Assembly: GCA_029268145.1 (NCBI GenBank)
Contig: JAJUHA010000009.1
Span: 1 to 64,000 of the forward strand
Length of the DNA stretch: 64,000 nucleotides
Source of the DNA: Sphingomonadaceae bacterium
GTDB taxonomy: Bacteria; Pseudomonadota; Alphaproteobacteria; Sphingomonadales; Sphingomonadaceae
Direction of reading: 5' to 3'
Each line of letters begins with the position of its first letter. The stretch's first letter is position 1. The position numbers were made by a program, and so were the translations under genes. Below are positions 1 to 64,000 of the stretch, in pieces. The notes under the pieces are model-generated. The model did not search any database and was not told where the DNA came from. It saw only the letters and a program-made list of their open reading frames with translations.

Positions 1-102
1 TTCAACAACCGCCGTCTCCTCGAGCCGATCGGGAACATCCCGCCAGCCGAAGCCGAGGCCAACTTCTATACAGCTCTGGAAACCGAACCCATGGCCGCGT
101 AA
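1..102 (+). CDS. IS3-family transposase (OrfB), C-terminal fragment
   Basis: Only the last 33 residues are inside the window, reading FNNRRLLEPIGNIPPAEAEA and ending in PMAA. This tail (N-R-R-L-L-E-P-I-G-N-I-P-P-A-E) is typical of the C-terminus of IS3-family OrfB integrases, downstream of the DDE catalytic core. Whether the gene is intact upstream cannot be seen. It belongs to a different IS3 lineage from the decayed element at 5543-8141, whose OrfB ends differently. Confidence 0.8.
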   Translation, partial: FNNRRLLEPIGNIPPAEAEANFYTALETEPMAA

Positions 103-141
103 CTAAACGAAATCAGCCTCCGGCAAACCCAGCGCGGTTCA
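1..141 (+). mobile_element. IS3-family insertion sequence, right end only
   Basis: The window opens inside an IS3-family element. The transposase reading frame stops at 100-102. The element appears to end at 141, where the strand read backwards begins TGAACCGCGCTGGGTTTGCC, which resembles IS3-family terminal inverted repeats with a TG tip. The ECF sigma-factor reading resumes immediately after this tip, which supports the boundary. The left end and the target duplication lie outside the window. Confidence 0.75.
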
Positions 142-503
142 ATGAGCGCCCTTTCCTGGTCTGGCTTAAGCACATCGCGCTCAACAAGTGCCGGGACTGG
201 GCGAGGCGGAGAAAGGTTCGGGCTTTCTTCACGCGAGCAGCGCCGCTGGAGATGGCTTTCGAAGTTTCGGATGATTCCATTCCTGCCGACGTGCAAGCCG
301 CGGACCGGACCGAACTGGCGCGCGTGACCGCGGCCATATCGCGCTTGCCGTCCCGTCTGCGCGAGGCGCTGGTCCTCCGCACGATCGACGGCCTCGGCCA
401 GGCTGAAGCCGCAGAGGTGCTGGGAGTCAGCGAGAAGACGGTCGAGACCCGCCTCTATCGGGCCAGGGGAAAATTAAAGGCGATGCTTGGCAACCAGATC
501 TGA
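142..503 (+). pseudogene. ECF-type RNA polymerase sigma factor, 5' part removed by IS insertion
   Basis: The frame ending at 503 reads continuously from the IS tip. It first gives FLVWLKHIALNKCRDWARRR, a typical end of sigma region 2 and start of the linker. Region 4 follows (AISRLPSRLREALVLRTIDG, then a helix-turn-helix with QAEAAEVLGVSEKTVETRLY). An ECF factor is normally 160-190 residues, and here the N-terminal part of region 2, which contacts core polymerase and the -10 element, is missing. An internal ATG at 252 could express region 4 alone but not a working sigma factor. The remnant sits 61 bp upstream of copA, so the intact gene may once have controlled the copper genes; that is inference. 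Confidence 0.8.
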
Positions 504-564
504 GGGGTAGGGAAAGCGGCTGCGTATAGGACGTTGAAGCCGTCAATCTCACCGGACACCATTC

Positions 565-2319
565 ATGCACTCTTTTGCGCTTGATCGCCGTACACTCATC
601 CGTTCGGCTGCCTTGGGAGGCGGGGGCCTTGCGCTTTCGGCAGCGCTCCCGGCCTGGGCGCGCAGCGGAACTTCTGGTCTTGGTGCCCCGATGGCCGTGT
701 TGTCCGGGGAGCAAATCGCACTATCCATCGGCCATGCCTCGCTCAGGGTCGGTGGACGTGACGGGCATGCCATCGGCATCAATGGTGTGACACCTGGCCC
801 GGTCATCCGGCTGAAGGAGGGCCAAATGGTTCGCCTCGCAGTGAACAACACACTCAACGAGGAAACCTCGATCCATTGGCACGGGTTGCTCGTGCCTTTC
901 CAGATGGACGGCGTGCCGGGAGTGAGCTTTCCCGGGATCAAGGCCGGACAGACCTTCGTGTACGAGTTTCCCGTCAGGCAGTCTGGCACCTATTGGTATC
1001 ACAGCCACTCCGGCATGCAGGAAGCGTTGGGCATGTATGGCGCGATCGTCATCGATCCCGCCGCGCCCGATCCGGTGGTCTATGACCGCGAACATGTAAT
1101 CATGCTCGCCGACTGGAGCTTCATGCATCCGCACACCCAGTTGCGGAAGTTGAAGGCCCAGCCCGGCTATTTCAACATGCAAAAGCAGACCTTTTCGGGA
1201 TTGCTCGATGGCAAAGACCAGTCCGCTTCCGAGCGCCGTATGTGGGCCAAGATGCGGATGGACCCGACAGACATTTCGGATGTCACCGGCGCAACCTATC
1301 ATTTCCTGGTCAACGGGCATGACAGCGCCGCGAATTGGACCGGACTGTTCGCCCCCGGCGACCGTGTGCGCCTGCGCATCATCAATGCCGCCGCCATGAC
1401 CAATTTCAATGTCCGGATTCCGGGCCTTGCGATGACGGTGGTTGCCGCCGATGGGCAGAACGTGCAGCCAGTCGAGACCGACGAGTTCCAGATCGGCATT
1501 GCCGAGACCTATGACGTCATAGTGGAGCCCAGGAGTGATGAGGCTTATGGCTTCATCGCCGAAGCCATCGACCGCTCCGGTCAGGTGCGCGCCACGCTTG
1601 CTCCGCGCCTCGGCATGGTCGCGCCAATCCCGGCGATCCGCGAACGCCCGCTGCTGTCCATGAAAGACATGGGCATGGGCGATATGTCTGCACCCGGTGC
1701 CGATGCGAGTGTAGCTGATCACGCAGCGATGGGCCACGCGATGCCCGGGGTGGATCACGGCTCGATGAAGATGCGCGATCCGGCGGTCGCGCCGCAGGTC
1801 AAACTGGGGCCAGGCGTGGCAACGCTTTCGCCAATGCCGATGGACCGCACAGGCGAACGCCCGACGGGCCTAGAGAAAGTCGATCACCGGGTGCTGACTT
1901 ATCGTGACCTCAAATCGCTGACCCCCAATCCCGACAAGCGCACGCCGTCGCGAGAGATCGACATCCATCTGACCGCCAACATGGAGCGCTACATGTGGTC
2001 CTTCGACGGCGAAAAGTTCAGCGAGAACACTGAGCCGATCCCGTTCCGCCACATGGAGCGGGTGCGCGTCAATCTTATAAACGACACGATGATGCCGCAT
2101 CCGATTCACCTGCACGGTCATTTCTTCGAACTGGTCACTGGTAATGCGGGCCATCATCCGCTGAAGCACACGGTCAATGTCCTGCCGGGCGGTAAGGTCT
2201 CGTTCGACCTGACGGCCGATGAACTCGGCGACTGGGCGTTCCACTGTCACATGCTGCTGCACATGATGTCGGGGATGTTCCGGGTCGTGACCGTGCGCCA
2301 CGAGGAAGACGCGGCGTGA
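565..2319 (+). CDS. copA: copper resistance multicopper oxidase CopA
   Basis: This 584-residue multicopper oxidase of the CopA/PcoA family acts in the periplasm, where it oxidises Cu(I) and binds copper. A twin-arginine signal (RRTLIRSAALGGG, about residues 8-20, cleavage near AWA-RS) indicates export in folded form. The copper ligands are all visible: HWHG at about 104-107, YWYHSHSG at 143-150, HPIHLHGHFF near 512-521, and the type-1 motif HCHMLLHMMSGMF near 560-572. A Met/His-rich insert (GMGDMSAPG through MGHAMPGVDHGSMKM) at about 368-410 is characteristic of CopA. The length is normal for the family. The stop overlaps the copB start by 4 nt, so the two are translationally coupled. Confidence 0.95.
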   Translation: MHSFALDRRTLIRSAALGGGGLALSAALPAWARSGTSGLGAPMAVLSGEQIALSIGHASLRVGGRDGHAIGINGVTPGPVIRLKEGQMVRLAVNNTLNEETSIHWHGLLVPFQMDGVPGVSFPGIKAGQTFVYEFPVRQSGTYWYHSHSGMQEALGMYGAIVIDPAAPDPVVYDREHVIMLADWSFMHPHTQLRKLKAQPGYFNMQKQTFSGLLDGKDQSASERRMWAKMRMDPTDISDVTGATYHFLVNGHDSAANWTGLFAPGDRVRLRIINAAAMTNFNVRIPGLAMTVVAADGQNVQPVETDEFQIGIAETYDVIVEPRSDEAYGFIAEAIDRSGQVRATLAPRLGMVAPIPAIRERPLLSMKDMGMGDMSAPGADASVADHAAMGHAMPGVDHGSMKMRDPAVAPQVKLGPGVATLSPMPMDRTGERPTGLEKVDHRVLTYRDLKSLTPNPDKRTPSREIDIHLTANMERYMWSFDGEKFSENTEPIPFRHMERVRVNLINDTMMPHPIHLHGHFFELVTGNAGHHPLKHTVNVLPGGKVSFDLTADELGDWAFHCHMLLHMMSGMFRVVTVRHEEDAA

Positions 2320-3371
2320 AGGCGACCCATATCATCATCGCTTGTGTCTTGCTGGTGACGCCCGGCTTTGCGGGGGCCCAAGCCACCATGCCAGGCATGG
2401 AAATGAAGGATGCGGCCGGCACAGTTGCTCGAGGCGAGGCCCCGCCGGTTGCAATGGACCATTCCGGCCATAGTCAGCCCGAAGCTGCCGTTCCCGCGCC
2501 TGTCGCAGTCGATCCCCATGCCGGACACGCTGCCGAGCCTAAGCCAGCGACTGCGCCACGGCCTGAAGCGATCGATCACTCCGGCCATGATATGAATGCC
2601 ATGGCGGGCATTCCCGAGGGTGATCCGGGAATCGGAACTGCTCCCGCCCCTGCGCCGCCAGGCGACCATGCCGCCGACAGCTTCTTCGATCCCGTCGAAA
2701 TGGCGCGTGCGAGAGAGGCCCTAGGGCGGGAGATTGGTGCCTTCATTGGGTCGATGGTGCTCTTCGATCTCGCCGAATTCCACGTGCGCAAGGGCAGGGA
2801 CGGTTATCGCTGGGCTGGCGAGGCCTGGTTCGGCGGCGACGTCAATCGCCTCCTGATCAAAACGGAGGGCGAGGGCGCATTCGGCGAGCCGATCGAGAAT
2901 CTGGAAATCCAGTCACTCTATTCACGTGCCATCATGCCGTTCTGGAATGCGCATGTCGGCTTGCGGCACGATATAGCACCCAATCCCTCGCAAACGTATG
3001 CCGTTGTCGGCGTCGAAGGGATCGCGCCGTACTGGTTTCATTTGACGGGGCAGATGTTCCTCTCCGACAAGGGTGACATACGGGCTCGCCTTGAGGGAAG
3101 TTACGATGAGCGGATCACCCAGCGCCTGATCTTCCAGCCCCGCGCGGAACTCAATTTCTCGGCTCAGGACATGCCTGCGATCGGCGTCGGATCGGGACTC
3201 ACCGATTTCGAACTGGGTGCGCGCTTGCGCTATGAGATCCGGCGCGAGTTCGCGCCCTATGTTGGCGTGGAATGGAGCCGGAAGGCGGGCGACACCGCGC
3301 GGTTGGCACGGTTCGCAGGAGAAGATCCGGATGTGGTCAGTTTTGCCGCTGGCCTGAGGGTGTGGTTCTGA
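2316..3371 (+). CDS. copB: copper resistance protein CopB, outer membrane
   Basis: The gene starts with GTG inside the GTGA overlap with copA. A signal peptide (about residues 1-22, ending GFAGAQA) is followed by a low-complexity Met/His/Pro/Ala region to about 110. This region has repeats such as MPGMEM, MDHSGHS, DPHAGHA and IDHSGHDMNAM, which are presumed copper ligands. The C-terminal part (about 130-351) is the conserved CopB/PcoB domain, predicted to be an outer-membrane beta-barrel and ending in an aromatic residue (RVWF). In characterised systems CopA and CopB work together in periplasmic copper tolerance. The 351-residue length fits the family. Confidence 0.93.
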   Translation: MKATHIIIACVLLVTPGFAGAQATMPGMEMKDAAGTVARGEAPPVAMDHSGHSQPEAAVPAPVAVDPHAGHAAEPKPATAPRPEAIDHSGHDMNAMAGIPEGDPGIGTAPAPAPPGDHAADSFFDPVEMARAREALGREIGAFIGSMVLFDLAEFHVRKGRDGYRWAGEAWFGGDVNRLLIKTEGEGAFGEPIENLEIQSLYSRAIMPFWNAHVGLRHDIAPNPSQTYAVVGVEGIAPYWFHLTGQMFLSDKGDIRARLEGSYDERITQRLIFQPRAELNFSAQDMPAIGVGSGLTDFELGARLRYEIRREFAPYVGVEWSRKAGDTARLARFAGEDPDVVSFAAGLRVWF

Positions 3372-3437
3372 TACCGATAGCAAGGCACCAAGGCTTTGGC
3401 TGGACCGACGGGTCGCAATGAAGCAGGACTTGATCCT

Positions 3438-3761
3438 ATGAAGTCGGTCGTCGCTCTCATGGTTACTCTAGGACTGGCGTTCGGCGCAGGACCGTTTTGC
3501 GCCACCCCGGCAGCGGCTTCGATCCAGTCCGCCAACATGGCATGTGGCGACATGCCAGAACGCGGCGACCGCTCACATGATCATGGCGCACCGGACGTGG
3601 TGCGGGTCTGTCACGCGTGCCTTTTTGCTGCGCCTGCCATTGGCACCAATCTGAATGTCATGCGATGGGACCGGGTCGGCCCGGAGATCCGGGCGCCCCG
3701 AAGCCTGTCCGGCTTGAAGCAAGAGCCACCGACACCGCCCCCGCGCCAGCCGGTTTCCTGA
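3438..3761 (+). CDS. small secreted hypothetical protein with CxxC motif in copper cluster
   Basis: About 107 residues starting at ATG 3438. The frame is open further upstream to 3396, but the residues from 3438 (MKSVVALMVTLGLAFGAGPF) form a clean signal peptide. The mature part has a His/Asp patch (GDRSHDHGAPD) followed by VCHACLF, a CxxC with an adjacent His, and then a Pro-rich tail. I do not recognise a named family. Location between copB and another Cys-rich secreted peptide suggests a periplasmic metal-related role, inferred only from context and the potential ligands. Confidence 0.65.
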   Translation: MKSVVALMVTLGLAFGAGPFCATPAAASIQSANMACGDMPERGDRSHDHGAPDVVRVCHACLFAAPAIGTNLNVMRWDRVGPEIRAPRSLSGLKQEPPTPPPRQPVS

Positions 3762-3790
3762 TCCGCTTCAATCTTATCTGGAGAATACAC

Positions 3791-3991
3791 ATGAAGTCCA
3801 AGTATCTGCTGGGCGTCCTCGCGCTCTCGCTTTCTACTGCCGCGTTTGCAGCCGAGCCTGCGCCTACGCCAGAAAAGCCGTGCTGTTGCTGCAAGAAGGG
3901 CGAACACGGCCAGATGGCCTGCTGCAAGGAGCATGGCGAGCAGGCTGGTCAGCATGCTCGTCACGACATGAGCGGCGTGGATCACAAGTAA
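3791..3991 (+). CDS. small secreted Cys/His-rich protein, putative copper binder
   Basis: A 66-residue protein. A signal peptide (residues 1-20, ending TAAFA-AE) leaves a mature peptide of about 46 residues with four consecutive cysteines (31-34), two more at 44-45, histidines at 39, 48, 55, 58 and 65, and a methionine-containing tail (RHDMSGVDHK). Such density of soft ligands strongly suggests metal binding, most likely Cu(I), in the periplasm. It lies 29 bp after the preceding gene and is followed by a strong hairpin, so it is probably the last gene of the copA transcript. No named family was recognised. Confidence 0.75.
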   Translation: MKSKYLLGVLALSLSTAAFAAEPAPTPEKPCCCCKKGEHGQMACCKEHGEQAGQHARHDMSGVDHK

Positions 3992-3998
3992 GCAATGG

Positions 3999-4030
3999 TG
4001 CGCGGAGGGTGCTTAGCCACCCTCCGCGCA
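3999..4030 (+). terminator. perfect 13-bp hairpin after the copper operon
   Basis: Arms TGCGCGGAGGGTG (3999-4011) and its exact complement (4018-4030) enclose a 6-nt loop, starting 7 bp after the stop of the Cys-rich peptide gene. There is no clear T-run after it, so termination efficiency is uncertain; it may also stabilise the mRNA end. Confidence 0.6.
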
Positions 4031-4124
4031 TTGCCATGTGACTACCGGCCAAAGCGCATTCTGGCTATAATTGACAGTTGACGCCGTTGCGATTCAGCGC
4101 CGCCTGCGAATGAGGAGATTATAC

Positions 4125-4553
4125 ATGCGAAAGCTTGTCCTGGCACTGGCGTTGTTTTCGACCCCCGCACTCGCGGCAGGTGACATCCTGATGCACCGCG
4201 ATCCAGGATGCGGTTGCTGCGAACAATGGGCCGCCCGGGTCCGCCAAGCCTTCGGCAGAAATGTGCGGATCATTGATGACGCGGACCGTGCTGCGTTCCA
4301 GCGGCACGTGGGTCTTCCGGCAAGCCTGGCGTCATGTCACACTGCGATTGTAGACGGGATCGCCTTTGAGGGACACGTTCCCATTATTGACATGCGCCGC
4401 GTGCTGGCGAACCGCCCGAATGGTGTTCGCGGGCTTGCGGTCGCAGGCATGCCGATCGGTTCGCCCGGCATGGAGGTGTCCGGCGTTCGCCCACAGCGGT
4501 TTAACGTCATAGCCTTCGGGGCCGCGCGCACCAGCGTATACGCGCAGCACTAG
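4125..4553 (+). CDS. DUF411 domain-containing periplasmic metal-binding protein
   Basis: The chosen start at ATG 4125 follows a good ribosome-binding site (GAGGAG at 4112-4117) and gives a signal peptide (MRKLVLALALFSTPALAAG). Upstream in-frame ATGs lack both. The mature part begins with the DUF411 hallmark HRDPGCGCCEQW, with a CGCC copper-type motif. It is followed by the domain core (RHVGLPASLASCHTAIVDG, FEGHVP, GVRGLAVAGMPIGSPGM). DUF411 proteins usually accompany copper-resistance genes and are thought to bind copper in the periplasm. It completes the copper block but follows a hairpin, so it may have its own promoter. Confidence 0.88.
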   Translation: MRKLVLALALFSTPALAAGDILMHRDPGCGCCEQWAARVRQAFGRNVRIIDDADRAAFQRHVGLPASLASCHTAIVDGIAFEGHVPIIDMRRVLANRPNGVRGLAVAGMPIGSPGMEVSGVRPQRFNVIAFGAARTSVYAQH

Positions 4554-4626
4554 TTGCCGCATTGATCGGTTGCGGCGCTCATTTACCTGCGACTTGGTCC
4601 CCACAGGATCAATCCCGCTCCGATAA

Positions 4627-5531
4627 GAGTCGGTTTCGAAACTCAGGCTGACCGAGCCAATCGGCGTAACATGAGCATGGCGGCGGCGGCGTAGAGGAAG
4701 GCTTCGGCGGATTTGAGGGTGGCTTCCACGTCCTTGGCCAGACGCCGGTTTCGATTGATCCAAGCGAAGAACCGCTCGACCACCCAGCGCCGAGGGAGGA
4801 CGACGAAGCCGGACTGCCCGGCGATCTTGCTGACGATCTCGACGGTGATGCTGGTCGCCTCGGTGACACGGTGATGGTTATAGCCGCCATCGGCCCAGAC
4901 CTTCTCGATGAACGGGAAGAGGCCGCGCGAGATTTGCAGCAACGCGCCGCCGCCATCACGATCCTGGACATCGGCGGTGTGCGGCTCGACAAGCAGCGGC
5001 CTGCCGTCAGTATCGACCAGAGCATGACGCTTGCGACCTTTGATCTTCTTGCCAGCATCGTAGCCGCGCGGCCCGCCGCTCTCGGTGGTCTTGACGCTCT
5101 GACTGTCGATGATGGCTGCGCTTGGCGAGGCGTCCCTTCCGGCTCGCTCGCGGTCGAGCGCGACCAGCGCGTGGTTGATCCGCTCGAACAGGCATTCGTC
5201 ACGAAACCGGGCAAACCAGCGGTAGACCGTCTGCCAAGGCGGGAAGTCCTTGGGCAGCAACCGCCATGCAATCCCGCCGCGCAGAACGTAGAAAATTGCG
5301 TTCATGATTTCGCGCATCGGGCATTGCCGTCGCCGCCCCGTCGTGCGCGCCTCGGGGACAAATGCCGCGATCAACGCCCACTCGGCATCGCTCAAATCCG
5401 TCTGGTAACGCTTCGAAACCCGCGTATGCTGTGCGCGGGTGGCTGGGGTCCACATCAAAATCTCCGGGTTGTCTGCAAAACCCCCGGAATCACAGGAACC
5501 TCAGCCGCTCAACCCCTTTCGAAACGGCCTC
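4627..5531 (-). mobile_element. IS5-family insertion sequence, intact, with TAA target duplication
   Basis: A 905-bp element. The left end reads GAGTCGGTTTCGAAA; the right end, read on the other strand, is GAGGCCGTTTCGAAA, a 15-bp inverted repeat with two mismatches. Direct TAA repeats flank it at 4624-4626 and 5532-5534. It carries one uninterrupted transposase gene. IRs starting GAG and a short TA-containing duplication fit the IS427-like subgroup of IS5. Matching ends and an undamaged ORF suggest a recent insertion, only 11 bp from the end of the neighbouring IS3 remnant. Confidence 0.85.
4643..5458 (-). CDS. IS5-family transposase
   Basis: A single 271-residue frame covers the whole transposase, whereas many relatives need a programmed frameshift between two ORFs. 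The N-terminal DUF4096-like part reads LSDAEWALIAAFVPEA and IFYVLRGGIAWRLLPKDFPP. The DDE nuclease core is visible as AIIDSQSVK (first Asp), VWADGGYN (second Asp) and RWVVERFFAWINRNRRLAKD (Glu in the Y/R-type signature). All catalytic positions are present and no stop interrupts it, so it may be active. A start a few codons downstream of the first ATG is possible. Confidence 0.9.
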   Translation of the reverse strand: MMWTPATRAQHTRVSKRYQTDLSDAEWALIAAFVPEARTTGRRRQCPMREIMNAIFYVLRGGIAWRLLPKDFPPWQTVYRWFARFRDECLFERINHALVALDRERAGRDASPSAAIIDSQSVKTTESGGPRGYDAGKKIKGRKRHALVDTDGRPLLVEPHTADVQDRDGGGALLQISRGLFPFIEKVWADGGYNHHRVTEATSITVEIVSKIAGQSGFVVLPRRWVVERFFAWINRNRRLAKDVEATLKSAEAFLYAAAAMLMLRRLARSA

Positions 5532-5858
5532 TAAGGCAGATAGTCTGAGCCCGACGTTTCTACCAGCTATGAGTAGAGCCTGCGCCCGGTTTGATGCCCA
5601 TGCATGGGCGTGATGGCAACAGCCGGGATGGGGGTTAAGTCCCAACCCGGTTTGCCGACGGAACCGGTGAAGCGGCCCCCATCTCGGCCGGGGTTCTGTT
5701 CCCGAGGCTCGAGTGGGGCGGAAGTGGTTGTAGTCGTGTTGCCAGTCAGCCAGCACCTGGCGGGCATGGCCAAGGCTGGTGAACAGCGTCTCATTAAGGC
5801 ATTCGTCACGCGGGCGAGCGTTGAAGCTCTCGATGAAGCCGTTCTGCTGCGGCTTGCC

Positions 5859-7158
5859 GGGCCTGTCAGTAATTTTGTGCGCGAGGTCATATAGATGGAA
5901 TGGAAAGGACCATCGATATGGCAATCGACAAGGAGTTACTGGATCAGTTGCTGGCAGGGCGTGATCCGCAGGATTTGTTCGCCAGGGACGGGCTGATCGA
6001 CGAGTTGAAGAAGGCGCTTTCGGAGAGGATGCTCGCCGCCGAACTCGACGATCACCTCGAATCGGAAGCCGAAGTGGGGATCGGCAATCGCCGTAACGGC
6101 ACATCGAAGAAGACGATGCTGACCGGCTCGTCGAAAGTGACGCTGGACATTCCACGCGACCGCTCGGGCACGTTCGATCCCAAGCTAATCGCCAAATACC
6201 AACGCCGCTTCCCGGACTTCGACGACAAGATCATCTCGATGTACGCACGCGGCATGACGGTGCGCGAGATCCGGGGGCACCTGGAGGAGCTGTACGGGAT
6301 CGACGTGTCACCGGACCTGATCTCGACGGTGACCGACGCCGTGCTGGAAACGGTCACCGAATGGCAGGGGCGACCGCTGGACGCTTGCTACCCGCTGGTG
6401 TTCTTTGATGCGATCCGGGTGAAGATCCGCGACGAGGGCTTTGTCCGCAACAAGGCAGTGTACATCGCACTCGGCATCCTGCCCGACGGCACCAAGGAAA
6501 TCCTCGGTATCTGGATCGAGCAGACCGAGGGCGCCAAGTTCTGGCTGCGCGTCATGAATGAGCTCAAGAACCGGGGCGTGGCCGACATCCTGATCGCCGT
6601 GGTCGATGGCCTGAAGGGCTTCCCAGACGCGATCAATGCGGTGTTCCCCGAAACGGTCGTGCAAACCTGCATCGTGCATCTGATCCGCAACTCGATGGGC
6701 TTCGCGTCATGGAAGGACCGCAAGGCAATCGCTCAGGCTCTGCGCAGCGTCTATCGCGCCGAGAATGCCGAGACCGGCCTGGCCGCCCTGGAGGCCTTCG
6801 AGGAAGGGCCATGGGGCCAGAAATATCCGGCCATCGCGCAGAGCTGGCGCCGGCATTGGGAGCAGGTGATACCGTTCTTCGCGTTCAGCGCGCCGATCCG
6901 GCGGATCATTTACACTACGAATGCCATCGAGGCGTTGAACTCGAAATTGCGGCGGGCGGTTCGCACCCGCGGACACTTCCCCGGTGACGAGGCAGCGATG
7001 AAGCTGCTATACCTCGTTCTCAATCATGCGGCCGAAGAATGGAAACGGCCGCCGCGCGAGTGGTTCGAGGCCAAAACCCAGTTCGCCATCATCTTCGGCG
7101 ACAGGTTCATGGTCTGATGAACGAAACCGACCTCGCGCACAAAATTACTGACAGGCCC
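5859..7158 (+). mobile_element. IS256-family insertion sequence, intact, 30-bp perfect IRs, 8-bp TSD
   Basis: A 1300-bp element. The left inverted repeat 5859-5888 begins GGGCCTGTCAGTAATTTTGT, and the right one (7129-7158) is its exact complement over all 30 bases. GGCTTGCC is duplicated directly outside at 5851-5858 and 7159-7166, the 8-bp target duplication expected for IS256. It has landed inside orfB of the older IS3 element. The perfect ends and intact transposase show it arrived after, and perhaps long after, the IS3 copy. Confidence 0.95.
5918..7117 (+). CDS. IS256-family mutator-type transposase
   Basis: 399 residues from ATG 5918, chosen over ATG 5900 because AAAGGAC lies just upstream and the family normally begins with a short charged helix ([20 protein letters not shown]). 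Family signatures run in order: [66 protein letters not shown] (first Asp), [17 protein letters not shown] (second Asp), [10 protein letters not shown], and the C-terminal [19 protein letters not shown]. The length and uninterrupted frame agree with an active enzyme. It fills the element between the two inverted repeats. Confidence 0.95.
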
Positions 7159-7809
7159 GGCTTGCCTGGCGCGACGTAATGCCACTCGACGTCACGATCC
7201 CGCACCCATCGCAGGATCGCCATGCTGGTCAGTTCAGTGCCGTTATCGCTGACCACCATGGCTGGCTTGACCAGGCGTTCGAGAATGGCGAGATCGAGCT
7301 CGCGCGCAACGCGCATAGCCGAAATCGAGGTGTCGGCGATGAGCGCCAAGCCCTCGCTGCTGTAGTCATCGACCAAGGCGGAAGCGCAGCTGGCCAAAGG
7401 CCAGCATCCCGAACCGACGTCCGCAGACAAGCGCGTCCGACACGAAGTCGAGGCTCCAGCGCTGGTTCGGCCCCTGAGGGATCGCCATGGGCGCCCGCGT
7501 GCCCAATGCCCGCTTGCGCCCAACGCGCCGGCGCACCTGCAGGCGCTCCTCGCGATACAGCCGCCGGAACTTCTTGTGGTTCATCGTCCATCCTTCCCGG
7601 CACAGCAGCCAGTGCAGTCGGCGATAGCCGAACCGGCGGCGCTGCCCCGCCAGCTCGCGGATGCGGGTTCGTGCCTCGGCATCGTCTGGCCGACGGCTGA
7701 CGTAGCGTACCGTCGTTCGATCCACACCCAGCGCCTCGCAGGCCCGGCGCTGGCTCACCTCGAAAACCTCCTGGAGATGAGCCACCACCTGCCGCTTGGC
7801 GCCAAGGCG

Positions 7810-8073
7810 TCAGAACCTTCTTGCGCTGATCACCTTGAGCATGGCGTTATCGAGCATGGCGTCAGCTAAGAGACGCTTCAGCCGCGCGTTGTTCTCCTCC
7901 AGCGACCGCAGCCGTCGGGCATCGGAGACCTCCAGACCGCCATACTTGGCTTTCCATTTGTGAAACATCGCCGAGCTGATCCCGTGGCGGCGGCACACCT
8001 CCGCCGTCGCCATACCGGCCTCCTGTCACTTTAACACCGCGATGACGTACTCCTCGCTGAACCTGCTCCCTTT
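7810..8073 (-). pseudogene. IS3-family transposase OrfA with premature stop
   Basis: The readable OrfA helix-turn-helix is GMATAEVCRRHGISSAMFHK followed by WKAKYGGLEVSDARRLRSLE and a leucine-zipper-like end (ENNARLKRLLADAMLDNAML). Upstream in the same frame lie KGSRFSEEYVIAVLK, an in-frame TGA at 8026-8028, and QEAG, so one codon of a normal SRFSEEQIIAVLKEQEAG start has become a stop. No ATG precedes it in frame. An internal ATG at 8013 would give a truncated peptide lacking the first helix. Confidence 0.8.
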
Positions 8074-8141
8074 CCATATCCATCCGACTCCTTCACGGGC
8101 CGGACTCTACGAAAACCTGGAGGAAGTCCACGGGCTCAGAC

Positions 8142-8433
8142 CAAAGCTCGCATCCGAACCCCACCATAAGATCGACGGCGGCCACCCCATCAGGAAAACC
8201 TATCTGCACCACCCCGTGGGACATGACCAAAGCGTGTTGCCCAATGGATCCATTTTTGTTGGGCAAGACCGGGAGCTGGGAACGCCCTCGGAGAACAGGT
8301 CAGAGAATGACTGCGATGTCCAACAATACGCCATTTCGCGCGGAAATACGGAAATCTGCGAGGAGAAGGTTCGATCCCGGCTCCTTTCCCTCCGCCATGG
8401 GTCCGGTCCTGGCGCCTTCTCCCGCGCCCGGCC
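8142..8433. other. intergenic stretch at the edge of the IS nest; no gene seen
   Basis: Between the IS3 end and the PepSY gene lie 292 bases without codon-usage signal on either strand. Base composition changes across it, from mixed on the IS side to GC-rich on the other, so it probably contains the junction between the acquired block and the resident chromosome. No attachment site or repeat was recognised. Confidence 0.5.
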
Positions 8434-9978
8434 TCAGCGGGATGCCGCCCGCCGAAGGCGGCGGGCGAGGTCCATCTGCAGGCCGAGCACCGCCATCAGC
8501 GCGAGCGAGAGGATCACCACCGCGCTCACCACCAGGTTCTGCGCCGCGCGCCCCAGCGGGAACAGGAAGTTCCACTTGTGCAGCATCGAGAAGCTCCAGC
8601 GCTCGGGCTTCTCGTGGTCAAGCGTGCGGTCGGCAAGCACGCCGGTCGCCGTGTCGACGAAGATCGACGCGTTGACGGGCGCTCCGTAGTCGAGCCGCCA
8701 GACCGGCAGCCGCTTGTTGCGGAAGTCGTAGTCCGGCCCGAAGCGCGTGACGAGCACGGCCTGCCGCACCTTCGCGCGGTCGACCCCGGTGAAGCGCTCG
8801 CCCAGCTGGAGCGCCAGTTCGCGGTCCCCGGGAGCCCAGGGCGCGCCGCTCGCCGCGTCAAGGTAGAGCGCGGGGCCAGTGGGCGTCGTGCCGGCAAAGC
8901 GGGCGTTGCGGATGGCCGCGGGACTGGCCGGGCCGCCGCGGCGGTCCGGCGCAAGGCCGAGCCGGTAGAGCAGCTGGCCGTCGGCCGTCGCAACGAGCGA
9001 GACGGCGTTGACGGCCAGCCCCCTCCTCAGCGAGTCCCAGTCGCGCGCCAGGTCGAGGCCCCGGGCGGGAATGCGGACAGGTGGCGAGAGGGTGAGCGTG
9101 CGCTCGGGCTTGCTCCAGCCATGGGCAAGCAGGTGGTAGAGCCCGCTTGCGGAGAAGGCGAGGATGGGAAGCGCAAGCGCGGTCCCGGCAATCCGGTGCC
9201 AGCCCCTGGCGCCGGGAGCGCGAGCGGACCGGCGGATGAGAAGGAGCATCGCCACGCCCGTCACGGCCAGCGCGAACAGCGATCCGACGAGGGCGGCCAT
9301 CAGCAGGATGCGCGCCCATTCGGCCTCGCGCGGCAGGAAGCTCCAGGTGTGGACCCACTGGAACCAGCGCTGCACGCCCGACTTCCAGCGGTTGTCGACG
9401 GCCGCGACCGCGCCGGTCTCGGTGTAGATGGAAAGCGCCAGCCCGTCCGGCCGGTCGAAGGTGACCCGCCAGACCGGGAGCAGCCGGTTGACGGCCGGAT
9501 AGTCGGCCGAGAAGCTGGTCACCCAGGCCACCGCCCGCACGGGCGCATCGGGAACGCCGGCGTAGTGGCGGGCGAGCCAGATGGCCTGCGCCCGGTCATG
9601 GCCTGGAAGCTCGCGCCCGTCCGACAGGCGGAAGTAGCGGCGCGGCGCATCCTGCGTCTCGGTCACCTGGAGGAGCGTGCCACCCTCGCTGGCAACGAGC
9701 TTGACGGCCGCCGCTTCGCGGATGCCCGCCGCGGCGAGGATTTCCGTCAGCGGGCGCGCACCCGCAAGCTGGAGCGGCCGGTCGGGCGGGAAGACCACCG
9801 CCTGCTGCGGCCCGAAGCTCGACATGAGCGGGTGGAGCAGGCCGGACAGCCCCCAGAGCAGCAGGGCAAGACCTCCGGCGAGCGCCAGCAGCTGGTGCCA
9901 GCGGATCGCAAGGCGGCGCCACTTGCCCCGCGCCTTCGGCCGGGCGGATGCGGGAAGGTCGATGGTGCGTGTGGCCAT
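8434..9978 (-). CDS. PepSY-domain inner-membrane protein
   Basis: 514 residues. The first membrane segment (about 26-50, WHQLLALAGGLALLLWGLSG) is followed by a periplasmic region. Then come PepSY-type stretches with paired motifs WRVTFDRPDGLALSIYTETG and WRLDYGAPVNASIFVDTATG, each preceded by a Leu/Pro strand, and further helices around 228-250, 265-285 and 478-500. PepSY-associated transmembrane proteins often accompany TonB-dependent receptors and are implicated in reduction or handling of imported iron or copper complexes. Its start lies 14 bp from the end of the upstream receptor gene, so they are very likely co-transcribed. The substrate cannot be told from sequence. Confidence 0.85.
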   Translation of the reverse strand: MATRTIDLPASARPKARGKWRRLAIRWHQLLALAGGLALLLWGLSGLLHPLMSSFGPQQAVVFPPDRPLQLAGARPLTEILAAAGIREAAAVKLVASEGGTLLQVTETQDAPRRYFRLSDGRELPGHDRAQAIWLARHYAGVPDAPVRAVAWVTSFSADYPAVNRLLPVWRVTFDRPDGLALSIYTETGAVAAVDNRWKSGVQRWFQWVHTWSFLPREAEWARILLMAALVGSLFALAVTGVAMLLLIRRSARAPGARGWHRIAGTALALPILAFSASGLYHLLAHGWSKPERTLTLSPPVRIPARGLDLARDWDSLRRGLAVNAVSLVATADGQLLYRLGLAPDRRGGPASPAAIRNARFAGTTPTGPALYLDAASGAPWAPGDRELALQLGERFTGVDRAKVRQAVLVTRFGPDYDFRNKRLPVWRLDYGAPVNASIFVDTATGVLADRTLDHEKPERWSFSMLHKWNFLFPLGRAAQNLVVSAVVILSLALMAVLGLQMDLARRLRRAASR

Positions 9979-9992
9979 TGCGCGAGCCTTTC

Positions 9993-12158
9993 TCAGAATT
10001 GCCTCGTCGCGCCGACGAAGAGGGCGCGGCCCTGGCCGGGCGTGAACGCGGCGGCATTCTCGCGCGACTGGTTGGCGTTGGTTGCGACGTTCGAGACGTG
10101 GACCGTGTCGAACAGATTCTCGACCGATCCGAACAGGGTCAGACGCGGCGCGAGCGTCCAGCCCGCCGTCAGGCCCCAGATGCTGTATCCCGGTGCCTTG
10201 CTCGTGTTGGCATAGTCGACGAAGGGCCCCTCGGGCACCCAGCGCAGGTTGCCGCCCAGAGACCAGCCGGCCGCGCCATCGACCCTGAGCTCGGTCGCCA
10301 GCACGTGGCGCGGGACGCCGGCGAGCCGGTTGTCGCCGAAGACCGGGTCATCGGTGAAGCGGAAGTCGCTGAACGTCCACACCTGCCGGAGGACGAGATC
10401 GACCCCGCCCGAGCGCATGCCCTGCCTGAGGAAGAGATCGAACCCCGCCTCGATGCCCTGCCGGATCGTCCGTTCGGCATTGGTGGTGAAGGAGGACTGG
10501 CCGGACGGGGCGAGCAGGTCGATGAACTCGTTCGCAACGCGGGCCCGGTAGAGCGCGACGTCGAAGGCGAGGAGTCCGCACTGGCCGCGGGCGCCGACCT
10601 CGGTCGTCCAGGCGCGCTGGGGGTCGAGCGGAGCGAAGGGAAAGGCACCGCCCGCCGTCAGGTCGGCAAGGCTCGGCGGTTCGAAGCTGCGGCTGACATT
10701 GGCGAACAGCTGGACATCCTCGGCCGGGGTCACGAGAAGCCCGACGCGCGGGTTGAACTGCCGATAGCTCCGCCGGCCCGGAACGCTGTTGAACCGCGCG
10801 GTCACCTCGCGCCGGGCCGCCGTGAACTGGCCGCCCGCGATCAGCCGCACCGTGCGGGAGAGCCCGACGTCGACCTGTCCGTAGGCGGCAAGATTGGCCG
10901 ATTGCTGGAGCGAGCTGTTGCGAAGCGCGCCCCGCTCGCCCGACAGGTTGGCGAAGGTCCGGGCGTTGTTCGACGCGCGGTTGAGCTGGACACCGACAAC
11001 CCATTCGACCGGCAGCCGCGCCGGGCCGCCGCCAGTGCCGAGTTCGGCAAAGCCTCCGACCTCGTCCTCCTTCTGGTCGATGATGCCGGCAAAACGGGTG
11101 ATGGCGTGGTCGAGCGCCCGATAGGCATACCACAGCCCCCCCTCGAGCCGCGCCGTGCCGAAATCGACCGCAGTGCGGTTGGACAGCCGGATCACGCCGA
11201 GATTGCGGTCCCAGTCATCGGCAACCGGCCCGGGGTCGAGCACGATCGGCGGGCGCCCCGGCACCGGGTTCGGGATGGTGACGGGCCGGCCGGCCGCGCG
11301 CGGATTGGCCAGCGCGTCGTCGAGGCGCAGCGATCCCGAAAGTTCGAAACTGTCCTGCAGGATCGTGAGGAAGAACCGCGTCTCCACCCGGTCAGACAGC
11401 CGCAGGCCGACGTTGCCGAAGCCGTAGACGCTGTCGATCGCGCTGTGCGCGCGATAGCCGTCGCTTGCCAGTCCCGTCACCGCGAACCACCAGTCGCCCG
11501 GGCCGGTCACGCCACCGGCCTCGACGCTCGCCCGGAAGGTGGCGAAGCTGCCGCCCTCCACCCGGACGGCAAGCGGCGCCTCGACGGTGCGCCCAGTCGG
11601 CGAGACGGTGTTGATGGCGCCACCCAGGGCCGCGCCGCCCCAGCGCAGGCCGTTGGCGCCCTTGTAGACCTCGAGCCGGGCGATCGAGAGCGGGTCGACC
11701 TCCTGGAACTCGGTCGAGCCCGCGGCGCGGGTGATGGGCACGCCGTCGCGCAGCACGGTGAGGCCGCGCCGCTCGAAGCCGGAATTGAGCCCCGAGCCGC
11801 GGATCGAGATCCGGCTCTCGCGCTGGGCCGACGTGTCGGCAAACACGCCCGGAGTCCAGAGCAGCGCGTCGCCGAGGCTCTGGGTGAAATCATCCGCGAA
11901 GCTCGCCTGCTCGACGAAGCCGATGGCGCCTGGCACCCGCTCGAGGAGACGCCGGGCCTCGGCGTCCGTCAGGGCCGTGAGCGAGCCGGCGACCGACGCC
12001 GTGACGAGGATCTCCTCCGGCTCGAGCGAGGTGCGGTTGCCCACCCCCTGGGCGGCGGCTGCGGGCGCGAGAGAGACGAGGATGGCGGACGCGAGTGCGG
12101 GGGCGGCGCCCGGTCCGCGCCGCGGCCCCATGGGCAGGCAGAGAGGCTCAAGAGGCAT
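9993..12158 (-). CDS. TonB-dependent receptor, probable metal-complex uptake
   Basis: 721 residues from ATG 12158, which follows GGAAGGGA; an ATG 18 bp upstream has no such site. A signal peptide (to about AAAAQG) precedes a TonB-box-like EEILVTAS. The plug domain reads QSLGDALLWTPGVFADTSAQ, RESRISIRGSGLNSGFERRG, VLRDGVPITRAAGSTEFQEV and LARLEVYKGANGLRWGGAAL (as IARLEVYKGAN...), and the C-terminal 22-strand barrel ends in a terminal Phe (RALFVGATRQF). The layout resembles FecA-like ferric or copper receptors. Downstream lies the PepSY protein and upstream a DUF2946 protein, a neighbourhood seen with metal uptake. The ligand is not determinable. Confidence 0.88.
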   Translation of the reverse strand: MPLEPLCLPMGPRRGPGAAPALASAILVSLAPAAAAQGVGNRTSLEPEEILVTASVAGSLTALTDAEARRLLERVPGAIGFVEQASFADDFTQSLGDALLWTPGVFADTSAQRESRISIRGSGLNSGFERRGLTVLRDGVPITRAAGSTEFQEVDPLSIARLEVYKGANGLRWGGAALGGAINTVSPTGRTVEAPLAVRVEGGSFATFRASVEAGGVTGPGDWWFAVTGLASDGYRAHSAIDSVYGFGNVGLRLSDRVETRFFLTILQDSFELSGSLRLDDALANPRAAGRPVTIPNPVPGRPPIVLDPGPVADDWDRNLGVIRLSNRTAVDFGTARLEGGLWYAYRALDHAITRFAGIIDQKEDEVGGFAELGTGGGPARLPVEWVVGVQLNRASNNARTFANLSGERGALRNSSLQQSANLAAYGQVDVGLSRTVRLIAGGQFTAARREVTARFNSVPGRRSYRQFNPRVGLLVTPAEDVQLFANVSRSFEPPSLADLTAGGAFPFAPLDPQRAWTTEVGARGQCGLLAFDVALYRARVANEFIDLLAPSGQSSFTTNAERTIRQGIEAGFDLFLRQGMRSGGVDLVLRQVWTFSDFRFTDDPVFGDNRLAGVPRHVLATELRVDGAAGWSLGGNLRWVPEGPFVDYANTSKAPGYSIWGLTAGWTLAPRLTLFGSVENLFDTVHVSNVATNANQSRENAAAFTPGQGRALFVGATRQF

Positions 12159-12236
12159 CGAAATCCCTTCCGGCATGACGGGAAAGGGCCCCCCGCGGCG
12201 TGCACGGGGGACCGCGCGGCCAAGAGGCCGGCAGCG

Positions 12237-12641
12237 TCAGTGCAGGAAGGGTGGCGCCTGGGCGGGCGGGCGGAGATGCCGGAGCGGCCCTGCAGTCTCG
12301 GCCGGCGGGCCGGTGGGCGGATGGCCGGCAAGGCGCGCGTGGCGAAACGGCAGGAGGGCAAGCGCGGGAAGAAGCAGTGCACCAGGTGCGGCGAAGGCAC
12401 AGGGTGCGCTCTCCGCCACGGGTGACGGTGCATCCGCGTCGCCGGCGGGGGCCAGCTCGGACGGCGCCTCGACCAGGCCCGCGGCAGTGCAGATGACGAG
12501 CCGTGCCCCGTCGGGCCCGAACGCCGGCATCCAGCCCACCGGCGCAAGGCCGCGCACCAGCGCGACGAGCAGGATGAGCGCGACGAGGAGATCCGGGCGC
12601 CGCGCCGGTCGGTCGTGCAGGGGTTTGGCGGGGGCCGGCAT
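12237..12641 (-). CDS. DUF2946-like small membrane or secreted protein
   Basis: 134 residues from ATG 12641 (an upstream in-frame ATG at 12677 is possible). A hydrophobic N-terminal segment (LLVALILLVALVRGLAPVGW) is followed by MPAFGPDGARLVICTAAGLV, the F..DG...ICT pattern of DUF2946. An Ala/Pro-rich loop with CAFA follows, then a second hydrophobic stretch and a His-containing tail (FRHARLAGH, FLH). DUF2946 proteins are commonly encoded beside TonB-dependent receptors for copper or iron, which matches the receptor gene 78 bp downstream. Function is unknown; a membrane-bound metal-binding helper is an inference. Confidence 0.7.
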   Translation of the reverse strand: MPAPAKPLHDRPARRPDLLVALILLVALVRGLAPVGWMPAFGPDGARLVICTAAGLVEAPSELAPAGDADAPSPVAESAPCAFAAPGALLLPALALLPFRHARLAGHPPTGPPAETAGPLRHLRPPAQAPPFLH

Positions 12642-12961
12642 GGCGCGCCCGTTATCGGCGCGCGCCGCCCGGCACAAGCCTCACGCCCGGCGAACGGGCT
12701 GGCACCGCCGAAAGGGGCCGCAGCCGACATGCGCTTTCTGCTCCCCGCCCTCCCGCAGCCCGCGGAGACGGCCGACCGCGCGGACGCCCGGATGAGCCGG
12801 GGGGAGAATCGCCATGTCCTCAGGCTGCGCTTCGGCCGGCTGGACTCGGGCCAGCAGGGCTTCCTCCGCTTCGAGGCGCTGCCCGAGACGCCGGCGCAGG
12901 GTGCCGCGCGTTGGGGCGAGGCGGCAGCGCCGCCCCGCCCCTCAAGCCGACAAGCGCGGAA
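12642..12961. other. 320-bp gap without a supported gene
   Basis: Open frames cross this gap on both strands, but the implied proteins are Arg/Ser/Pro-rich with no recognisable domain, as expected for antisense or non-coding DNA at this GC content. It is bounded by the start of the DUF2946 gene and the 3' end of the OsmC gene. The DUF2946 promoter must lie here; no clear -35/-10 was recognised. Confidence 0.5.
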
Positions 12962-13522
12962 TCAGGCGACCACCAGCCTCGGCTCCATGGCGATGGCGCG
13001 CGCCATGTTGTGGAAGTTGGGGCTGGTTGCCATGACGGCCGCGTGGACCTCCTCGAACGTCTCTCGGGCCGCGTCGCCGGCGATGGTGACCGTGTAGGCG
13101 AGACGATCATAGCCGGGGTTGACGGGCGCAAGCCCGAGGAAACCCTGGAGGTCGAGCTCGCCTTCCATCTCGATGCGCAGCTCGTCGAGGCGGATGCCGC
13201 GGATGGCGCACTGGGCGACATAGCCCACCATCATGCAGGCGTTGACGGCTGCCATCAGCAGCTCCTGCGGGTTGGGCGCCGTGTTGGTGCCGCAGAGCTC
13301 GAGCGGCTCATCCGCCTGCATGGTGAAGCGGCGGGCGATCTCCTGGCCACCGATCCGGCAGCCGGTGACGGTGGCGCGCGAGGTGGTGCCGCCCGTCCAG
13401 TCGGAGCGGACGCGGAAGGCGACGTTCCCGGCTTCGGGGCTCGCCTGCACGGCCTCGACGGTTGCGCCAAGCGCTGCGACGTCGATTCCGTTGATGGTTC
13501 GTTCGATGGTGCTGGTCGTCAT
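12962..13522 (-). CDS. OsmC/Ohr family protein
   Basis: 186 residues. Features of the OsmC fold are visible: a beta-rich N-terminal half (NVAFRVRSDWTGGTTSRATV), MQADEPLELCGTNTAPNPQE, then the helix LLMAAVNACMMVGYVAQCAI carrying the second conserved Cys. The cysteines in LCGTN and NACMM correspond to the peroxidatic and resolving positions of OsmC/Ohr thiol peroxidases, although their spacing is that of the broader OsmC-like group. It probably detoxifies organic peroxides or is a relative of unknown substrate. AGGAGA precedes the start. The upstream diiron-protein gene ends 18 bp away, so the two form an operon. Confidence 0.85.
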   Translation of the reverse strand: MTTSTIERTINGIDVAALGATVEAVQASPEAGNVAFRVRSDWTGGTTSRATVTGCRIGGQEIARRFTMQADEPLELCGTNTAPNPQELLMAAVNACMMVGYVAQCAIRGIRLDELRIEMEGELDLQGFLGLAPVNPGYDRLAYTVTIAGDAARETFEEVHAAVMATSPNFHNMARAIAMEPRLVVA

Positions 13523-13540
13523 GTCTTTCTCTCCTGTGGC

Positions 13541-14452
13541 TCAGTTGAAGTTGGGGGCGACCGCATCGAGCGCGGCGAGGCCCCGGGGCGAAACCGCGCC
13601 GAGCGTTGCCCGGAAGCGGGGATGGGTGGCGCCCGAACCGATGTAGGTGTGGCGGAGCGCCTGGTGCTGGCGGGCGAGGAAGGTCGCCCGCTCGTCTTCG
13701 TCGAAGCGCCGGTTGGTCGCCCGCTCGAAGGCTTCGAGGTTGAGCGCGGCCTGCGTCGCCAGTCCTTGATCGAGCAGGCTTGCGATTGCGAAGAACCCGT
13801 CGATGGCAGACGCGATCCCGGCATCGTCGCGACCTTCGGCGAGCGCTTCCACCATGAGCGTGTCGAGCCTGGCGTGGCCGGCCTCCTCCATCCAGTGGTG
13901 CCGGAGCAGGCTCTCAAACAGCGGATCAATGCCCGTGTCGTCCCGCACGCTGTCGAGATAGTGGGCCTGCGTCATCCATTCGATCATCAGGATGACGAGC
14001 GCGACCGCCATCGGATCCTGGGCGAGAACCTGGGCGGCAATCGCTTCGGGTGGGCCGATGGACTCGCAGCGGTGACCGAAATCGCGGGCAAATGCGTTGC
14101 GGAAGCGGCGGAAGAGCTGGATGTGCTTGGCTTCCTCGCCGGCGAAATTGAGAAGCGCCCGGGTGCGCCAGTCGTCTGCTGACAGTTCGGTGCGCACATG
14201 ATCCAGCACGAAGGGGAGGATGAACTCCTCGACCAGCCCGAAGATGGCCAGATATTCATGCCCGCGGATATGGTTGAGGGTGAGGCGCTCGGCCGGGGAA
14301 AGAAAGGGGAGTTCGCCGGTGCGGGCGAGGGCCTCGGGCAGGAAGGGGCACGTGAATTCGAGCCGCGTGCCCGGCGGAAACACGTCCTCGAGCTGCCACG
14401 CCGCGCGCCCGGCGCTGGCGAGGACAGACTGGTAGCTGAAATCCCTGTACAT
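13541..14452 (-). CDS. ferritin-like diiron protein
   Basis: 303 residues preceded by AGGAGA. The protein is mostly helical and has ligand motifs of the ferritin-like diiron fold: EEFILPFVLDHV with an early Glu, FAGEEAKHIQLFRRF (E-E-x-x-H), an Ile/Met-rich helix with EWMTQAHYLDS, and HHWMEEAGHARLDTLM (E-E-x-x-H). This pattern resembles the AurF-type or related diiron oxygenases, and I cannot assign a substrate. It is co-transcribed with the OsmC-like gene downstream, which suggests a role connected with peroxide or oxygen chemistry. There is no signal peptide, so it is cytoplasmic. Confidence 0.7.
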   Translation of the reverse strand: MYRDFSYQSVLASAGRAAWQLEDVFPPGTRLEFTCPFLPEALARTGELPFLSPAERLTLNHIRGHEYLAIFGLVEEFILPFVLDHVRTELSADDWRTRALLNFAGEEAKHIQLFRRFRNAFARDFGHRCESIGPPEAIAAQVLAQDPMAVALVILMIEWMTQAHYLDSVRDDTGIDPLFESLLRHHWMEEAGHARLDTLMVEALAEGRDDAGIASAIDGFFAIASLLDQGLATQAALNLEAFERATNRRFDEDERATFLARQHQALRHTYIGSGATHPRFRATLGAVSPRGLAALDAVAPNFN

Positions 14453-14719
14453 TGCGTTCTCCTGTGGCGGTGGCCGGGTTGACCCCGGCGCGAATGCCGC
14501 CTTGGCGCACGGGCGTGAGCGATGCCGGTCCGGTTGCGTGAAAACTTCGTGAAAGGCGACGGTGGGCAGAACCTGCCTCAGTGGGTGGGGACCTCGAGTC
14601 CCCCCTGCCGGCCGGCGCTGGCGAGCAGGCGGGACCAGTGGCTCTTGGCAACATGGGCTGAGACTTCAGCCACGGCCCGCAACAGGACCGGTAGCCAGAC
14701 CGGTTCAAGCCTGGGGGGT

Positions 14720-14740
14720 GCAGGGGCGTCACGCCCCTGC
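14720..14740 (-). terminator. 9-bp GC hairpin downstream of ettA
   Basis: GCAGGGGCG (14720-14728) pairs with CGCCCCTGC (14732-14740) over a 3-nt loop, 12 bp past the ettA stop on the minus strand. No U-run follows. Between here and the diiron gene (14453-14719) nothing else was recognised. Confidence 0.5.
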
Positions 14741-14751
14741 CCGCCAGAGGC

Positions 14752-16434
14752 CTAGGCCCTGGTCAGCTTCTTGTACTGCAGCCGGTGCGGGCGGTCGGCC
14801 GCGTCGCCGAGCCGGCGGCGCTTGTCCTCCTCGTACATCTGGAAATTGCCCTCGAACCATTCGACATGGCTGTTGCCCTCGAAGGCGAGGATGTGGGTGG
14901 CAAGCCGGTCGAGGAAGAAGCGGTCGTGGGAGATGACGACCGCGCAGCCGGCGAAACTCTCGAGCGCCTCCTCGAGCGCACGCAAGGTCTCCACGTCGAG
15001 GTCGTTGGTCGGCTCGTCGAGAAGGAGGACATTGCCGCCCTCCTTCAGCATCTTCGCCATGTGGACTCGGTTCCTCTCGCCGCCCGAGAGCTGGCCCACC
15101 TTCTTCTGCTGGTCGGGGCCCTTGAAGCCGAAGGCGCCCACATAGGCCCGCGTGGCGACTTCGACCTTGCCGAAGGTGAAGCGGTCGTTGCCGCCCGAAA
15201 TCTCCTCCCACACGGTCCTGTTGGGGTCGAGCTGGTCGCGGCTCTGGTCGACATAGCCGAGGCGCACCGTCTCGCCGATGCTGATGGTGCCCGAGTCCGG
15301 CGTCTCCTGGCCGATGATCATGCGGAAGAGCGTGGTCTTGCCCGCGCCATTGGGGCCGATCACCCCGACGATGCCGCCAGGCGGCAGGCGGAAGGAGAGA
15401 TTCTCGAACAGGAGCCGGTCGTCATAGGCCTTGGAGATGTTCCTGGCCTCGATCACTTCGCTCCCCAGCCGCTCGGGCACGCGGATCAGGATCTCCCGCT
15501 CGCCGCCGCGCTTCACCTCCTGCTTCGCGACCAGTTCCTCGAAGGCGGTGATGCGGGCCTTGGACTTGGCCTGGCGCGCCTTGGGGCTGGAGCGGATCCA
15601 TTCGAGCTCGCGGGCGATGGCCTTGGAGCGGGCCTCCTCCTCGCGCGCTTCCTGCTTGACGCGCTTCTCCTTGGCCTCGAGCCAGGCGGAGTAGTTGCCC
15701 TCGAAGGGAATGCCCTGGCCGTAGTAGAGCTCGAGCACCCAGCCCACGACATTGTCGAGGAAATAGCGGTCGTGGGTGACGAGGATGACATTCCCCTTGT
15801 ATTCCCGGAGGTGGGTCTCGAGCCAGGCGACGCTCTCGGCATCGAGGTGGTTGGTCGGCTCGTCGAGGAGGAGGATGTCGGGCTTCTCGAGGAGAAGCCG
15901 GCAGAGCGCGACGCGGCGCTTCTCGCCACCGGAGAGGTTGGTGACCGGGCTGTCGGGCGGCGGGCAGCGCAGCGCGTCCATCGCGATCTCGAGCTGGTTG
16001 TCGAGCGTCCAGCCGTCGACGGCGTCGATCTTCTCCTGGAGCTCGCCCATCTCGGCCATGAGGGCGTCGAAGTCCGTATCGTCCTTCGGGTCCGCCATCT
16101 CGGCCGAGATGGCGTTGAAGCGCTCGACGAGGTCGGCCACCTTCCGCACCCCGTCCATCACATTCTCGCGCACCGACTTCGCCGGATCCAGTTGCGGCTC
16201 CTGCGGCAGATATCCGACAGTCACGCCTTCGGCCGCCCAGGCCTCGCCGGAGAAGTCCTTGTCGATGCCCGCCATGATCTTCATGAGCGTCGACTTGCCC
16301 GAGCCGTTGGGGCCGATGATGGCGATCTTGGCGTCGGGGTAGAACTGCAGGTGGATGTTGTTGAGGATGGGCTTGGCTTGCCCGGGGAAGGTCTTGGTGA
16401 GGCCCTTCATGACGAAACTGAACTGGCGGGACAT
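14752..16434 (-). CDS. ettA: energy-dependent translational throttle protein EttA (ABC-F)
   Basis: 560 residues from MSRQFSFVMKGLTKTFPGQA; upstream in-frame codons do not match the family. It carries two ABC cassettes on one chain and no membrane segment. Walker A is GPNGSGKST, signature LSGGEKRRVALCRLL and Walker B LLLDEPTNHLD in the first; GPNGAGKTT, LSGGERNRVHMAKML and LLLDEPTNDLD in the second. Between them is the charged P-site tRNA interaction motif region (EAKEKRVKQEAREEEARSKA, SPKARQAKSKAR). EttA binds the ribosomal E site and gates the first elongation step according to ATP/ADP ratio. It is a monocistronic housekeeping gene here. Confidence 0.96.
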   Translation of the reverse strand: MSRQFSFVMKGLTKTFPGQAKPILNNIHLQFYPDAKIAIIGPNGSGKSTLMKIMAGIDKDFSGEAWAAEGVTVGYLPQEPQLDPAKSVRENVMDGVRKVADLVERFNAISAEMADPKDDTDFDALMAEMGELQEKIDAVDGWTLDNQLEIAMDALRCPPPDSPVTNLSGGEKRRVALCRLLLEKPDILLLDEPTNHLDAESVAWLETHLREYKGNVILVTHDRYFLDNVVGWVLELYYGQGIPFEGNYSAWLEAKEKRVKQEAREEEARSKAIARELEWIRSSPKARQAKSKARITAFEELVAKQEVKRGGEREILIRVPERLGSEVIEARNISKAYDDRLLFENLSFRLPPGGIVGVIGPNGAGKTTLFRMIIGQETPDSGTISIGETVRLGYVDQSRDQLDPNRTVWEEISGGNDRFTFGKVEVATRAYVGAFGFKGPDQQKKVGQLSGGERNRVHMAKMLKEGGNVLLLDEPTNDLDVETLRALEEALESFAGCAVVISHDRFFLDRLATHILAFEGNSHVEWFEGNFQMYEEDKRRRLGDAADRPHRLQYKKLTRA

Positions 16435-16492
16435 GGGGAGCTCGCTGGCGGGAGGGAAGTCGCCATGTAGCGGCGGGGTGCGCCCACGCAAA

Positions 16493-16520
16493 GGGGCGGC
16501 GGTGTCGCCACCGCCGCCCC
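16493..16520 (-). terminator. perfect 12-bp hairpin after PEP-CTERM gene 1
   Basis: GGGGCGGCGGTG (16493-16504) and its exact complement (16509-16520) with a 4-nt loop, 25 bp past the stop on the minus strand, followed by TTT. It separates the PEP-CTERM transcript from ettA. Confidence 0.7.
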
Positions 16521-16545
16521 GTTGTCCAGCTGCGCGCCGGGCGGA

Positions 16546-17172
16546 TCAGGCGATCGCGGCGGTGCGGCGCCGGGCGGCAAAGCCAACGAGGCCGAAGCCT
16601 GCGATCAGCATCGCCCAGGTCGCGGGCTCTGGGATGACGCCGCCGCCGGTGTAGACGAAGACGAGCTTCTCATAGTCGGAGGAGCTGTTGAGGCCGGTGA
16701 TGGTGTTGATCGAGAAGCCGCCGACCGAATCGAGCGTGTGGACGCACATGCTGCCGACGGGCGGGGAGAAGCTGCACTCGGTCTTTTCGAAGGTCGCCCC
16801 CACCGGCTTGAAGCCCCAGGACCAGCCGTCGGCGTAGAACCAGTCGGCGCCGTTGGAGGTGGTGAAGATGCCGTTGTCGGCAGCGCCGGTGTCGGTGAAG
16901 GCGTCGACCTTTGTGGTCTGGGCCAGCACCATCAGCGTGCTGGAGCCGGTTTCGCGGCCGGCCAGCATGATGAGGCTGCCGGCGCCGCACGCGGCGAGCG
17001 TCGTTGCCGCGCTGGTGCCAAAGGGCGTGCCCATGGCGGCGGAGTAGCAGAGGCTCCAGCCGCCGCCGGTGACGGTCGCCAGCGCCACGCCGGTCTGCGG
17101 ACCGACGGGCAGGTAGGTGGCGAAGGCGGGGGCGGCGGCGAGCGCGGCGGCGAGAGCGAGAATGGTACGCAT
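16546..17172 (-). CDS. PEPxxWA-CTERM sorting-domain protein 1
   Basis: 208 residues. A signal peptide (MRTILALAAALAAAPAFA) precedes a Gly/Ser/Thr-rich extracellular domain with four to six cysteines and no recognised fold. The C-terminus has VIPEPATWAMLIAGFGLVGF and AARRR: the sorting motif PEPxxWA, a membrane helix and an Arg cluster. Exosortase cleaves such tails after export, and these proteins are linked to exopolysaccharide production in characterised bacteria. A ribosome-binding site (GGGGAGA) and a perfect sigma-54 promoter lie upstream. The four PEP-CTERM proteins of the window share tails but not bodies. Confidence 0.9.
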   Translation of the reverse strand: MRTILALAAALAAAPAFATYLPVGPQTGVALATVTGGGWSLCYSAAMGTPFGTSAATTLAACGAGSLIMLAGRETGSSTLMVLAQTTKVDAFTDTGAADNGIFTTSNGADWFYADGWSWGFKPVGATFEKTECSFSPPVGSMCVHTLDSVGGFSINTITGLNSSSDYEKLVFVYTGGGVIPEPATWAMLIAGFGLVGFAARRRTAAIA

Positions 17173-17215
17173 GAAAGTCTCCCCGTATCAGATGCGATGT
17201 TGCAGCAGAAAGGTC

Positions 17216-17231
17216 TGCAAACTTCGTGCCA
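17216..17231 (-). promoter_or_regulatory. sigma-54 -24/-12 promoter of PEP-CTERM gene 1
   Basis: On the minus strand the sequence is TTGGCACGAAGTTTGCAG: TGGCACG, four bases, TTGCA. This matches the RpoN consensus TGGCACG-N4-TTGCW exactly, with the GG and GC doublets 10 bases apart. The start of transcription would fall near 17205, giving a leader of about 30 nt before the ATG at 17172. Confidence 0.88.
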
Positions 17232-17293
17232 ATCGGGGGGTATCGGCAAGTGGCTGATTTGGCTCGCATCCGGCCTTATCACACAGGTGCGGC

Positions 17294-17310
17294 TGTCAGA
17301 TTTTCTTACA
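17294..17310. promoter_or_regulatory. 17-bp palindromic upstream element, copy 1
   Basis: TGTCAGATTTTCTTACA lies 62 bp upstream of the -24 element of PEP-CTERM gene 1. The same pattern occurs upstream of the other three PEP-CTERM genes. The position suits a sigma-54 activator (enhancer-binding protein) site. It also lies 69 bp before gyrA, which is divergent. Confidence 0.65.
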
Positions 17311-17378
17311 TAAGGCGGGGGTAGCAAGGTTATCGCCGCGTTTGCGCTGCCGGCCGAAATGGCTAGAGACGGGTGACA

Positions 17379-20084
17379 ATGGCCGAACCTGACGATCCTC
17401 CTGTCCCCCCGGTGCCGGGCGGGGACATTGCGCCCGTTTCGCTCGTCGAGGAGATGCGGGCCTCCTATCTCGACTATGCGATGTCGGTCATCGTCGCGCG
17501 CGCGCTGCCCGACGTGCGCGATGGGCTGAAGCCGGTGCACCGGCGGATCCTCCATGCGGCGAACGAGAATGGCTTCACGCCCGACAGGCCGTTCCGGAAG
17601 TCGGCCAGGATCGTCGGCGATGTCATCGGGAAATATCACCCGCATGGCGACAGCGCGGTCTATGATGCGCTGGCGCGGATGGCGCAGGACTGGTCGATGC
17701 GGCTGCCGCTCATTGACGGGCAGGGCAATTTCGGCAGCATGGACCCGGATCCGCCGGCGGCCATGCGCTACACCGAGGCGCGGCTCTCGAAGGCCGCGAT
17801 GGCGCTCCTTGCCGACATCGACAAGGCAACGGTCGACTTCCAGCCCAACTATGACGGGCAGGAGCAGGAGCCGACCGTCCTCCCCAGCCGGATCCCGAAT
17901 CTCCTCGTCAATGGCGCAGGCGGGATCGCGGTCGGCATGGCGACCAACATCGCCCCGCACAATCTCGGCGAGGTGGTCGATGCCGCCCTCGCCTTCCTCG
18001 ACGACCGGAGCCTCTCGGCGGCCGACCTCATGGCGCATGTGCCAGGCCCCGACTTCCCGACCGGCGCGCTCGTCCTCAAGACCTCGGGCCTCGTCCAGGC
18101 GATGATCACGGGGCGCGGCTCGATCATCGTGCGCGCGCGCGTGGCCCACGAGACCACGGGCGGCGCGAACCGGATCGTGATCACGGAGATTCCCTTCCAG
18201 CAGGGGAAGGCGGCGCTTGTTGAGAAGATTGCCGAGGCGGTCAAGGACAAGCGGATCGAGGGCGTCTCGGACCTGCGCGACGAATCCAACCGCGAGGGCG
18301 TCAGGATCGTCCTCGACCTCCGCCGCGACGCCGTGCCGGACGTCGTCATCAACCAGCTGTTCCGCCACACGCCGGCGCAGGGCTCGTTCGCGGTCAACAT
18401 GCTGGCACTCCGGGGCGGGCGGCCCGAGCAGCTGAACCTGCGCGACATGGTGGAGGCCTTCCTCACCTTCCGCGAGGACGTGGTGACGCGGCGGTCGCGC
18501 TTCGAGCTCGAGAAGGCGCGCGAACGGGCCCATGTCCTGCTCGGGCTGGTGGTCGCCGTCGAGAATCTCGACGAGGTGGTCCAGACCATCCGGGCGAGCG
18601 CGACACCGGCCGAGGCGCGCGCGGCGCTTCTCGCGCGGGAATGGCCCGTCGCGGGCATCGCCCCCTATCTCCGGCTGGTCGACGCCGCCGAGCTCGAGCT
18701 CGAGGGCGAGGATCTGACGGCCCCGACCTACCGGCTCTCCGAGGCGCAGGTGCGCGCCATCCTCGATCTCCGGCTGCACCGGCTGACCGCGCTGGGGCGG
18801 GAGGAGATCGGCGCGGAGCTCGAGACGCTCGGCCGCCGGATCGCCGACCTGCTCGCGATCCTCGGCAGCCGGGCGCGCCTGGTCGAGGTGATCCGCGACG
18901 AGCTTCGCGAGGTCCGCGAGGCGTTCGCCACGCCGCGCCGCACCGAAATCGTCGAGGCCGACGACGTCGACGACGAGGATCTCATCGCCCGCGAGGACAT
19001 GGTGGTGACCGTGACGGCAACGGGCTGGATCAAGCGCACCGCGCTCATGACCTACCGGGCGCAGAAGCGCGGCGGCAAGGGCCGAACCGGCATGGCCACC
19101 AAGGAAGAGGATGTGGTGACCGAGCTGTTCGTCGCGTCCACGCACGCGCCGGTCCTGTTCTTCTCCTCGGCCGGCAAGGTCTATCGGCTGAAGGTGTGGC
19201 GCCTGCCCGAAGGCGGGCCAGCCACCCGGGGCCGGGCCATGGCGAACCTGCTGCCGCTCGAGCCGGGGGAGACGATCACGACGGTGCTCCCCCTGCCCGA
19301 GGACGAGAGCGAGTGGAGCCGGCTCCATGTCCTGTTCGCGACGGCCCGCGGCCTGGTGCGGCGCAACAGCATGGACGCCTTCGCCAGCATTCCCGCGAAC
19401 GGCAAGATCGCGATGCGGTTCGAGGAGAGGACCGACGACCGCCTCATCGGCGTGGTGCTGTGCCACGAGAGCCAGGATGTGCTGCTCGCCGCCCGTTCGG
19501 GAAAGGCGATCCGCTTCGAGGTGACGGCCGTGCGCGAGTTCCAGTCCCGCACCTCGACCGGCGTCAAGGGCATGGACCTCGAGGAGGGCGACGCGCTCAT
19601 TTCGGTCTCGGTGCTGAACCGGGTGGGGACCAGCGCCGAGGAGCGGGAGGCCTATCTGCGCTCGGCGCCCTGGAAGTCGGCACCGCAGCCGCTCGAGGGG
19701 CTCTCGCCGGAGCGCTTCGCCGAGCTGCAGAAGCGCGAGCAGTTCATCCTGACCATCACTGCCAACGGCTATGGCAAGCGCTCGTCCGCCTACGAGTATC
19801 GGCGGACCAACCGCGGCGGCAAGGGAATCGTCAGCATCGACACCTCGGCCAGGAACGGCCATGTGGTGGCGAGCTTCCCGGTGGAGCCGACCGAGCAGCT
19901 GATGCTGGTGACCAACCAGGGCAAGCTCATCCGCATGGGCGTCGCCGACATCCGCATCGCCGGCCGCGCGACCATGGGGGTGACGCTGTTCAAGGTGGCG
20001 GACGACGAGCAGGTGGTCTCGGCGGCGCGAATCCGCGACAGCGAGGAGGGCGACGACGGGGAGGCCGGGGACCGCCCGGCATGA
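17379..20084 (+). CDS. gyrA: DNA gyrase subunit A
   Basis: About 901 residues, type IIA topoisomerase A subunit. The N-terminal block [20 protein letters not shown] and [10 protein letters not shown], and [20 protein letters not shown], are characteristic of GyrA. The catalytic tyrosine is in [12 protein letters not shown] (about residue 130). The quinolone region reads [19 protein letters not shown], with the susceptible-type Ser and Asp at the positions equivalent to E. coli 83 and 87. C-terminal beta-pinwheel repeats follow, including a GyrA-box-like [11 protein letters not shown] and a second at NRGGKGIV. The start is ATG 17379 or GTG 17373. The stop overlaps the tsaD start (ATGA), an unusual operon partner for gyrA. 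Confidence 0.95.
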
Positions 20085-21112
20085 TCGTGCTCGGCCTCGA
20101 GTCGAGCTGCGACGAGACGGCGGCGGCGATCGTCTCCTCCGACAGGCGGATCCGCGCGAGCCGGGTGGCCGCGCAGATGGAGCTGCACCGGCCCTTCGGC
20201 GGTGTGGTGCCCGAGCTTGCCGCGCGCGCCCATGTCGAGCGGCTGGCCCCCATGGTGGAGGCCGTGCTGGCGGAGGCCGGGCTCGCGCTCGACGCGGTCG
20301 ACGCCGTGGCGGCAACCGCCGGCCCCGGGCTCGTCGGCGCCGTGATGGTGGGCCTCGTCTCGGGCCAGGCGCTCGCCTTTGCGGCCGGCCGGCCGTTCGT
20401 GCCGGTCAACCATCTCGAGGCCCATGCGCTCTCCCCCCGGCTGGTGGAGCCCGGGCTCGGCTTCCCCTATCTGCTGCTCCTCGTCTCGGGCGGGCATTGC
20501 CAGCTCCTCGGCGTGGAGGCGGTGGGGCGCTACCGGCGGCTGGCGACCACCATCGACGATGCCGCCGGCGAAGCATTCGACAAGGTGGCGAAGCTGCTCG
20601 GCCTCGGCTTTCCCGGCGGGCCGGCGGTGGAGCAGGCAGCGCGCGAGGGCGACCCGGCAGCCGTCCCGCTTCCCCGTCCACTGGTCGGCTCGGGCGAGCC
20701 GCACTTCAGCTTCGCCGGGCTCAAGACCGCGGTGCTGCGCGCGGTTGAGGGCGGGCACCACCGCACGGCCGACCTTGCCGCGAGCTTCCAGGCCGCGGTC
20801 ACCGACTGCCTCATCGACCGGACCAGGCGGGCGCTCGGCACCTTCCCCGCAGCACGCGCGCTGGTCGCGGCCGGCGGGGTCGCCGCCAACGCAACCATCC
20901 GCGCAGCGCTCGGCCGGCTTGCCGCGCAGCACGGCCTGCCGCTGGTGGTGCCGCCGCCGGCGCTGTGCACCGACAATGCCGCGATGGTCGCCTGGGCCGC
21001 GATCGAGCGCCGCAACGCCGGCCTCGCCGACGACCCGGACATGGCGGCGCGGCCGCGCTGGCCGCTCGATCCCGCCGCCGAGCCGGTGCGCGGCGCCGGA
21101 GTGAAGGCATGA
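20081..21112 (+). CDS. tsaD: tRNA N6-adenosine threonylcarbamoyltransferase TsaD
   Basis: 343 residues. TsaD (Kae1/Gcp) transfers the threonylcarbamoyl group from TC-AMP to A37 of ANN-decoding tRNAs, with TsaB and TsaE. The start [20 protein letters not shown] is the ASKHA signature of the family, the metal-binding pair is in NHLEAHALS (His about 110 and 114), and [43 protein letters not shown] and the metal Asp in [10 protein letters not shown] are all present. It is translationally coupled on both sides (ATGA with gyrA, ATGA with gpsA). Confidence 0.97.
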
Positions 21113-22098
21113 TCGCCGTTCTCGGCGCGGGCGCGTGGGGCACCGCGCTCGCCCAGGCGATGGCCCGTGACGGCACGCCCGTGCTGCTCTGGGCCCGCGA
21201 GCCCGAAGTGGCGGAGGCGATCAACGCCGGCCACGAGAACCCCCTGTTCCTGCCCGGCCGCACGCTCCACCCCGCCATCCGCGCGACGGCGGACCTGGCA
21301 GCCCTCGCCCGCGAGGCGGCGGGGCGGCCCTGGCTCGTGGTCGTTCCCGCGCAGCATGTGCGCGGCATCCTCGGCGGCCTCGACTGCCGGGCGGCCGAAG
21401 TGCTGGTTCTGTGCGCCAAGGGCATCGAGGCGGCGACCGGCAGGCTCATGACCGAAGTCGCCGCCGAGGCGGCGCCGGGCGTGCCGCTCGCAGTGCTGTC
21501 CGGGCCGAGCTTCGCCGCCGATGTCGCGGCCGGCTTTCCGACTGCAGTGACCCTGGCAGCGCCGACCCTGGCCGAGGCGGCTGCCCTTGCGCAGCGCCTC
21601 GCCAGGCCCGGCCTGCGGCCCTATGCCGCCGACGACATGATCGGCGCCGAAGTGGGCGGTGCGGTCAAGAATGTGCTCGCCATCGCCTGCGGCGTGGTGG
21701 TGGGGGCGGGGCTTGGCGACAGCGCCCGCGCCGCGCTGGTTGCCCGCGGATTTGCCGAGATGACGCGCTTCGCGGTGGCCCGCGGCGGGCGGGCGGAGAC
21801 GCTGGCCGGGCTGTCGGGCCTTGGCGACCTGGTGCTGACCTGCGGCAGCCTGCAGTCGCGCAACATGTCGCTTGGCGCAGCGCTGGGCCGCGGCGTGCCG
21901 GCGGCAGATGCGCTTGCCGGCCGGCTCTCTGTTGCCGAAGGGGCAGCGACGGCGCCGGTCCTGGTGCGGGAGGCAGCGCGGCTCGGCGTGGAGATGCCGA
22001 TCTGCGCGGCGGTTGCCGCGCTGCTCGAGGGGCGGGTGACGGCGGCGGACGTGACCGAACAGCTCCTCGCGCGGCCACTCAGGCCCGACGGCGCCTGA
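21109..22098 (+). CDS. gpsA: glycerol-3-phosphate dehydrogenase [NAD(P)+]
   Basis: 329 residues. GpsA reduces dihydroxyacetone phosphate to sn-glycerol-3-phosphate for phospholipid synthesis in the cytoplasm. The Rossmann motif GAGAWGTALAQ is at residues 5-15. Family signatures follow: ENPLFLPGRTL, CAKGIEAATG, VLSGPSFAADVAAGFPTAVT, the catalytic-Lys region EVGGAVKNVLAIACG and LSGLGDLVLTCGSLQSRNMS. The pairing tsaD-gpsA is common in Alphaproteobacteria. It begins inside the tsaD stop and is the last gene of the gyrA-tsaD-gpsA run. Confidence 0.96.
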   Translation: MIAVLGAGAWGTALAQAMARDGTPVLLWAREPEVAEAINAGHENPLFLPGRTLHPAIRATADLAALAREAAGRPWLVVVPAQHVRGILGGLDCRAAEVLVLCAKGIEAATGRLMTEVAAEAAPGVPLAVLSGPSFAADVAAGFPTAVTLAAPTLAEAAALAQRLARPGLRPYAADDMIGAEVGGAVKNVLAIACGVVVGAGLGDSARAALVARGFAEMTRFAVARGGRAETLAGLSGLGDLVLTCGSLQSRNMSLGAALGRGVPAADALAGRLSVAEGAATAPVLVREAARLGVEMPICAAVAALLEGRVTAADVTEQLLARPLRPDGA

Positions 22099-22215
22099 GC
22101 AGCCGGCCGTCGCGCTGTCACGCGAACGTCACCGGATCCTCATCGCCCTGTCATTGCCTCAACATATGGGGGTCTCTCATCGACGAGCCCACAAGGCGGC
22201 TTGCACAGAGGGCCT

Positions 22216-23151
22216 ATGGCGACGCGACCGGCGGCTTGCCCGCCCCAGAGCCTTCCGAGAGCAGATGCGGTCCCGACGGGTGACGCGCCCGGGGTTGCGC
22301 TTCGGGTTGTCCCCGGCCGGGGGCCGGCCTGGCTTCACGAGGAGGATGGCGACGAGCGGCCCGCGAAGCTCCGGGTGCGCACGGTCTTCATCTCCGACAT
22401 TCATCTCGGCACGCCGGGGTGCAATGCCGACCTGCTGTGGGACTTCCTCCATTCGGTGAAGTGCGAGACGCTCTACCTCGTCGGCGACATCATCGACGGC
22501 TGGCGGCTGAAGCGCGGCTGGTACTGGCCCACGCGCCACAATGACGTGGTCCGCCGGGTGATGAAGATGGCCAAGAAGGGCACGCGGGTCGTCTACATCC
22601 CGGGCAACCATGACGAGGTGCTGCGCGACTTCGTCGGCCTCTCGTTCGGCGACATCGAGATCGTGGCGGAAGCCGTGCACGAGACGGCGGATGGCCGCAG
22701 GCTGCTGGTGCTGCACGGCGACGAGTTCGATGGCGTGGTGCTCTACGCCCGCTGGCTCGCCTTCCTCGGCGACCATGCCTATGCGCTGCTGCTGCGGCTC
22801 AACATCTGGTTCAACGCGGCGCGGCGCGCGCTCGGGCTTCCCTACTGGTCGCTCTCGGCGCATCTGAAGCACCGGGTGAAGCGGGCGGTCGAGTTCATCT
22901 CCGCCTTCGAGGAAGCGGTGGCGCACGCGGCCGAGCGGCGCGGTGCCGATGGGGTGGTCTGCGGCCATATCCATTCGGCCGAGATCCGCCAGATGGGCGC
23001 CATCACCTACTACAACGACGGGGACTGGGTGGAGAGCTGCACGGCGCTCGTCGAGCACCATGACGGGCGGATGGAGCTCATCGACTGGGCAGCGCGCAAG
23101 CGCGCCGAGGCCCTGGCGCCGGCGCGCCGGCGGGCAGCCGTTGCCGGCTGA
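22216..23151 (+). CDS. UDP-2,3-diacylglucosamine diphosphatase-like metallophosphoesterase
   Basis: 311 residues from ATG 22216, chosen because AGAGGG lies just upstream; a TTG at 22201 is in frame. The calcineurin-type metal motifs run in order: FISDIHLG, GDIIDGW, PGNHDE, LHGDEFDG and CGHIHSAEI. YWPTRHNDVVRRVMKMAKKG between the second and third motif is typical of the LpxH-related family that hydrolyses UDP-2,3-diacylglucosamine in lipid A synthesis, although the true substrate of this alphaproteobacterial branch is less certain. The N-terminal 55 residues are an extra Pro-rich stretch. A glycosyltransferase gene follows within 8 bp. Confidence 0.82.
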   Translation: MATRPAACPPQSLPRADAVPTGDAPGVALRVVPGRGPAWLHEEDGDERPAKLRVRTVFISDIHLGTPGCNADLLWDFLHSVKCETLYLVGDIIDGWRLKRGWYWPTRHNDVVRRVMKMAKKGTRVVYIPGNHDEVLRDFVGLSFGDIEIVAEAVHETADGRRLLVLHGDEFDGVVLYARWLAFLGDHAYALLLRLNIWFNAARRALGLPYWSLSAHLKHRVKRAVEFISAFEEAVAHAAERRGADGVVCGHIHSAEIRQMGAITYYNDGDWVESCTALVEHHDGRMELIDWAARKRAEALAPARRRAAVAG

Positions 23152-23158
23152 GGCCGGG

Positions 23159-24265
23159 GTGGCCGGGGAGGCGCCGTCGAGCCAGCTGCGGCTGGCGCTG
23201 GTGACGGATGCCTGGTCGCCGCAGGTCAATGGCGTGGTGCGGACCCTTCAGACCACGGTCGAGCGGCTGCGGGCGCACGGCGGCGACGTGCTCGTCATCT
23301 CGCCGGACCGGTTCCCCTCGCTTCCCTGCCCCACCTACCCCGAGATCCGGCTGGCACTGACCAGGCCTGGCGCGGTCGGCCGGCTGATTGAGGCGCATCG
23401 GGCCAACGCAGTGCACATCGCGACCGAAGGGCCGCTGGGGCTTGCGGCACGGCGCCATTGCCTCCGGGTGCGGCGCACCTTCACGACGAGCTTCCACACC
23501 CGCTTTCCCGACTATGTCGAGGCGCGGACCGGCATTCCGGCGCGGTTCGGCTGGACCTTCCTCTCCTGGTTCCACCGGCCGGCCCGGGCGGTGCTGGTGG
23601 CAACGCCGACGCTCGCTGCCGAGCTTGCCGGCCATGGCCTCAAGCAGACGCGGATCTGGTCGCGCGGAGTCGACCTCGCCCGGTTCCGTGCCGGATTGCC
23701 GGCACCGGCCGCCTATGCCGGTCTCGCGCGGCCGATCCTCCTCAACGTGGGGCGGGTGGCGGTCGAGAAGAACCTCGAGGCCTTCCTGTCGCTCGATGTG
23801 CCCGGCTCCAAGGTGGTGGTGGGCGATGGCCCGGCGCTCGCCGGCCTCAAGGCGCGGTTTCCCGACGCCCTGTTCCTTGGTGCCCTTTCGGGCGAAGCGC
23901 TGGCGCGGGCCTATGCCGGCGCCGACCTCTTCGTCTTTCCGAGCCGAACCGACACCTTCGGGCTGGTACTCGTCGAGGCCATGGCCAGCGGGCTTCCCGT
24001 TGCCGCCTACCCGGTGCCCGGCCCGCTCGACGTGGTCGCCGACAGCGGTGCCGGCGTGCTCGACGAGGATCTGGGCGCGGCCGTGATCGCAGCACTCCGG
24101 ATCCCGCGGGCGGCCGCGCTGGCGCGGGCTCGCGACTTCAGCTGGGACGCCGCCGTCGGCCAGTTCGAGGCCGCGCTCGAGGACTGTTTCGGAGTCGTTC
24201 CCCACCGGCGGCGCTGGCTGCGGCGGGGTCCCCCCGCTCCCGCCGCTGTCCGCCAGGACGCCTGA
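23159..24265 (+). CDS. glycosyltransferase family 1/4 (GT-B), lipid-linked sugar type
   Basis: About 368 residues. No ATG lies near the start; GTG 23159 is chosen, and TTG 23141 or GTG 23200 are alternatives. The N-domain begins LRLALVTDAWSPQVNGVVRT and has HIATEGPLGLAARR and TSFHTRFPDYVEAR. The C-domain has LNVGRVAVEKNLEAFLSLDV, VVGDGPALAGLKARFPDALF and the donor-binding motif FPSRTDTFGLVLVEAMASGL. This arrangement is close to GDP-mannose-dependent alpha-mannosyltransferases and sulfolipid or glucuronosyl-lipid synthases. Coupling to the LpxH-like gene points to envelope glycolipid synthesis, by inference. Confidence 0.82.
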   Translation: MAGEAPSSQLRLALVTDAWSPQVNGVVRTLQTTVERLRAHGGDVLVISPDRFPSLPCPTYPEIRLALTRPGAVGRLIEAHRANAVHIATEGPLGLAARRHCLRVRRTFTTSFHTRFPDYVEARTGIPARFGWTFLSWFHRPARAVLVATPTLAAELAGHGLKQTRIWSRGVDLARFRAGLPAPAAYAGLARPILLNVGRVAVEKNLEAFLSLDVPGSKVVVGDGPALAGLKARFPDALFLGALSGEALARAYAGADLFVFPSRTDTFGLVLVEAMASGLPVAAYPVPGPLDVVADSGAGVLDEDLGAAVIAALRIPRAAALARARDFSWDAAVGQFEAALEDCFGVVPHRRRWLRRGPPAPAAVRQDA

Positions 24266-24309
24266 GCCCGCCTTCCCCCCCTCCGCAGCGCTCCCCGCTT
24301 CCTCCGTCC

Positions 24310-27018
24310 CTAGAAGCGGATCTTGGCGCCGAGCTGGAACGAGCGGCCGATTTCGTAGCACATGACGCAGATGGTGGTGTTGCCGAGCGTCTGGCTTTCC
24401 TCGTAGCGCGTATTGGTGAGGTTGCGTGCCTCGAAGGAAAGTTCGAGCGGCCGGCCGTAGAGAGACACTTCCTGGCGCACCACGAAGTCCATCATGAAGC
24501 CGGGGAACTCGCGATAGTCCGGCGTGCCGGTCGGACCCCGCTGGGTCGCGCGCGAGCTGGCGTAGGTGAAAAGCAGGGTCTGCTCGGACAGCCGCTCGCG
24601 CGAGGAGATGCCGAGTTCGAGGTTGGCGATGTGGCGGGACTGGCCGACCAGCGGAGCCCCATCGGCAAAGAAGGACGAGGCGGGAATGACGTCCCCGGCG
24701 GTGTTGATCGTCGTGTCGTCCTCGCCGATCTGCAGCGAGCTGTCGGTGAAGGTATAGTTGGCGTTGAGCAGGAGCCGGCGCTCGTCGAGGAAGGACCAGC
24801 CGACCCTGTCGAGCGGGAAATACTTCACGAACTCGAACTCGCCACCGTAGAGCCGGGCCTGCGGGGCATTGGCGAAGGTGATGAGGAAGGTGCCCCCGGA
24901 TTCGAACGAGACCGGCTCGATCGGATTGTTGATCCGCTTGTAGAAGGCGCCCACGGTCACGCGGGCCTCGTCCTCGAAGAAATACTCGTAGCGTCCCTCG
25001 AAGTTGAGGAGCTGGCTGTCGACCAGGAACTGGTTGCCGAAGGCGACCCGGTCGTTGTCGATGTCCTGGTAGAGCTGCGGTGCCAGCTCGCGGAACTGCG
25101 GCCGGGCGATCGTCTTGGAGCCGGAGACGCGGACCTGCATGTCGGGCGCGAAGTTCCATGTCAGCGTGCCGCCCGGCAGCCAGTAGCTCCGGTCGATCTC
25201 GGTCCGGGTTCCGGCCGGATCGGTGCGGAACAGCGGCAGCGTCTGGACGAACTGGCTGCCATCCTCGTAGCGCACGCCGGCGGTGAGCTTCACCCCATCG
25301 GCAAGCTCGGCGTCGAGGTTCACATAGCCGGCGAGTACCTCGAGGCCGGCGTCGTAGAGGGCCGCACCCTCGGCCCCCGAGGTCTCCTCGAGCACCACGT
25401 CATAGGTGTAGATGTTGAAGTCGGAGTGCAGGAAGTCCGGCCGGGTCTGGGCGACGTCGATCGGCAGCGCCGACCCGTCCGCGCGGCGGAAGGCATAGTC
25501 GCGCCGTTCCGACGTGCGGTCGTTGTTGGTGTAGCCGAAGCCGCCCGTCACCCGGAACGGGCGATCGGTCGGAAGGTCGTAGCCAAGGTCGAGGTAGCCG
25601 CCATAGACGACGTCGTCGAGCTCGGAGAAGGAAATGCGGGAGAAGGTGCCGTTGGTGCGAAGATCGTTGAAATAGTCTCCGAGCTCGCGCGAGAAGCGGT
25701 AGCTGATGACCCGCTCGTACGGGGAGTCCCGCTTGGAGCGGGCGTAGGTCCCCCGGGCATTGACCGAAAGCTCGCCGAACTTGAACTCCCCGACCAGCTG
25801 CGAGGTCCAGAGCTGGCGTTCGAACCAGTTGGTGAAGCCGCGGTTGATGGGCTCCTCCTCGCCGACGTTCACGGTGTCGAGGCCGGTCTGGATGCGCGCT
25901 TCCTTGACGCTGTCGCGGACGAAGAGATTGGTCTGTCGGATCTTGTGCTCGCCGAACTCGTAGGCGAGTGCGAGCAGACCCGTCACCTGGACGTTCATTT
26001 CGGTCGAGAGGAAGCGGTAATCCTGGTCGGTGACGAGGCCTTCCTCGCCCCCGGGCAGGATCGAGACCCCGCCGGCGGCCTGTTGCAGCCCGCCTTCCGT
26101 GCGCCAGACCTGCTCCCAGCCGCCGGCGACGACGAGGCCGAGCAGATTCTCGCCCACTTCCCAGCTGTTGCCGGCCGAGAACCCCACGTCGAAGTCAGCC
26201 GGGATGTTCGGATTGCGCTGGATGAGGGTGGTGGGCGCGTTGACGAGCGAGGCGGTGGCGTCCTGGACTTCGCGCTTGGTGAAATTCTCGCCGACGATGA
26301 GACGATTGCCGCTGGCATTGGCGTTGCGGATGGCGACCGGCAGGTCGCGCGTGCCATTGTCCCAGCCGAGCACGTCGAGGCCGGAGCCCTGGTAGGTGTA
26401 GCCGAGCTGGCCGGTGGTCACCGAGTTCCCGCCGATCGCGCCGGAGAGCTCGACGAAGCGCTCGGTGGGGATCGACCGGGTGGTCAGGTTGATGACGCCG
26501 CCGCCGAACTCGCCGGGAAGGTTGGCCGAGAAGGTCTTCTGGACCAGCGACGAGGCGATCGCCGAGGTCGGGAAGATGTCGAGGGGGACCACCCGCTTCA
26601 GCGGCTCGGGCGAGGGCAGCGGCAGGCCGTTCAGAAGCGCCGAGGAATAGCGTTCGCCGAGGCCCCGGACGAAGACGTAGCGGCCGCCGACGAGGGAGAG
26701 GCCGGTCACGCGCTTGAGCGCACCGGCAATGTCGCCTTCGCCGGTCCGGGCGATCTCGGCCGTCGACAGGAGCGAGACGACCGAAGGCGTGGTCCGCACG
26801 ACGTTCGGGATCCGGGTGCCGCGCACCACGATTTCCTCGGCCTCGAGCCCCTCGACGCCAGCGCCCGCAACTTCGACCTCGTCCACCTCCTCGGGTGCGG
26901 GCGCCGGCTCGGGGGCCTGCTGCGGCGGCGCACCGGGCTGCGTCTGCGCCAGCACCGGGAAGCCGGACAGCGCGGAAGAGAGGAGAAGCAGGCTCGAGAG
27001 CCTCTGGATGCTCGTCAT
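24310..27018 (-). CDS. TonB-dependent receptor paired with a beta-rich lipoprotein
   Basis: 902 residues from ATG 27018. A signal peptide (to FPVLAQTQ) and a Pro/Ala/Glu-rich stretch precede the TonB-box region EEIVVRGTRIP. The plug domain reads ARTGEGDIAGALKRVTGLSL, VFVRGLGERYSSALLNGLPL, SPEPLKRVVPLDIFPTSAIA and LVQKTFSANLPGEFGGGVIN, and the barrel ends SFQLGAKIRF. This plug type (VFVRGLGERYSS...PSPEP) is common in sphingomonads and Caulobacter and often has an associated secreted protein gene. The lipoprotein gene lies 82 bp upstream on the same strand. The ligand is unknown. Confidence 0.88.
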   Translation of the reverse strand: MTSIQRLSSLLLLSSALSGFPVLAQTQPGAPPQQAPEPAPAPEEVDEVEVAGAGVEGLEAEEIVVRGTRIPNVVRTTPSVVSLLSTAEIARTGEGDIAGALKRVTGLSLVGGRYVFVRGLGERYSSALLNGLPLPSPEPLKRVVPLDIFPTSAIASSLVQKTFSANLPGEFGGGVINLTTRSIPTERFVELSGAIGGNSVTTGQLGYTYQGSGLDVLGWDNGTRDLPVAIRNANASGNRLIVGENFTKREVQDATASLVNAPTTLIQRNPNIPADFDVGFSAGNSWEVGENLLGLVVAGGWEQVWRTEGGLQQAAGGVSILPGGEEGLVTDQDYRFLSTEMNVQVTGLLALAYEFGEHKIRQTNLFVRDSVKEARIQTGLDTVNVGEEEPINRGFTNWFERQLWTSQLVGEFKFGELSVNARGTYARSKRDSPYERVISYRFSRELGDYFNDLRTNGTFSRISFSELDDVVYGGYLDLGYDLPTDRPFRVTGGFGYTNNDRTSERRDYAFRRADGSALPIDVAQTRPDFLHSDFNIYTYDVVLEETSGAEGAALYDAGLEVLAGYVNLDAELADGVKLTAGVRYEDGSQFVQTLPLFRTDPAGTRTEIDRSYWLPGGTLTWNFAPDMQVRVSGSKTIARPQFRELAPQLYQDIDNDRVAFGNQFLVDSQLLNFEGRYEYFFEDEARVTVGAFYKRINNPIEPVSFESGGTFLITFANAPQARLYGGEFEFVKYFPLDRVGWSFLDERRLLLNANYTFTDSSLQIGEDDTTINTAGDVIPASSFFADGAPLVGQSRHIANLELGISSRERLSEQTLLFTYASSRATQRGPTGTPDYREFPGFMMDFVVRQEVSLYGRPLELSFEARNLTNTRYEESQTLGNTTICVMCYEIGRSFQLGAKIRF

Positions 27019-27050
27019 GGACGTTCCCCGAACCAGGTCATTGCCGCTCG

Positions 27051-27090
27051 GGGAGGGAAGGGGATGGCGACCACCATTCCCTCTCCTCCC
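27051..27090 (-). other. intercistronic inverted repeat between lipoprotein and receptor genes
   Basis: Arms 27051-27067 (GGGAGGGAAGGGGATGG) and 27074-27090 pair at 14 of 17 positions around a 6-nt loop. It lies between two co-directional genes that look like an operon, so it may set their relative expression by partial termination or RNA protection. This is inference. Confidence 0.5.
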
Positions 27091-27100
27091 CCTCTCCCGC

Positions 27101-28696
27101 TCAGTTCCGCGGAGTCGGCGCGGTTTCGCAGGTCGGGTTGGTGCCACCGAGGCCGCAGGTCCAGCCATCGTACCAGCGGTCGTCGGCGTTGCGGAACGCG
27201 CCGACATAGGCAGCCGGCGTGACCACGCCCGCCCCGGGGTTGGTGCTGCTCTGCGGCGGGACGGTGGTGGGGGTTGCCCCCGTCTCGTTGGCGCCGGGGA
27301 ACCAGTTGCCGGCACCGGCGACACCGCCGTTCCCGAGCGTGCTGGTGCCATTGAGCACGTTGCGCGTCTCGGTCGCCGGGGTGGTGTTGCTGCCGTTGAG
27401 GATCGCGGTCGTCTGGTCGGCGGTGATGCCCGAGCCGGCGGCCGCCGTGGTCGCGCCGCAGGAGAAGAAGGTGGAGCGGAACACGGGCGGTCCGACCTTG
27501 TCGAGGGTGGTGTCCGCCCCGGAGATGGTGAAGGGGTTGGCGAACTGGACGCAGGCACCCGCCGGATCCTGGTTCAGGACCGTGTTGTAGATGCGGTAGT
27601 CGGTGCCGCCGCGCATCAGCAGCGCCTGGGTCGTGCGCCGGGCGAGGAAGGTGGCGTTGATGAAGGCCGGGTTGGACCGCGGCGTGAAGTTGTCATTGCC
27701 CGAGGTGTCCCCCTCGATCACGCGGTCGCCACCGCCGCTGCGCTGGACCACGAGCACGAACTGGTTGACGCCCTTGTAGCCGAAGTCGGTGTCGAGGCTG
27801 TCGTCGTCGGCGCCGGTCACGACGAGGAAGCGGCCGTTGACGCGCCCGCCGAACCATTCGATGCCGTCGTCCGAGCCGTTGTGCACCTGGATGTTCTCGA
27901 ACACGGTGCCAGCACCGACCCCGCCCAGCGTGATGCCGTTCAGCTCGTTGCCGGCCGAAATCTCGAACCCGGCGTAGCGGACCTGGACGAAGCGGAGCGA
28001 GCCCGAGCTGTCATTGATGTCGGCGCCGCCGTAGAAGGCGTTGGTCGTGCCCTCGATCTGGCTCTCGCACCCGGCCGACCCGCCGGGCACGCCCGCGCCG
28101 ATGCAGCGGTTGATGGGCGCCTGGCCGAGGATCACGACACCACCCCACTGGCCGATCGACGAGGGCGTCGAGGTACCGAGCACATTCGCCCGGCTGGTGA
28201 ACACGATGGGGCGCGTGGACGTGCCGTTGGCGATCAGCTGCGAGCCGCGGTTGACGAGAAGGAAGTCGGCACCCGAGGAGCCGAAGATCACCACGCCCGG
28301 CTCGATCGCCAGCGTCGCCGCCTGGCCGCCGGGCCTGGTGCCGTCGCCGCCGGTGTCGACACCGACATCGACCCGCCCGGAGATCGAGTAGAGCGTGCCC
28401 CGGCGGAACGGGAGCAGCAGGTTGCCAGTGATGACGCCCGAGATCTGGCAGTTCCGCAGATCGGCGATGAGACCGACGTTGGTCGTGCCCGTCGGGCAGT
28501 CCGGATCAGGCCCCGGCGTCGGGGTCGGCGTCGGCGGAGGGGTTGGGGTCGGAGGCGGAGTCGGGGTCGGCGTGGGCTGGATGATCACGCCGTCGCCCGG
28601 CGAGGCCACGTCGACCGCGCCGGAGCAGGCCGCGAGCGCGAGCGCCGAGCCGATGAGAAGCAGGGAGCGGAGTTGCGAGCCGCTGGCGTTCGACAT
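27101..28696 (-). CDS. secreted beta-helix-like lipoprotein with PT-repeat linker
   Basis: 531 residues. The N-terminus carries a lipoprotein signal (LLLIGSALALAACSG), then a disordered linker of PTPTPTPP-type repeats at about 41-65 and CPTGTTN. The remainder has short strands and glycines typical of a right-handed beta-helix or similar repeat fold: TLAIEPGVVIFGSSGADFLL, RGSQLIANGTSTRPIVFTSR, GQWGGVVILGQAPINR, VQVRYAGFEISAGNELNGIT and SDDGIEWFGGRVNGRFLVVT. Several cysteines could pair in the oxidising exterior. I recognise no named family with certainty. Proximity to the receptor suggests a surface or periplasmic substrate-binding partner (inference). Confidence 0.75.
   Translation of the reverse strand: MSNASGSQLRSLLLIGSALALAACSGAVDVASPGDGVIIQPTPTPTPPPTPTPPPTPTPTPGPDPDCPTGTTNVGLIADLRNCQISGVITGNLLLPFRRGTLYSISGRVDVGVDTGGDGTRPGGQAATLAIEPGVVIFGSSGADFLLVNRGSQLIANGTSTRPIVFTSRANVLGTSTPSSIGQWGGVVILGQAPINRCIGAGVPGGSAGCESQIEGTTNAFYGGADINDSSGSLRFVQVRYAGFEISAGNELNGITLGGVGAGTVFENIQVHNGSDDGIEWFGGRVNGRFLVVTGADDDSLDTDFGYKGVNQFVLVVQRSGGGDRVIEGDTSGNDNFTPRSNPAFINATFLARRTTQALLMRGGTDYRIYNTVLNQDPAGACVQFANPFTISGADTTLDKVGPPVFRSTFFSCGATTAAAGSGITADQTTAILNGSNTTPATETRNVLNGTSTLGNGGVAGAGNWFPGANETGATPTTVPPQSSTNPGAGVVTPAAYVGAFRNADDRWYDGWTCGLGGTNPTCETAPTPRN
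28511..28577 (-). repeat. low-complexity GGCGTCGGGGTC-type repeat encoding the Pro-Thr linker
   Basis: Imperfect tandem copies of GTCGGGGTCGGCGT and GGAGGGGTTGGGGTCGGAGG encode the PTPTPTPP linker of the lipoprotein. The units are in frame and variable in number, so length polymorphism between strains is plausible. Confidence 0.75.
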
Positions 28697-28851
28697 GGGA
28701 GTCCCCTCTTTGCCGGTTGGCAGGAATTTGGCGCGCCCGACCGGCGCCGCGACGCCTCCGGACAGGGGCGCCCTAGCCCTGCGGGGTGACGCTTGGATGA
28801 CCGGACGGTTACGGATTGTTTGCAGCGGCGGCGGCCCGCGATGGATCGCCC

Positions 28852-31236
28852 TCAGGCTTCGAGGAGCGGAAGGCCGGCGAGCAGCGCTTCCTCGCTGACG
28901 CCGGGCACCGACTCGCGGCCAGCCTCGAGGAGCACCGGGATGGCGAGCGGGCTGGCGCGGGCGAGCGGGACGTGAAGGAGGTGGGCGCGGGCCCGGGCGA
29001 GGAGCGATTCGAGGCGGGCGAGGTCCGTGATCCGCGCCGATGCCTCGGCCCAGGCGGTCTCGAGGAGGAGATGGTCGGGCTCGTGGCGGCGGAGAACGTC
29101 GAAGATGAGGTCGGTCGAGACGGTGAGCGCGCGCGCCCGCTTCGGCCGGCCCGGCTCGCCGCGCGGAACGAGGCCCGAGACGATGGCGACATCGCGGAAG
29201 GCGCGGCGGAGGAAGGGCGTCTGCTCGATCCAGTCGCGCAGCTCCTCGCCGACCACCCCGGCGGCAAGGAGCCCGGCCGGATCGCCGATCTCGCGGCGCC
29301 CCCACAGCGCGAGCGCATAGTCGGTCGCGACGAAGCCGACGGGCATGAGGCCGGCCCTCTCCATGCGGCGGGTGAGGAGAAGCCCGAGCGCCTGATGCGC
29401 GTTCCGCCCCTCGAAGCCGTAGAGGAGGAGGTGGTGGAGGCCGTCGCGCGGGAAGGTCTCGGCGAGCAGGCGGTCGGGCGGCGGAAGGACCGAGACCTCG
29501 CGCTGGAGTGCCAGCCACTCGCGCACATCGGCGGGCATCCGCGACCAGGTGGCGGGATCGGCCAGCATGGCCCGCACGCGGTCGGCGAGGTTGGTCGCCA
29601 GCGGCATGCGGCCACCGACATAGGTGGGGATGGCGGGCGGACGGCGGGACAGCCGGGTGTGGAGCGAATCCTCGCCATGGCCGATGACCTCGAGCGTCAG
29701 GCCGGCGAAGGCGAAGCTGTCGCCCGTGGCAAGCTGGCTTGCGAACCATTCCTCGATGGTGCCGAGCGCGCGGCCACGGCCGAGGAGGACCGTGACGGCG
29801 GGAGCCTCGACGATGACTCCGGCGTTGGCGCGGTGCTGGGTGGCAAGGCGGGGGTGGGCAAGGCGCCAGCGGCCATCGGGCCCCTGCGCGATGCGGCGGA
29901 AGCGGTCGTAGACCCGCAGCGCATAGGCGCCAGTTGCGGCGAGATCGAGCGTACGGTCGAACTGGCGCCGGTCGATCCCGGCATAGGGCGCCGCCGAACG
30001 GACCTCGGCGAACAGCGCGTCGGCGCGGAAGGGAGCGCTCGCCGCCATCCCGACGATGTGCTGGGCGAGCACGTCGAGCCCGCCGGCGCGCGGCGGGTCG
30101 GTCTCGAGGTCGTGCGCGTCGACCGCCTCGACGGCCGCGAGCGCTTCCAGATACTCGAAGCGGTTGCCTGGCACGATCACGGCGCTCGAGGGCTCCTCGA
30201 GCCGGTGGTTGGCGCGGCCGGTGCGCTGGAGGAGGCGCGCCGCCCCCTTGGGCGCGCCCATCTGGACGACGAGGTCGACATTGCCCCAGTCCAGCCCGAG
30301 GTCGAGGCTGGAGGTGGCCACCACGGCGCGCAGCCGCCCCTCGGCGAGCGCGGCCTCGGTCTTCGCCCGGGCTTCGGGGGCGAGCGAGCCATGGTGCAGA
30401 CCGATGGGAAGCGCATGGCGGTTCTCGGCCCAGAGGTCGCGGAAGACCAGTTCGGCGACCGCGCGGGTGTTGACGAACACGATCGTCTGGCGGTGCGCCT
30501 CGATGAGGCGGATGACCTCGGCCGCGGCGTGGCGGCCGTTGTGGCCCGACCAGGGGATTCGCCCGTCGGGCACGAGGATGCGGATGTCGGGCCGCGCGCC
30601 GGGCTCGCCGATGAGGATGCGCGCGGTTGCGCCGGTGGGGACGAGCCAGCGGGCGAGCGCCGGCGGGTCGGCGACGGTCGCCGAGAGGCCGACGCGGCGC
30701 ATCGCCGGAGCCAGGGCCTGGAGCCGGGCCGCAGCGAGCGCGAGGAGATCGCCCCGCTTGGTCGGGGCAAGCGCATGGATCTCGTCGACGATGAGGGTGT
30801 CGAGGCCGGCGAAGAGCATCGGCGCCTCGGGCCAGGTGAGGAGGAGGGAGAGGCTCTCGGGCGTGGTGAGCAGGATGTCGGGCGGGTCGCGGCGCTGGCG
30901 GGCCTTGCGCTCGGCCGGCGTGTCGCCCGTGCGGCTCTCGACGCGCAGGGAAAGGCCCATGCCCGCGATCGGGCCGGTCAGGTTGCGCGCGATGTCGGCG
31001 GCCAGCGCCTTCAAGGGCGAGACATAGACGGCGCGCAGCCGCGGCGGGGCCCCGCGCGGCGCGCGGGCGGCAGCCTCGAGCACGGGCAGGAAGCCGGCGA
31101 GCGTCTTGCCCGCCCCGGTGGGTGCGACGAGAAGGGCATGGGCGCCGGCCCGCGCGGCCTCGACCATGGCCGTCTGGTGGGCGCGGACGGCCCAGCCGCG
31201 CGCCGCGAACCAGGCCTGGACTGGAGGTGCGAGCAT
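28852..31236 (-). CDS. Lhr-type DEXH-box helicase, ligase-associated subfamily
   Basis: 794 residues. Superfamily 2 helicase motifs run in order: Q-like RAHQTAMVEAARAG, motif I APTGAGKTLAGFLP, Ia YVSPLKALAADIARNL, II VDEIHAL, III SATVADP, IV TIVFVNTRAVAELVF, V ATSSLDLGLDWGNVDLVVQM, VI LLQRTGRANHRL. A winged-helix and Lhr C-terminal region follow (IEEWFASQLATGDSFAFAGL, MPADVREWLALQ). The size and order match the ligase-associated DNA damage response helicases, usually encoded with an ATP-dependent DNA ligase and an exonuclease-like protein. Neither partner is adjacent here. The product probably acts in the cytoplasm on nucleic-acid repair intermediates. Confidence 0.9.
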   Translation of the reverse strand: MLAPPVQAWFAARGWAVRAHQTAMVEAARAGAHALLVAPTGAGKTLAGFLPVLEAAARAPRGAPPRLRAVYVSPLKALAADIARNLTGPIAGMGLSLRVESRTGDTPAERKARQRRDPPDILLTTPESLSLLLTWPEAPMLFAGLDTLIVDEIHALAPTKRGDLLALAAARLQALAPAMRRVGLSATVADPPALARWLVPTGATARILIGEPGARPDIRILVPDGRIPWSGHNGRHAAAEVIRLIEAHRQTIVFVNTRAVAELVFRDLWAENRHALPIGLHHGSLAPEARAKTEAALAEGRLRAVVATSSLDLGLDWGNVDLVVQMGAPKGAARLLQRTGRANHRLEEPSSAVIVPGNRFEYLEALAAVEAVDAHDLETDPPRAGGLDVLAQHIVGMAASAPFRADALFAEVRSAAPYAGIDRRQFDRTLDLAATGAYALRVYDRFRRIAQGPDGRWRLAHPRLATQHRANAGVIVEAPAVTVLLGRGRALGTIEEWFASQLATGDSFAFAGLTLEVIGHGEDSLHTRLSRRPPAIPTYVGGRMPLATNLADRVRAMLADPATWSRMPADVREWLALQREVSVLPPPDRLLAETFPRDGLHHLLLYGFEGRNAHQALGLLLTRRMERAGLMPVGFVATDYALALWGRREIGDPAGLLAAGVVGEELRDWIEQTPFLRRAFRDVAIVSGLVPRGEPGRPKRARALTVSTDLIFDVLRRHEPDHLLLETAWAEASARITDLARLESLLARARAHLLHVPLARASPLAIPVLLEAGRESVPGVSEEALLAGLPLLEA

Positions 31237-31358
31237 GGGCCCCCCATCCCTGCTCCCGCCCGCGTGCGCAACCGCCGGCACCGGCCGCCTGCCGGCTGCG
31301 TTGACGCCGGAGGGCCCAGCTGCGACAATGGTGTCCAGGGACAGGGGGAGACGGCGGC

Positions 31359-33521
31359 ATGGCGCCGGAATCGGACATCGAGCAGGCGCTGGCCGAGGCC
31401 CTGCGGCGTGGCGAACCCTATGTCGGGCCGGAGGAGGCGCCGGCCGACTGGGTGGGCGTGCGCGGCGCCTTCCTGCGCGCGCTGTTGCTCGAACGGGTGG
31501 CCAATCCCCTGCCCGGCGCCGCCATCCTCCTTGCCCGGGTGCGGGTGACGGGCGGCCTCGATCTCTCGGGGCTCGGCCGCACCGAAGCACCGCTGCCGCC
31601 CTTCCGCCTCACCGAGTGCCGCGTGGAGGACGGGCTCGACCTGTCCGATTCGGCGGTGGCTCGGCTCGACCTGCGCGGTTGCCGGATCGACCGGCCGAAC
31701 CTCCGGAACCTGGTCTGCGGCTTCGACCTCAACCTCTCGCTCACGATCGTCGAGGGCGAGCTTCTGCTCATGAACGCGCGGATCGGCGGCAACCTGGTGC
31801 TGAACGGCGCCTATCTCGACGCCCGCCCCGGCGACCCGAACAGCGACGATCCGCACGCCCGCGCTGCGACTGCGCCGTTCCGCGCCCTTTCCGCCGACGG
31901 CATCGACGTGCGCGGCGACGTCTTCCTCCGCCCTGTCGCCGGCGCGCGGAGCTTCATCGCCCGCGGCACGGTCGCCCTGCCGGGCGCCTCGATCCGCGGC
32001 GACATCTCCATGGGCGGCGCCCTGCTCGAGGGGCCCTGCGCAGCACCCGACGGCGAGGGGAGGCGGCACACCCTGGGCCCGGCGCTGGTGCTCGACCGGG
32101 CCGAGATCGGCGGCGACCTCAATGCGGCGGCGCAGGGGGGGCGCCACCTCGACACCCTGGGGCGCATCAGCCTTGCCGGCACGCGCATCCGGGGCGATGC
32201 CATCTTCTCGGGCGCCGATCTCGGCCATGATCAGGGCGTGGCGGTCAATGGCGACGGCGCGGACATCGGCCAGTCGCTCACCTTCGACAGCCTGCCTGCC
32301 GAGGCGGGCGCGGGCGATCCGCCCGGAGTCACCCGCTGCCTGGTGCGCGGCAGCATCCGCCTGATCGACGCCAAGGTCGGCTCGCAGCTCTCGTTCCGCG
32401 GAACCCGGCTCGAAGCCCTGGGCGAGGCCATCCTTGGCGGTGGCGCGCGCATCGAGGGCGGCCTCTTTCTGGTGCCCTTCCACGAGGTACCGGACGGTGC
32501 CGCGCCGGTGGCGACCGAGGTCAGGGGTGCGCTCGGCTTTCCCAACGCAACGCTTGGCTTCTGCCGCCTGCAGGGGTGCGTGCTGCAGCCGGGGCTGGCG
32601 CGCGAGGAGCCGTTCGCGCCCATCGCCGTCTTCGAGGGTGCGACCATCCGCACCGCGCTCCTCGTCAGCCTGGCGCCGGGCAGCCGCGGCCTCTTCAGCC
32701 TGGAGAGCGCCCATGTCGGCAACCTCCCCAACCTCGAGCTCACGCGCTGGGGCGAGCCGCCGACGACCGACTCCCAAGGCACATGGTCAGGCGTCAGGCT
32801 CGAGCTCGACGAGCTGACCTACGATCGCGGCGATGTCGCCCTCCCCGAAGGCGCGGCAGGCGGGCGGCGGGACCGCAGCGAGGACAGCCGGGTGGTGCTG
32901 GCCTGGCTCGCCCGGCAGTATGTGAACGGCGCGCCCGCGCCCGCCACCTTCCGCCCGCAGCCCTATGAGCAGGCGGCCCGGCTGCTCCGCGCCAAGGGCG
33001 ACCGCTATGGCGCCGGCCGGGTCGGCTCGACCAAGCGGCAGATGCAGCGGCGCTGCGTCGACCGCGGCCTCGCCGGGCTCGGCAACTGGCTGTTCCACCT
33101 GTTCTTCGACTATGGCTATTCGCCAGCGCGCACCCTGCTGTGGGGGCTCGCCTTTCTCGCGCTTGGCCTTGCCGGCGTCGAGGCGCTGAAGCGGACCGGC
33201 GGCCTCGTCGATGCCGAGCCGGTGCTCAGCTTCGCCATCCGCCCGGCGCCGGCGGCGGACATCGCGGGCGGCGGCGCCCCGCTCGTCGGCGAGCCGGTGC
33301 GCGCCGAGCAGCCCTGCACGGTCGACACGCTGGGCTACACGCTCGATGCCTTCCTGCCGCTCGTCGACCTCGGCTTCGACCGCCGCTGCGTGGTGGCCCC
33401 GCCGGCGCAGTTCGCCGGCGCGCGCGGCGCGACCTGGGCGCTGCTGCTCTACAGTCTCATCGGGCTCGTCTTCGTGCCGATCGCGGCGCTGACCTTCGCC
33501 GGCGTGCTCCGCAGCGACTGA
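31359..33521 (+). CDS. repeat-scaffold membrane-anchored protein of unknown function
   Basis: 720 residues with a start supported by an upstream purine-rich CAGGGGGAG. The first 480 residues hold about ten irregular units of the form x-x-I-x-G-D-L-x-L-x-x-A-x-I, for example VRVTGGLDLSGLG, CRVEDGLDLSDSAV, ARIGGNLVLNGAYLD, ASIRGDISMGGALL, AEIGGDLNAAAQGG and ARIEGGLFLVP. These suggest a solenoid of beta-strands related to pentapeptide or bactofilin-like repeats. A conserved-looking module then reads TFRPQPYEQAARLLRAKGDR with a basic helix, and two membrane segments sit at about 588-610 and 690-715. The combination recalls proteins vaguely annotated 'membrane-associated oxidoreductase', but no redox motif is visible. 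The function is unknown. Confidence 0.8.
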   Translation: MAPESDIEQALAEALRRGEPYVGPEEAPADWVGVRGAFLRALLLERVANPLPGAAILLARVRVTGGLDLSGLGRTEAPLPPFRLTECRVEDGLDLSDSAVARLDLRGCRIDRPNLRNLVCGFDLNLSLTIVEGELLLMNARIGGNLVLNGAYLDARPGDPNSDDPHARAATAPFRALSADGIDVRGDVFLRPVAGARSFIARGTVALPGASIRGDISMGGALLEGPCAAPDGEGRRHTLGPALVLDRAEIGGDLNAAAQGGRHLDTLGRISLAGTRIRGDAIFSGADLGHDQGVAVNGDGADIGQSLTFDSLPAEAGAGDPPGVTRCLVRGSIRLIDAKVGSQLSFRGTRLEALGEAILGGGARIEGGLFLVPFHEVPDGAAPVATEVRGALGFPNATLGFCRLQGCVLQPGLAREEPFAPIAVFEGATIRTALLVSLAPGSRGLFSLESAHVGNLPNLELTRWGEPPTTDSQGTWSGVRLELDELTYDRGDVALPEGAAGGRRDRSEDSRVVLAWLARQYVNGAPAPATFRPQPYEQAARLLRAKGDRYGAGRVGSTKRQMQRRCVDRGLAGLGNWLFHLFFDYGYSPARTLLWGLAFLALGLAGVEALKRTGGLVDAEPVLSFAIRPAPAADIAGGGAPLVGEPVRAEQPCTVDTLGYTLDAFLPLVDLGFDRRCVVAPPAQFAGARGATWALLLYSLIGLVFVPIAALTFAGVLRSD

Positions 33522-33586
33522 GCCCCGCGCTTGCCTCGCGGACAGGCGTCGGGCAGTGGCCCTCCCGTTCGTGGCGGGGAGATGAC

Positions 33587-35722
33587 ATGCGCACAGGTCG
33601 GCAGGTTTCCGGGTTCCTCCTGGCCCTCGCGGGAGCGGAGGCCGCGCTGGCAGCGGAAGGCATGTGGATGCCAGGCCAGGCGCCGGCGCTCTCCGCCCGG
33701 CTCCGCGAGGCGGGGCTTGCCCTGCCGCCCGAGCGGCTCGCCGACCTCGCCGCCGCGCCCATGGGAGCGATCGCCTCGCTCGGCGGCTGCTCGGCAAGCT
33801 TCGTCTCGCCCCAGGGGCTCGTTGCCACCAACCATCACTGCGTGCTGGGCTCGATCCAGTTCAACGCCCGCGAGGGGCGGAACCTCATCCGCGACGGTTT
33901 CCTCGCCCGTACCCGCTCGGAGGAGCTTCCGGCGGCGCCGGGCACGCGCGTCTACGTGATCGAGGCGCTCGACGACGTGACGGCGGCGATGATGACCGGA
34001 GTCACGCCGCGGCTGACGGGCGCGGCGCGGGTCCGCGCGCTCGAGGCCAACCGCAAGGCGATCATCGCCGCCTGCGAGGCCGAGCCGGGGCGGCGCTGCG
34101 AGGTCAGGAGCTATTTCGGCGGCGCCCAATACTGGCGGCAGCGGATGCTGGAGATCCGCGACGTGCGGCTCGTGCATGCGCCGGCCGGAAGCGTCGGCAA
34201 CTTCGGCGGCGAGGTGGACAACTGGCAATGGCCCCGCCACACCGGGGACTACAGCTTCTACCGCGCCTATGTGGCGCCCGATGGCCGGCCGGCGGCCTAT
34301 GCGGCAGAGAATGTGCCCTATGTGCCACGCGCCCACCTGAAGCTTGCGAATGACGATCTGAAGGACGGCGATTTCGTGCTCATCGCCGGCTTTCCCGGCG
34401 TGACCGAGCGGTTCCGCACCGCCGCCGAGACCGAAGGCTGGTACGGGCGCATCTATCCGCGCCAGCAGCGGCTGCTGGCCGACTATTCGGCGCTGATCGC
34501 CCGCGAGACGCAGGGCGAAGCCGACCGGATCGCCTATGCCTCGATCAAGGCGGGCGCGGACAATTATGCCAAGAAGATCGCCGGGCAGATGGCGGTAGCC
34601 CGGCAGTTCGACCTCGTGGGGCGCAAGCGCGCCAGCGATGCGCGGCTGGGGGAGTGGGCGGCGCGGCCGGAGCACCGGCGGACCCACGCGCTCGCCATCT
34701 CCAACTATGACTCGCTCGCGGCCGAGGCGCTGGCCGCCGACGAGGCGCGCCTCGTCAACCAGACGCTCAACCGGGCCCAGCTTCTGAACGCCGCGCGCAC
34801 GCTCTACCGCTGGGCCAACGAGCGGATGAAGCCCGATTCCGAGCGCGAGCCGGGCTTCCAGGAGCGGGACCGGCAGTCGGTCATTGACCGCCTGAGCGTC
34901 ATCGACCGGCGCTTCGTGGCGCGGATCGACCGGGCGATCCTCGCCCAGGCGCTCGCCGAGGTCGCGACGCTTCCGCCGGCGCAGCGCAACACGGCACTGG
35001 AAGCGCGGATCGCCGAGATCGGCCTCGATCGGCTCTACGCCGGCACGCGCCTCACCGACCAGGCGGAGCGGCTGGCCTGGCTCGACCGTCCGGTCGCCGA
35101 CTTCATCGCTTCCGACGATCCCTTCATCCAGCTTGCGGTTGCGGCCTATGCGCAGGACATGGCGGCAGAAGCGCGGCGCAAGGATCTCGAAGGGAGGCTC
35201 GATGCCGCACGGGTGGCGTGGATGGGGGCGGTCCGCGCCCATGCCGCGGCCGAAGGGCGCCTGCTCTACCCGGACGCCAACGGATCGCTGCGCTTCACCT
35301 TCGGGCATGTCCGCGGCCGGCCGACCCGCGACGGCGAGGCCTGGACCGCCTTCACGACGGCAGGCGGCATCCTCGCGAAGGACACGGGCAAGGATCCCTT
35401 CGACAGCCCCCCTGCCCTGCTGGCCGCTCTCCGGGAGGGGAAGTGGGGGCCGCTCGGCTCGGCGTCGCTCGGCACGCTCCCGGTCAACTTCCTCTCGACC
35501 ACCGACATCACCAACGGCAATTCCGGCTCGGCGGTGCTGAACGCGAAGGGCGAGCTGGTGGGGCTGGCCTTCGACGGCACGCTCGAGGGGATGCTCTCAG
35601 ACTGGTGGTTCGACGAGGCGACCACGCGCACCATCGCGGTCGACCAGCGCTACATGCGCTTCGTGATGGAGCGGGTGGACGGCGCGGCCGGGCTGCTCGC
35701 CGAAATGGGCGTCGCGCCCTAG
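33587..35722 (+). CDS. S46-family dipeptidyl-peptidase
   Basis: 711 residues with signal peptide (ending EAALAAEG), so periplasmic. The mature enzyme starts EGMWMPGQ, close to the EGMW start typical of S46 peptidases. The catalytic triad is visible: His in GLVATNHHCVLGSIQ, Asp in NWQWPRHTGDYSFYRAYV, Ser in TNGNSGSAVLNAKGEL. S46 enzymes (DPP7/DPP11) remove dipeptides from peptide N-termini. After the Ser, the pocket segment reads LAFDGT with Gly, resembling DPP7-type enzymes for hydrophobic P1 rather than the Arg of DPP11; this specificity is inferred. The stop shares CTAG with the convergent permease gene. Confidence 0.93.
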   Translation: MRTGRQVSGFLLALAGAEAALAAEGMWMPGQAPALSARLREAGLALPPERLADLAAAPMGAIASLGGCSASFVSPQGLVATNHHCVLGSIQFNAREGRNLIRDGFLARTRSEELPAAPGTRVYVIEALDDVTAAMMTGVTPRLTGAARVRALEANRKAIIAACEAEPGRRCEVRSYFGGAQYWRQRMLEIRDVRLVHAPAGSVGNFGGEVDNWQWPRHTGDYSFYRAYVAPDGRPAAYAAENVPYVPRAHLKLANDDLKDGDFVLIAGFPGVTERFRTAAETEGWYGRIYPRQQRLLADYSALIARETQGEADRIAYASIKAGADNYAKKIAGQMAVARQFDLVGRKRASDARLGEWAARPEHRRTHALAISNYDSLAAEALAADEARLVNQTLNRAQLLNAARTLYRWANERMKPDSEREPGFQERDRQSVIDRLSVIDRRFVARIDRAILAQALAEVATLPPAQRNTALEARIAEIGLDRLYAGTRLTDQAERLAWLDRPVADFIASDDPFIQLAVAAYAQDMAAEARRKDLEGRLDAARVAWMGAVRAHAAAEGRLLYPDANGSLRFTFGHVRGRPTRDGEAWTAFTTAGGILAKDTGKDPFDSPPALLAALREGKWGPLGSASLGTLPVNFLSTTDITNGNSGSAVLNAKGELVGLAFDGTLEGMLSDWWFDEATTRTIAVDQRYMRFVMERVDGAAGLLAEMGVAP

Positions 35723-36774
35723 GCGCGGCGGCTGCGGGCGAGGATGACGCGCTCGCGGATGAGGGCAACGCCGACCACCGTCATTGGCACGGCGAGGATG
35801 ACGCCGAGCGGCCCCATGAGCACGCCGAAGGCGATGAGCGAGAAGATGGTGAGCGCCGGCGGCAGGTCGGCGAGGCGGCTCTGGGCGATCGGCGAGACCA
35901 GATTGCCCTGGATCTGCTGCACGGCGATGATGACGACGATGGTCCAGATGCCGGTCTCGAGGCTCATGGAAAAGCCGATGAGGATGGCAGGGATCGCGAC
36001 GACGAAGGTGCCGAGATAGGGCACGAACTCGCACAGGCCGGCGACGAGGCCGATGGCGGGCGCGCCGGGAATGCCGACCAGTGAGAGCCCGGTGCCCGTC
36101 GCCAGCCCGACGAAGGCCATGCCCACCCCCTGGGCGCGGAGCCAGGCGTGGAGCGAGCCCACGATCCGCCTCCACGAGCGCAGGGCCCGCAGCCGGTCCT
36201 CCGGCGGCACGAGCGCCAGGAGCGAGCGGGTGTAGAGGCGCGGCTGGGCGGCGAAGTAGATCCCGCCGACCAGGATGATCGCGACCATCGAGACGACGGT
36301 GCCGATGTTGGAAAGCACGGTCTGGGCCAGCTCGATCACGCGGGCGCCGCTCGGCATCAGCTGGGGCACTTCGGCAAGCACCCGGCGGCCCGGCTCGCTC
36401 GCCATCAGCATGGACTTGGCCGCCTCGAGCGCGGCGGGGAGCGACTGGAGCAGGAGCTGGAACTGGGTCGCCATGGTCGCCCCGAACAGCGAGAAGGCGG
36501 CAATCACGAAGGCGAGCGGGAGGACGACGGCGAGCAGGAAGGCGAGCCAGAAGGGCAGGTGCAGGCGGCGGCGGAGGCTTCCCGCGAAGCCCGCGACCAT
36601 CATGGCGACGAGCCCGCAGGCGAAGACGATGAGGAGAAGCTCGGAGAGCTGCCAGACGAGGACTGCCGTGCCGACCGCGGCCATGAAGAGGAGGCCGTTG
36701 CGGAACACGCGCGTCGCCTCCCCGGCCCGAGCGGGGCGCTCGACGATGGGCGGCGGGCGGAGCGCCTCGTTCAT
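35719..36774 (-). CDS. AI-2E family (PerM-like) transporter
   Basis: 351 residues from ATG 36774, chosen because the protein then starts MNEALRPPP as a typical short cytoplasmic lead. About eight membrane segments are visible: GLLFMAAVGTAVLVWQLSEL, LLIVFACGLVAMMVAGFAG, LAFLLAVVLPLAFVIAAFSL, a long periplasmic helix region, GTVVSMVAIILVGGIYFAAQ, MAFVGLATGTGLSLVGIPGA, FVPYLGTFVVAIPAILIGFS and LTIFSLIAFGVLMGPLGVIL. The P-Y-L-G and Q-G-N-x-V-x-P (IQGNLVSPI) motifs are family hallmarks. Members export diverse solutes or ions; AI-2 transport is proven for few, so the substrate is open. Confidence 0.88.
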   Translation of the reverse strand: MNEALRPPPIVERPARAGEATRVFRNGLLFMAAVGTAVLVWQLSELLLIVFACGLVAMMVAGFAGSLRRRLHLPFWLAFLLAVVLPLAFVIAAFSLFGATMATQFQLLLQSLPAALEAAKSMLMASEPGRRVLAEVPQLMPSGARVIELAQTVLSNIGTVVSMVAIILVGGIYFAAQPRLYTRSLLALVPPEDRLRALRSWRRIVGSLHAWLRAQGVGMAFVGLATGTGLSLVGIPGAPAIGLVAGLCEFVPYLGTFVVAIPAILIGFSMSLETGIWTIVVIIAVQQIQGNLVSPIAQSRLADLPPALTIFSLIAFGVLMGPLGVILAVPMTVVGVALIRERVILARSRRA

Positions 36775-36794
36775 GGTGCCGCCATGCCCTGAAT

Positions 36795-36832
36795 CGGCGC
36801 GGGTGGGAAGGCCGGCCACCCCACCCGCGCCG
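36795..36832 (-). terminator. 12-bp hairpin after PEP-CTERM gene 2
   Basis: CGGCGCGGGTGG (36795-36806) pairs exactly with 36821-36832 around a 14-nt loop that itself contains GGCCGGCC. It begins 8 bp past the stop on the minus strand, upstream of the permease start. No U-run follows. Confidence 0.6.
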
Positions 36833-36839
36833 GCCGGGA

Positions 36840-37523
36840 TCAGGCGTGCGCCGGGCGGCGGCGGCGTGCGGCGGCGCCGACGAGCCCGAAGCCGGCGATC
36901 AGCATCGCCCAGGTGGCGGGCTCGGGCACCTGCGTCACCAGCACATTGTCGAGGATGGGGCCGATGTTGTCGGCGCTCGTCGTCCAGAAGGCGAGCTGCA
37001 TGGTGCCGCTGGTCTGCGGCGTCCAGACGAGGCCATAGGTGAGGAGCGCGCGGCTGCCGAACAGGCTCTCGCTGTAGGTGCCGAGCGACAGGAGGCCGGT
37101 GTAGTCGCCGGGGATGAGCTGGCCCATGTCGATGGCGCCGAAGCCGTTGAAGCCGGTGATGTCGGTGGGCTGGCCGAAGGTGACGGTGAACTCGAACTGG
37201 TCGAAGGTGCCGCTGCGCTGGTTGCCGCTCACGTCGAAGCTGAGGGTCAGGAGCTGGCCGGCAGCAAAGGCGATGGGCACCGAGGTGATCCGGCCCGGGC
37301 CGGTCGTGCCGTCAAGGTCGACGCACACGCCGGGGCACTGGGTGATGCCGAAGGGATTGGCCTCAGCCACGAGATCGACGTTGCCCGTGACCGTCCACTG
37401 GGCAAGGGCCGACGTCTCGGCAAGGCGCGGGGTCTCGGCGTTGAAGTCGTCCGCGAAGATGACGGTGGCGGCGCTCGCCGGCGTGGCGAGCGCGAGGGCG
37501 GCGAGGGGAAGAAGCAGGCGCAT
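36840..37523 (-). CDS. PEPxxWA-CTERM sorting-domain protein 2
   Basis: 227 residues from ATG 37523, placed by the GGAGG ribosome-binding site and by a clear signal peptide (MRLLLPLAALALATPASAAT). The body is a jelly-roll-like beta-sandwich candidate: FADDFNAETPRLAE, SALAQWTVTGNVDLVAEANP, CVDLDGTTGPGRITS, LTLSFDVSGNQRSGTFDQFE and LVWTPQTSGTMQLAFWTTSA, with DNIGPILDNVLV near the end. This resembles the DUF642/carbohydrate-binding-like bodies common among PEP-CTERM proteins. The tail is VPEPATWAMLIAGFGLVGAA followed by ARRRR. It is presumably exported and processed by an exosortase encoded elsewhere. Confidence 0.9.
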   Translation of the reverse strand: MRLLLPLAALALATPASAATVIFADDFNAETPRLAETSALAQWTVTGNVDLVAEANPFGITQCPGVCVDLDGTTGPGRITSVPIAFAAGQLLTLSFDVSGNQRSGTFDQFEFTVTFGQPTDITGFNGFGAIDMGQLIPGDYTGLLSLGTYSESLFGSRALLTYGLVWTPQTSGTMQLAFWTTSADNIGPILDNVLVTQVPEPATWAMLIAGFGLVGAAARRRRPAHA

Positions 37524-37557
37524 GGTCAGGACCTCCAGGCGTTGATGCACGCGTGCC

Positions 37558-37573
37558 AGCAAGAACCGTGCCA
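37558..37573 (-). promoter_or_regulatory. sigma-54 -24/-12 promoter of PEP-CTERM gene 2
   Basis: The minus strand reads CCTGGCACGGTTCTTGCTGG: TGGCACG-GTTC-TTGCT, a perfect RpoN consensus with correct spacing. Transcription would begin near 37547, about 25 nt before the ATG. Confidence 0.88.
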
Positions 37574-37649
37574 GGCTCGAGGAGACGCGCCAACGCACTG
37601 CAAGTCAGACACTTTTTGCGGGCGCGTAGCATTCCGCCCGTGTCGGCCA

Positions 37650-37666
37650 TGTCAAAATTCTTGACA
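37650..37666. promoter_or_regulatory. 17-bp palindromic upstream element, copy 2
   Basis: TGTCAAAATTCTTGACA is a near-perfect inverted repeat (GTCAA-N5-TTGAC), the best copy of the four. It lies 76 bp upstream of the -24 element and 13 bp past the argG stop. Confidence 0.7.
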
Positions 37667-37679
37667 GGCTCCCGGGTCG

Positions 37680-38939
37680 TTAACCTCGATCGGCCGCTTC
37701 GCCCCCGGGCTCCGCCAGCCGGCGGGCGCGCTCGGCCAGCAGCCGAAGGCGCAGCGCGTTGAGCCGGATGAAGCCCTGCGCGTCCTGCTGGTCATAGGCC
37801 CCGGCATCGTCCTCGAAGGTGACATGGCGCAGCGAATAGAGCGAGTGTGGCGACCGGCGGCCCGTCACCGTGACGCTCCCCTTGTAGAGCCGGCACCGCA
37901 CCGTGCCCGTCACATGCGCCTGCGAATGGTCGATCGCGGCCTGCAGCATCTCGCGCTCGGGCGAGAACCAGAAGCCGTTGTAGACGAGTTCGGCGTAGCG
38001 CGGCATCAGCTCGTCCTTGAGGTGCGCGGCACCCCGGTCGAGGGTGATGCTCTCGATCCCGCGGTGGGCGACGTGCCAGATGGTGCCGCCAGGCGTCTCG
38101 TACATCCCCCGCGACTTCATGCCGACGAAGCGGTTCTCGACGAGGTCGAGCCGGCCGATTCCGTGCGTCCGCCCGAGGTCGTTGAGGCGGGCAAGGAGCG
38201 CCGCCGGCGAAAGGGCCTCGCCGTTGACCGCGACCGGGTCGCCGCGCGCGAAGTCGATGGTGATGGTCTCGGGAGTGTCGGGCGCCTCCTCGGGGCTGGC
38301 GGTGCGCGAATAGACATAAGGCGGAACCTCCTCCCAGGGGTCTTCCAGCACCTTCCCTTCCGACGAGGTGTGGAGGAGGTTGGCATCCGTCGAGAACGGC
38401 GCTTCGCCGCGCTTGTCGCGGGGGATGGGGATCTGGTGCGCCTCGGCGAAGGCGATCAGGGCTTCGCGGCTGGTCAGATCCCATTCGCGCCAGGGGGCGA
38501 TGACGCGGATGCCGGGCTCGAGCGCATAGTAGCCGAGCTCGAAGCGGACCTGGTCATTGCCCTTGCCGGTCGCTCCATGGGCGACTGCATCGGCGCCGAC
38601 GGCGCGGGCGATCGCGATCTGGCGCTTGGCGATGAGCGGCCGGGCAATCGAGGTACCAAGGAGATACTGGCCCTCGTAGAGCGCATTGGCGCGCATCATC
38701 GGCATCACGAAGTCGCGCACGAACTCCTCGCGCAGGTCCTCGACGTAGATCTCCCTGACCCCCATCAGCTCGGCCTTCCTGCGGGCGGGCTCCAGCTCCT
38801 CGCCCTGGCCGAGATCGGCCGTGAAGGTGACGACTTCGCAGCCGTAGGTCGCCTGGAGCCACTTCAGGATGACCGAGGTGTCGAGACCGCCCGAATAGGC
38901 CAGCACCACCTTCCGCACTTCGCCGCGCCGATCGGTCAT
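37680..38939 (-). CDS. argG: argininosuccinate synthase
   Basis: 419 residues, slightly longer than the usual 400-410 because of a charged C-terminal tail ([19 protein letters not shown]). ArgG ligates citrulline and aspartate with ATP in arginine synthesis. The PP-motif [16 protein letters not shown] lies at residues 14-29. Further signatures are [81 protein letters not shown] and [14 protein letters not shown]. It appears monocistronic. The tandem PEP-CTERM gene downstream has its own promoter. Confidence 0.97.
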
Positions 38940-39046
38940 TCCGCTCTCCTCTCTGCCGGGGCGGGCGCCTAGCGGGCCGGGCGGCGCGCCGCAATGGCGT
39001 GGCCTCCTTGCCGCAGGCCTGCACCGCGCCTAGATGCACAAGGCAG

Positions 39047-41044
39047 ATGGACCAGCGCACTCCGGCCCGGCTTCGCCGACCGAGCGGACGGCCGCGCCGG
39101 TCGTTCCTCGGCCGCATGGTGCGCACGCTGCTGCTTGCCGGCGTCATCGGCGTCGCGCTCGCCGTCCTCGCGCTGCTCGCAGCCGTCATGCTGACGGCGC
39201 AGTCGCTGCCCACCTTCCGCGAGATGATGAAGAGCCCGCAGGGCCAGTCGGTGGTGGTGCGCGCGGCCGACGGCACCGAGCTGGTGACGGTGGGGCCGAG
39301 CTTCGGCCGCTGGCTCCGCTTCGACGAGATCCCGCCGCACATGGTGGCCGCCATGCTCGCGGTCGAGGACCGGCGGTTCCACTGGCACCCGGGCGTGGAC
39401 CCCATCGGCACGGCGCGCGCCTTCCTTGTCAACCTGCGCGCCGGGCGCACCGTGCAGGGCGGCTCCACCATCACCCAGCAGCTGGCGCGCAACCTGTTCC
39501 TCACCAACCGGAAGACGTGGGACCGGAAGCTCCGGGAAGCCGTCCTCGCGCTCGCGATCGAGCGGAAGTTTACCAAGCGGGCGATCCTCGAACTCTACCT
39601 CAACCGGGTCTATTTCGGCGGCGGCGCCTTCGGCATCGATGCCGCCAGCCGCAAGTTCTTCGGCCATTCGGCGCAGCAGCTTTCGGTCGCCGAGGCCGCG
39701 ATCATCGCCGGCCTCGTCAAGGCGCCGAGCCGCTACGCGCCCTCGGCCGACCCGGAACGGGCGCGGGCGCGCGGCGCCATTGTCATCGAGACCATGCGCG
39801 AGACGGGGGCGCTGTCGCCGGCCGAGGCCGCAGCCGCGGACACCGATGCCGTCAGCTTCGCGATTGCCCGGGACCAGGGTGACGTGCGCTACTTCACCGA
39901 CTGGGTGCTCGCCCAGCTCGAAACGCTGGTCGACGAGGCGACGCTGCCGCTCGAAGTGACGACGACGCTGGTGCCGGCGCACCAGAAGGCCGCCGAGGCG
40001 ACCGTCATGACCGCGCTTCCACCCGGCACCCAGGGCGCCATCGTCGCCATGCGGACGACGGGCGAAGTGACGGCGATGGTCGGCGGGCGCGACTATGCGA
40101 CGAGCAGCTACAACCGCGCCACCGTGGCGAGGCGCCAGCCCGGCTCGGCGTTCAAGCTCTTCCCCTATCTCGCCGCGATCGAGGACGGCCTTGCGCCCGA
40201 CTCGATCGTCGTCGACGAGCCGATCACCATCGGCGGCTGGTCGCCCCGGAACGACAACCGCCGGTTCGTCGGCGCAGTCACGGCGCGCGACGCCTTCGCC
40301 CGCTCGATCAACACGGTGGCCGTCCGGCTCGCCGACCGGGTCGGCTTCGAGACGGTGGCGGGAATGGCGCGTCGGCTCGGCATCACCACGCCGATCTCGC
40401 GCGAGCCGGCAATGGCGCTCGGCGCGTCAGAAGTGACGCTCATCGAGCTGACCGCGGCCTACGCGGTCGTCGCCGCGGAAGGGCGCGAGGTGCGGCCCTT
40501 CGGCATCACCCGGGTCACCACGGCCGACGGCCGGCTGCTCTACCGCCGCGAGGAGCCCGCGCCGCGCGTGCTCCTGGCGCCCCACGTGGCCGCGCACATG
40601 ACGGCGCTTCTTCGCGCGGCGGTCGAGACCGGGACGGCGCGGGCCGCGCAGATCGGCCGGCCGCTCGCCGGCAAGACGGGGACGACGACGGCGAACAAGG
40701 ACGGCTGGTTCATCGGCTTCACGCCCGAGCTGGTGGCCGGCGTGTGGATCGGCCGCGACGATGCCCGCCCCGTGCCGGGGCTTGCCGGCGGCCGCGCACC
40801 GGCCCGGGCCTTTGCCGCCTTCATGCGGCCCGCGCTTGCCGGCGTTCCGGTGGGCGAGCTCAACACCGCTGTCGAGGAGAGCATCTTCGGCCTCGAGCCC
40901 GATGCCGAGGTCTACGGCCTCTCGGATGAGACGGCGCCGCCGGCCGAGCCGGAGCCGGCCGAGCCGCTCTCCGAGGCCTGGCTCGAGGAGGCAATCACGG
41001 CACCGCCGGCCGAGGCCGCGGCCGAACCGGCGCCGCAGCCCTAA
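39047..41044 (+). CDS. class A penicillin-binding protein, PBP1A family
   Basis: 665 residues from ATG 39047. A basic cytoplasmic tail and one membrane helix (LLLAGVIGVALAVLALLAAV) are followed by the GT51 glycosyltransferase domain. It reads MLAVEDRRFHWHPGVDPIG with catalytic Glu near 108, then QGGSTITQQLARNLFLTNRK, RKLREAVLALAIERKFTKRA and ILELYLNRVYFGGGAFGID. The transpeptidase domain has SxxK in RRQPGSAFKLFPYLA (Ser near 368), SxN in ARSINTVAVRLAD and KTG in GKTGTTTANKDGWF. It builds and cross-links peptidoglycan at the outer face of the inner membrane. It is shorter than E. coli MrcA and lacks its large insertion. The Ala/Pro/Glu-rich tail is unusual. Confidence 0.92.
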   Translation: MDQRTPARLRRPSGRPRRSFLGRMVRTLLLAGVIGVALAVLALLAAVMLTAQSLPTFREMMKSPQGQSVVVRAADGTELVTVGPSFGRWLRFDEIPPHMVAAMLAVEDRRFHWHPGVDPIGTARAFLVNLRAGRTVQGGSTITQQLARNLFLTNRKTWDRKLREAVLALAIERKFTKRAILELYLNRVYFGGGAFGIDAASRKFFGHSAQQLSVAEAAIIAGLVKAPSRYAPSADPERARARGAIVIETMRETGALSPAEAAAADTDAVSFAIARDQGDVRYFTDWVLAQLETLVDEATLPLEVTTTLVPAHQKAAEATVMTALPPGTQGAIVAMRTTGEVTAMVGGRDYATSSYNRATVARRQPGSAFKLFPYLAAIEDGLAPDSIVVDEPITIGGWSPRNDNRRFVGAVTARDAFARSINTVAVRLADRVGFETVAGMARRLGITTPISREPAMALGASEVTLIELTAAYAVVAAEGREVRPFGITRVTTADGRLLYRREEPAPRVLLAPHVAAHMTALLRAAVETGTARAAQIGRPLAGKTGTTTANKDGWFIGFTPELVAGVWIGRDDARPVPGLAGGRAPARAFAAFMRPALAGVPVGELNTAVEESIFGLEPDAEVYGLSDETAPPAEPEPAEPLSEAWLEEAITAPPAEAAAEPAPQP

Positions 41045-41772
41045 CCCCGGCGCCCTTCGTCGCTCCGCTCCTCCTCTGCCCCGAAGGCGTGAAGCCAGGG
41101 GCCGTTGCGGCGCAGCCAGTCGGTCGCGCCGTCGAGCGGCGCGCCGTGCAGCCGCTCGGCCGCGGCATGGAAGGCGCGCGAATGATCGAAGTGGAGAAGA
41201 TGGGCCACCTCGTGGGCGACGACCGCGCGCCGCACCTCGTCGGGCGCCAGCGCGAGGCGCCAGGAGAAGGCGATGCGGCCGTTCCGCGCGCAGCTGCCCC
41301 AGCGCCGGATCGGGTCTCCCACCCGGACCTCGGCGATGGCGAGCCCGAGCGGCCGGGCGAGCGCTTCGGCCTCGCCGGCAAGCAGCGCGCGGGCGGCCCG
41401 CCGCAGGGCCGCCAGCACGCGGCGGTTGAACCCGCCCCCGTCGGTGCCGGCGACGATCCGGTCCGGCTCGATGCGGATCCGGCAGCCGGGCCTGCCGTCG
41501 AGGAGCAGCGGCCGGCCGGCGAAGGGAATGTGCATGCCCGGGCTGAACGGAATGGCGGCGACGAACCGGCGCCGCACCTCGGCCTCGAGCCAGTCGCGAT
41601 TGGCCTCGATCAGCATGAGGCCGGCCCGCAGCGGCGCGCGGGCCGGAAGGGTCAGGCGGACCGTGCGGCTCTGCGGACAGGGACGGATGATGATGCGCCG
41701 CGAGCGCGGATCGCGCCGGATGGCGAGCGGCACGCGGCGGCCGGCGAGGTCGAGGGCCCGCGCGGTCGCCAC
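41041..41772 (-). CDS. DUF45/YgjP-like (SprT-type) zinc metalloprotease
   Basis: About 243 residues. GTG 41772 is the only reasonable start after the upstream stop at 41786, so the start is tentative. The N-terminal half has RRDPRSRRIIIRPCPQSRTV and LTLPARAPLRAGLMLIEANR, as in the YgjP family. The C-terminal half has RWGSCARNGRIAFSWRLALA and the zinc site VVAHEVAHLLHFDHSRAFHA (HExxH plus a downstream His). These are hallmarks of the DUF45 metal-dependent hydrolases. The natural substrate is unknown. It overlaps the convergent PBP stop (CTAA) and probably shares a transcript with the acyltransferase gene. Confidence 0.85.
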   Translation of the reverse strand: MATARALDLAGRRVPLAIRRDPRSRRIIIRPCPQSRTVRLTLPARAPLRAGLMLIEANRDWLEAEVRRRFVAAIPFSPGMHIPFAGRPLLLDGRPGCRIRIEPDRIVAGTDGGGFNRRVLAALRRAARALLAGEAEALARPLGLAIAEVRVGDPIRRWGSCARNGRIAFSWRLALAPDEVRRAVVAHEVAHLLHFDHSRAFHAAAERLHGAPLDGATDWLRRNGPWLHAFGAEEERSDEGRRG

Positions 41773-41785
41773 CGCCCCGGCCGCG

Positions 41786-42649
41786 CTAATCGCTGTCGGC
41801 GGCGCCGCGACCGCAGAGGAAGCGATCGAGGTAGCGGCGGGTGATCTGCTCGACCGGCATGACGACGAAGACGTCGACGGTGTTGAACTGGCGATCGACG
41901 AAGGCGCCGTCCCCCACCATGGCACCGACCCGCAGATAGCCCTTGATGAGCGGGGGGAGAGCGCGCGCGGCCATGCGCGGGTCATAGCTGCCGGGGGCAA
42001 GCCGGTCCATCGGGACATAATGGTCGGCAAGCGCGCGGGCGCGCAGCGGCTCGGGCGCGAGATGGTTGTGGTAGAGGTAGGAGAGCTCGGCCGCGTGGAC
42101 GTCGGCGTCGGTCCCGTGGAGCGAGGCGCAGCCGAACATGTAGCCGATGCCGTGCATCCGCAGATAGCTCGCGATCCCGCGCCAGAGCAGCGCGATGGTG
42201 GTGTTGTTGCGCCATTCGGGTGCAACGCAGGAGCGGCCGAGCTCGAGCAGCTGGCCGCCGGTTTCCGACGACCGGATGAGCGGGGTCAGATCATATTCGC
42301 CGGAGGAGTAGAAGCCGCGGTGCATGGCGGCAACCACCTGGCGGAGCAGACGGTAGGTGCCCACCACATGCGCCCGGCCATCCCCGGCCTCGCCATGGTC
42401 GATGACGAGCAGATGGTCGCAGATGCTGTCATAGGGGTCGATGTCGCGGCCGGCCCGCGCGACCTCGGGCGTCGGAACCGCGCCCATCTCGCCATAGAAG
42501 ATGCGGTGGCGCAGCGCCTGGGCAGCGGCGATTTCCTCCTCGGTCGTCGCGATGCGCACATCGAGCCGGCCCAGCCGGTGCATGTGCGGCGACTTCGCGA
42601 GCACATGCGGCGCGACCGCCGTCGACGCGAGCACAGGCAAACCCGCCAT
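41786..42649 (-). CDS. olsB: GNAT-fold N-acyltransferase, probable OlsB (ornithine lipid synthesis)
   Basis: 287 residues from ATG 42649. It belongs to the hemolysin-like acyltransferase family: LDVRIATTEEEIAAAQALRH, RHRIFYGEMGA, DPYDSICDHLLVIDH, GTYRLLRQVVAA, FYSSGEYDLTPLI, LLELGRSCVAPEWRNNTTIA and a C-terminal DVFVVMPVEQITRRYLDRF. OlsB attaches a 3-hydroxyacyl group from ACP to ornithine to form lyso-ornithine lipid. The OlsA partner is not in the window, so the substrate assignment rests on family resemblance only. It is followed closely by the DUF45 gene. Confidence 0.75.
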   Translation of the reverse strand: MAGLPVLASTAVAPHVLAKSPHMHRLGRLDVRIATTEEEIAAAQALRHRIFYGEMGAVPTPEVARAGRDIDPYDSICDHLLVIDHGEAGDGRAHVVGTYRLLRQVVAAMHRGFYSSGEYDLTPLIRSSETGGQLLELGRSCVAPEWRNNTTIALLWRGIASYLRMHGIGYMFGCASLHGTDADVHAAELSYLYHNHLAPEPLRARALADHYVPMDRLAPGSYDPRMAARALPPLIKGYLRVGAMVGDGAFVDRQFNTVDVFVVMPVEQITRRYLDRFLCGRGAADSD

Positions 42650-42734
42650 CACCCAACCCCTACTCTGCGGAAACCGTAACCGGCGCTAGCCGAGAAATGT
42701 GACAGAACGGGTGACGGCGGATGACAGGATGGAG

Positions 42735-44048
42735 TCAGGCCGGCCCGGCGGCAGGCGCTGGCCCGGGCTCGCGGCGCATCAGCCAGAGGAAGAGGAGAAG
42801 GCCGGGAAGCGCGAGCAGCGTGGTCAGAAGATAGAAGTTCACGAAGCCGAGCGTCTCGATGAGGGCGCCGGCGGTGGTGCCCGAGAGAAACCGCCCGAGG
42901 ATGGAGGCGAGCGCGGAGAGCAGCGCATATTGCGTTGCAGTGAAGCGCAGGTTGCACAGCCACGACAGGTAGGCGACGATCGCAACCCCGCCGATGCCGC
43001 TGGCAAGATTCTCGAAGCCGACCGCGGCCGCCATGCCCGGGTTGGAGTGGCCGACGAGCGCGAGGCCCGCGAAGGAAAGGTTGGAAACGGCCATCAACCC
43101 AAGGCTGAGGAGCACGGTGCGCATCATCCCCAGCCGTGCGAAGAGGATGCCGCCGATGAGGATGCCGGCCAGGGTCGCCACGAGGCCGAAGCCGACGTCA
43201 TAGGCGGCGACCTCGTCCTTGGTGAAGCCGAGATCGTTGAGGAGCAGGCGGAGCGACAGGTTGGCAAGCGTGTCGCCGACCTTGTGGAGCAGGATGAAGA
43301 GCAGGACGATCCAGCCGTTCCGCCGCGTGACGAAGTCGGCGATGGGCGCCACGAAGGTGTCCCGGAAGCGGCCCGAGAGGCTGCGCGCGGCAGCCGCGCC
43401 GGCCAGCGCTGCCGTGCGCGTCGCGGGCTCGCCGAGCAGCAGCGCGGCGGCAAGCGCCGGAAGCGCGAAGACCGTGGCCGCGGCATAGGCGGCCGGCCAG
43501 CCCATGCGCTCGGCCACGACGAGCGCGAGCGCACCGGCGCCGGCCGAGCCGAGACGCCAGCCATACTGGCTCATGCCCGAGCCGGCGCCGAGCTGGTCGG
43601 GGCGGAGGGTCTCGATCCGGAAGGCGTCGATGACGATGTCGAAGGTGGCGCCGAGAAAGGCGACGGCGAGCGCGGCGGCCACCAGCATGGGAAGGTTGGC
43701 GACCGGATCGACCGCGCCGAGCCAGGTCACCGCCACCGTCACGGCAAGCGCCAGCGTCACCAGCCAGGCCCGGCGCTGGCCGATGGCAGCGGCGAGCAGG
43801 GGCAGGCGGACCCGATCGATGAGCGGGGCCCAGAGGAACTTCAGGTTATAGAGGAGGAAGGTCAGCGCGAAGGCAGTGACCGCGCGCTTGTCGATCCCGG
43901 CCTCGGCCAGCCGGGTGGTCAGCGTCGAGGCGATCATCGCGAAGGGAAAGCCCGAGGCGAGGCCCAGAAGGAGGGCGCCAACCGGCCCCTTCTCGCGGAA
44001 GGGCGCAATCGCCGCGACGAGGCGGCTGAGGCCGGCGGTTGCGTGCAT
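42735..44048 (-). CDS. ampG: AmpG-family muropeptide MFS transporter
   Basis: 437 residues with about twelve membrane helices. The AmpG signatures GALLLGLASGFPFAMIASTL, LTFLLYNLKFLWAPLIDRVR and QRRAWLVTLALAVTVAVTWL are near the N-terminus. AFLGATFDIVIDAFRIETLR and GSGMSQYGWRLGSAGAGALA follow, and ARLGMMRTVLLSLGLMAVSN is in the second half. AmpG imports GlcNAc-anhydroMurNAc peptides for cell-wall recycling and can affect beta-lactamase induction. The gene is divergent from the Rieske oxygenase with a 73-bp gap and looks monocistronic. Confidence 0.88.
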   Translation of the reverse strand: MHATAGLSRLVAAIAPFREKGPVGALLLGLASGFPFAMIASTLTTRLAEAGIDKRAVTAFALTFLLYNLKFLWAPLIDRVRLPLLAAAIGQRRAWLVTLALAVTVAVTWLGAVDPVANLPMLVAAALAVAFLGATFDIVIDAFRIETLRPDQLGAGSGMSQYGWRLGSAGAGALALVVAERMGWPAAYAAATVFALPALAAALLLGEPATRTAALAGAAAARSLSGRFRDTFVAPIADFVTRRNGWIVLLFILLHKVGDTLANLSLRLLLNDLGFTKDEVAAYDVGFGLVATLAGILIGGILFARLGMMRTVLLSLGLMAVSNLSFAGLALVGHSNPGMAAAVGFENLASGIGGVAIVAYLSWLCNLRFTATQYALLSALASILGRFLSGTTAGALIETLGFVNFYLLTTLLALPGLLLFLWLMRREPGPAPAAGPA

Positions 44049-44121
44049 CGCCCTTCCTTAGGCGAGACGCGCACAAAGGGAAGCTTGCGCGGGGCCGCGC
44101 GAAGGCGTTTGATGGCATATC

Positions 44122-45279
44122 ATGAACGCGCCCTTCGACGCCCCGCGGACTCCGACCGAAGGCCAGCTGGCGCTGGCGGAAGCATGCCGGGACCCGGCAA
44201 CCGCGCCGCCGCCGGCCTCAGCGATCCTCCGGGTGGATGCCGCGCGCTATCTCGCCCCCGACCGCTTCGCAGCCGAGCGGGAACGGCTGTTCGGCCGCCT
44301 GCCGCTGTGCCTCGGCCCCTCGGCGATGCTGCCCGAGCCGGGCACGGCGCTGACCCACGATGGCTTCGGCGCACCCCTGCTGCTGACCCGCGACCGGTCG
44401 GGGCGGCTCGGTCTGTTCGTGAATGCCTGCCGGCACCGGGGCACCCGGCTCGTCGACGCGCAAGAGCCGGTGCGGCAGCCGCGGATCGTCTGCCCCTATC
44501 ATGCCTGGTCCTACGGACTTTCCGGCGCGCTCGAGGCGGTGCCGCGCGCCGAGACCTTCCCTGGTCTTGATCGCAAGGCGCTCGGCCTCGTGCCCGTGCC
44601 GCACGTCGAGGCGGGCGGGCTCATCTGGGCGGCGCCCTTCGGCACCGCCGACTTCGGCGACGTGGCCGGCCCGCTTGCCGCCGATTTCGACGCGCTCGGG
44701 CTTGGCGCCATGCACCTCTATGCCCGCCGGACGCACCGGGTGCAGGCCAACTGGAAGCTCATCATGGATGCCTTCCTCGAAAGCTATCATGTGCAGCGGC
44801 TGCACGCCGGCTCGATTGCCCGCTTCTTCGAGGATGGCGTGACGCGGGGAGATTGCATCGGCCCGCACATGCGCTCGGCCGTCGTGCGCGTCGGCGGGCT
44901 CGAGGGAGTCGATCTCGCCGACTGGGCGGCGCTCCGGCGCGTGGTGACCTACGCCTACCAGCTGCTGCCGGGAACCGTGCTCGTCGCCAGCCCCGACTAT
45001 GTGAACCTGATGACGCTGATGCCCCAGGCGGCGGACCTGACCCTCGTCGAGGACTTCATGCTCATTCCCGAGCCGCCGGCGAGCGCCGAGGCCGAGGCGC
45101 ACTGGGCGAAGAGCTGGGCCCTGCTCGACGGCCGGGTGTTCGGCACCGAGGATTTCGGCGCGGCCGAGGCGGGGCAGCGCGGCCTTGCGAGCGGTGCCGT
45201 TCCCGAGCTGCTGCTCGGCGGGCTGGAGGGCGGGATCGCCCGCTTCCACGCCACGGTGGATTCGCTCCTCGCGGCCTGA
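44122..45279 (+). CDS. Rieske-type aromatic ring-hydroxylating oxygenase, alpha subunit
   Basis: 385 residues, no signal peptide. The Rieske [2Fe-2S] ligands are [14 protein letters not shown] (C103, H105) and [12 protein letters not shown] (C123, H126). The catalytic iron site is [20 protein letters not shown], with the bridging Asp and two His near 216-229. These are typical of oxygenase alpha subunits of the phenylpropionate, vanillate or choline/carnitine monooxygenase groups. No reductase, ferredoxin or beta-subunit gene is next to it, so electron donors must be encoded elsewhere and the substrate is unknown. Confidence 0.88.
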
Positions 45280-45323
45280 TCCCCGCCGCGGCCGCCGCAC
45301 CCGCCCCCGGCCAATCGTCCCGG

Positions 45324-45521
45324 TCAGGCGATGATGTCGGGGATGAGCAGGTCCTGAAGCAGGCGGATCTCGTCCTTTAGGCGGAGCTTGCGCTTCTTGA
45401 GCCGGGCAAGCTGGAGCGCATCGGCCCCCGGCGCGCTGGCCAGCGCGGCGATCGCTGCGTCGAGGTCACGATGCTCCTGCGAGAGGTGCGAGAGCCGGGC
45501 CCTCAGTTCCGTCTCGTCCAC
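45324..45521 (-). CDS. DUF465 (YdcH-like) small protein, copy 1
   Basis: 65 residues from GTG 45521 (VDETELRARLSHLSQEHRDL). The body is a helical hairpin: LSQEHRDLDAAIAAL, then LQLARLKKRKLRLKDEIRLL. The H-x-x-L-D-x-x-I and L-K-K-x-K-L-x-L-K-D-E-I motifs define DUF465. The function of DUF465 proteins is unknown; they are small abundant coiled-coil proteins in Proteobacteria. The frame is open further upstream but those residues look non-coding. A second copy lies 245 bp away on the other strand. Confidence 0.8.
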   Translation of the reverse strand: MDETELRARLSHLSQEHRDLDAAIAALASAPGADALQLARLKKRKLRLKDEIRLLQDLLIPDIIA

Positions 45522-45765
45522 GCGCCTGTCCTTCCCGCAGGGCCCGTTGCCCGTCACCGTCCCCGACCTTGCCGAAGCCGCCGCGGCGGCGTCAAGCCAG
45601 CGCGACTCGGTCGGCCGGCGGGAGGGAGGTGTCTCGCAAGCAGTGGAGGTCCGGGGGACCGCTCGCCCCAAGATGTGGCGGCTTTGCCGGCCTGGCAAAG
45701 CATGCTTTCATGCGTGGCCCGGCCGCGCTGCCGCCGCCGGGCCAGGCACGGAAGGGCATGGAACC

Positions 45766-45924
45766 ATGGCCAGCGCGCATCTCGAGGCACTGAGCAGCCG
45801 CCACCGCGTGATCGACGGCGAGATTGCAAGCGAGATGCGCCGACCCGCTCCCGATTCCGCCCGGATCAGCCGGCTCAAGCGCGAGAAGCTGCGCCTCAAG
45901 GACGAGATCGCCCGCCAGGGCTGA
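45766..45924 (+). CDS. DUF465 (YdcH-like) small protein, copy 2
   Basis: 52 residues from ATG 45766, preceded by GGAAGGG. It has the same family pattern: SSRHRVIDGEIASEMRRPAP then ISRLKREKLRLKDEIARQG. It is shorter than copy 1 and more divergent in the first helix. Its stop is 4 bp from the convergent dksA stop. Two DUF465 genes beside dksA is a frequent alphaproteobacterial neighbourhood as far as I recall, though unverified here. Confidence 0.8.
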   Translation: MASAHLEALSSRHRVIDGEIASEMRRPAPDSARISRLKREKLRLKDEIARQG

Positions 45925-45927
45925 GCG

Positions 45928-46413
45928 TCAGTCGTCGCGGCTGACGCGCTCGGCACGCTCGTGCCGCTCCTGCGCCTCGATCGTCATGGTCGCGATCGGC
46001 CGCGCCTCGAGGCGGGCGAGCGAGATGGGCTCGCCGCTGATCTCGCAATAGCCATATTCGCCCGTCTCGATGCGCTCGAGCGCAGCGTCGATCTTGGCGA
46101 GCAGCTTGCGCTGGCGATCGCGGGCGCGCAGCTCGATCGCAAGGTCGGTCTCGGTGGAGGCGCGGTCGGTCGCGTCGGGCTCCTGCAGCGGCTCGGCCTT
46201 GAGCTGGGCGAGGGTTGCCTTCGCCTCGCCGAGGATCTCGGCCTTCCACAGCAGCAGCCGGCGCCGGAAATAGGCCAGCTGGTTGGGATTCATGAAGGGC
46301 TCGTCCTCGCTCGGCCGGTAATCGGCGGGAAGGTCGACCTCCCCGAGCGCGGCGAGAACGGCCTCGGTCTCGAGGATGTCGGAGCCGGAACCCCTTGAAC
46401 GCGCGTCAGACAC
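45928..46413 (-). CDS. dksA: RNA polymerase-binding transcription factor DksA
   Basis: 161 residues. DksA binds the RNA polymerase secondary channel and, with ppGpp, reprograms transcription in the stringent response. The coiled coil lies around MNPNQLAYFRRRLLLWKAEI and DLAIELRARDRQRKLLAKID. The D-A-T-D-R-A-S tip (EPDATDRASTETDLAIELRA) carries the functional acidic residues. The globular domain reads GEYGYCEISGEPISLARLEA and RPIATMTIEAQERHERAE. Only one of the four classical zinc-finger cysteines remains, as in other alphaproteobacterial DksA proteins that do not need zinc. Confidence 0.93.
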   Translation of the reverse strand: MSDARSRGSGSDILETEAVLAALGEVDLPADYRPSEDEPFMNPNQLAYFRRRLLLWKAEILGEAKATLAQLKAEPLQEPDATDRASTETDLAIELRARDRQRKLLAKIDAALERIETGEYGYCEISGEPISLARLEARPIATMTIEAQERHERAERVSRDD

Positions 46414-46583
46414 TCGCTGCTCCCCGCATCACGAACCCGGCCAGCCCCACCCGCCGCGGCAGGAGGCTGCCGGAAGCCCGCCGCCCTTATCGCAACCGCC
46501 CGGCCGGGGCAAGCAAACCCGGACCTCCAAGGGCGGATATTCCGGTGCAAAAACAGTGAACGGGCTGTGGGCGGGAACGTCTC

Positions 46584-47480
46584 TCAGGCAGCCTTCCGCA
46601 CCGGGCTGCGACATCGGGGCGCGGCTCCGAGCCGGGCTTCGACATCGGCCAGCGGCTCGGCAACGGTTGCCATCCAGTGCGCATTGGCGTGCAGCAGGGT
46701 GGACGGATCGAGCAGGATGCCGATGTGGCCCGGCCACCACGCAAGGTCGCCGCGGGCGCGCGCCTCGGCTGCCACGTCGGGGCCGGCGTCGGCGAAGAGC
46801 ATGTCGGAATCGCGCCGCGCCGGGTGGCCGGCGAGGCGGAGGGCAACCTGGACCAGGCCGGAGCAGTCGATGCCGGCGCGGGTGCGCCCGCCCCAGCGAT
46901 AGGGGGTGCCGAGAAAGCCCATGGCCATGGCGACCGGGTCCGCCGCGGCATCCGCGCCCCTCAGGTGGCGGCGATGGACGAACCTGCCGGCGTGCGGGCC
47001 GGCGACAACCGGAAGAAACTCGCCCTCGCCCTCCCGGACGAGAAGGCGGCTGAGCGCCGGCAGGGTGCCGACGGCGGGCGCCTTGAGCGCCGGGGCGGGG
47101 AAGAGGAGCGCATCGCCGGGGCCGACGCGCACCTCGCGCGCACCGGCGGCCTCCGCCACCGGCCCCAGCGCGGAGGAGGGAAGATAGCCGACATAGCCGT
47201 CGTCCCGGGCCTGGCCCCAGCTCCAGCCGCGCTCGTCCTCGAGGACGGCCACAGTTTCGCCGTGGAGCAGTTCGCTCACCAGCTCGGCGCCCTCGGAGGG
47301 CGCCGCGTGCATGGGCGCGGTGGTGGCAGTGACCATGCGCAGCACGGGCAGGGCATAGTGCGAGACGGCGACGACGGGGGCGAGCGCAATGTCGGCAAGG
47401 CCCGGGCGCCACGCCGCCGTGCGCGGGTCGAGAGCGGAAAGGGGGCCGGCGCAGCGCGGCCCGGCGATCCGGCTCGTCAT
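46584..47480 (-). CDS. NlpC/P60 (C40) cell-wall hydrolase with SH3-like domains
   Basis: 298 residues from ATG 47480, which follows GGGAGGAACCG; an upstream ATG is less likely. The N-terminal half contains SH3-like modules (MHAAPSEGAELVSELLHGET, VAVLEDERGWSWGQARDDGY). The C-terminal NlpC/P60 domain has the catalytic Cys in YRWGGRTRAGIDCSGLVQVA, with the His in DLAWWPGHIGILLDPS and a polar residue in LLHANAHW. It should cleave peptide bonds in peptidoglycan stems. No signal peptide is apparent, which suggests cytoplasmic turnover of recycled muropeptides or a cryptic export route. It sits directly downstream of the M17 peptidase gene. Confidence 0.85.
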   Translation of the reverse strand: MTSRIAGPRCAGPLSALDPRTAAWRPGLADIALAPVVAVSHYALPVLRMVTATTAPMHAAPSEGAELVSELLHGETVAVLEDERGWSWGQARDDGYVGYLPSSALGPVAEAAGAREVRVGPGDALLFPAPALKAPAVGTLPALSRLLVREGEGEFLPVVAGPHAGRFVHRRHLRGADAAADPVAMAMGFLGTPYRWGGRTRAGIDCSGLVQVALRLAGHPARRDSDMLFADAGPDVAAEARARGDLAWWPGHIGILLDPSTLLHANAHWMATVAEPLADVEARLGAAPRCRSPVRKAA

Positions 47481-47506
47481 CGGTTCCTCCCTTGCCTGCG
47501 CGCCGG

Positions 47507-48895
47507 TCATGCCCGGCCGAAGCGCCGCTCGAGCAGCGCGAAGGCCGCGAACAGCCCCATCGCCGCGCCGCCCTTGGGCCGGCCGGGGCGCGCGGTCCCG
47601 TTCCAGGCATAGAGGTCGAGATGGGCCCAGGGCACCCCATCGGGCAGGAACTGCTCGAGGAACAGGGCGCCGGCGATCGCGCCGGCGAACGGGCCCTCGG
47701 GGGAGTTGCTGAGATCGGCGACGGTCGAGCGCAGCATCTCGCGGTAGGGCGCCCAGAGCGGAAGGCGCCAGAGCGGATCCCCGGTGTCGGCGGCGGCGGC
47801 CAGGAAATCAGCGGCGAGCGCCTCGTCATTGGCGAACAGGGCCGGCAGCTCGGGGCCCAGCGCGACCCGGGCCGCGCCGGTCAGCGTGGCGAAGTCGAGG
47901 ATGAGGGCGGGGGACTGTTCCCCGGCAAGCGCCAGGGCGTCGGCGAGCACGAGGCGCCCCTCGGCGTCGGTGTTGCTCACCTCGACCGACAGGCCCTTGC
48001 GCGTCGCGATGACGTCGCCGGGGCGAAGCGCGTCCCCCGAGACGGCATTGTCGGCGGCGGCGATGAGCAGCAGCAGCCGCACGGGCAGCCCCCGGGCGAT
48101 GACGAGCCGGGCGAGCGCAAGCGCGTGCGCGGCGCCGCCCATGTCCTTCTTCATGAGCGCCATGGCATTGCCCGGCTTCAGGTTGAGGCCGCCGGTGTCG
48201 AAGGTGATGCCCTTTCCGACGAGGGCGACGAGGGGATGGGCCGGCGCGCCCCAGGCCAGGCTGACGAGCCGCGGACGGCGCGGGCTGGCGCGGCCGACGG
48301 CATGGATGGCGGGCAGGTTGCGCTCGAGGAGCGCCTCGCCGGCGTGCGCCTCCACGCGCGCGCCCGCCCGGTCCGCCAGCGCGCGGACGGCCGCCTCGAG
48401 GTCCGCGGGCCCCAGGTCCTCGGCGGGGGTGTCAACGAGGTCACGGACCAGCGCGGCCGCCTCGGCTTCGGCAAGGGCCACGGGGATCGCGGCCGGATCG
48501 GCAACGAGCAGGCAGCGCGGCCCCTTCTCCGCGGCGGTCCTGCGGTAGCGGGCGAAGCGGTGCTGCGCCATCAGCCAGCCATGCAGCGCCGCCGGAGCGA
48601 GGGGCCCCTCGAAGCGGTAGCGGCCCTCGGGCAGGGCGGCGGCAGCAGCAGCAAGCGTCCAGCGCCCCGGCGGCGCATCGGCGGGGCCCGTGCCGACCGC
48701 CGCGAACCAGCCCTCGCCCTCGGGAAGGACGAGCGCCTGGTCGGCGCGGCCGCGGAAGCCCGCGCCGTCCACGGCGGCCTGCGCCGCCGGCCCGAGCCGG
48801 GCGCGGAAGGCCGCAAGGCCCGCCTCGCTCACGGCACGGAGGGGAACGGCAGCTTCGCCGCGGTCGGGCGCGAGAAGGGCGGCGAAGTCGGTCAT
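47507..48895 (-). CDS. M17-family leucyl aminopeptidase
   Basis: 462 residues from ATG 48895, which overlaps the hemB stop by 4 nt. The dinuclear zinc site is visible: LVALVGKGITFDTGGLNLKP (Lys and Asp ligands), MALMKKDMGGAAHALALARL and VSNTDAEGRLVLADALALAG (the NTDAEGRL hallmark). It removes N-terminal residues from peptides in the cytoplasm. The N-terminal domain is shortened and divergent compared with PepA. The operon order hemB, aminopeptidase, NlpC/P60 suggests a peptide-recycling pair behind a haem gene; that is inference. Confidence 0.92.
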   Translation of the reverse strand: MTDFAALLAPDRGEAAVPLRAVSEAGLAAFRARLGPAAQAAVDGAGFRGRADQALVLPEGEGWFAAVGTGPADAPPGRWTLAAAAAALPEGRYRFEGPLAPAALHGWLMAQHRFARYRRTAAEKGPRCLLVADPAAIPVALAEAEAAALVRDLVDTPAEDLGPADLEAAVRALADRAGARVEAHAGEALLERNLPAIHAVGRASPRRPRLVSLAWGAPAHPLVALVGKGITFDTGGLNLKPGNAMALMKKDMGGAAHALALARLVIARGLPVRLLLLIAAADNAVSGDALRPGDVIATRKGLSVEVSNTDAEGRLVLADALALAGEQSPALILDFATLTGAARVALGPELPALFANDEALAADFLAAAADTGDPLWRLPLWAPYREMLRSTVADLSNSPEGPFAGAIAGALFLEQFLPDGVPWAHLDLYAWNGTARPGRPKGGAAMGLFAAFALLERRFGRA

Positions 48896-49884
48896 CGGCC
48901 GAGCAGGCGGGCCACGAAGGGGGCGTGGTAGGTGAGGACTCCGGCGGCGCCGGCGCGGCGGAAGGCGGTGAGCATCTCCGGCACCACTGTCTCGCGCACG
49001 AGCATGCCGGCGGCGACCGCCGCCTCGACCATCGCATATTCGCCCGAGACGCAATAGGCGAAGACGGGAAGGTCGAACCGGTCGGCGACCGCCTTCACCA
49101 CGTCGAGATAGGGCAGGCCCGGCTTGACCATCACGCTGTCGGCACCTTCCGCCACGTCGAGCGCGACTTCGGCGAGCGCCTCGCGGCCATTGGCCGGGTC
49201 CATCTGATAGGTCGCCTTGTCGCCGGTGAGCCGCCCGGCGGCGCCGACGGCGTCCCGGAACGGGCCGTAGAAGCCGCTCGCATATTTGGCCGAATAGGCC
49301 ATGATGTGGGCATCGGCGAAGCCCTCGGCCTCGAGCGCCCGGCGGATGGCCGCCACCCGCCCGTCCATCATGTCGGACGGCGCGAGAATGTCGGCGCCGG
49401 CCCGCGCCTGGTTGAGCGCCTGGCCGACGAGCATGTCCACCGTGGCGTCGTTCAGCACCCGCCCGGCCGCGTCGACCAGCCCGTCATGGCCGTGGGTGGT
49501 GTAGGGGTCGAGCGCGACATCGGTCATGATGCCGACCGCGTCGGTTGCGGCCTTCAGCTCGGCAATCGCCCGGCAGACGAGATTGTCGGGGTTGAGCGCC
49601 TCGCGGCCATCCGCGCTGCGGCGGTCGGCAGGCGTGTTGGGGAAGAGGGCGATCGCCGGGATGCCAAGGCTGGCGGCCTCGCGGGCGACGGCGCCGAGCG
49701 ACCCGACCGGGTGGCGGACGACGCCCGGCATCGTCACGATGGGTTCGGGCTCTGCACCCTCGGTCACGAAGACCGGCCAGATGAGGCTGGCCGGCGTGAG
49801 CAGCGTTTCGCGCACCATCGCCCTCAGCCAGGGGGTGCGGCGGTTGCGGCGGAGGCGGGTGGCGGGAAACTGCCCCGGGATCAT
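48892..49884 (-). CDS. hemB: porphobilinogen synthase (delta-aminolevulinic acid dehydratase)
   Basis: 330 residues from ATG 49884 (MIPGQFPATRLRRNRRTPWL). HemB condenses two 5-aminolevulinate molecules to porphobilinogen in haem synthesis. The active-site lysines are in IMAYSAKYASGFYGPFRDAV and DSVMVKPGLPYLDVV, and other signatures are SLIWPVFVTEG, GIPAIALFP, ALDPYTTHGHDGLVD and GADILAPSDMMDGRVAAIR. The region that holds zinc cysteines in other HemB proteins (here DVALDPYTTHGHDG) lacks them, so this is the magnesium-dependent type, as usual in Alphaproteobacteria. It is first in a three-gene run. Confidence 0.96.
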   Translation of the reverse strand: MIPGQFPATRLRRNRRTPWLRAMVRETLLTPASLIWPVFVTEGAEPEPIVTMPGVVRHPVGSLGAVAREAASLGIPAIALFPNTPADRRSADGREALNPDNLVCRAIAELKAATDAVGIMTDVALDPYTTHGHDGLVDAAGRVLNDATVDMLVGQALNQARAGADILAPSDMMDGRVAAIRRALEAEGFADAHIMAYSAKYASGFYGPFRDAVGAAGRLTGDKATYQMDPANGREALAEVALDVAEGADSVMVKPGLPYLDVVKAVADRFDLPVFAYCVSGEYAMVEAAVAAGMLVRETVVPEMLTAFRRAGAAGVLTYHAPFVARLLGR

Positions 49885-49930
49885 GGGCGGGCGATAGCGA
49901 AGCGGCACAGGCCCTGCTAGCCCCGCGCGC

Positions 49931-50284
49931 ATGGCCCTCTTCCCTGTCGATGAGCTGGAGGCGCTTCTCGTCCTGCGGGCGCGGTCCGGGCGCGCCATCA
50001 GCTACGGCGAGGTGTTCCAGTGGTTCGGCCTCCCCTTCCAGCGCTTCCAGGTGGGGCAGCTGTGCGCCGCGCTCGAGGAAGTCGATGCGCGCCAGCGGGG
50101 GTCGGGGCGGCCGGAGCTGGCGTCGCTCGTGGTGCGGCAGACGGACGGGATCCCGGGCCAGGGCTGGTGGCTTTCCAAGTCGCACGATCCGTGGGAGGGG
50201 CCGTTCGAGGGGCCGGAGGCGCGGCGGTTCGTCGAGGCGCACCAGGCGCGGGCCTTCGCATGGTGGAGGGAGGAGGATGGCTGA
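49931..50284 (+). CDS. conserved-looking hypothetical protein
   Basis: 117 residues, 46 bp divergent from hemB. It is rich in aromatic and acidic residues: ALLVLRARSGRAISYGEVFQ, WFGLPFQRFQVGQLCAALEE, GIPGQGWWLSKSHDPWEGPF and RAFAWWREEDG. No domain is recognised. GEVFQWFGLPFQRFQV could be a small winged-helix-like start, but this is speculation. The 3' end overlaps the start of the next gene by 8 bp, so they are co-translated. Codon usage is like that of its neighbours, which supports a real gene. Confidence 0.75.
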   Translation: MALFPVDELEALLVLRARSGRAISYGEVFQWFGLPFQRFQVGQLCAALEEVDARQRGSGRPELASLVVRQTDGIPGQGWWLSKSHDPWEGPFEGPEARRFVEAHQARAFAWWREEDG

Positions 50285-50978
50285 GATCCTGCTGGTGCAC
50301 GGCGCCTGGCACGGCGGCTGGTGCTGGCGGCATGTTGCAGAGCTGCTGCGCAGCGAAGGGCTGCGGGTGGTGACACCCACGCTGACCGGGCTTGGCGAGC
50401 GCGCCCATCTGCTGTCCGCCGAGACGGGGCTTGCCCAGCACGCCGCCGACCTGCACGCCGTGATCGAGGCCGAGGAGATGGCGGACGTGACGATCGTCGG
50501 CCACAGCTACGGCGCGCTGCCGGCTGCGCTGGTGTCTGGGCATCCGGCCATCGCCCGCCATGTCTCGCTGGACGGGGTGGCCGTCATCGAGGGCCAGGCG
50601 CTCACCCACGGCCTCCCGGAGGAGGCCGTGGCGGCCGCCAGGGCGACGCTGGTGGACGGGCTGGCGCTGGCACCTCCCGACCCGGAGACCTTCGACGTGC
50701 CCGCCGGCCATCCGGCCCACGCCTGGGCGAAGCGGCGGACGACGCCGATGCCCTGGCGGTCCCTCGTCGAGCCGCTGCCGCCCCTGCCGGGCCGGTTCAG
50801 GGATCTGCCGCGCACCTATGTCGCGGCGGCGCGGAACAGCATGGCCGGGCCGGCCGCGGGCCGGGCCCAGGCGGAACGCGAGGGCTGGCAGCTTGTCGTC
50901 ATCGACTCGGGGCACGATCTTCCGCTCACGGCGCCGGCCGAGACGGCGGCGGCGATCGCCCGCCTCGCGCGGGGGTAG
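50277..50978 (+). CDS. alpha/beta-hydrolase, salicylate-esterase-like
   Basis: 233 residues from ATG 50277, preceded by GGAGGGAGGAGG. It begins ILLVHGAWHGGWCWRHVAEL, the H-G-A-W-H-G-x-W-x-W motif of the small esterase/hydroxynitrile-lyase-like family. The nucleophile elbow is VTIVGHSYGALPAALV (Ser near 79), PTLTGLGERAHLLS follows the oxyanion strand, and the catalytic His is in VVIDSGHDLPLTAPAE. It probably hydrolyses a small ester in the cytoplasm. The substrate is unknown. It is coupled to the hypothetical gene upstream. Confidence 0.88.
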   Translation: MAEILLVHGAWHGGWCWRHVAELLRSEGLRVVTPTLTGLGERAHLLSAETGLAQHAADLHAVIEAEEMADVTIVGHSYGALPAALVSGHPAIARHVSLDGVAVIEGQALTHGLPEEAVAAARATLVDGLALAPPDPETFDVPAGHPAHAWAKRRTTPMPWRSLVEPLPPLPGRFRDLPRTYVAAARNSMAGPAAGRAQAEREGWQLVVIDSGHDLPLTAPAETAAAIARLARG

Positions 50979-51005
50979 CGCGGAGCCCGTGCGGGACGCG
51001 CGGGG

Positions 51006-51488
51006 TCAGGCCCGGCCGGATCGCCAGCGCGCAAGGCCCGCCTCGATCGCGCGCGCCAGCTCCTCGCGCTCGGCAGCCGAGAGGAAGCTTCCCACCGCGA
51101 TCCGCCGGTCGCGGCACGCCAGCCACAGCCGGTTGCGGGTGTCGGGAAAGCGCTCGAGTTCGACGCGGACGGCGAGCGGCTCGAGCCGATGGCACCGACG
51201 GGCGCCGAGCGGGCTCACCCGGACCAGTTCGAGGGCGTGGGTGTCGAGGCGGAGAAGCTCGGCGGCATTGCCGGAGCGGAAGGAGGCCCGGAGCGCCCAG
51301 GCGAGGAGGGCGAGATCGACGAGCAGGAAGGGCAGGACGGGCCAGGCGCCCAGCAGCAGGAAGCGCAGCGCCATCAGCGCGAAGACCAGGCTGACGCCGC
51401 CCACCACCCAGGGGACGTGGCGCGGCTGCATCGACCGGTTGGGCCAGAGGCGAAGATCGAGGAACAGGGGCGGCTTGCTGTCGGCCAT
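51006..51488 (-). CDS. DUF2244 integral membrane protein
   Basis: 160 residues from ATG 51488. DUF2244 features: FLDLRLWPNRSMQPRHVPWV, two membrane helices (VVGGVSLVFALMALRFLLLG, PVLPFLLVDLALLAWALRAS), then LRLDTHALELVRVSPLGARR and a cytoplasmic strand-rich end (VRVELERFPDTRNRLWLACR, IAVGSFLSAAEREELARAIE). The family often lies beside nth or cytochrome oxidase genes and has no proven function. It is divergent from nth. Confidence 0.88.
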   Translation of the reverse strand: MADSKPPLFLDLRLWPNRSMQPRHVPWVVGGVSLVFALMALRFLLLGAWPVLPFLLVDLALLAWALRASFRSGNAAELLRLDTHALELVRVSPLGARRCHRLEPLAVRVELERFPDTRNRLWLACRDRRIAVGSFLSAAEREELARAIEAGLARWRSGRA

Positions 51489-51569
51489 GGTCTGTGGCCT
51501 AGCAGGCGGATGGCGGGGGGACCACGCGACACGGTGACGGATGCCGGCGCCGGGGCTGCCGCGCCGCGC

Positions 51570-52277
51570 ATGTCGGCCATGCGGGTGCAGCGCATCTTCG
51601 ACGCGCTGGGCGCCGCCAACCCGGCGCCGGCGACCGAGCTCGAGCATTCCAGCCCCTACACGCTGCTCGTTGCCGTGGTGCTCTCGGCGCAGGCCACCGA
51701 TGCCGGCGTGAACCGGGCGACGAGTAGGCTGTTCGCGGTGGCCGACACGCCGGAGAAGATGGTGGCGCTGGGCGTGGAGGGGATCGCCGCCCACATCCGG
51801 ACCATCGGCCTGTGGCGGGCCAAGGCGGCCAATGTCTGGGCGCTTTCGCGGCTGCTCCTGGAACGTCACGGCGGCGAGGTGCCGCGCGATCGGGCGAGCC
51901 TCGAGGCGCTGCCCGGCGTGGGCCGCAAGACGGCCAATGTCGTGCTGAACGAGGCCTTCGGGGAGCCGACGCTTGCAGTCGACACCCATGTCTTCCGGGT
52001 GGCGCGGCGAATCGGCCTTTCCGCGGGCCGGACACCCGAGGCCGTGGAGCGGGATCTCCTCGCCCGGGTGCCGAAGCGCTGGGCCCGGGCCGCGCACCAT
52101 CTCCTCATCCTCCACGGCCGCTACCTGTGCAAGGCGCGGGCTCCCGAATGCTGGCGCTGCCCCATCGCGCGCGACTGCCGCTTCCCGGACAAGCGCACAG
52201 CGCCAGCCGCGCGCGTCAAGCGCGGGTTCAGGAACTCTGGCGGAGACTCGGAGCCCTCACAGGAGGAAGCGCCATGA
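51570..52277 (+). CDS. nth: endonuclease III (DNA glycosylase/AP lyase)
   Basis: About 235 residues from ATG 51570; ATG 51510 is an alternative that adds a Gly/Ala-rich lead. Nth removes oxidised pyrimidines and nicks at AP sites. Signatures: ELEHSSPYTLLVAVVLSAQA, the helix-hairpin-helix LPGVGRKTANVVLNEAFG with catalytic Lys, VDTHVFRVARRIG with catalytic Asp, and the [4Fe-4S] loop C-x6-C-x2-C-x5-C in YLCKARAPECWRCPIARDC. The stop overlaps the next gene (ATGA). The C-terminal extension RVKRGFRNSGGDSEPSQEEA is longer than usual. Confidence 0.94.
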   Translation: MSAMRVQRIFDALGAANPAPATELEHSSPYTLLVAVVLSAQATDAGVNRATSRLFAVADTPEKMVALGVEGIAAHIRTIGLWRAKAANVWALSRLLLERHGGEVPRDRASLEALPGVGRKTANVVLNEAFGEPTLAVDTHVFRVARRIGLSAGRTPEAVERDLLARVPKRWARAAHHLLILHGRYLCKARAPECWRCPIARDCRFPDKRTAPAARVKRGFRNSGGDSEPSQEEAP

Positions 52278-52687
52278 CAAGAAGGATCCGTTCGCTCGCC
52301 GCCCTGCTGCTTCCGCTGGCGCTGGCCGCGCCGGCACTGGCCGAGAGCCGCAGCGAGCGCCGCGCCGCGCAGATGTCGGCCTGGGTCGAGGCCGGCGCGC
52401 CGCAGGACTGCATTCTTCTCAGCCGGATTCGCGAGACCCGGGTGCTCTCGGACCAGGTGATCGACTTCGTGATGGACAATGGCCAGGTGTTCCGGAACAC
52501 CCTGCCGGCGAAGTGCCCGCAGCTCGGCTTCCAGGAGAGCTTCGGCTACCGCACCTCGATCAACCAGCTGTGCAATGTCGACATCATTACCGTCATCATC
52601 CCCGGCATCGGCCCCAACACGGGCGCGAGCTGCGGGCTGGGGCGCTTCACGCCGATGAAGCCGGCCGAGACCGCGCAGCGCAACTAG
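52274..52687 (+). CDS. small secreted DUF6491-like protein
   Basis: 137 residues preceded by AGGAGGA. A signal peptide ends near APALAES. The mature part contains CILLSRIRETRVLSDQVIDF, NGQVFRNTLPAKCPQLGFQE and FGYRTSINQLCNVDIITVI, with three conserved-looking cysteines and a fourth in GASCGLGRF. The DCI-x-x-x-x-I-x-x-T and V-x-x-N-x-L-x-x-x-C-x-x-L spacing matches what I recall of DUF6491, a periplasmic family of unknown role. It is coupled to nth by an ATGA overlap, although a functional link with DNA repair is doubtful. Confidence 0.72.
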   Translation: MTRRIRSLAALLLPLALAAPALAESRSERRAAQMSAWVEAGAPQDCILLSRIRETRVLSDQVIDFVMDNGQVFRNTLPAKCPQLGFQESFGYRTSINQLCNVDIITVIIPGIGPNTGASCGLGRFTPMKPAETAQRN

Positions 52688-52690
52688 CGG

Positions 52691-53887
52691 CTAGAAGGCC
52701 GTCTCCTTCTCGGCGGCGCGGGCGTCGAGCTCGGCGCGCGACAGCCGCTCGGAGGCGGACTTGAGCTGGCCGCAGGCGGCCATGATGTCGCGCCCGCGCG
52801 GGGTGCGCACGGGCGCGGAGATGCCGGATGCGAAGATGATGTCCGAGAAGCGGGCGATCCGCGCATCGGGCGAGCAGGCATAGGGGCTGCCCGGCCAGGG
52901 GTTGAAGGGGATGAGGTTGACCTTGGCCGGCAGCCGATACTGGCGGATCAGGCGGACCAGCTCGCGCGCGTCGGCATCCGAATCGTTGACGCCATCGAGC
53001 ATGACATATTCGAAGGTGATGCGCCGGGCGTTGCTGGCGCCCGGATAGGCCGCGCAGGCGGCGAGCAGCTCGGGGATTCCCCACTTGCGGTTCAGGGGCA
53101 CGATCTCGTCGCGCACCTCCTTGGTGACGGCGTGGAGCGAGACGGCAAGATTGACGCCGATCTCCTCGCCGGCGCGCGCCATCATGGGAACGACGCCCGA
53201 GGTGGAAAGCGTGATCCGCCGCTTCGAGAGCGCAAGGCCCTCGCCGTCCATCACGATCCGCAGGGCATCGCGGACATTCTCGAAATTGTAGAGCGGCTCG
53301 CCCATGCCCATCATCACGATGTTGGTGAGAAGCCGGCCATCGGGTGCGCTCGGCCATTCGCCGAGCGCATCGCGCGCGAGCAGCACCTGCCCCACGATCT
53401 CGGCCGCCGTCAGGTTGCGCACGAGCTTCATCGTGCCGGTGTGGCAGAAGCGGCAGTTCAAGGTGCAGCCCACCTGGGAGGAGACGCAGAGCGTGCCCCG
53501 GTCGGCGTCAGGAATGAAGACCGCCTCGAACGCCTCGCCGCCCGACCGCAGCAGCCACTTGCGCGTGCCGTCGGCGGAGACGAGGGCTTCCACCACCTCC
53601 GGCCGGCCGATGGCGAAATGGCGGGCGAGGGCATCGCGCAGCGGCTTCGCCAGATCGGTCATGGCGGCAAAGTCGGTTGCGCCGCGGCTGTAGATCCAGT
53701 GCCAGAGCTGGCGGGCGCGCATCCGCGCCTGGCGCGGCTCGACGAGGCCGGCCTCGACCAGGGCGGCAGCGATCGCGGCGCGGTCGAGGCCGACGAGATC
53801 GACGCGGCCATCGCCACGCGCTGCGGCGGCGCGCGGCACGGGCACCGGCTCGACCGGGCCTGGAATGGGCATGAGGGGCGTGGGCAT
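52691..53887 (-). CDS. rlmN: 23S rRNA (adenine-C2)-methyltransferase RlmN
   Basis: 398 residues from ATG 53887. The frame extends to ATG 53953 and could start there; relatives begin just before IPG.IDPVPVP-like text, here [13 protein letters not shown]. RlmN is a radical-SAM enzyme that methylates A2503 of 23S rRNA and A37 of some tRNAs. The cluster is [20 protein letters not shown] (CxxxCxxC). Conserved cysteines for the methyl-carrier mechanism lie in CVSSQVGC and near [34 protein letters not shown] and [20 protein letters not shown] are family signatures. Confidence 0.95.
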
Positions 53888-53963
53888 CGGGCGGAGATAG
53901 GCGTTCAGGGCAGCGCGCGGAAGACTGGCCACCGCCTCGATGCGACGGGTCATGACAGGCACC

Positions 53964-53980
53964 TGTCAAAAATCTTTACG
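53964..53980. promoter_or_regulatory. 17-bp palindromic upstream element, copy 4, overlapped by a second palindrome
   Basis: TGTCAAAAATCTTTACG lies 53 bp upstream of the -24 element of PEP-CTERM gene 3. Its first bases also form the right half of TGACAGGCACCTGTCA (53952-53967), a perfect 7+7 inverted repeat that covers the alternative rlmN start. Confidence 0.6.
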
Positions 53981-54033
53981 CATGTGTCTTCGCGCCCTCC
54001 GTCAACCCGTTGATGTCTTTGGGCCGGAGATCA

Positions 54034-54049
54034 TGGCATGAATCTTGCT
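54034..54049 (+). promoter_or_regulatory. sigma-54-like -24/-12 promoter of PEP-CTERM gene 3
   Basis: TGGCATG-AATC-TTGCT differs from the RpoN consensus TGGCACG-N4-TTGCW at one base, with GG and GC doublets correctly spaced. Transcription would begin near 54061, about 16 nt before the ATG, leaving the GGGAGG ribosome-binding site inside the leader. Confidence 0.78.
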
Positions 54050-54076
54050 GGAAGATGAGGAGGGAGGAAAGCGGAC

Positions 54077-54793
54077 ATGAAACGGCATCTCGCGCTTGCG
54101 GCGTCCGTGCTGCTGCTGGGCGGACCGGCACTTGCGGCAGAAGAGAATATCTGGTCGACGACCTTCGAAACCGGCGAGATCGAGTCGGTCGGGCCCTTCC
54201 CGTCCGGCGGGCTGATCGTCAGCTACGGAGGCGCATCGCTCCAGTCTGCGGCCGGCTTTCCGGGCATGGACACGCAGATGCTGCGCAACGACACCGGCGG
54301 CACGACGTCGCTCAATGTCGTCGGGTTGGCCGCCCACAGCCAGCTTCGCCTCAAGTTCGACCTCGCCTTCATCGACAGCTGGGACTCGCTCGACGGAGCC
54401 TGCTGCGCGCCCGATATCCTCTTCGTCGATTTCGGCGGCCAGAGCTACCAGTGGACGGTGAACCACGCGCTGGGCACCGTGTTCGACGTGGGGCCCGGAA
54501 CGGTTGTCTCCACGGCCAAGAACCTGGGCTACAACTCCGCGTGGACCGACACGGTGGTGAGCTACGAGTTCCTCTTTCCGCACGTGGCGTCGAGCTTCAG
54601 CCTGTCGATCCGCTTCGGCGGCGCCGGCTTCCAGGGCGGGCTGGACGAGAGCTGGGGGATCGACAATTTCGCGCTCTCGGCCATCTTCGATCCCGGAGGC
54701 GTGATCCCCGAGCCGGCGACCTGGGCGATGCTGATCACCGGCTTCGGCCTGATGGGCGGCATGGCGCGGCGGCGACGGCTGGCAGCGGGCTGA
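54077..54793 (+). CDS. PEPxxWA-CTERM sorting-domain protein 3
   Basis: 238 residues preceded by GGGAGG. A signal peptide (MKRHLALAASVLLLGGPALA) leads into a beta-rich body: ENIWSTTFETGEIESVGPFP, FPGMDTQMLRNDTGGTTSLN, LRLKFDLAFIDSWDSLDGAC, CAPDILFVDFGGQSYQWTVN and SFSLSIRFGGAGFQGGLDES, ending WGIDNFALSAI. This resembles a carbohydrate-binding-like sandwich with a calcium- or sugar-site style aspartate pattern, and no catalytic residues are seen. The sorting tail is VIPEPATWAMLITGFGLMGG and ARRRR. It is the only one of the four on the plus strand, convergent with gene 4. Confidence 0.9.
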   Translation: MKRHLALAASVLLLGGPALAAEENIWSTTFETGEIESVGPFPSGGLIVSYGGASLQSAAGFPGMDTQMLRNDTGGTTSLNVVGLAAHSQLRLKFDLAFIDSWDSLDGACCAPDILFVDFGGQSYQWTVNHALGTVFDVGPGTVVSTAKNLGYNSAWTDTVVSYEFLFPHVASSFSLSIRFGGAGFQGGLDESWGIDNFALSAIFDPGGVIPEPATWAMLITGFGLMGGMARRRRLAAG

Positions 54794-54801
54794 CGTCCGG
54801 C

Positions 54802-54847
54802 ACGGGCAAGGGGCCTGCGCCACACGGGTGGCGCGGCCCCTTCCCGT
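54802..54847 (+). terminator. long GC hairpin after PEP-CTERM gene 3
   Basis: ACGGGCAAGGGGCC-GCGCCAC on the left pairs with GTGGCGC-GGCCCCTT-CCCGT on the right across a 4-nt loop with two small bulges, starting 9 bp past the stop. Confidence 0.7.
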
Positions 54848-54867
54848 CTGGCGCTATGCAGGATGAA

Positions 54868-54894
54868 GGGCCGGACGTCCCCGACGCCCGGCCC
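54868..54894 (-). terminator. hairpin after PEP-CTERM gene 4
   Basis: GGGCCGG (54868-54874) pairs with CCGGCCC (54888-54894), 24 bp past the stop of the minus-strand gene. With the preceding hairpin it separates the two convergent transcripts. Confidence 0.5.
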
Positions 54895-54917
54895 CTCGAT
54901 GCCCCCGGAGAAGAGGA

Positions 54918-55535
54918 TCAGGCGATCGCGGCGGCCCTGCGGCGACGCGCAGCGAAGCCGACGAGACCGAACCCGGCGATCAGCATCGCCCAGGTCGCCG
55001 GCTCGGGAATGACGCCGCCGCCGACATTCGTGAAGACGAACCTGAGGTCGTCATAGTCGAGGTCGCCCCCGCCCAGGATGTCCTCGAAGCCGACATAGAT
55101 GCCGGCCGGGATGGTGCCGCCCGGGCCGATCAGGCCGCCGGCGTAGGGCGCCGAATAGATGTGGGTGATGCCGTCCGGATTGTCGATGCGGCGCGAGAAG
55201 AAGCGCTCACCGGTGGTCAGGACGTCGATGTAGAAGATGAGGCTGTCACCGGCATTCACGGTGAACCCGCCGAAATCGAAGGACTCGCCAACCTGCGAGG
55301 TCTGGTTGTTGAGCCCCGTCACGCCGACATCGACGCCGTTGACGATGAGGCCGAGGACATTGGTGAAGCCCGCGGTGGCGCCCCCGAAGTAGGCGACGAC
55401 GGTGCCGTTTGCGGTGGCCGTAAAGGCATAGTCGGCCGGGTTCACCGCGCCGGGCGTGGGATAGTTCGGCAGCGGGGTTGCGCTGGCGGCACCGGCGAGC
55501 GCGAGCACCGGAAGCGCGAGGAGAAGCTTCTTCAT
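54918..55535 (-). CDS. PEPxxWA-CTERM sorting-domain protein 4
   Basis: 205 residues from ATG 55535, preceded by AAAGGGA. The signal peptide is MKKLLLALPVLALAGAASA. The body has YAFTATANGTVVAYFGGATA, VLGLIVNGVDVGVTGLNNQT and DSLIFYIDVLTTGERFFSRR, then HIYSAPYAGGLIGPGGTIPA and GFEDILGGGDLDYDDLRFVF. The last stretch, F-E-D-x-x-G-G-G-D-x-D-Y-D-D, matches the DUF4114-like or calcium-binding motif common in secreted PEP-CTERM proteins. The tail is VIPEPATWAMLIAGFGLVGF and ARRRR. It is presumably anchored or released by exosortase. Confidence 0.9.
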   Translation of the reverse strand: MKKLLLALPVLALAGAASATPLPNYPTPGAVNPADYAFTATANGTVVAYFGGATAGFTNVLGLIVNGVDVGVTGLNNQTSQVGESFDFGGFTVNAGDSLIFYIDVLTTGERFFSRRIDNPDGITHIYSAPYAGGLIGPGGTIPAGIYVGFEDILGGGDLDYDDLRFVFTNVGGGVIPEPATWAMLIAGFGLVGFAARRRRAAAIA

Positions 55536-55590
55536 GGGTCCGATCCCTTTCGATTGGGCAGCAGGGGCTGCCGACTGATGCTCAACCGTT

Positions 55591-55606
55591 TGCAAGAAGC
55601 GTGCCA
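55591..55606 (-). promoter_or_regulatory. sigma-54 -24/-12 promoter of PEP-CTERM gene 4
   Basis: The minus strand reads TTTGGCACGCTTCTTGCAAA: TGGCACG-CTTC-TTGCA, a perfect RpoN consensus. Transcription would begin near 55580, about 45 nt before the ATG at 55535. Confidence 0.88.
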
Positions 55607-55679
55607 AACTCACCATCGCAGCAATCCCATCTGTTTCCAGAGAGTTGCATTCGCGCTGTCACGGCGTGCGCGCGCCGAC

Positions 55680-55696
55680 TGTCAAGACTTCCGACA
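55680..55696. promoter_or_regulatory. 17-bp palindromic upstream element, copy 3
   Basis: TGTCAAGACTTCCGACA lies 73 bp upstream of the -24 element of PEP-CTERM gene 4. TTCGGAAGTGACA follows at 55699-55711 as an inverted partial second copy, which would suit binding of more than one dimer. Confidence 0.62.
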
Positions 55697-55728
55697 GTTT
55701 TCGGAAGTGACATGGTAAACCGGCCGCA

Positions 55729-56361
55729 TCAGGCGGCGCGGGGACCGGCCGTGCCGTCGCCCAGGTGGAGCAGGGTCTCCCGGCCATCGGCAACCCGCAC
55801 GATGGAGCCCTGCGGCACATCCTCGGCCACGGCGACTCCATGGTAGGGCCGGCCGCCGACGAGGAGGCCGCGCAGCACGCGCGCCGTCATGCCGTGGCTG
55901 ATGACGATGGCGGGCGCCCCCGCCACGTCCGCCACCCAGTCGGCAAGGCGCGCGGCGATGTCGGCATAATGTTCGCCGCCTGGGATGGGCATGCGGAACA
56001 GGCGGTTCTCCTCGTCGATGATGGGTCCTTCGGCGGCAATGATCTCGGCATAGTCGCGGCCGGTCCAGTGGCCGACCTCGATTTCCCTGAGGCGCGCGTC
56101 CTGGTGAACGGCGAACCAGTCGATGCCGAGATGGTCGGCGACGATGGCCGCGGTCTGGAGCGCGCGCGGCGCAGGCGAGGACCAGAGCGGCGGCACCGGC
56201 TCACCCGTGGCGCAGAAATGGGCGGCGAGTGCCGCCCCCATGGCATCGGCCTGCCGCACACCGGCAAGCGTCAGCGGGGTGACGGCATGGTTTCCCTGCA
56301 TCCGCCGGGCGCGGTTGAACACGGTTTCGGCATGGCGGGCGAGATAGAGAAGCCGGGGCAT
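55729..56361 (-). CDS. histidine phosphatase superfamily protein
   Basis: 210 residues. The catalytic phosphohistidine motif is [20 protein letters not shown], with RHAET in place of the common [42 protein letters not shown] and the second catalytic His in [20 protein letters not shown] complete the active site. It belongs to the phosphoglycerate-mutase-like branch that includes CobC and broad phosphatases. The substrate is unknown. No gene is coupled to it. Confidence 0.92.
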
Positions 56362-56425
56362 TGGAAACCCCTCTCGCCGGGCGCTAGGGGCTGGTCAACG
56401 GCGCGAATCGGCAAGGGAGAAATGG

Positions 56426-57133
56426 GTGGCGAACAAGATCTTCGCAGATGCGCGCGAGGCGCTCGACGGCCTCCTGTTCGACGGGATGACGATCGTCGCC
56501 GGCGGCTTCGGCCTGTGCGGGATCCCGGAGAACTGCATCGCCGCCATCCGCGACTCCGGCGTGAAGGGCCTCACCATCGTCTCCAACAATGCGGGCGTGG
56601 ATGGCTTCGGGCTGGGGCTCCTGCTCGAGAGCCGGCAGGTTGCGAAGATGATCTCCTCCTATGTGGGCGAGAACCGGGAGTTCGAGCGGCAGTATCTCTC
56701 GGGCGAGCTCGAGCTCGAATTCTGCCCGCAGGGCACGCTTGCCGAGCGGATGCGCGCCGGTGGCGCCGGGATCCCGGGCTTCTACACACGGACCGGGGTG
56801 GGCACGCTGGTCGCCGAAGGCAAGGAACACAAGGAGTTCGACGGGGAGACCTACATCCTCGAGCGGGGAATCGTCGCCGATCTCGCCATCGTCAAGGCCT
56901 GGCGGGGCGACCCCTATGGCAACCTCGTCTACCGGAAGACGGCGCGCAACTTCAACCCGATGGCGGCCACCGCCGGGCGGGTGACGGTGGCCGAGGTGGA
57001 GGAGATGGTGGAGCCGGGCGCGTTCGACCCGGACTGCATCCACACCCCGTCCGTCTATGTCCAGCGGCTGTTCGCGGGTACCCACGAGAAGCGGATCGAG
57101 CAGCGCACGGTCAGGACGCGCGAAGCGGCATGA
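56426..57133 (+). CDS. scoA: 3-oxoacid CoA-transferase, subunit A
   Basis: 235 residues from GTG 56426, preceded by AAGGGAGA. Subunit A holds the CoA-binding G-G-F-G-L-C-G-I-P motif ([20 protein letters not shown]), [60 protein letters not shown] and [20 protein letters not shown]. With subunit B it moves CoA between succinyl-CoA and acetoacetate or another 3-oxoacid, linking ketone, amino-acid or aromatic catabolism with the citric-acid cycle. Subunit B is not adjacent: a phosphatase gene lies between. Confidence 0.95.
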
Positions 57134-57143
57134 AGGGCGCGGC

Positions 57144-58058
57144 GTGAGGGGCGGTTCGTCCTGGCGCGGCGCGAGGGGAGCCCCGCTCGGCCTTGCCCTG
57201 CTGCTCGGCGCCTGCGCGGCCACGCCTCCGGCACGGCCGGCAGTCGCGCCGGTCTCGCCCGCGCTCCAGGCAACGACCTGGACCTATGGGTCGGCGGAAG
57301 CGGCGATGCTGGCCGAGACCAGCTTCCGCGCGCTGGTGGACAAGGCGGAATCGCGGCTTGGCGCCCTCCATTTCGGCTCGGGGTTCGAGAGCGCGATCGT
57401 GCGCGACCTCGAGGGCGACAAGGTTCGGCTTCGGGAATGCGACCTCAGCTTCCACCGGCCGGCCGTCGTGTTCGACATCGACGAGACGCTGGCGTGGAAC
57501 ATGGGCGCGCAGGCCGACCAGGCGCGGCGGGCGGCCGGCTTCGATCCGCGACGCTGGGACCAGTGGGAGCGGGAGGGCGGCGAACTTCTGGTGGCGGTGC
57601 CGGGCGCGGTCGCAGCCGTCGAGGCGCTGCGCAGGCTCGGGATCACGCCCGTGTTCAACTCCAACCGCTCGGCCGCGCATGCCGCCGAGACGGCCCGCGC
57701 GCTCGCCCGGCTCGGCTTCGGCGCGGCCGTGCATGGCGAGACGCTGTGGCTTGCCGGCGATGCCGACGGCAGCAGCCGCAAGCACGGCCGGCGCGTGGCC
57801 ATTGCCGAGCGCTATTGCGTGCTGGCGCAGGTGGGCGACCAGATGGGCGATTTCGTCGATGCCATCGATTTCGCGCCCGATGGCCGCAGGCACAGCCCGG
57901 CGGAGCGGACGAGGATGGCCGCAGGCGTCTTCGCGCGGCTGTGGGGCGAGCGCTGGTTCCTCATCCCCAACCCCATCTATGGCCGCTGGAACGACCCGCC
58001 GCTGTCCCTTGACGATGTCGTGCCAGAATCGGCGCGCTGGACCCCGAAGGAGGAGTGA
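57144..58058 (+). CDS. HAD-family acid phosphatase, lipoprotein e(P4)/class C type
   Basis: 304 residues from GTG 57144. The lipoprotein signal [15 protein letters not shown] supports this start. HAD motifs are [13 protein letters not shown] (nucleophile and acid Asp), [20 protein letters not shown] (motif II), a Lys in [11 protein letters not shown] and the acidic [13 protein letters not shown] (motif IV). This arrangement and the [12 protein letters not shown] end match the 5'-nucleotidase lipoprotein e(P4) family, which releases phosphate from nucleotides in the periplasm. It sits between scoA (10-bp gap) and scoB (1-bp overlap of stop and ATG), a strange position for a phosphatase. Confidence 0.9.
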
Positions 58059-58696
58059 TGCCCTGGACCCGCGACGAGATGGCCGCGCGCGCCGCCCGCG
58101 AACTGAAGGACGGCTTCTACGTGAACCTCGGCATCGGCATGCCGACGCTGGTCGCGAACCATGTGCCGGACGGCGTGGACATCACCCTCCAGTCCGAGAA
58201 CGGCATGCTCGGCATGGGGCCCTTCCCCTTCGAGGGGGAGGAGGACCCGGATCTCATCAACGCCGGCAAGCAGACGGTGACCGAACTCAGGCGCACCAGC
58301 TACTTCGATTCCGCCACCTCGTTCGCCATGATCCGCGGCGGCCACATGGATCTCTCGATCCTCGGCGCGATGGAAGTGGCCGAGAATGGCGATCTCGCCA
58401 ACTGGATGGTGCCCGGGAAGATGGTGAAGGGCATGGGCGGCGCCATGGACCTGGTGGCCGGCACGCCGCGGATCGTCGTGATGATGGAGCATGTCGACAA
58501 GGCCGGGCGACCCAAGTTCGTGCCCCGCTGCACCCTGCCGCTGACGGGCCGCAACTGCGTCGATGTCGTCATCACCGACCTTGCCGTCTTCGAGCGGCCG
58601 GACCGGAAGGGAAGCCCCTTCCGCCTCGTCGAGCTGGCACCGGGCGTGACGGCCGACGAGGTGGCCGCGAAGACGAGCGCGGCCTACCTCGCCTGA
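58058..58696 (+). CDS. scoB: 3-oxoacid CoA-transferase, subunit B
   Basis: 212 residues from ATG 58058, preceded by AAGGAGGA. The catalytic Glu is in [20 protein letters not shown]. Further signatures are [57 protein letters not shown] and [20 protein letters not shown]. The protein pairs with scoA to form the heterotetramer. Translation is coupled to the HAD phosphatase gene through the TGATG overlap. Confidence 0.95.
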
Positions 58697-58727
58697 GCCG
58701 GTCCCGGCGAAGGCCGGACTTTCCCGC

Positions 58728-59303
58728 TCACACCCCGCCGAGCGCGCCCTGGCTCACCATGCACCAGAGCATGGGGAGCGAGAGCACCGTGTTGGTGCGG
58801 CTGAAGATCATCGCCGTCGTCGCCGCCCTGGCCTTGGTGTCGGCGTCCGCCTCGACGATGCCCAGCGCCTTCTTCTGGTTGGGCCAGATCACGAACCAGA
58901 CGTTGAAGGCCATGATGAGCGCGAGCCACATGCCAAGCCCGATGACGCGGTAGCCGGGCTGGAGGGAAAGCGCTTCCACCATGTAGCCGTTGATCATCGA
59001 GATGACGAGCCCGGTGACCACGGTGAAGAGCGCCGCCCAGCGGAACCAGAACAGGGCCTCCGGCGCGATATACTTGGAGACGGCCGGCTTCAGCTCGGCC
59101 GGAACCTTGGGCATGGTCGGAATCTGGACGAAGTTGAAATAGTAGAGAAGCCCGATCCACATGATGCCGATAAGCACGTGGAGGAAGCGGAAGATGCCGT
59201 TGACGAGGGCCGGGTGGGTGCCATGGAAGCCCCACAGCACGATGATGGCGAGCAGGCCGCCGAGCCCGACCGCATTCCAGAGATTGCCAAGAAGCTTTGC
59301 CAT
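58728..59303 (-). CDS. PuuD-like membrane protein (urate hydroxylase N-domain type)
   Basis: 191 residues with six membrane helices: GLGGLLAIIVLWGFHGTHPA, FLHVLIGIMWIGLLYYFNFV, WFRWAALFTVVTGLVISMIN, GLGMWLALIMAFNVWFVIWP and TNTVLSLPMLWCMVSQGALG. The H-V-x-x-G-I-M-W-I-G-L-L-Y-Y-F-N-F-V-Q-I-P signature is the membrane domain seen in PuuD-type urate hydroxylases, where it precedes a cytochrome c domain. The cytochrome part is absent here, so this is the stand-alone form. Urate oxidation should not be assumed. Conserved His (H-G-T-H, HVLIG) may bind haem. Confidence 0.82.
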   Translation of the reverse strand: MAKLLGNLWNAVGLGGLLAIIVLWGFHGTHPALVNGIFRFLHVLIGIMWIGLLYYFNFVQIPTMPKVPAELKPAVSKYIAPEALFWFRWAALFTVVTGLVISMINGYMVEALSLQPGYRVIGLGMWLALIMAFNVWFVIWPNQKKALGIVEADADTKARAATTAMIFSRTNTVLSLPMLWCMVSQGALGGV

Positions 59304-59428
59304 GTTCGTCTCCTTGCCCCTTGAAGCCGCGCGCGGCGCAACAGGGGCGCGGCGCACGGAAAGCGGACCCCCTTAATCCCCATTCGCGCCGGCTTGCAAT
59401 CCGCTGCGATTGCCGCGAGCGGGTGCCC

Positions 59429-60295
59429 ATGCGCGCCGGGCCCTTCCTGCTCTACGTGGTCGGCATCGCCTTCTTCTGCGCCATGGACGCCATCATGAAG
59501 GCGCTCGTTGCAACCAACCCGGCCGTGGTCGCGACCTTCTGGCGCTACATCGCCGCGCTCCTCTTCATCCTCCCCTTCTGGTGGCGCGAGGGCCGCCCGG
59601 GCTTCCGCCGCGACATGGCCGTGCCGCACCTCCTGCGCGGAGGCCTGATCGCGGCGGCCGCCTTCCTGTTCTTCTGGTCGCTCACCGTGCTGCCGCTCGC
59701 CGAGGCCGTCACCTTCGCCTTCGTGGCCCCGCTGCTCATTCCGCCGCTCGCCGCCCTGGTCCTTGGCGAGCGGATGGAGGGGCGGAGCCTCGCGGCCGTC
59801 GGGCTGGGCTTCCTCGGCGTGCTGGTGGCCGTCGGCACCGACCCCACCGCCATCCCCCGCGCCCGGCTGCTTGGCGTGGGGGCCGTGCTGCTGTCTGCGG
59901 CCTGCTACGCCGGCTCGATCGTGCTGATGCGGGCACGGGCCAGCCGCGACGGGCCCTCGATCGTCAGCATCCTCGGCGCCGTGGTGCCGGCCCTGCTGCT
60001 CCTGCCCTTCGTCCTGCTGACGCCCGAGGGGCGCGTGCCGCCGCGCGCCGACTGGCCGCTCCTGGCCGGCGCCGGCCTGACCGGCGCGGTCGCGCTCCAG
60101 TTCATAGCCCGCGCCTACGCCCGGGCCGAAGCGCAGGCGCTCGCCCCGTTCGAATACACCGCGCTCTTCTGGGCCGCGCTGTTCGGCTGGGCCGTCTTCG
60201 GCGAGCCGCTGTCGTGGCGGACGCTGCTCGGCGCGCTCGTCATCATCGCTGCCTGCCTGTGGCAGGCGCGGCGCCGCGCTCCCGCCCCTGCCTAG
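59429..60295 (+). CDS. DMT-family (EamA) transporter
   Basis: 288 residues with ten predicted membrane helices in two EamA repeats: FLLYVVGIAFFCAMDAIMKA, TFWRYIAALLFILPFWWREG, GGLIAAAAFLFFWSLTVLPL, EAVTFAFVAPLLIPPLAALV and LGERMEGRSLAAVGLGFLGV in the first, and LLLSAACYAGSIVLMRARA, LTGAVALQFIARAYARAEAQ and FEYTALFWAALFGWAVFGEP in the second. It exports or imports a small metabolite across the inner membrane, and family members vary widely. The stop shares CTAG with the convergent GST gene. Confidence 0.9.
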   Translation: MRAGPFLLYVVGIAFFCAMDAIMKALVATNPAVVATFWRYIAALLFILPFWWREGRPGFRRDMAVPHLLRGGLIAAAAFLFFWSLTVLPLAEAVTFAFVAPLLIPPLAALVLGERMEGRSLAAVGLGFLGVLVAVGTDPTAIPRARLLGVGAVLLSAACYAGSIVLMRARASRDGPSIVSILGAVVPALLLLPFVLLTPEGRVPPRADWPLLAGAGLTGAVALQFIARAYARAEAQALAPFEYTALFWAALFGWAVFGEPLSWRTLLGALVIIAACLWQARRRAPAPA

Positions 60296-60906
60296 GCCGC
60301 GAACGTGCCGCGCGCGTCGAGCCGGTCGAGCCAGCCGGGCACAAAGGCCAGTCCCTCGGGAAGCGGCACGCCGGCCGTGGGCGCGAAGCGGAGGAAGCAG
60401 CCGAGCGGAATGTCGGCCAGGCTGAACCGCTCGCCGCAGACGAAGGTCCGGCCCGCGAGCAGGCCGTCGAGGAAGCGCAGCCGCTCGGCCCAGTGCGCCA
60501 TCATCTCCGCGCCCGCGGCCCCGGAGAGGAGCGGCATGCGGGGGCTGAAGAAGGCGCGCGCGACCGTGGCGCGGAAGCCCAGCATGAAGGGTTCGAGGAT
60601 GGCGAGGTCGAACCGGCGGACCCACATCCGCGTCTCGGCGCGCTCGACCGGCGTGTTGCCGACGAGCGCGGGGTGCGGGTGCAGCTCCTCGAGGAGTTCG
60701 CAGATGGCGGTCACTTCGGTGATGACGGCGCCGCTGTCGAGCTCGAGCGCGGGCATCTGGCCCATCGGGTTGATCGCGCGGAACGCCTCGCCGCGGTTCT
60801 CCCCGCCCATGATGTCGATCGGCACCGTCTCGAGGCGGATGCCCTTCTCGGCGGCGAAGGTGCGCACCACCTGCGGATTGGGACCGAGGCTGTCGTAGAG
60901 GCGCAT
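60292..60906 (-). CDS. glutathione S-transferase family protein
   Basis: 204 residues. The thioredoxin-like N-domain is MRLYDSLGPNPQVVRTFAAE, INPMGQMPALELDSGAVITE (cis-Pro) and VTAICELLEELHPHPALVG. The helical C-domain contains RMWVRRFDLAILEPFMLGFR and the conserved folding motif ERFSLADIPLGCFLRFA. The S-x-N-P start of the active site places it near nu/theta or YfcG-like groups, and the catalytic residue is probably Ser rather than Tyr. The substrate is unknown. It is divergent from the MFS gene. Confidence 0.9.
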   Translation of the reverse strand: MRLYDSLGPNPQVVRTFAAEKGIRLETVPIDIMGGENRGEAFRAINPMGQMPALELDSGAVITEVTAICELLEELHPHPALVGNTPVERAETRMWVRRFDLAILEPFMLGFRATVARAFFSPRMPLLSGAAGAEMMAHWAERLRFLDGLLAGRTFVCGERFSLADIPLGCFLRFAPTAGVPLPEGLAFVPGWLDRLDARGTFAA

Positions 60907-60955
60907 GGGTCTCCCTCCTTGAACCGGACGCACCGACGCGCCTAGCAGCGTCCGC

Positions 60956-62263
60956 GTGACCTCTTCCAGCCTTCCCGGCACCCATTTCGCCCTCGTCTTC
61001 TCCGCCCTGCTCGTGACGGCGGCGGGGAACACCGCGCTCCAGTCGGTGCTGCCGGTGATCGGCCGCGCCATCGCCATCCCGGACCTCGGCATCGCCTTCG
61101 TCTTCTCGCTTTCCGCCCTCATCTGGACCTTCTCGGCGCCCTACTGGGCGCTCCAGTCCGACCGGCGCGGCCGGCGGCTGCTCCTGCAGGTGGGGCTTGC
61201 CGGCTTCGGACTGTCGATGCTGCTGTGCGCCATCATCATCCTCGCCGGCATCCGCGGGCTCCTCGCGCCGCTCCTGACCTTCGGCCTCTTCACGCTGGCC
61301 CGGGCGCTGTTCGGCGTGTTCGGCTCGGCGGCGAACCCGGCCGCCCAGGCCTTCGTCGCCAGCCGGACGACTCCGGCCGAGCGCACCAACGCGCTTGCGC
61401 TCCTCTCCTCGGCCTTCGGGCTCGGCACCATCCTCGGCCCGGCGGTCGCGCCCTTCTTCATCCTGCCCGGTGTCGCGCTCTCCGGCCCGATGTTCGCCTT
61501 CGCCGGCATCGCGGCGCTCGTCACCCTTCTGGTGCGCCTCGGCCTTCCCGACGATGACCCGACGCACGCGCCCGGCGGCGGGCGGGGCGCTGCCGTCTCG
61601 ATCGCGAGCGTCGGCGGGGCACCCGGCGGCGCCCATGTGATGGCCGCGGAAGCGGCAAGCGAATCGGGGGAGCGGCGCCGCGTCTCAGTCCGCGACCCGC
61701 GGGTGCGCGCCTTCATGATCTACGGCTTTGCCGCCGGCTCGCTCCAGGCCGCCACCGGCCAGGCGCTCGGCTTCCTCGTCATCGACCGAATCGCCAGCGG
61801 CGGCGGCGCGGAAGCCGCCAAGCTCATCGGCCTCGCCTTCATGGCGGGTGCCGCGGCAACGCTCCTCGCCCAGTGGGGCATCATCCGGCAGTTCGCCATG
61901 ACGCCGTCGCAGCTGATGCGCTGGGGGGCGCTGCTCGCTGGCCTCGGCACGGCGGGCATCGCGCTCGCGCCCGACTTTCACGCGCTGGTCATCGCCTTCG
62001 CGCTGCAGTCGGCGGGGTTCGGCATGGCCCGCCCCGGCTTCACCGCCGGCGCCTCGCTCGCCGTCGAGCGGTCCGACCAGGGCGCCGTCGCCGGGGCCGT
62101 CACGTCGGTCAACGGCGCCTGCTTCGTGCTCGCGCCCGCGATCGGGATCGGGCTCTACGAGCTGGCGCCGGCGCTGCCCTACTGGCTGGCGGCGGCCGGG
62201 TGCCTGGCGATCGCCCTCTACGCCTCGGCGAACCGCGACCTGCGCGAAAGCCGGCCGCGCTGA
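60956..62263 (+). CDS. MFS transporter (drug/H+ antiporter-like)
   Basis: 435 residues from GTG 60956, with twelve helices. The MFS motif A is WALQSDRRGRRLLLQVGLA, between helices 2 and 3; the antiporter motif C is SSAFGLGTILGPAVAPFFIL. A cytoplasmic loop in the middle (PDDDPTHAPGGGRGAAVSIA through SESGERRRVSVRDPRVRA) is longer than usual and Gly/Ala-rich. GFGMARPGFTAGASLAVERS and QGAVAGAVTSVNGACFVLAP are in the second half. It should export a hydrophobic or amphiphilic compound, but no substrate can be named. Confidence 0.88.
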   Translation: MTSSSLPGTHFALVFSALLVTAAGNTALQSVLPVIGRAIAIPDLGIAFVFSLSALIWTFSAPYWALQSDRRGRRLLLQVGLAGFGLSMLLCAIIILAGIRGLLAPLLTFGLFTLARALFGVFGSAANPAAQAFVASRTTPAERTNALALLSSAFGLGTILGPAVAPFFILPGVALSGPMFAFAGIAALVTLLVRLGLPDDDPTHAPGGGRGAAVSIASVGGAPGGAHVMAAEAASESGERRRVSVRDPRVRAFMIYGFAAGSLQAATGQALGFLVIDRIASGGGAEAAKLIGLAFMAGAAATLLAQWGIIRQFAMTPSQLMRWGALLAGLGTAGIALAPDFHALVIAFALQSAGFGMARPGFTAGASLAVERSDQGAVAGAVTSVNGACFVLAPAIGIGLYELAPALPYWLAAAGCLAIALYASANRDLRESRPR

Positions 62264-62268
62264 GCCCC

Positions 62269-62580
62269 TCAGGCCAGCAGCAGCTGCCAGTCGGCGCGCT
62301 CGGCAAGAAGCGCGACGAGCCCCGCCGGCGCGACTCCGGGGGGAAGCGCATCGGCCGTGACGCCGGCCGCCGCCATGGCCGACTGGCAGGCATGGAGGCT
62401 CGCGCCGAGCTCGCGCAGCGTGGCAAGCGCCGGGCAGTCGCCAAGGTCCGGCCCCTTGAGCAGGACCGCGACCGGGCGGCCGAGCGCCGCCAGGGCTGCC
62501 GCGGTCTCGAGCGCGGCGTCGGCACGCGGCGTGCCGCGCTCGGCGAGGATCAGGAGGAGGCCGGAGCGCAGACCGGGCAT
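62269..62580 (-). CDS. DsrE-family protein
   Basis: 103 residues, starting inside the end of moeB by 31 bp. A DsrE/F-like Rossmann-type fold is suggested by [60 protein letters not shown] and ADWQLLLA. The Cys in HACQSAM sits where DsrE-type sulfur carriers have their active Cys. Coupling to moeB suggests a sulfur-transfer role alongside ThiF-family adenylation, an inference from context. It is the last gene of the coaBC-dut-moeB-dsrE run. Confidence 0.75.
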   Translation of the reverse strand: MPGLRSGLLLILAERGTPRADAALETAAALAALGRPVAVLLKGPDLGDCPALATLRELGASLHACQSAMAAAGVTADALPPGVAPAGLVALLAERADWQLLLA

Positions 62581-63311
62581 GCCGGGTCCTTCGGCACGCG
62601 GACGGTGCGGGTGACAAAGGCCCTGCCGTCGAACAGCAGCAGGCTGCCGAACGGCCGGGGCGCATAGCCTGTGAGGACGCGGAGCGCCTCGAGCGCCTGC
62701 AGGCCGCCCATCACGCCGGCGAGCGCGCCGATGATGCCGTGGTCGGCGCAGGTCTCGCCGGGCCGGTCCTCGGCGGCACCCGCAAAGCAGGCCCAGCAGG
62801 GCGCATCGGGGAGGTGGCCGGCGAAGAGGCCGAGCTGGCCGTCGAACGGGCCCATGGCGGCAGCAACCAGGGGAGTGCCGAGCGCGACCGCGGCCCGGTT
62901 GACCTGCGCGCGGGTGGCGAAGCTGTCGGAGCCGTCGAGGACGAGGTCGTGGCCGGCGAGAAGCTCGCGGGCGGTCGCCGCGGTCAGCCGGACGGCGCGG
63001 GGGTGAAGCGCGACATGGGGGTTGAGCGCCGCGAGCCGGGCGGCCGCCACCTCCACCTTGGCCCGGCCGACATCGGCGGTTGCATAGAGCGTCTGGCGCT
63101 GGAGGTTGGAGAGGCTGACGGTATCGTCGTCAATGAGGGTCAGGCGGCCCACGCCCGCCGCGGCGAGCCAGGGAAGCGCCGCCGAGCCGAGCCCGCCCGC
63201 CCCCACCATGGCGACGGCTGCGGCCTTGAGACGGGCCTGGCCGGCGCCACCCACCTCGGGAAGGACGATGTGGCGGGCGTAGCGCTCGAGCTCGATGTCG
63301 GAGAGGCTCAT
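62550..63311 (-). CDS. moeB: HesA/MoeB/ThiF-family adenylyltransferase
   Basis: 253 residues. E1-like activating enzyme: [20 protein letters not shown], the nucleotide P-loop [40 protein letters not shown], catalytic Arg in [40 protein letters not shown] and zinc cysteines in APCWACF and DPACPVCAP. It adenylates the C-terminal Gly of a small sulfur carrier such as MoaD or ThiS. No rhodanese domain is fused, so sulfur must come from another protein, perhaps the DsrE-like product downstream. It overlaps dut by 4 nt. Confidence 0.88.
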
Positions 63312-63754
63312 GCCCGGCCCGTCGAGCCGAACCCGCCCGCGCCCCGCGGAGTTTCGTCGAGCGCGCCGACCTCGACGATCGCCGGCTGCACCACCGGGGC
63401 GAGCACCAGCTGGGCGATGCGCATGCCCCGCGCGATGGCCACCGGCGCGGGCCCGAGATTGGCGAGGATCACCTTCACTTCGCCGCGATAGTCGGAATCG
63501 ATGGTGCCCGGCGCGTTGAGGACGGCGATCCCGTCCTTCAGCGCCCAGCCCGAGCGGGCGCGCACCTGGAGCTCGAAGCCGTCCGGCACGGCGACCATGA
63601 GCCCGGTGGCGACGGCCGCGCGCCCGCCCGGGTCGAGCACCCGGTCCTCGGCGGCGCAGACATCCATGCCGGCGGCGCCTGCGGTCTGGAAGGCCGGGAG
63701 CGGCAGGCCCTCGCCATGCGGCAGCCGGGCGATGCGGAGAATGGGCGCGGCCAT
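63308..63754 (-). CDS. dut: dUTP diphosphatase
   Basis: 148 residues from ATG 63754 (GTG 63760 is possible). The trimeric dUTPase motifs are complete: 1, [11 protein letters not shown]; 2, [16 protein letters not shown]; 3, [17 protein letters not shown]; 4, [13 protein letters not shown]; and the C-terminal glycine-rich motif 5, [12 protein letters not shown]. It hydrolyses dUTP to dUMP, keeping uracil out of DNA and feeding dTMP synthesis. The gene follows coaBC by 2 bp, a conserved proteobacterial arrangement. Confidence 0.96.
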
Positions 63755-63756
63755 GG

Positions 63757-64000
63757 TCACGCGAACCAGCGGGCGAAGCGGTCGGCGAGGCGTTCGGCCA
63801 CCTGCGCCTTGCTGGCTTCGGGCAGGCTCTCGACTCCTTCGGCCGTGACGAGGTGGACGGCGTTGCGGCTGCCGCCCATCACGTCGCCGGAGACATCGTT
63901 GGCGACGATCATGTCGCAGCCCTTGCGCGCGAGCTTGGCCCGGGCGTGGGCGAGGAGATCGTGGGTCTCGGCGGCGAAGCCGACCACGCGGGCCGGGCGG
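63757..64000 (-). CDS. coaBC: phosphopantothenoylcysteine decarboxylase/synthetase, C-terminal part
   Basis: Only the last 80 residues lie in the window; the gene continues past 64000. The visible text [40 protein letters not shown] and [15 protein letters not shown] is the CoaB synthetase end, which ligates cysteine to phosphopantothenate in coenzyme A synthesis. N-D-V and F-A-A-E-T are family signatures. It is the first gene seen of the coaBC-dut-moeB-dsrE run. Confidence 0.94.

Follow-up and report, generated by a model that had tools for sequence, protein, structure and literature searches.

The gene at positions 31359-33521 on the plus strand of the window (the whole stretch of 64,000 nucleotides that was analysed, from a Sphingomonadaceae bacterium) encodes a protein, P0001, which we read with a probability of about 0.6 as a solenoid-gated membrane pore that diverged from the pentapeptide-repeat 2TM K+ channels and is not K+-selective in the classical sense. 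The architecture of the protein, its profile link to the pentapeptide K+ channels, the lack of the K+ filter in the members examined and a set of invariant residues are supported by computation. The earlier note on this DNA had seen no clear function in the architecture. A likely kind of function can now be named, since profiles and predicted fold both point to a relative of pore-loop channels, although one devoid of the K+ filter.

The open reading frame starts with ATG, is preceded by GGGGGAGA upstream and comprises 720 codons plus stop. A ligase-associated DEXH helicase (TIGR04121, NCBIfam E 2.9e-298) with the likely start 31236 is located upstream on the minus strand; it and P0001 form a divergent pair separated by 122 bases. 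An S46 peptidase (PF10459, E 1.5e-206) on the plus strand with the likely start 33587 begins 65 bases downstream of P0001 and is followed by an AI-2E transporter on the minus strand, recognized by Pfam. These assignments bear out the placement between a helicase and a peptidase that the note had given. The listed frames of the neighbours overlap P0001 solely via upstream starts, which we take to be unused. A search of the own genome (2.66 Mb, 82 contigs) at E<=10 revealed one match, P0001 itself, and no second copy. The nearest relative, L017, comes from an uncultured Sphingomonadaceae genome and shares 75.7% amino acid identity with P0001. Overall dN between the two is 0.169 and dS 0.72, which indicates that P0001 is under purifying selection. 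The L017 locus has an identical order of neighbours, and its helicase, S46 peptidase and AI-2E transporter are 85.8%, 85.1% and 84.4% identical. P0001 evolves faster than these neighbours, yet it stays in place.

To describe the family, genomes of 84,980 species, each represented once, were scanned with the patterns PQPYEQ[LA]A or LxWL..QY, which were derived from five relatives. The scan yielded 539 stretches, of which 416 were relatives according to tblastn, and the best 80 were kept. Together with relatives from other searches, including those of genomes of the taxonomic family, this gave 66 candidates of 500-760 amino acids. From these 51 were aligned with six other sequences and P0001 (58 members), and 15 were left out, taken as mostly near copies. 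Later alignments drop the shortened L023 and contain 57 members. Across the fetched loci no constant operon partner of the family was found and no neighbour recurs widely across lineages. The neighbours were taken from six-frame open reading frames by length and GC3, so that some are not real genes, and four duplicate loci (L020, L021, L024 and L042) were removed before counting. The largest neighbour clusters look, as judged by eye, like generic transporter and dehydrogenase genes, and the commonest Pfam neighbour was rhodanese with four of 122, which fits a cluster of four Rhodobacteraceae loci. The view that the gene stands alone was confirmed to this extent, both by the neighbour clusters and by Pfam on the 122 neighbours.

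An AlphaFold2 model of the whole protein, based on the 58 aligned members, reached a mean pLDDT of 89.2 and a pTM of 0.82. All features of P0001 given here lie on the plus strand. The N-terminal part (residues 1-53, 31359..31517) is predicted to form two helices and is the least conserved part, with 53% identity to L017. It is followed by a predicted beta-solenoid of pentapeptide-repeat-like coils at about residues 54-492 (31518..32834). With about 440 residues and strands from about 54 to 492, the model agrees with the long beta-solenoid that had been proposed from the sequence. The repeats are real and above chance, although by our patterns they number fewer than about ten units. We found five strict and seven core matches, while 2000 shuffles of residues 1-490 gave means of 0.03 and 0.70 and maxima of 2 and 4. 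A looser third pattern is less telling; its eight matches, six of them within residues 1-490, are not clearly above its shuffles (mean 2.04, maximum 8). Foldseek with the whole model returned nothing at E<=0.001. This whole-model fold search covered the solenoid alone, and realignment of 480 chains with VIA placed it among beta-helices such as tailspikes, epimerases, NosD and the pentapeptide protein HetL (listed rows Z 15-20). Pentapeptide_3 was the sole Pfam match of P0001 at E<=1, with 21.9 bits against a Pfam cut-off of 27, so that P0001 itself is below the Pfam cut-off for the pentapeptide repeat families (PF13576/PF00805). Within the family Pentapeptide_3 was the lone recurrent Pfam family, matching 46 of 58 members at E 0.01. 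The solenoid class is common to P0001, HetL (Z 16.6) and MfpA (profile E 0.012), but HetL and MfpA are devoid of a membrane module of this kind.

The solenoid is joined to a basic helical hairpin with the PQPYEQ motif and a further helix at 572-586 (residues 506-588, 32874..33122), as indicated by AlphaFold2, hhalign and the comparison with L017. This is the most conserved stretch relative to L017 (90% identity, dN 0.053, dS 0.361), and weak profile matches in the PDB (best E 0.029) describe it as TPR-like. At its end, directly before TM1, a GYGYRP-type motif, here DYGYSP, is located at residues 584-589 (33108..33125); its counterpart in the pentapeptide K+ channels is CGYGExP and not their selectivity filter. 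TM1 is predicted at residues 589-612 (33123..33194) and TM2 at residues 688-714 (33420..33500). TM2 carries the invariant G702, and all of the strongest hydropathy windows of P0001 lie within it. Between the two helices AlphaFold2, the joint alignment and the column counts indicate a putative pore loop at residues 655-674 (33321..33380), consisting of a helix around Y660-D663-P667 and the sequence LVDLGFD at the place where the K+ filter TTLGYGD would stand. The basic PQPYEQ module, which starts at residue 533, and the two membrane segments had been recognized in the earlier note and were recovered here. A plain anchor is probably not the right description of these segments, because together with the short helix between them and the hairpin in front they match the pentapeptide K+ channels in profile and pore-loop channels in predicted fold. 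The net charge is +7 over residues 540-590 and -5 over the loop 613-687, which fits an N-in/C-in hairpin, and no signal peptide was seen by eye at the N-terminus. By the positive-inside rule these charges would place the solenoid in the cytoplasm.

The C-terminal 215 residues were also modelled alone with AlphaFold2 (57 sequences, pLDDT 89.9). In the numbering of this module, to which 505 is added to obtain the numbering of P0001, the helices comprise 5-13, 29-40, 44-61, 66-81, 84-107 (TM1), 152-160 and 183-209 (TM2), with strands in the loop. Foldseek found 11 chains, among them Kir6.2, Kir6.1, the IP3 receptor and TRPM3, none of them significant (best E 4.8), and nothing significant was found in a viral fold library. 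Using VIA, 103 chains chosen by Foldseek were compared with the model. HalA came first (9nyi, Z 8.8, rmsd 3.2, 149 residues), followed by Kir6.2 (Z 8.3, 103 residues), and 48 of the 50 listed entries, down to Z 6.1, were pore-loop channels (Kir, KirBac, KCa and TRP-type), many of them being repeats of the same few proteins; a further entry is an unnamed membrane protein. The predicted model agrees with an arrangement of TM1, re-entrant helix and TM2 (VIA Z 6.1-8.8), Foldseek alone being not significant. The pore domains of Kir/KirBac and TRP channels share this arrangement with the predicted model of P0001 (Z 6.1-8.3, 86-106 residues), but their filter, cytosolic domains and sequence are unlike those of P0001. 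According to VIA's own caveat such Z values can mean merely a common helix arrangement, and where a domain is helical, values of 6-9 are modest. For this reason an independent line was sought with sequence profiles.

A comparison with plain K+ channels gave no signal. With hhalign, the family module reached a probability of 1.0-1.6% against 19 Ion_trans_2 segments, and the result was equally null under global and looser settings. Taken alone, this null result would have rejected the idea of a channel. Ion_trans_2 (PF07885) had no Pfam match in P0001 at E 1 and none in any of the 58 members at E 0.01. By this definition P0001 is outside Ion_trans_2 and we do not call it a member. A different picture emerged when the profile of the family module was run against 398 genomes of the phylum. 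Eighteen genomes matched, five of them with pentapeptide-repeat proteins (E 2.4e-4 to 6.7e-4). Four of these five possess a region with the helical hairpin, followed by CGYGExP, TM1, TTLGYGD as the canonical filter, and TM2, and exceed the Pfam cut-offs for both Pentapeptide and Ion_trans_2; in the fifth (L169) a stop codon closes the frame ahead of the pore loop. Comparison of 57 family modules with the four pentapeptide channels by hhalign resulted in a probability of 90.3% (E 1.5e-6), and with seven channels in 93.1% (E 3.3e-7). With 14 more diverse channels, namely L170-L173, L175-L177, the more distant haloarchaeal L205-L209 and L212, and the cyanobacterial L211, it rose to 96.0% (E 4.7e-9); this alignment has a score of 61.5 and 157 columns, beginning in the PQPYEQ helix and reaching into TM2. 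A rise of the signal with channel diversity is what homology predicts.

The controls remained far below these values. For the 14-channel set, 60 block-permuted alignments, in which columns were permuted within blocks of eight so that local composition and hydrophobic stretches were kept, gave a score of at most 29.3 and a probability of at most 23.1%. For the four channels, 30 column-permuted alignments gave at most 20.0, 30 block-permuted ones at most 21.2 and the reversed one 13.2, in comparison to 45.4 for the real alignment. A family module lacking the hairpin matched the four channels with a probability of just 37% (E 3.6e-4, score 28.9). Much of the sequence signal thus comes from the hairpin, the GYG-P motif and TM1, and the pore loop is the weakest-aligned part. 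In the PDB, a profile of the seven pentapeptide channels found Shaker (E 1.3e-9) as well as KirBac. K+ channels were also detected (best E 2.9e-4) when these seven channels were combined with ten family members in one profile. Judged from these profiles, a relationship of P0001 to the lineage of the pentapeptide-repeat K+ channels via the hairpin and the 2TM module is well supported. These 2TM K+ channels (PF00805 + PF07885) are about 330 amino acids long and show, like P0001, a solenoid, a hairpin, GYG-x-x-P, TM1, a pore-loop helix and TM2 with an aligned glycine. They differ from P0001 in their much shorter solenoid and in the K+-type filter, which is kept in 14 of 14 channels and in none of 57 members of the P0001 family. 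In a phylogenetic tree 13 of the 14 filter-bearing rows are set apart from every other row with an SH-aLRT of 99. The remaining one, L211, sits on a long branch whose position is uncertain, and the support for a group of all 14 rows is 9.

In a joint MAFFT alignment YTLDAFLPLV--DLG of P0001 faces YSVVTFTTLGYGD of the channels; in the longer comparison YTLDAFLPLV--DLGFD lies opposite YSVVTFTTLGYGDF, and G702 is opposite the TM2 glycine of the channels. All 14 pentapeptide channels show T-[LI]-[GS]-[YF]-G-[DN], whereas a K+-type (TVGYGD-type) filter after TM1 was found in 0 of the 57 members examined. The family has the consensus D-x3-P-[LIV]-[VI]-D-[LF]-G-Q at this place. G586, D663, P667 and G702 are invariant (57 of 57), and Y660 is kept in 56 members. 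At position 670, 41 members have D, 6 have S, 5 have G, 4 have N and one has V; at position 673, 49 members have Q and P0001 has F. These numbers were taken from alignment columns, since a tally by regular expression after D...P matched other places in some rows. The residues of the pore loop and TM2 lie outside the scan patterns, while the conservation of PQPYEQ was partly selected by the scan. In comparison with L017 the pore loop shows dN 0.115 and dS 0.53. Taken together, the loop of the family gives the impression of a motif of another kind that is being maintained, not of one in decay. The possibility that GYGYRP itself is the filter was dropped, because it aligns with CGYGExP before TM1 of genuine channels, which have their filter elsewhere, and because position 584 varies, with G in 42 of 57 members. 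Weak matches to MthK (E 2.4 and above; E 6.8 and above) cover TVGYGYRP-TM1 of the profile and were discarded as a decoy for the same reason.

On this basis we infer for P0001 a tetramer, a cytoplasmic solenoid, gating and conduction. The cytoplasmic beta-solenoid arm would be joined by the basic helical hairpin to the 2TM pore-loop domain. If 2TM channels are a guide, four copies of this domain most likely come together in the inner membrane. A ligand, a partner or a physical signal would act on the solenoid, and the hairpin could serve as the coupling piece that passes the change to TM1 and TM2, so that the conduit opens or closes. TM2 and the loop 655-674 would line the path. With the conserved loop in place of TTLGYGD, the conduit would probably not be K+-selective in the classical way.

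Two alternatives concern the membrane module itself. The protein could be a retired channel that inherited its fold from the pentapeptide K+ channels but does not conduct and instead anchors the solenoid at the membrane, where it would serve as a scaffold or sensor. Solenoids are well suited as scaffolds for binding, the K+ filter is missing in 57 of 57 members, and P667 stands about where the channels have the threonine of the filter region. The invariance of D663, P667 and G702, the frequent D670 (41 of 57) and Q673 (49 of 57) and the dN of the pore loop against its dS relative to L017 look, however, like the maintenance of a new loop, and we consider a retired channel rather unlikely. The other alternative, an unrelated two-helix membrane protein whose likeness to channels is just a common arrangement of helices, is compatible with the modest Z values, the non-significant Foldseek result, the lack of signal against plain K+ channels and the 37% after removal of the hairpin. 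It is at odds with the hhalign probability of 96%, whose permuted controls reached half the score or less, with the 48 pore-loop channels among the 50 listed VIA entries and with the identical order of parts from the solenoid to TM2; we regard it as improbable.

Two further readings assign P0001 to other functional classes. An anti-phage effector pore like HalA of the Hailong system would open on infection and stop the cell. HalA, described in PMC13275509 as an ion channel that poly-dA blocks, shows the highest structural similarity to the module (Z 8.8) and is the nearest solved fold among the 103 chains, covering 1-210 of the model with the hairpin and both membrane helices. The identity is 13%, the comparison comprises the C-terminal module, and HalA was not among the matches listed in the PDB profile searches. 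The sporadic distribution, for example 7 matching genomes, the own one included, among 119 from the taxonomic family, would also suit defence. On the other hand, Hailong has the partner HalB, and no HalB-like nucleotidyltransferase was present among the neighbours examined (DEXH helicase, S46 peptidase, AI-2E transporter), which are the same in L017; nor was a constant partner gene found. PADLOC models matched 0 of 58 members at E 0.01 and are not enriched beside the gene. At E 1e-20 the 122 nearest-neighbour reading frames (100-700 amino acids) matched 18 models, each with one protein, and 101 frames six places away matched four models with one or two proteins each. The models of the neighbours are mostly PD-T4-6, a kinase model, so that these may hit the same protein. 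No match was found in phage records, nor in viral contigs with a scan reaching close relatives only, and a viral or phage origin was rejected on this result. Weak matches to three PHROGs families were obtained, with four members matching a tail-fibre family, which we take to reflect beta-helix likeness, and one member matching each of the other two. After the PADLOC analysis of members and neighbours the defence system was rejected as the leading idea, and we hold it to be quite improbable. The name "oxidoreductase" or "membrane-associated oxidoreductase", which some records of relatives bear, among them Streptomyces proteins that belong to the P0001 family by sequence, implies a membrane-associated enzyme. 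This reading has the annotation in its favour. Pfam and NCBIfam contain no enzyme family for the 58 members at E 0.01 save one Wzy_C_2 match (E 0.008) and no cofactor-binding or catalytic domain, and phmmer found no convincing relative in the PDB (best E 1.2; none at E 1 in a second search). An enzyme identity was rejected for want of support and we give it almost no credence, in line with the earlier observation that no catalytic motif is visible.

The solenoid-gated pore would not be restricted to Sphingomonadaceae. By title, 48 of the best 80 of the 416 relatives are from Actinomycetota, and the rest include Pseudomonadota, Cyanobacteriota, Planctomycetota, Bacteroidota and Myxococcota. Closer to P0001, the taxonomic family has matches in 7 of 119 genomes; further ones were obtained in 9 of 296 of the order, where the profile also responds to solenoids alone, and in 13 of 289 of the class, where at least two (L153 and L154) look like other proteins; some of the order and class matches cover the solenoid only. 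These counts indicate a sporadic presence of the family. In the tree P0001 falls into a group (SH-aLRT 98) with L017, one member from Caulobacter and four more from the taxonomic family of P0001, which gives no indication of a recent import from Actinomycetota. Plasmid records with relatives are mostly from Streptomyces (5 of 6 and 22 of 35). NCBIfam matched 0 of 58 members at E 0.01, and in Pfam there is one weakly matching member for Bactofilin and one for Wzy_C_2. In the open-licence part of PubMed Central no paper about the P0001 family was found, judged by title and start of the abstract (subscription papers and most preprints are outside this collection); in PMC11237479 the terms in question occur in unrelated places.

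It is conceivable, and we suggest it tentatively, that P0001 represents a large pore family unnamed by Pfam, NCBIfam and PADLOC, in which the K+ filter was exchanged for a new loop with its own selectivity and a very long cytoplasmic solenoid reads the signal. Such a pore family may extend over Actinomycetota, Pseudomonadota, Cyanobacteriota, Planctomycetota and Bacteroidota, an assignment that we make with equal caution. A family with no useful or with doubtful annotation ("oxidoreductase") becomes in this way a testable hypothesis, a gated pore with a new filter, for which the invariant residues D663, P667 and G702 are immediate targets. If P0001 conducts, it would demonstrate that the scaffold of a K+ channel has been re-tooled in bacteria, and it would be, beside HalA, a further 2TM channel that is steered by a cytosolic reader domain.

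The neighbourhood of P0001, the 720-aa protein with a beta-solenoid and a C-terminal module of a PQPYEQ hairpin and two membrane segments, was compared with that of its relatives. An AI-2E-type transporter gene lies near the P0001 gene (window positions 35719-36819, minus strand) and also near the family gene of its nearest relative, L017 (7952-9007). This transporter type adjoins the family gene or sits one gene off in the P0001 lineage and in three Dactylosporangium loci (L027, L052 and L053), and since such genes are common the proximity may be due to chance. In L011, L012 and L015, loci from the taxonomic family of P0001, a GGDEF protein (in L011 at 10351-11562) and a 734-aa protein cluster with open reading frames located near the family gene of other relatives; neither of the two was seen adjoining P0001. 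Beyond the helicase gene the window contains a gene for a predicted lipoprotein of 531 aa (27101-28696, minus strand) with a LAAC lipobox and, besides its large C-terminal domain, a long proline-threonine linker. Using the frame 27101-28846 (minus strand), a Pfam search at E<=1 revealed no family except for a weak lipoprotein signal.

In the Rhodobacteraceae loci L018, L044, L075 and L090 two family genes are paired in tandem, and the second gene encodes 641 aa in all four. The spacing between YEQLA and the YGHKP-type motif comprises 132 residues in this second gene versus 48 in two actinomycete members. The tandem products possibly form a heteromeric pair. Two actinomycete loci, L061 (9782-11695) and L067 (9785-11701), contain the family gene split into two reading frames. 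For a K+-channel relative from Haloarcula (L210), the annotation assigns the pentapeptide part to one gene and the channel part to the gene next to it.

A whole-genome search of the genome containing the window detected no K+ channel of the Ion_trans_2 family (PF07885) at E<=0.001, unlike 43 of the 59 genomes searched, in which such a channel is present at this threshold. In the tabulated data of PMC6302529, SCO6657 / S. lividans 05225 is named a 'membrane-associated oxidoreductase' beside the pentose-phosphate genes 6658-6662, a name also given to some Streptomyces members of the P0001 family. Structural comparison of the predicted module model using VIA matched PDB 9ma5 ('transmembrane protein', released 2026-03-18) with a Z of 7.8 over 91 residues. 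The identity of this protein could supply a second precedent.
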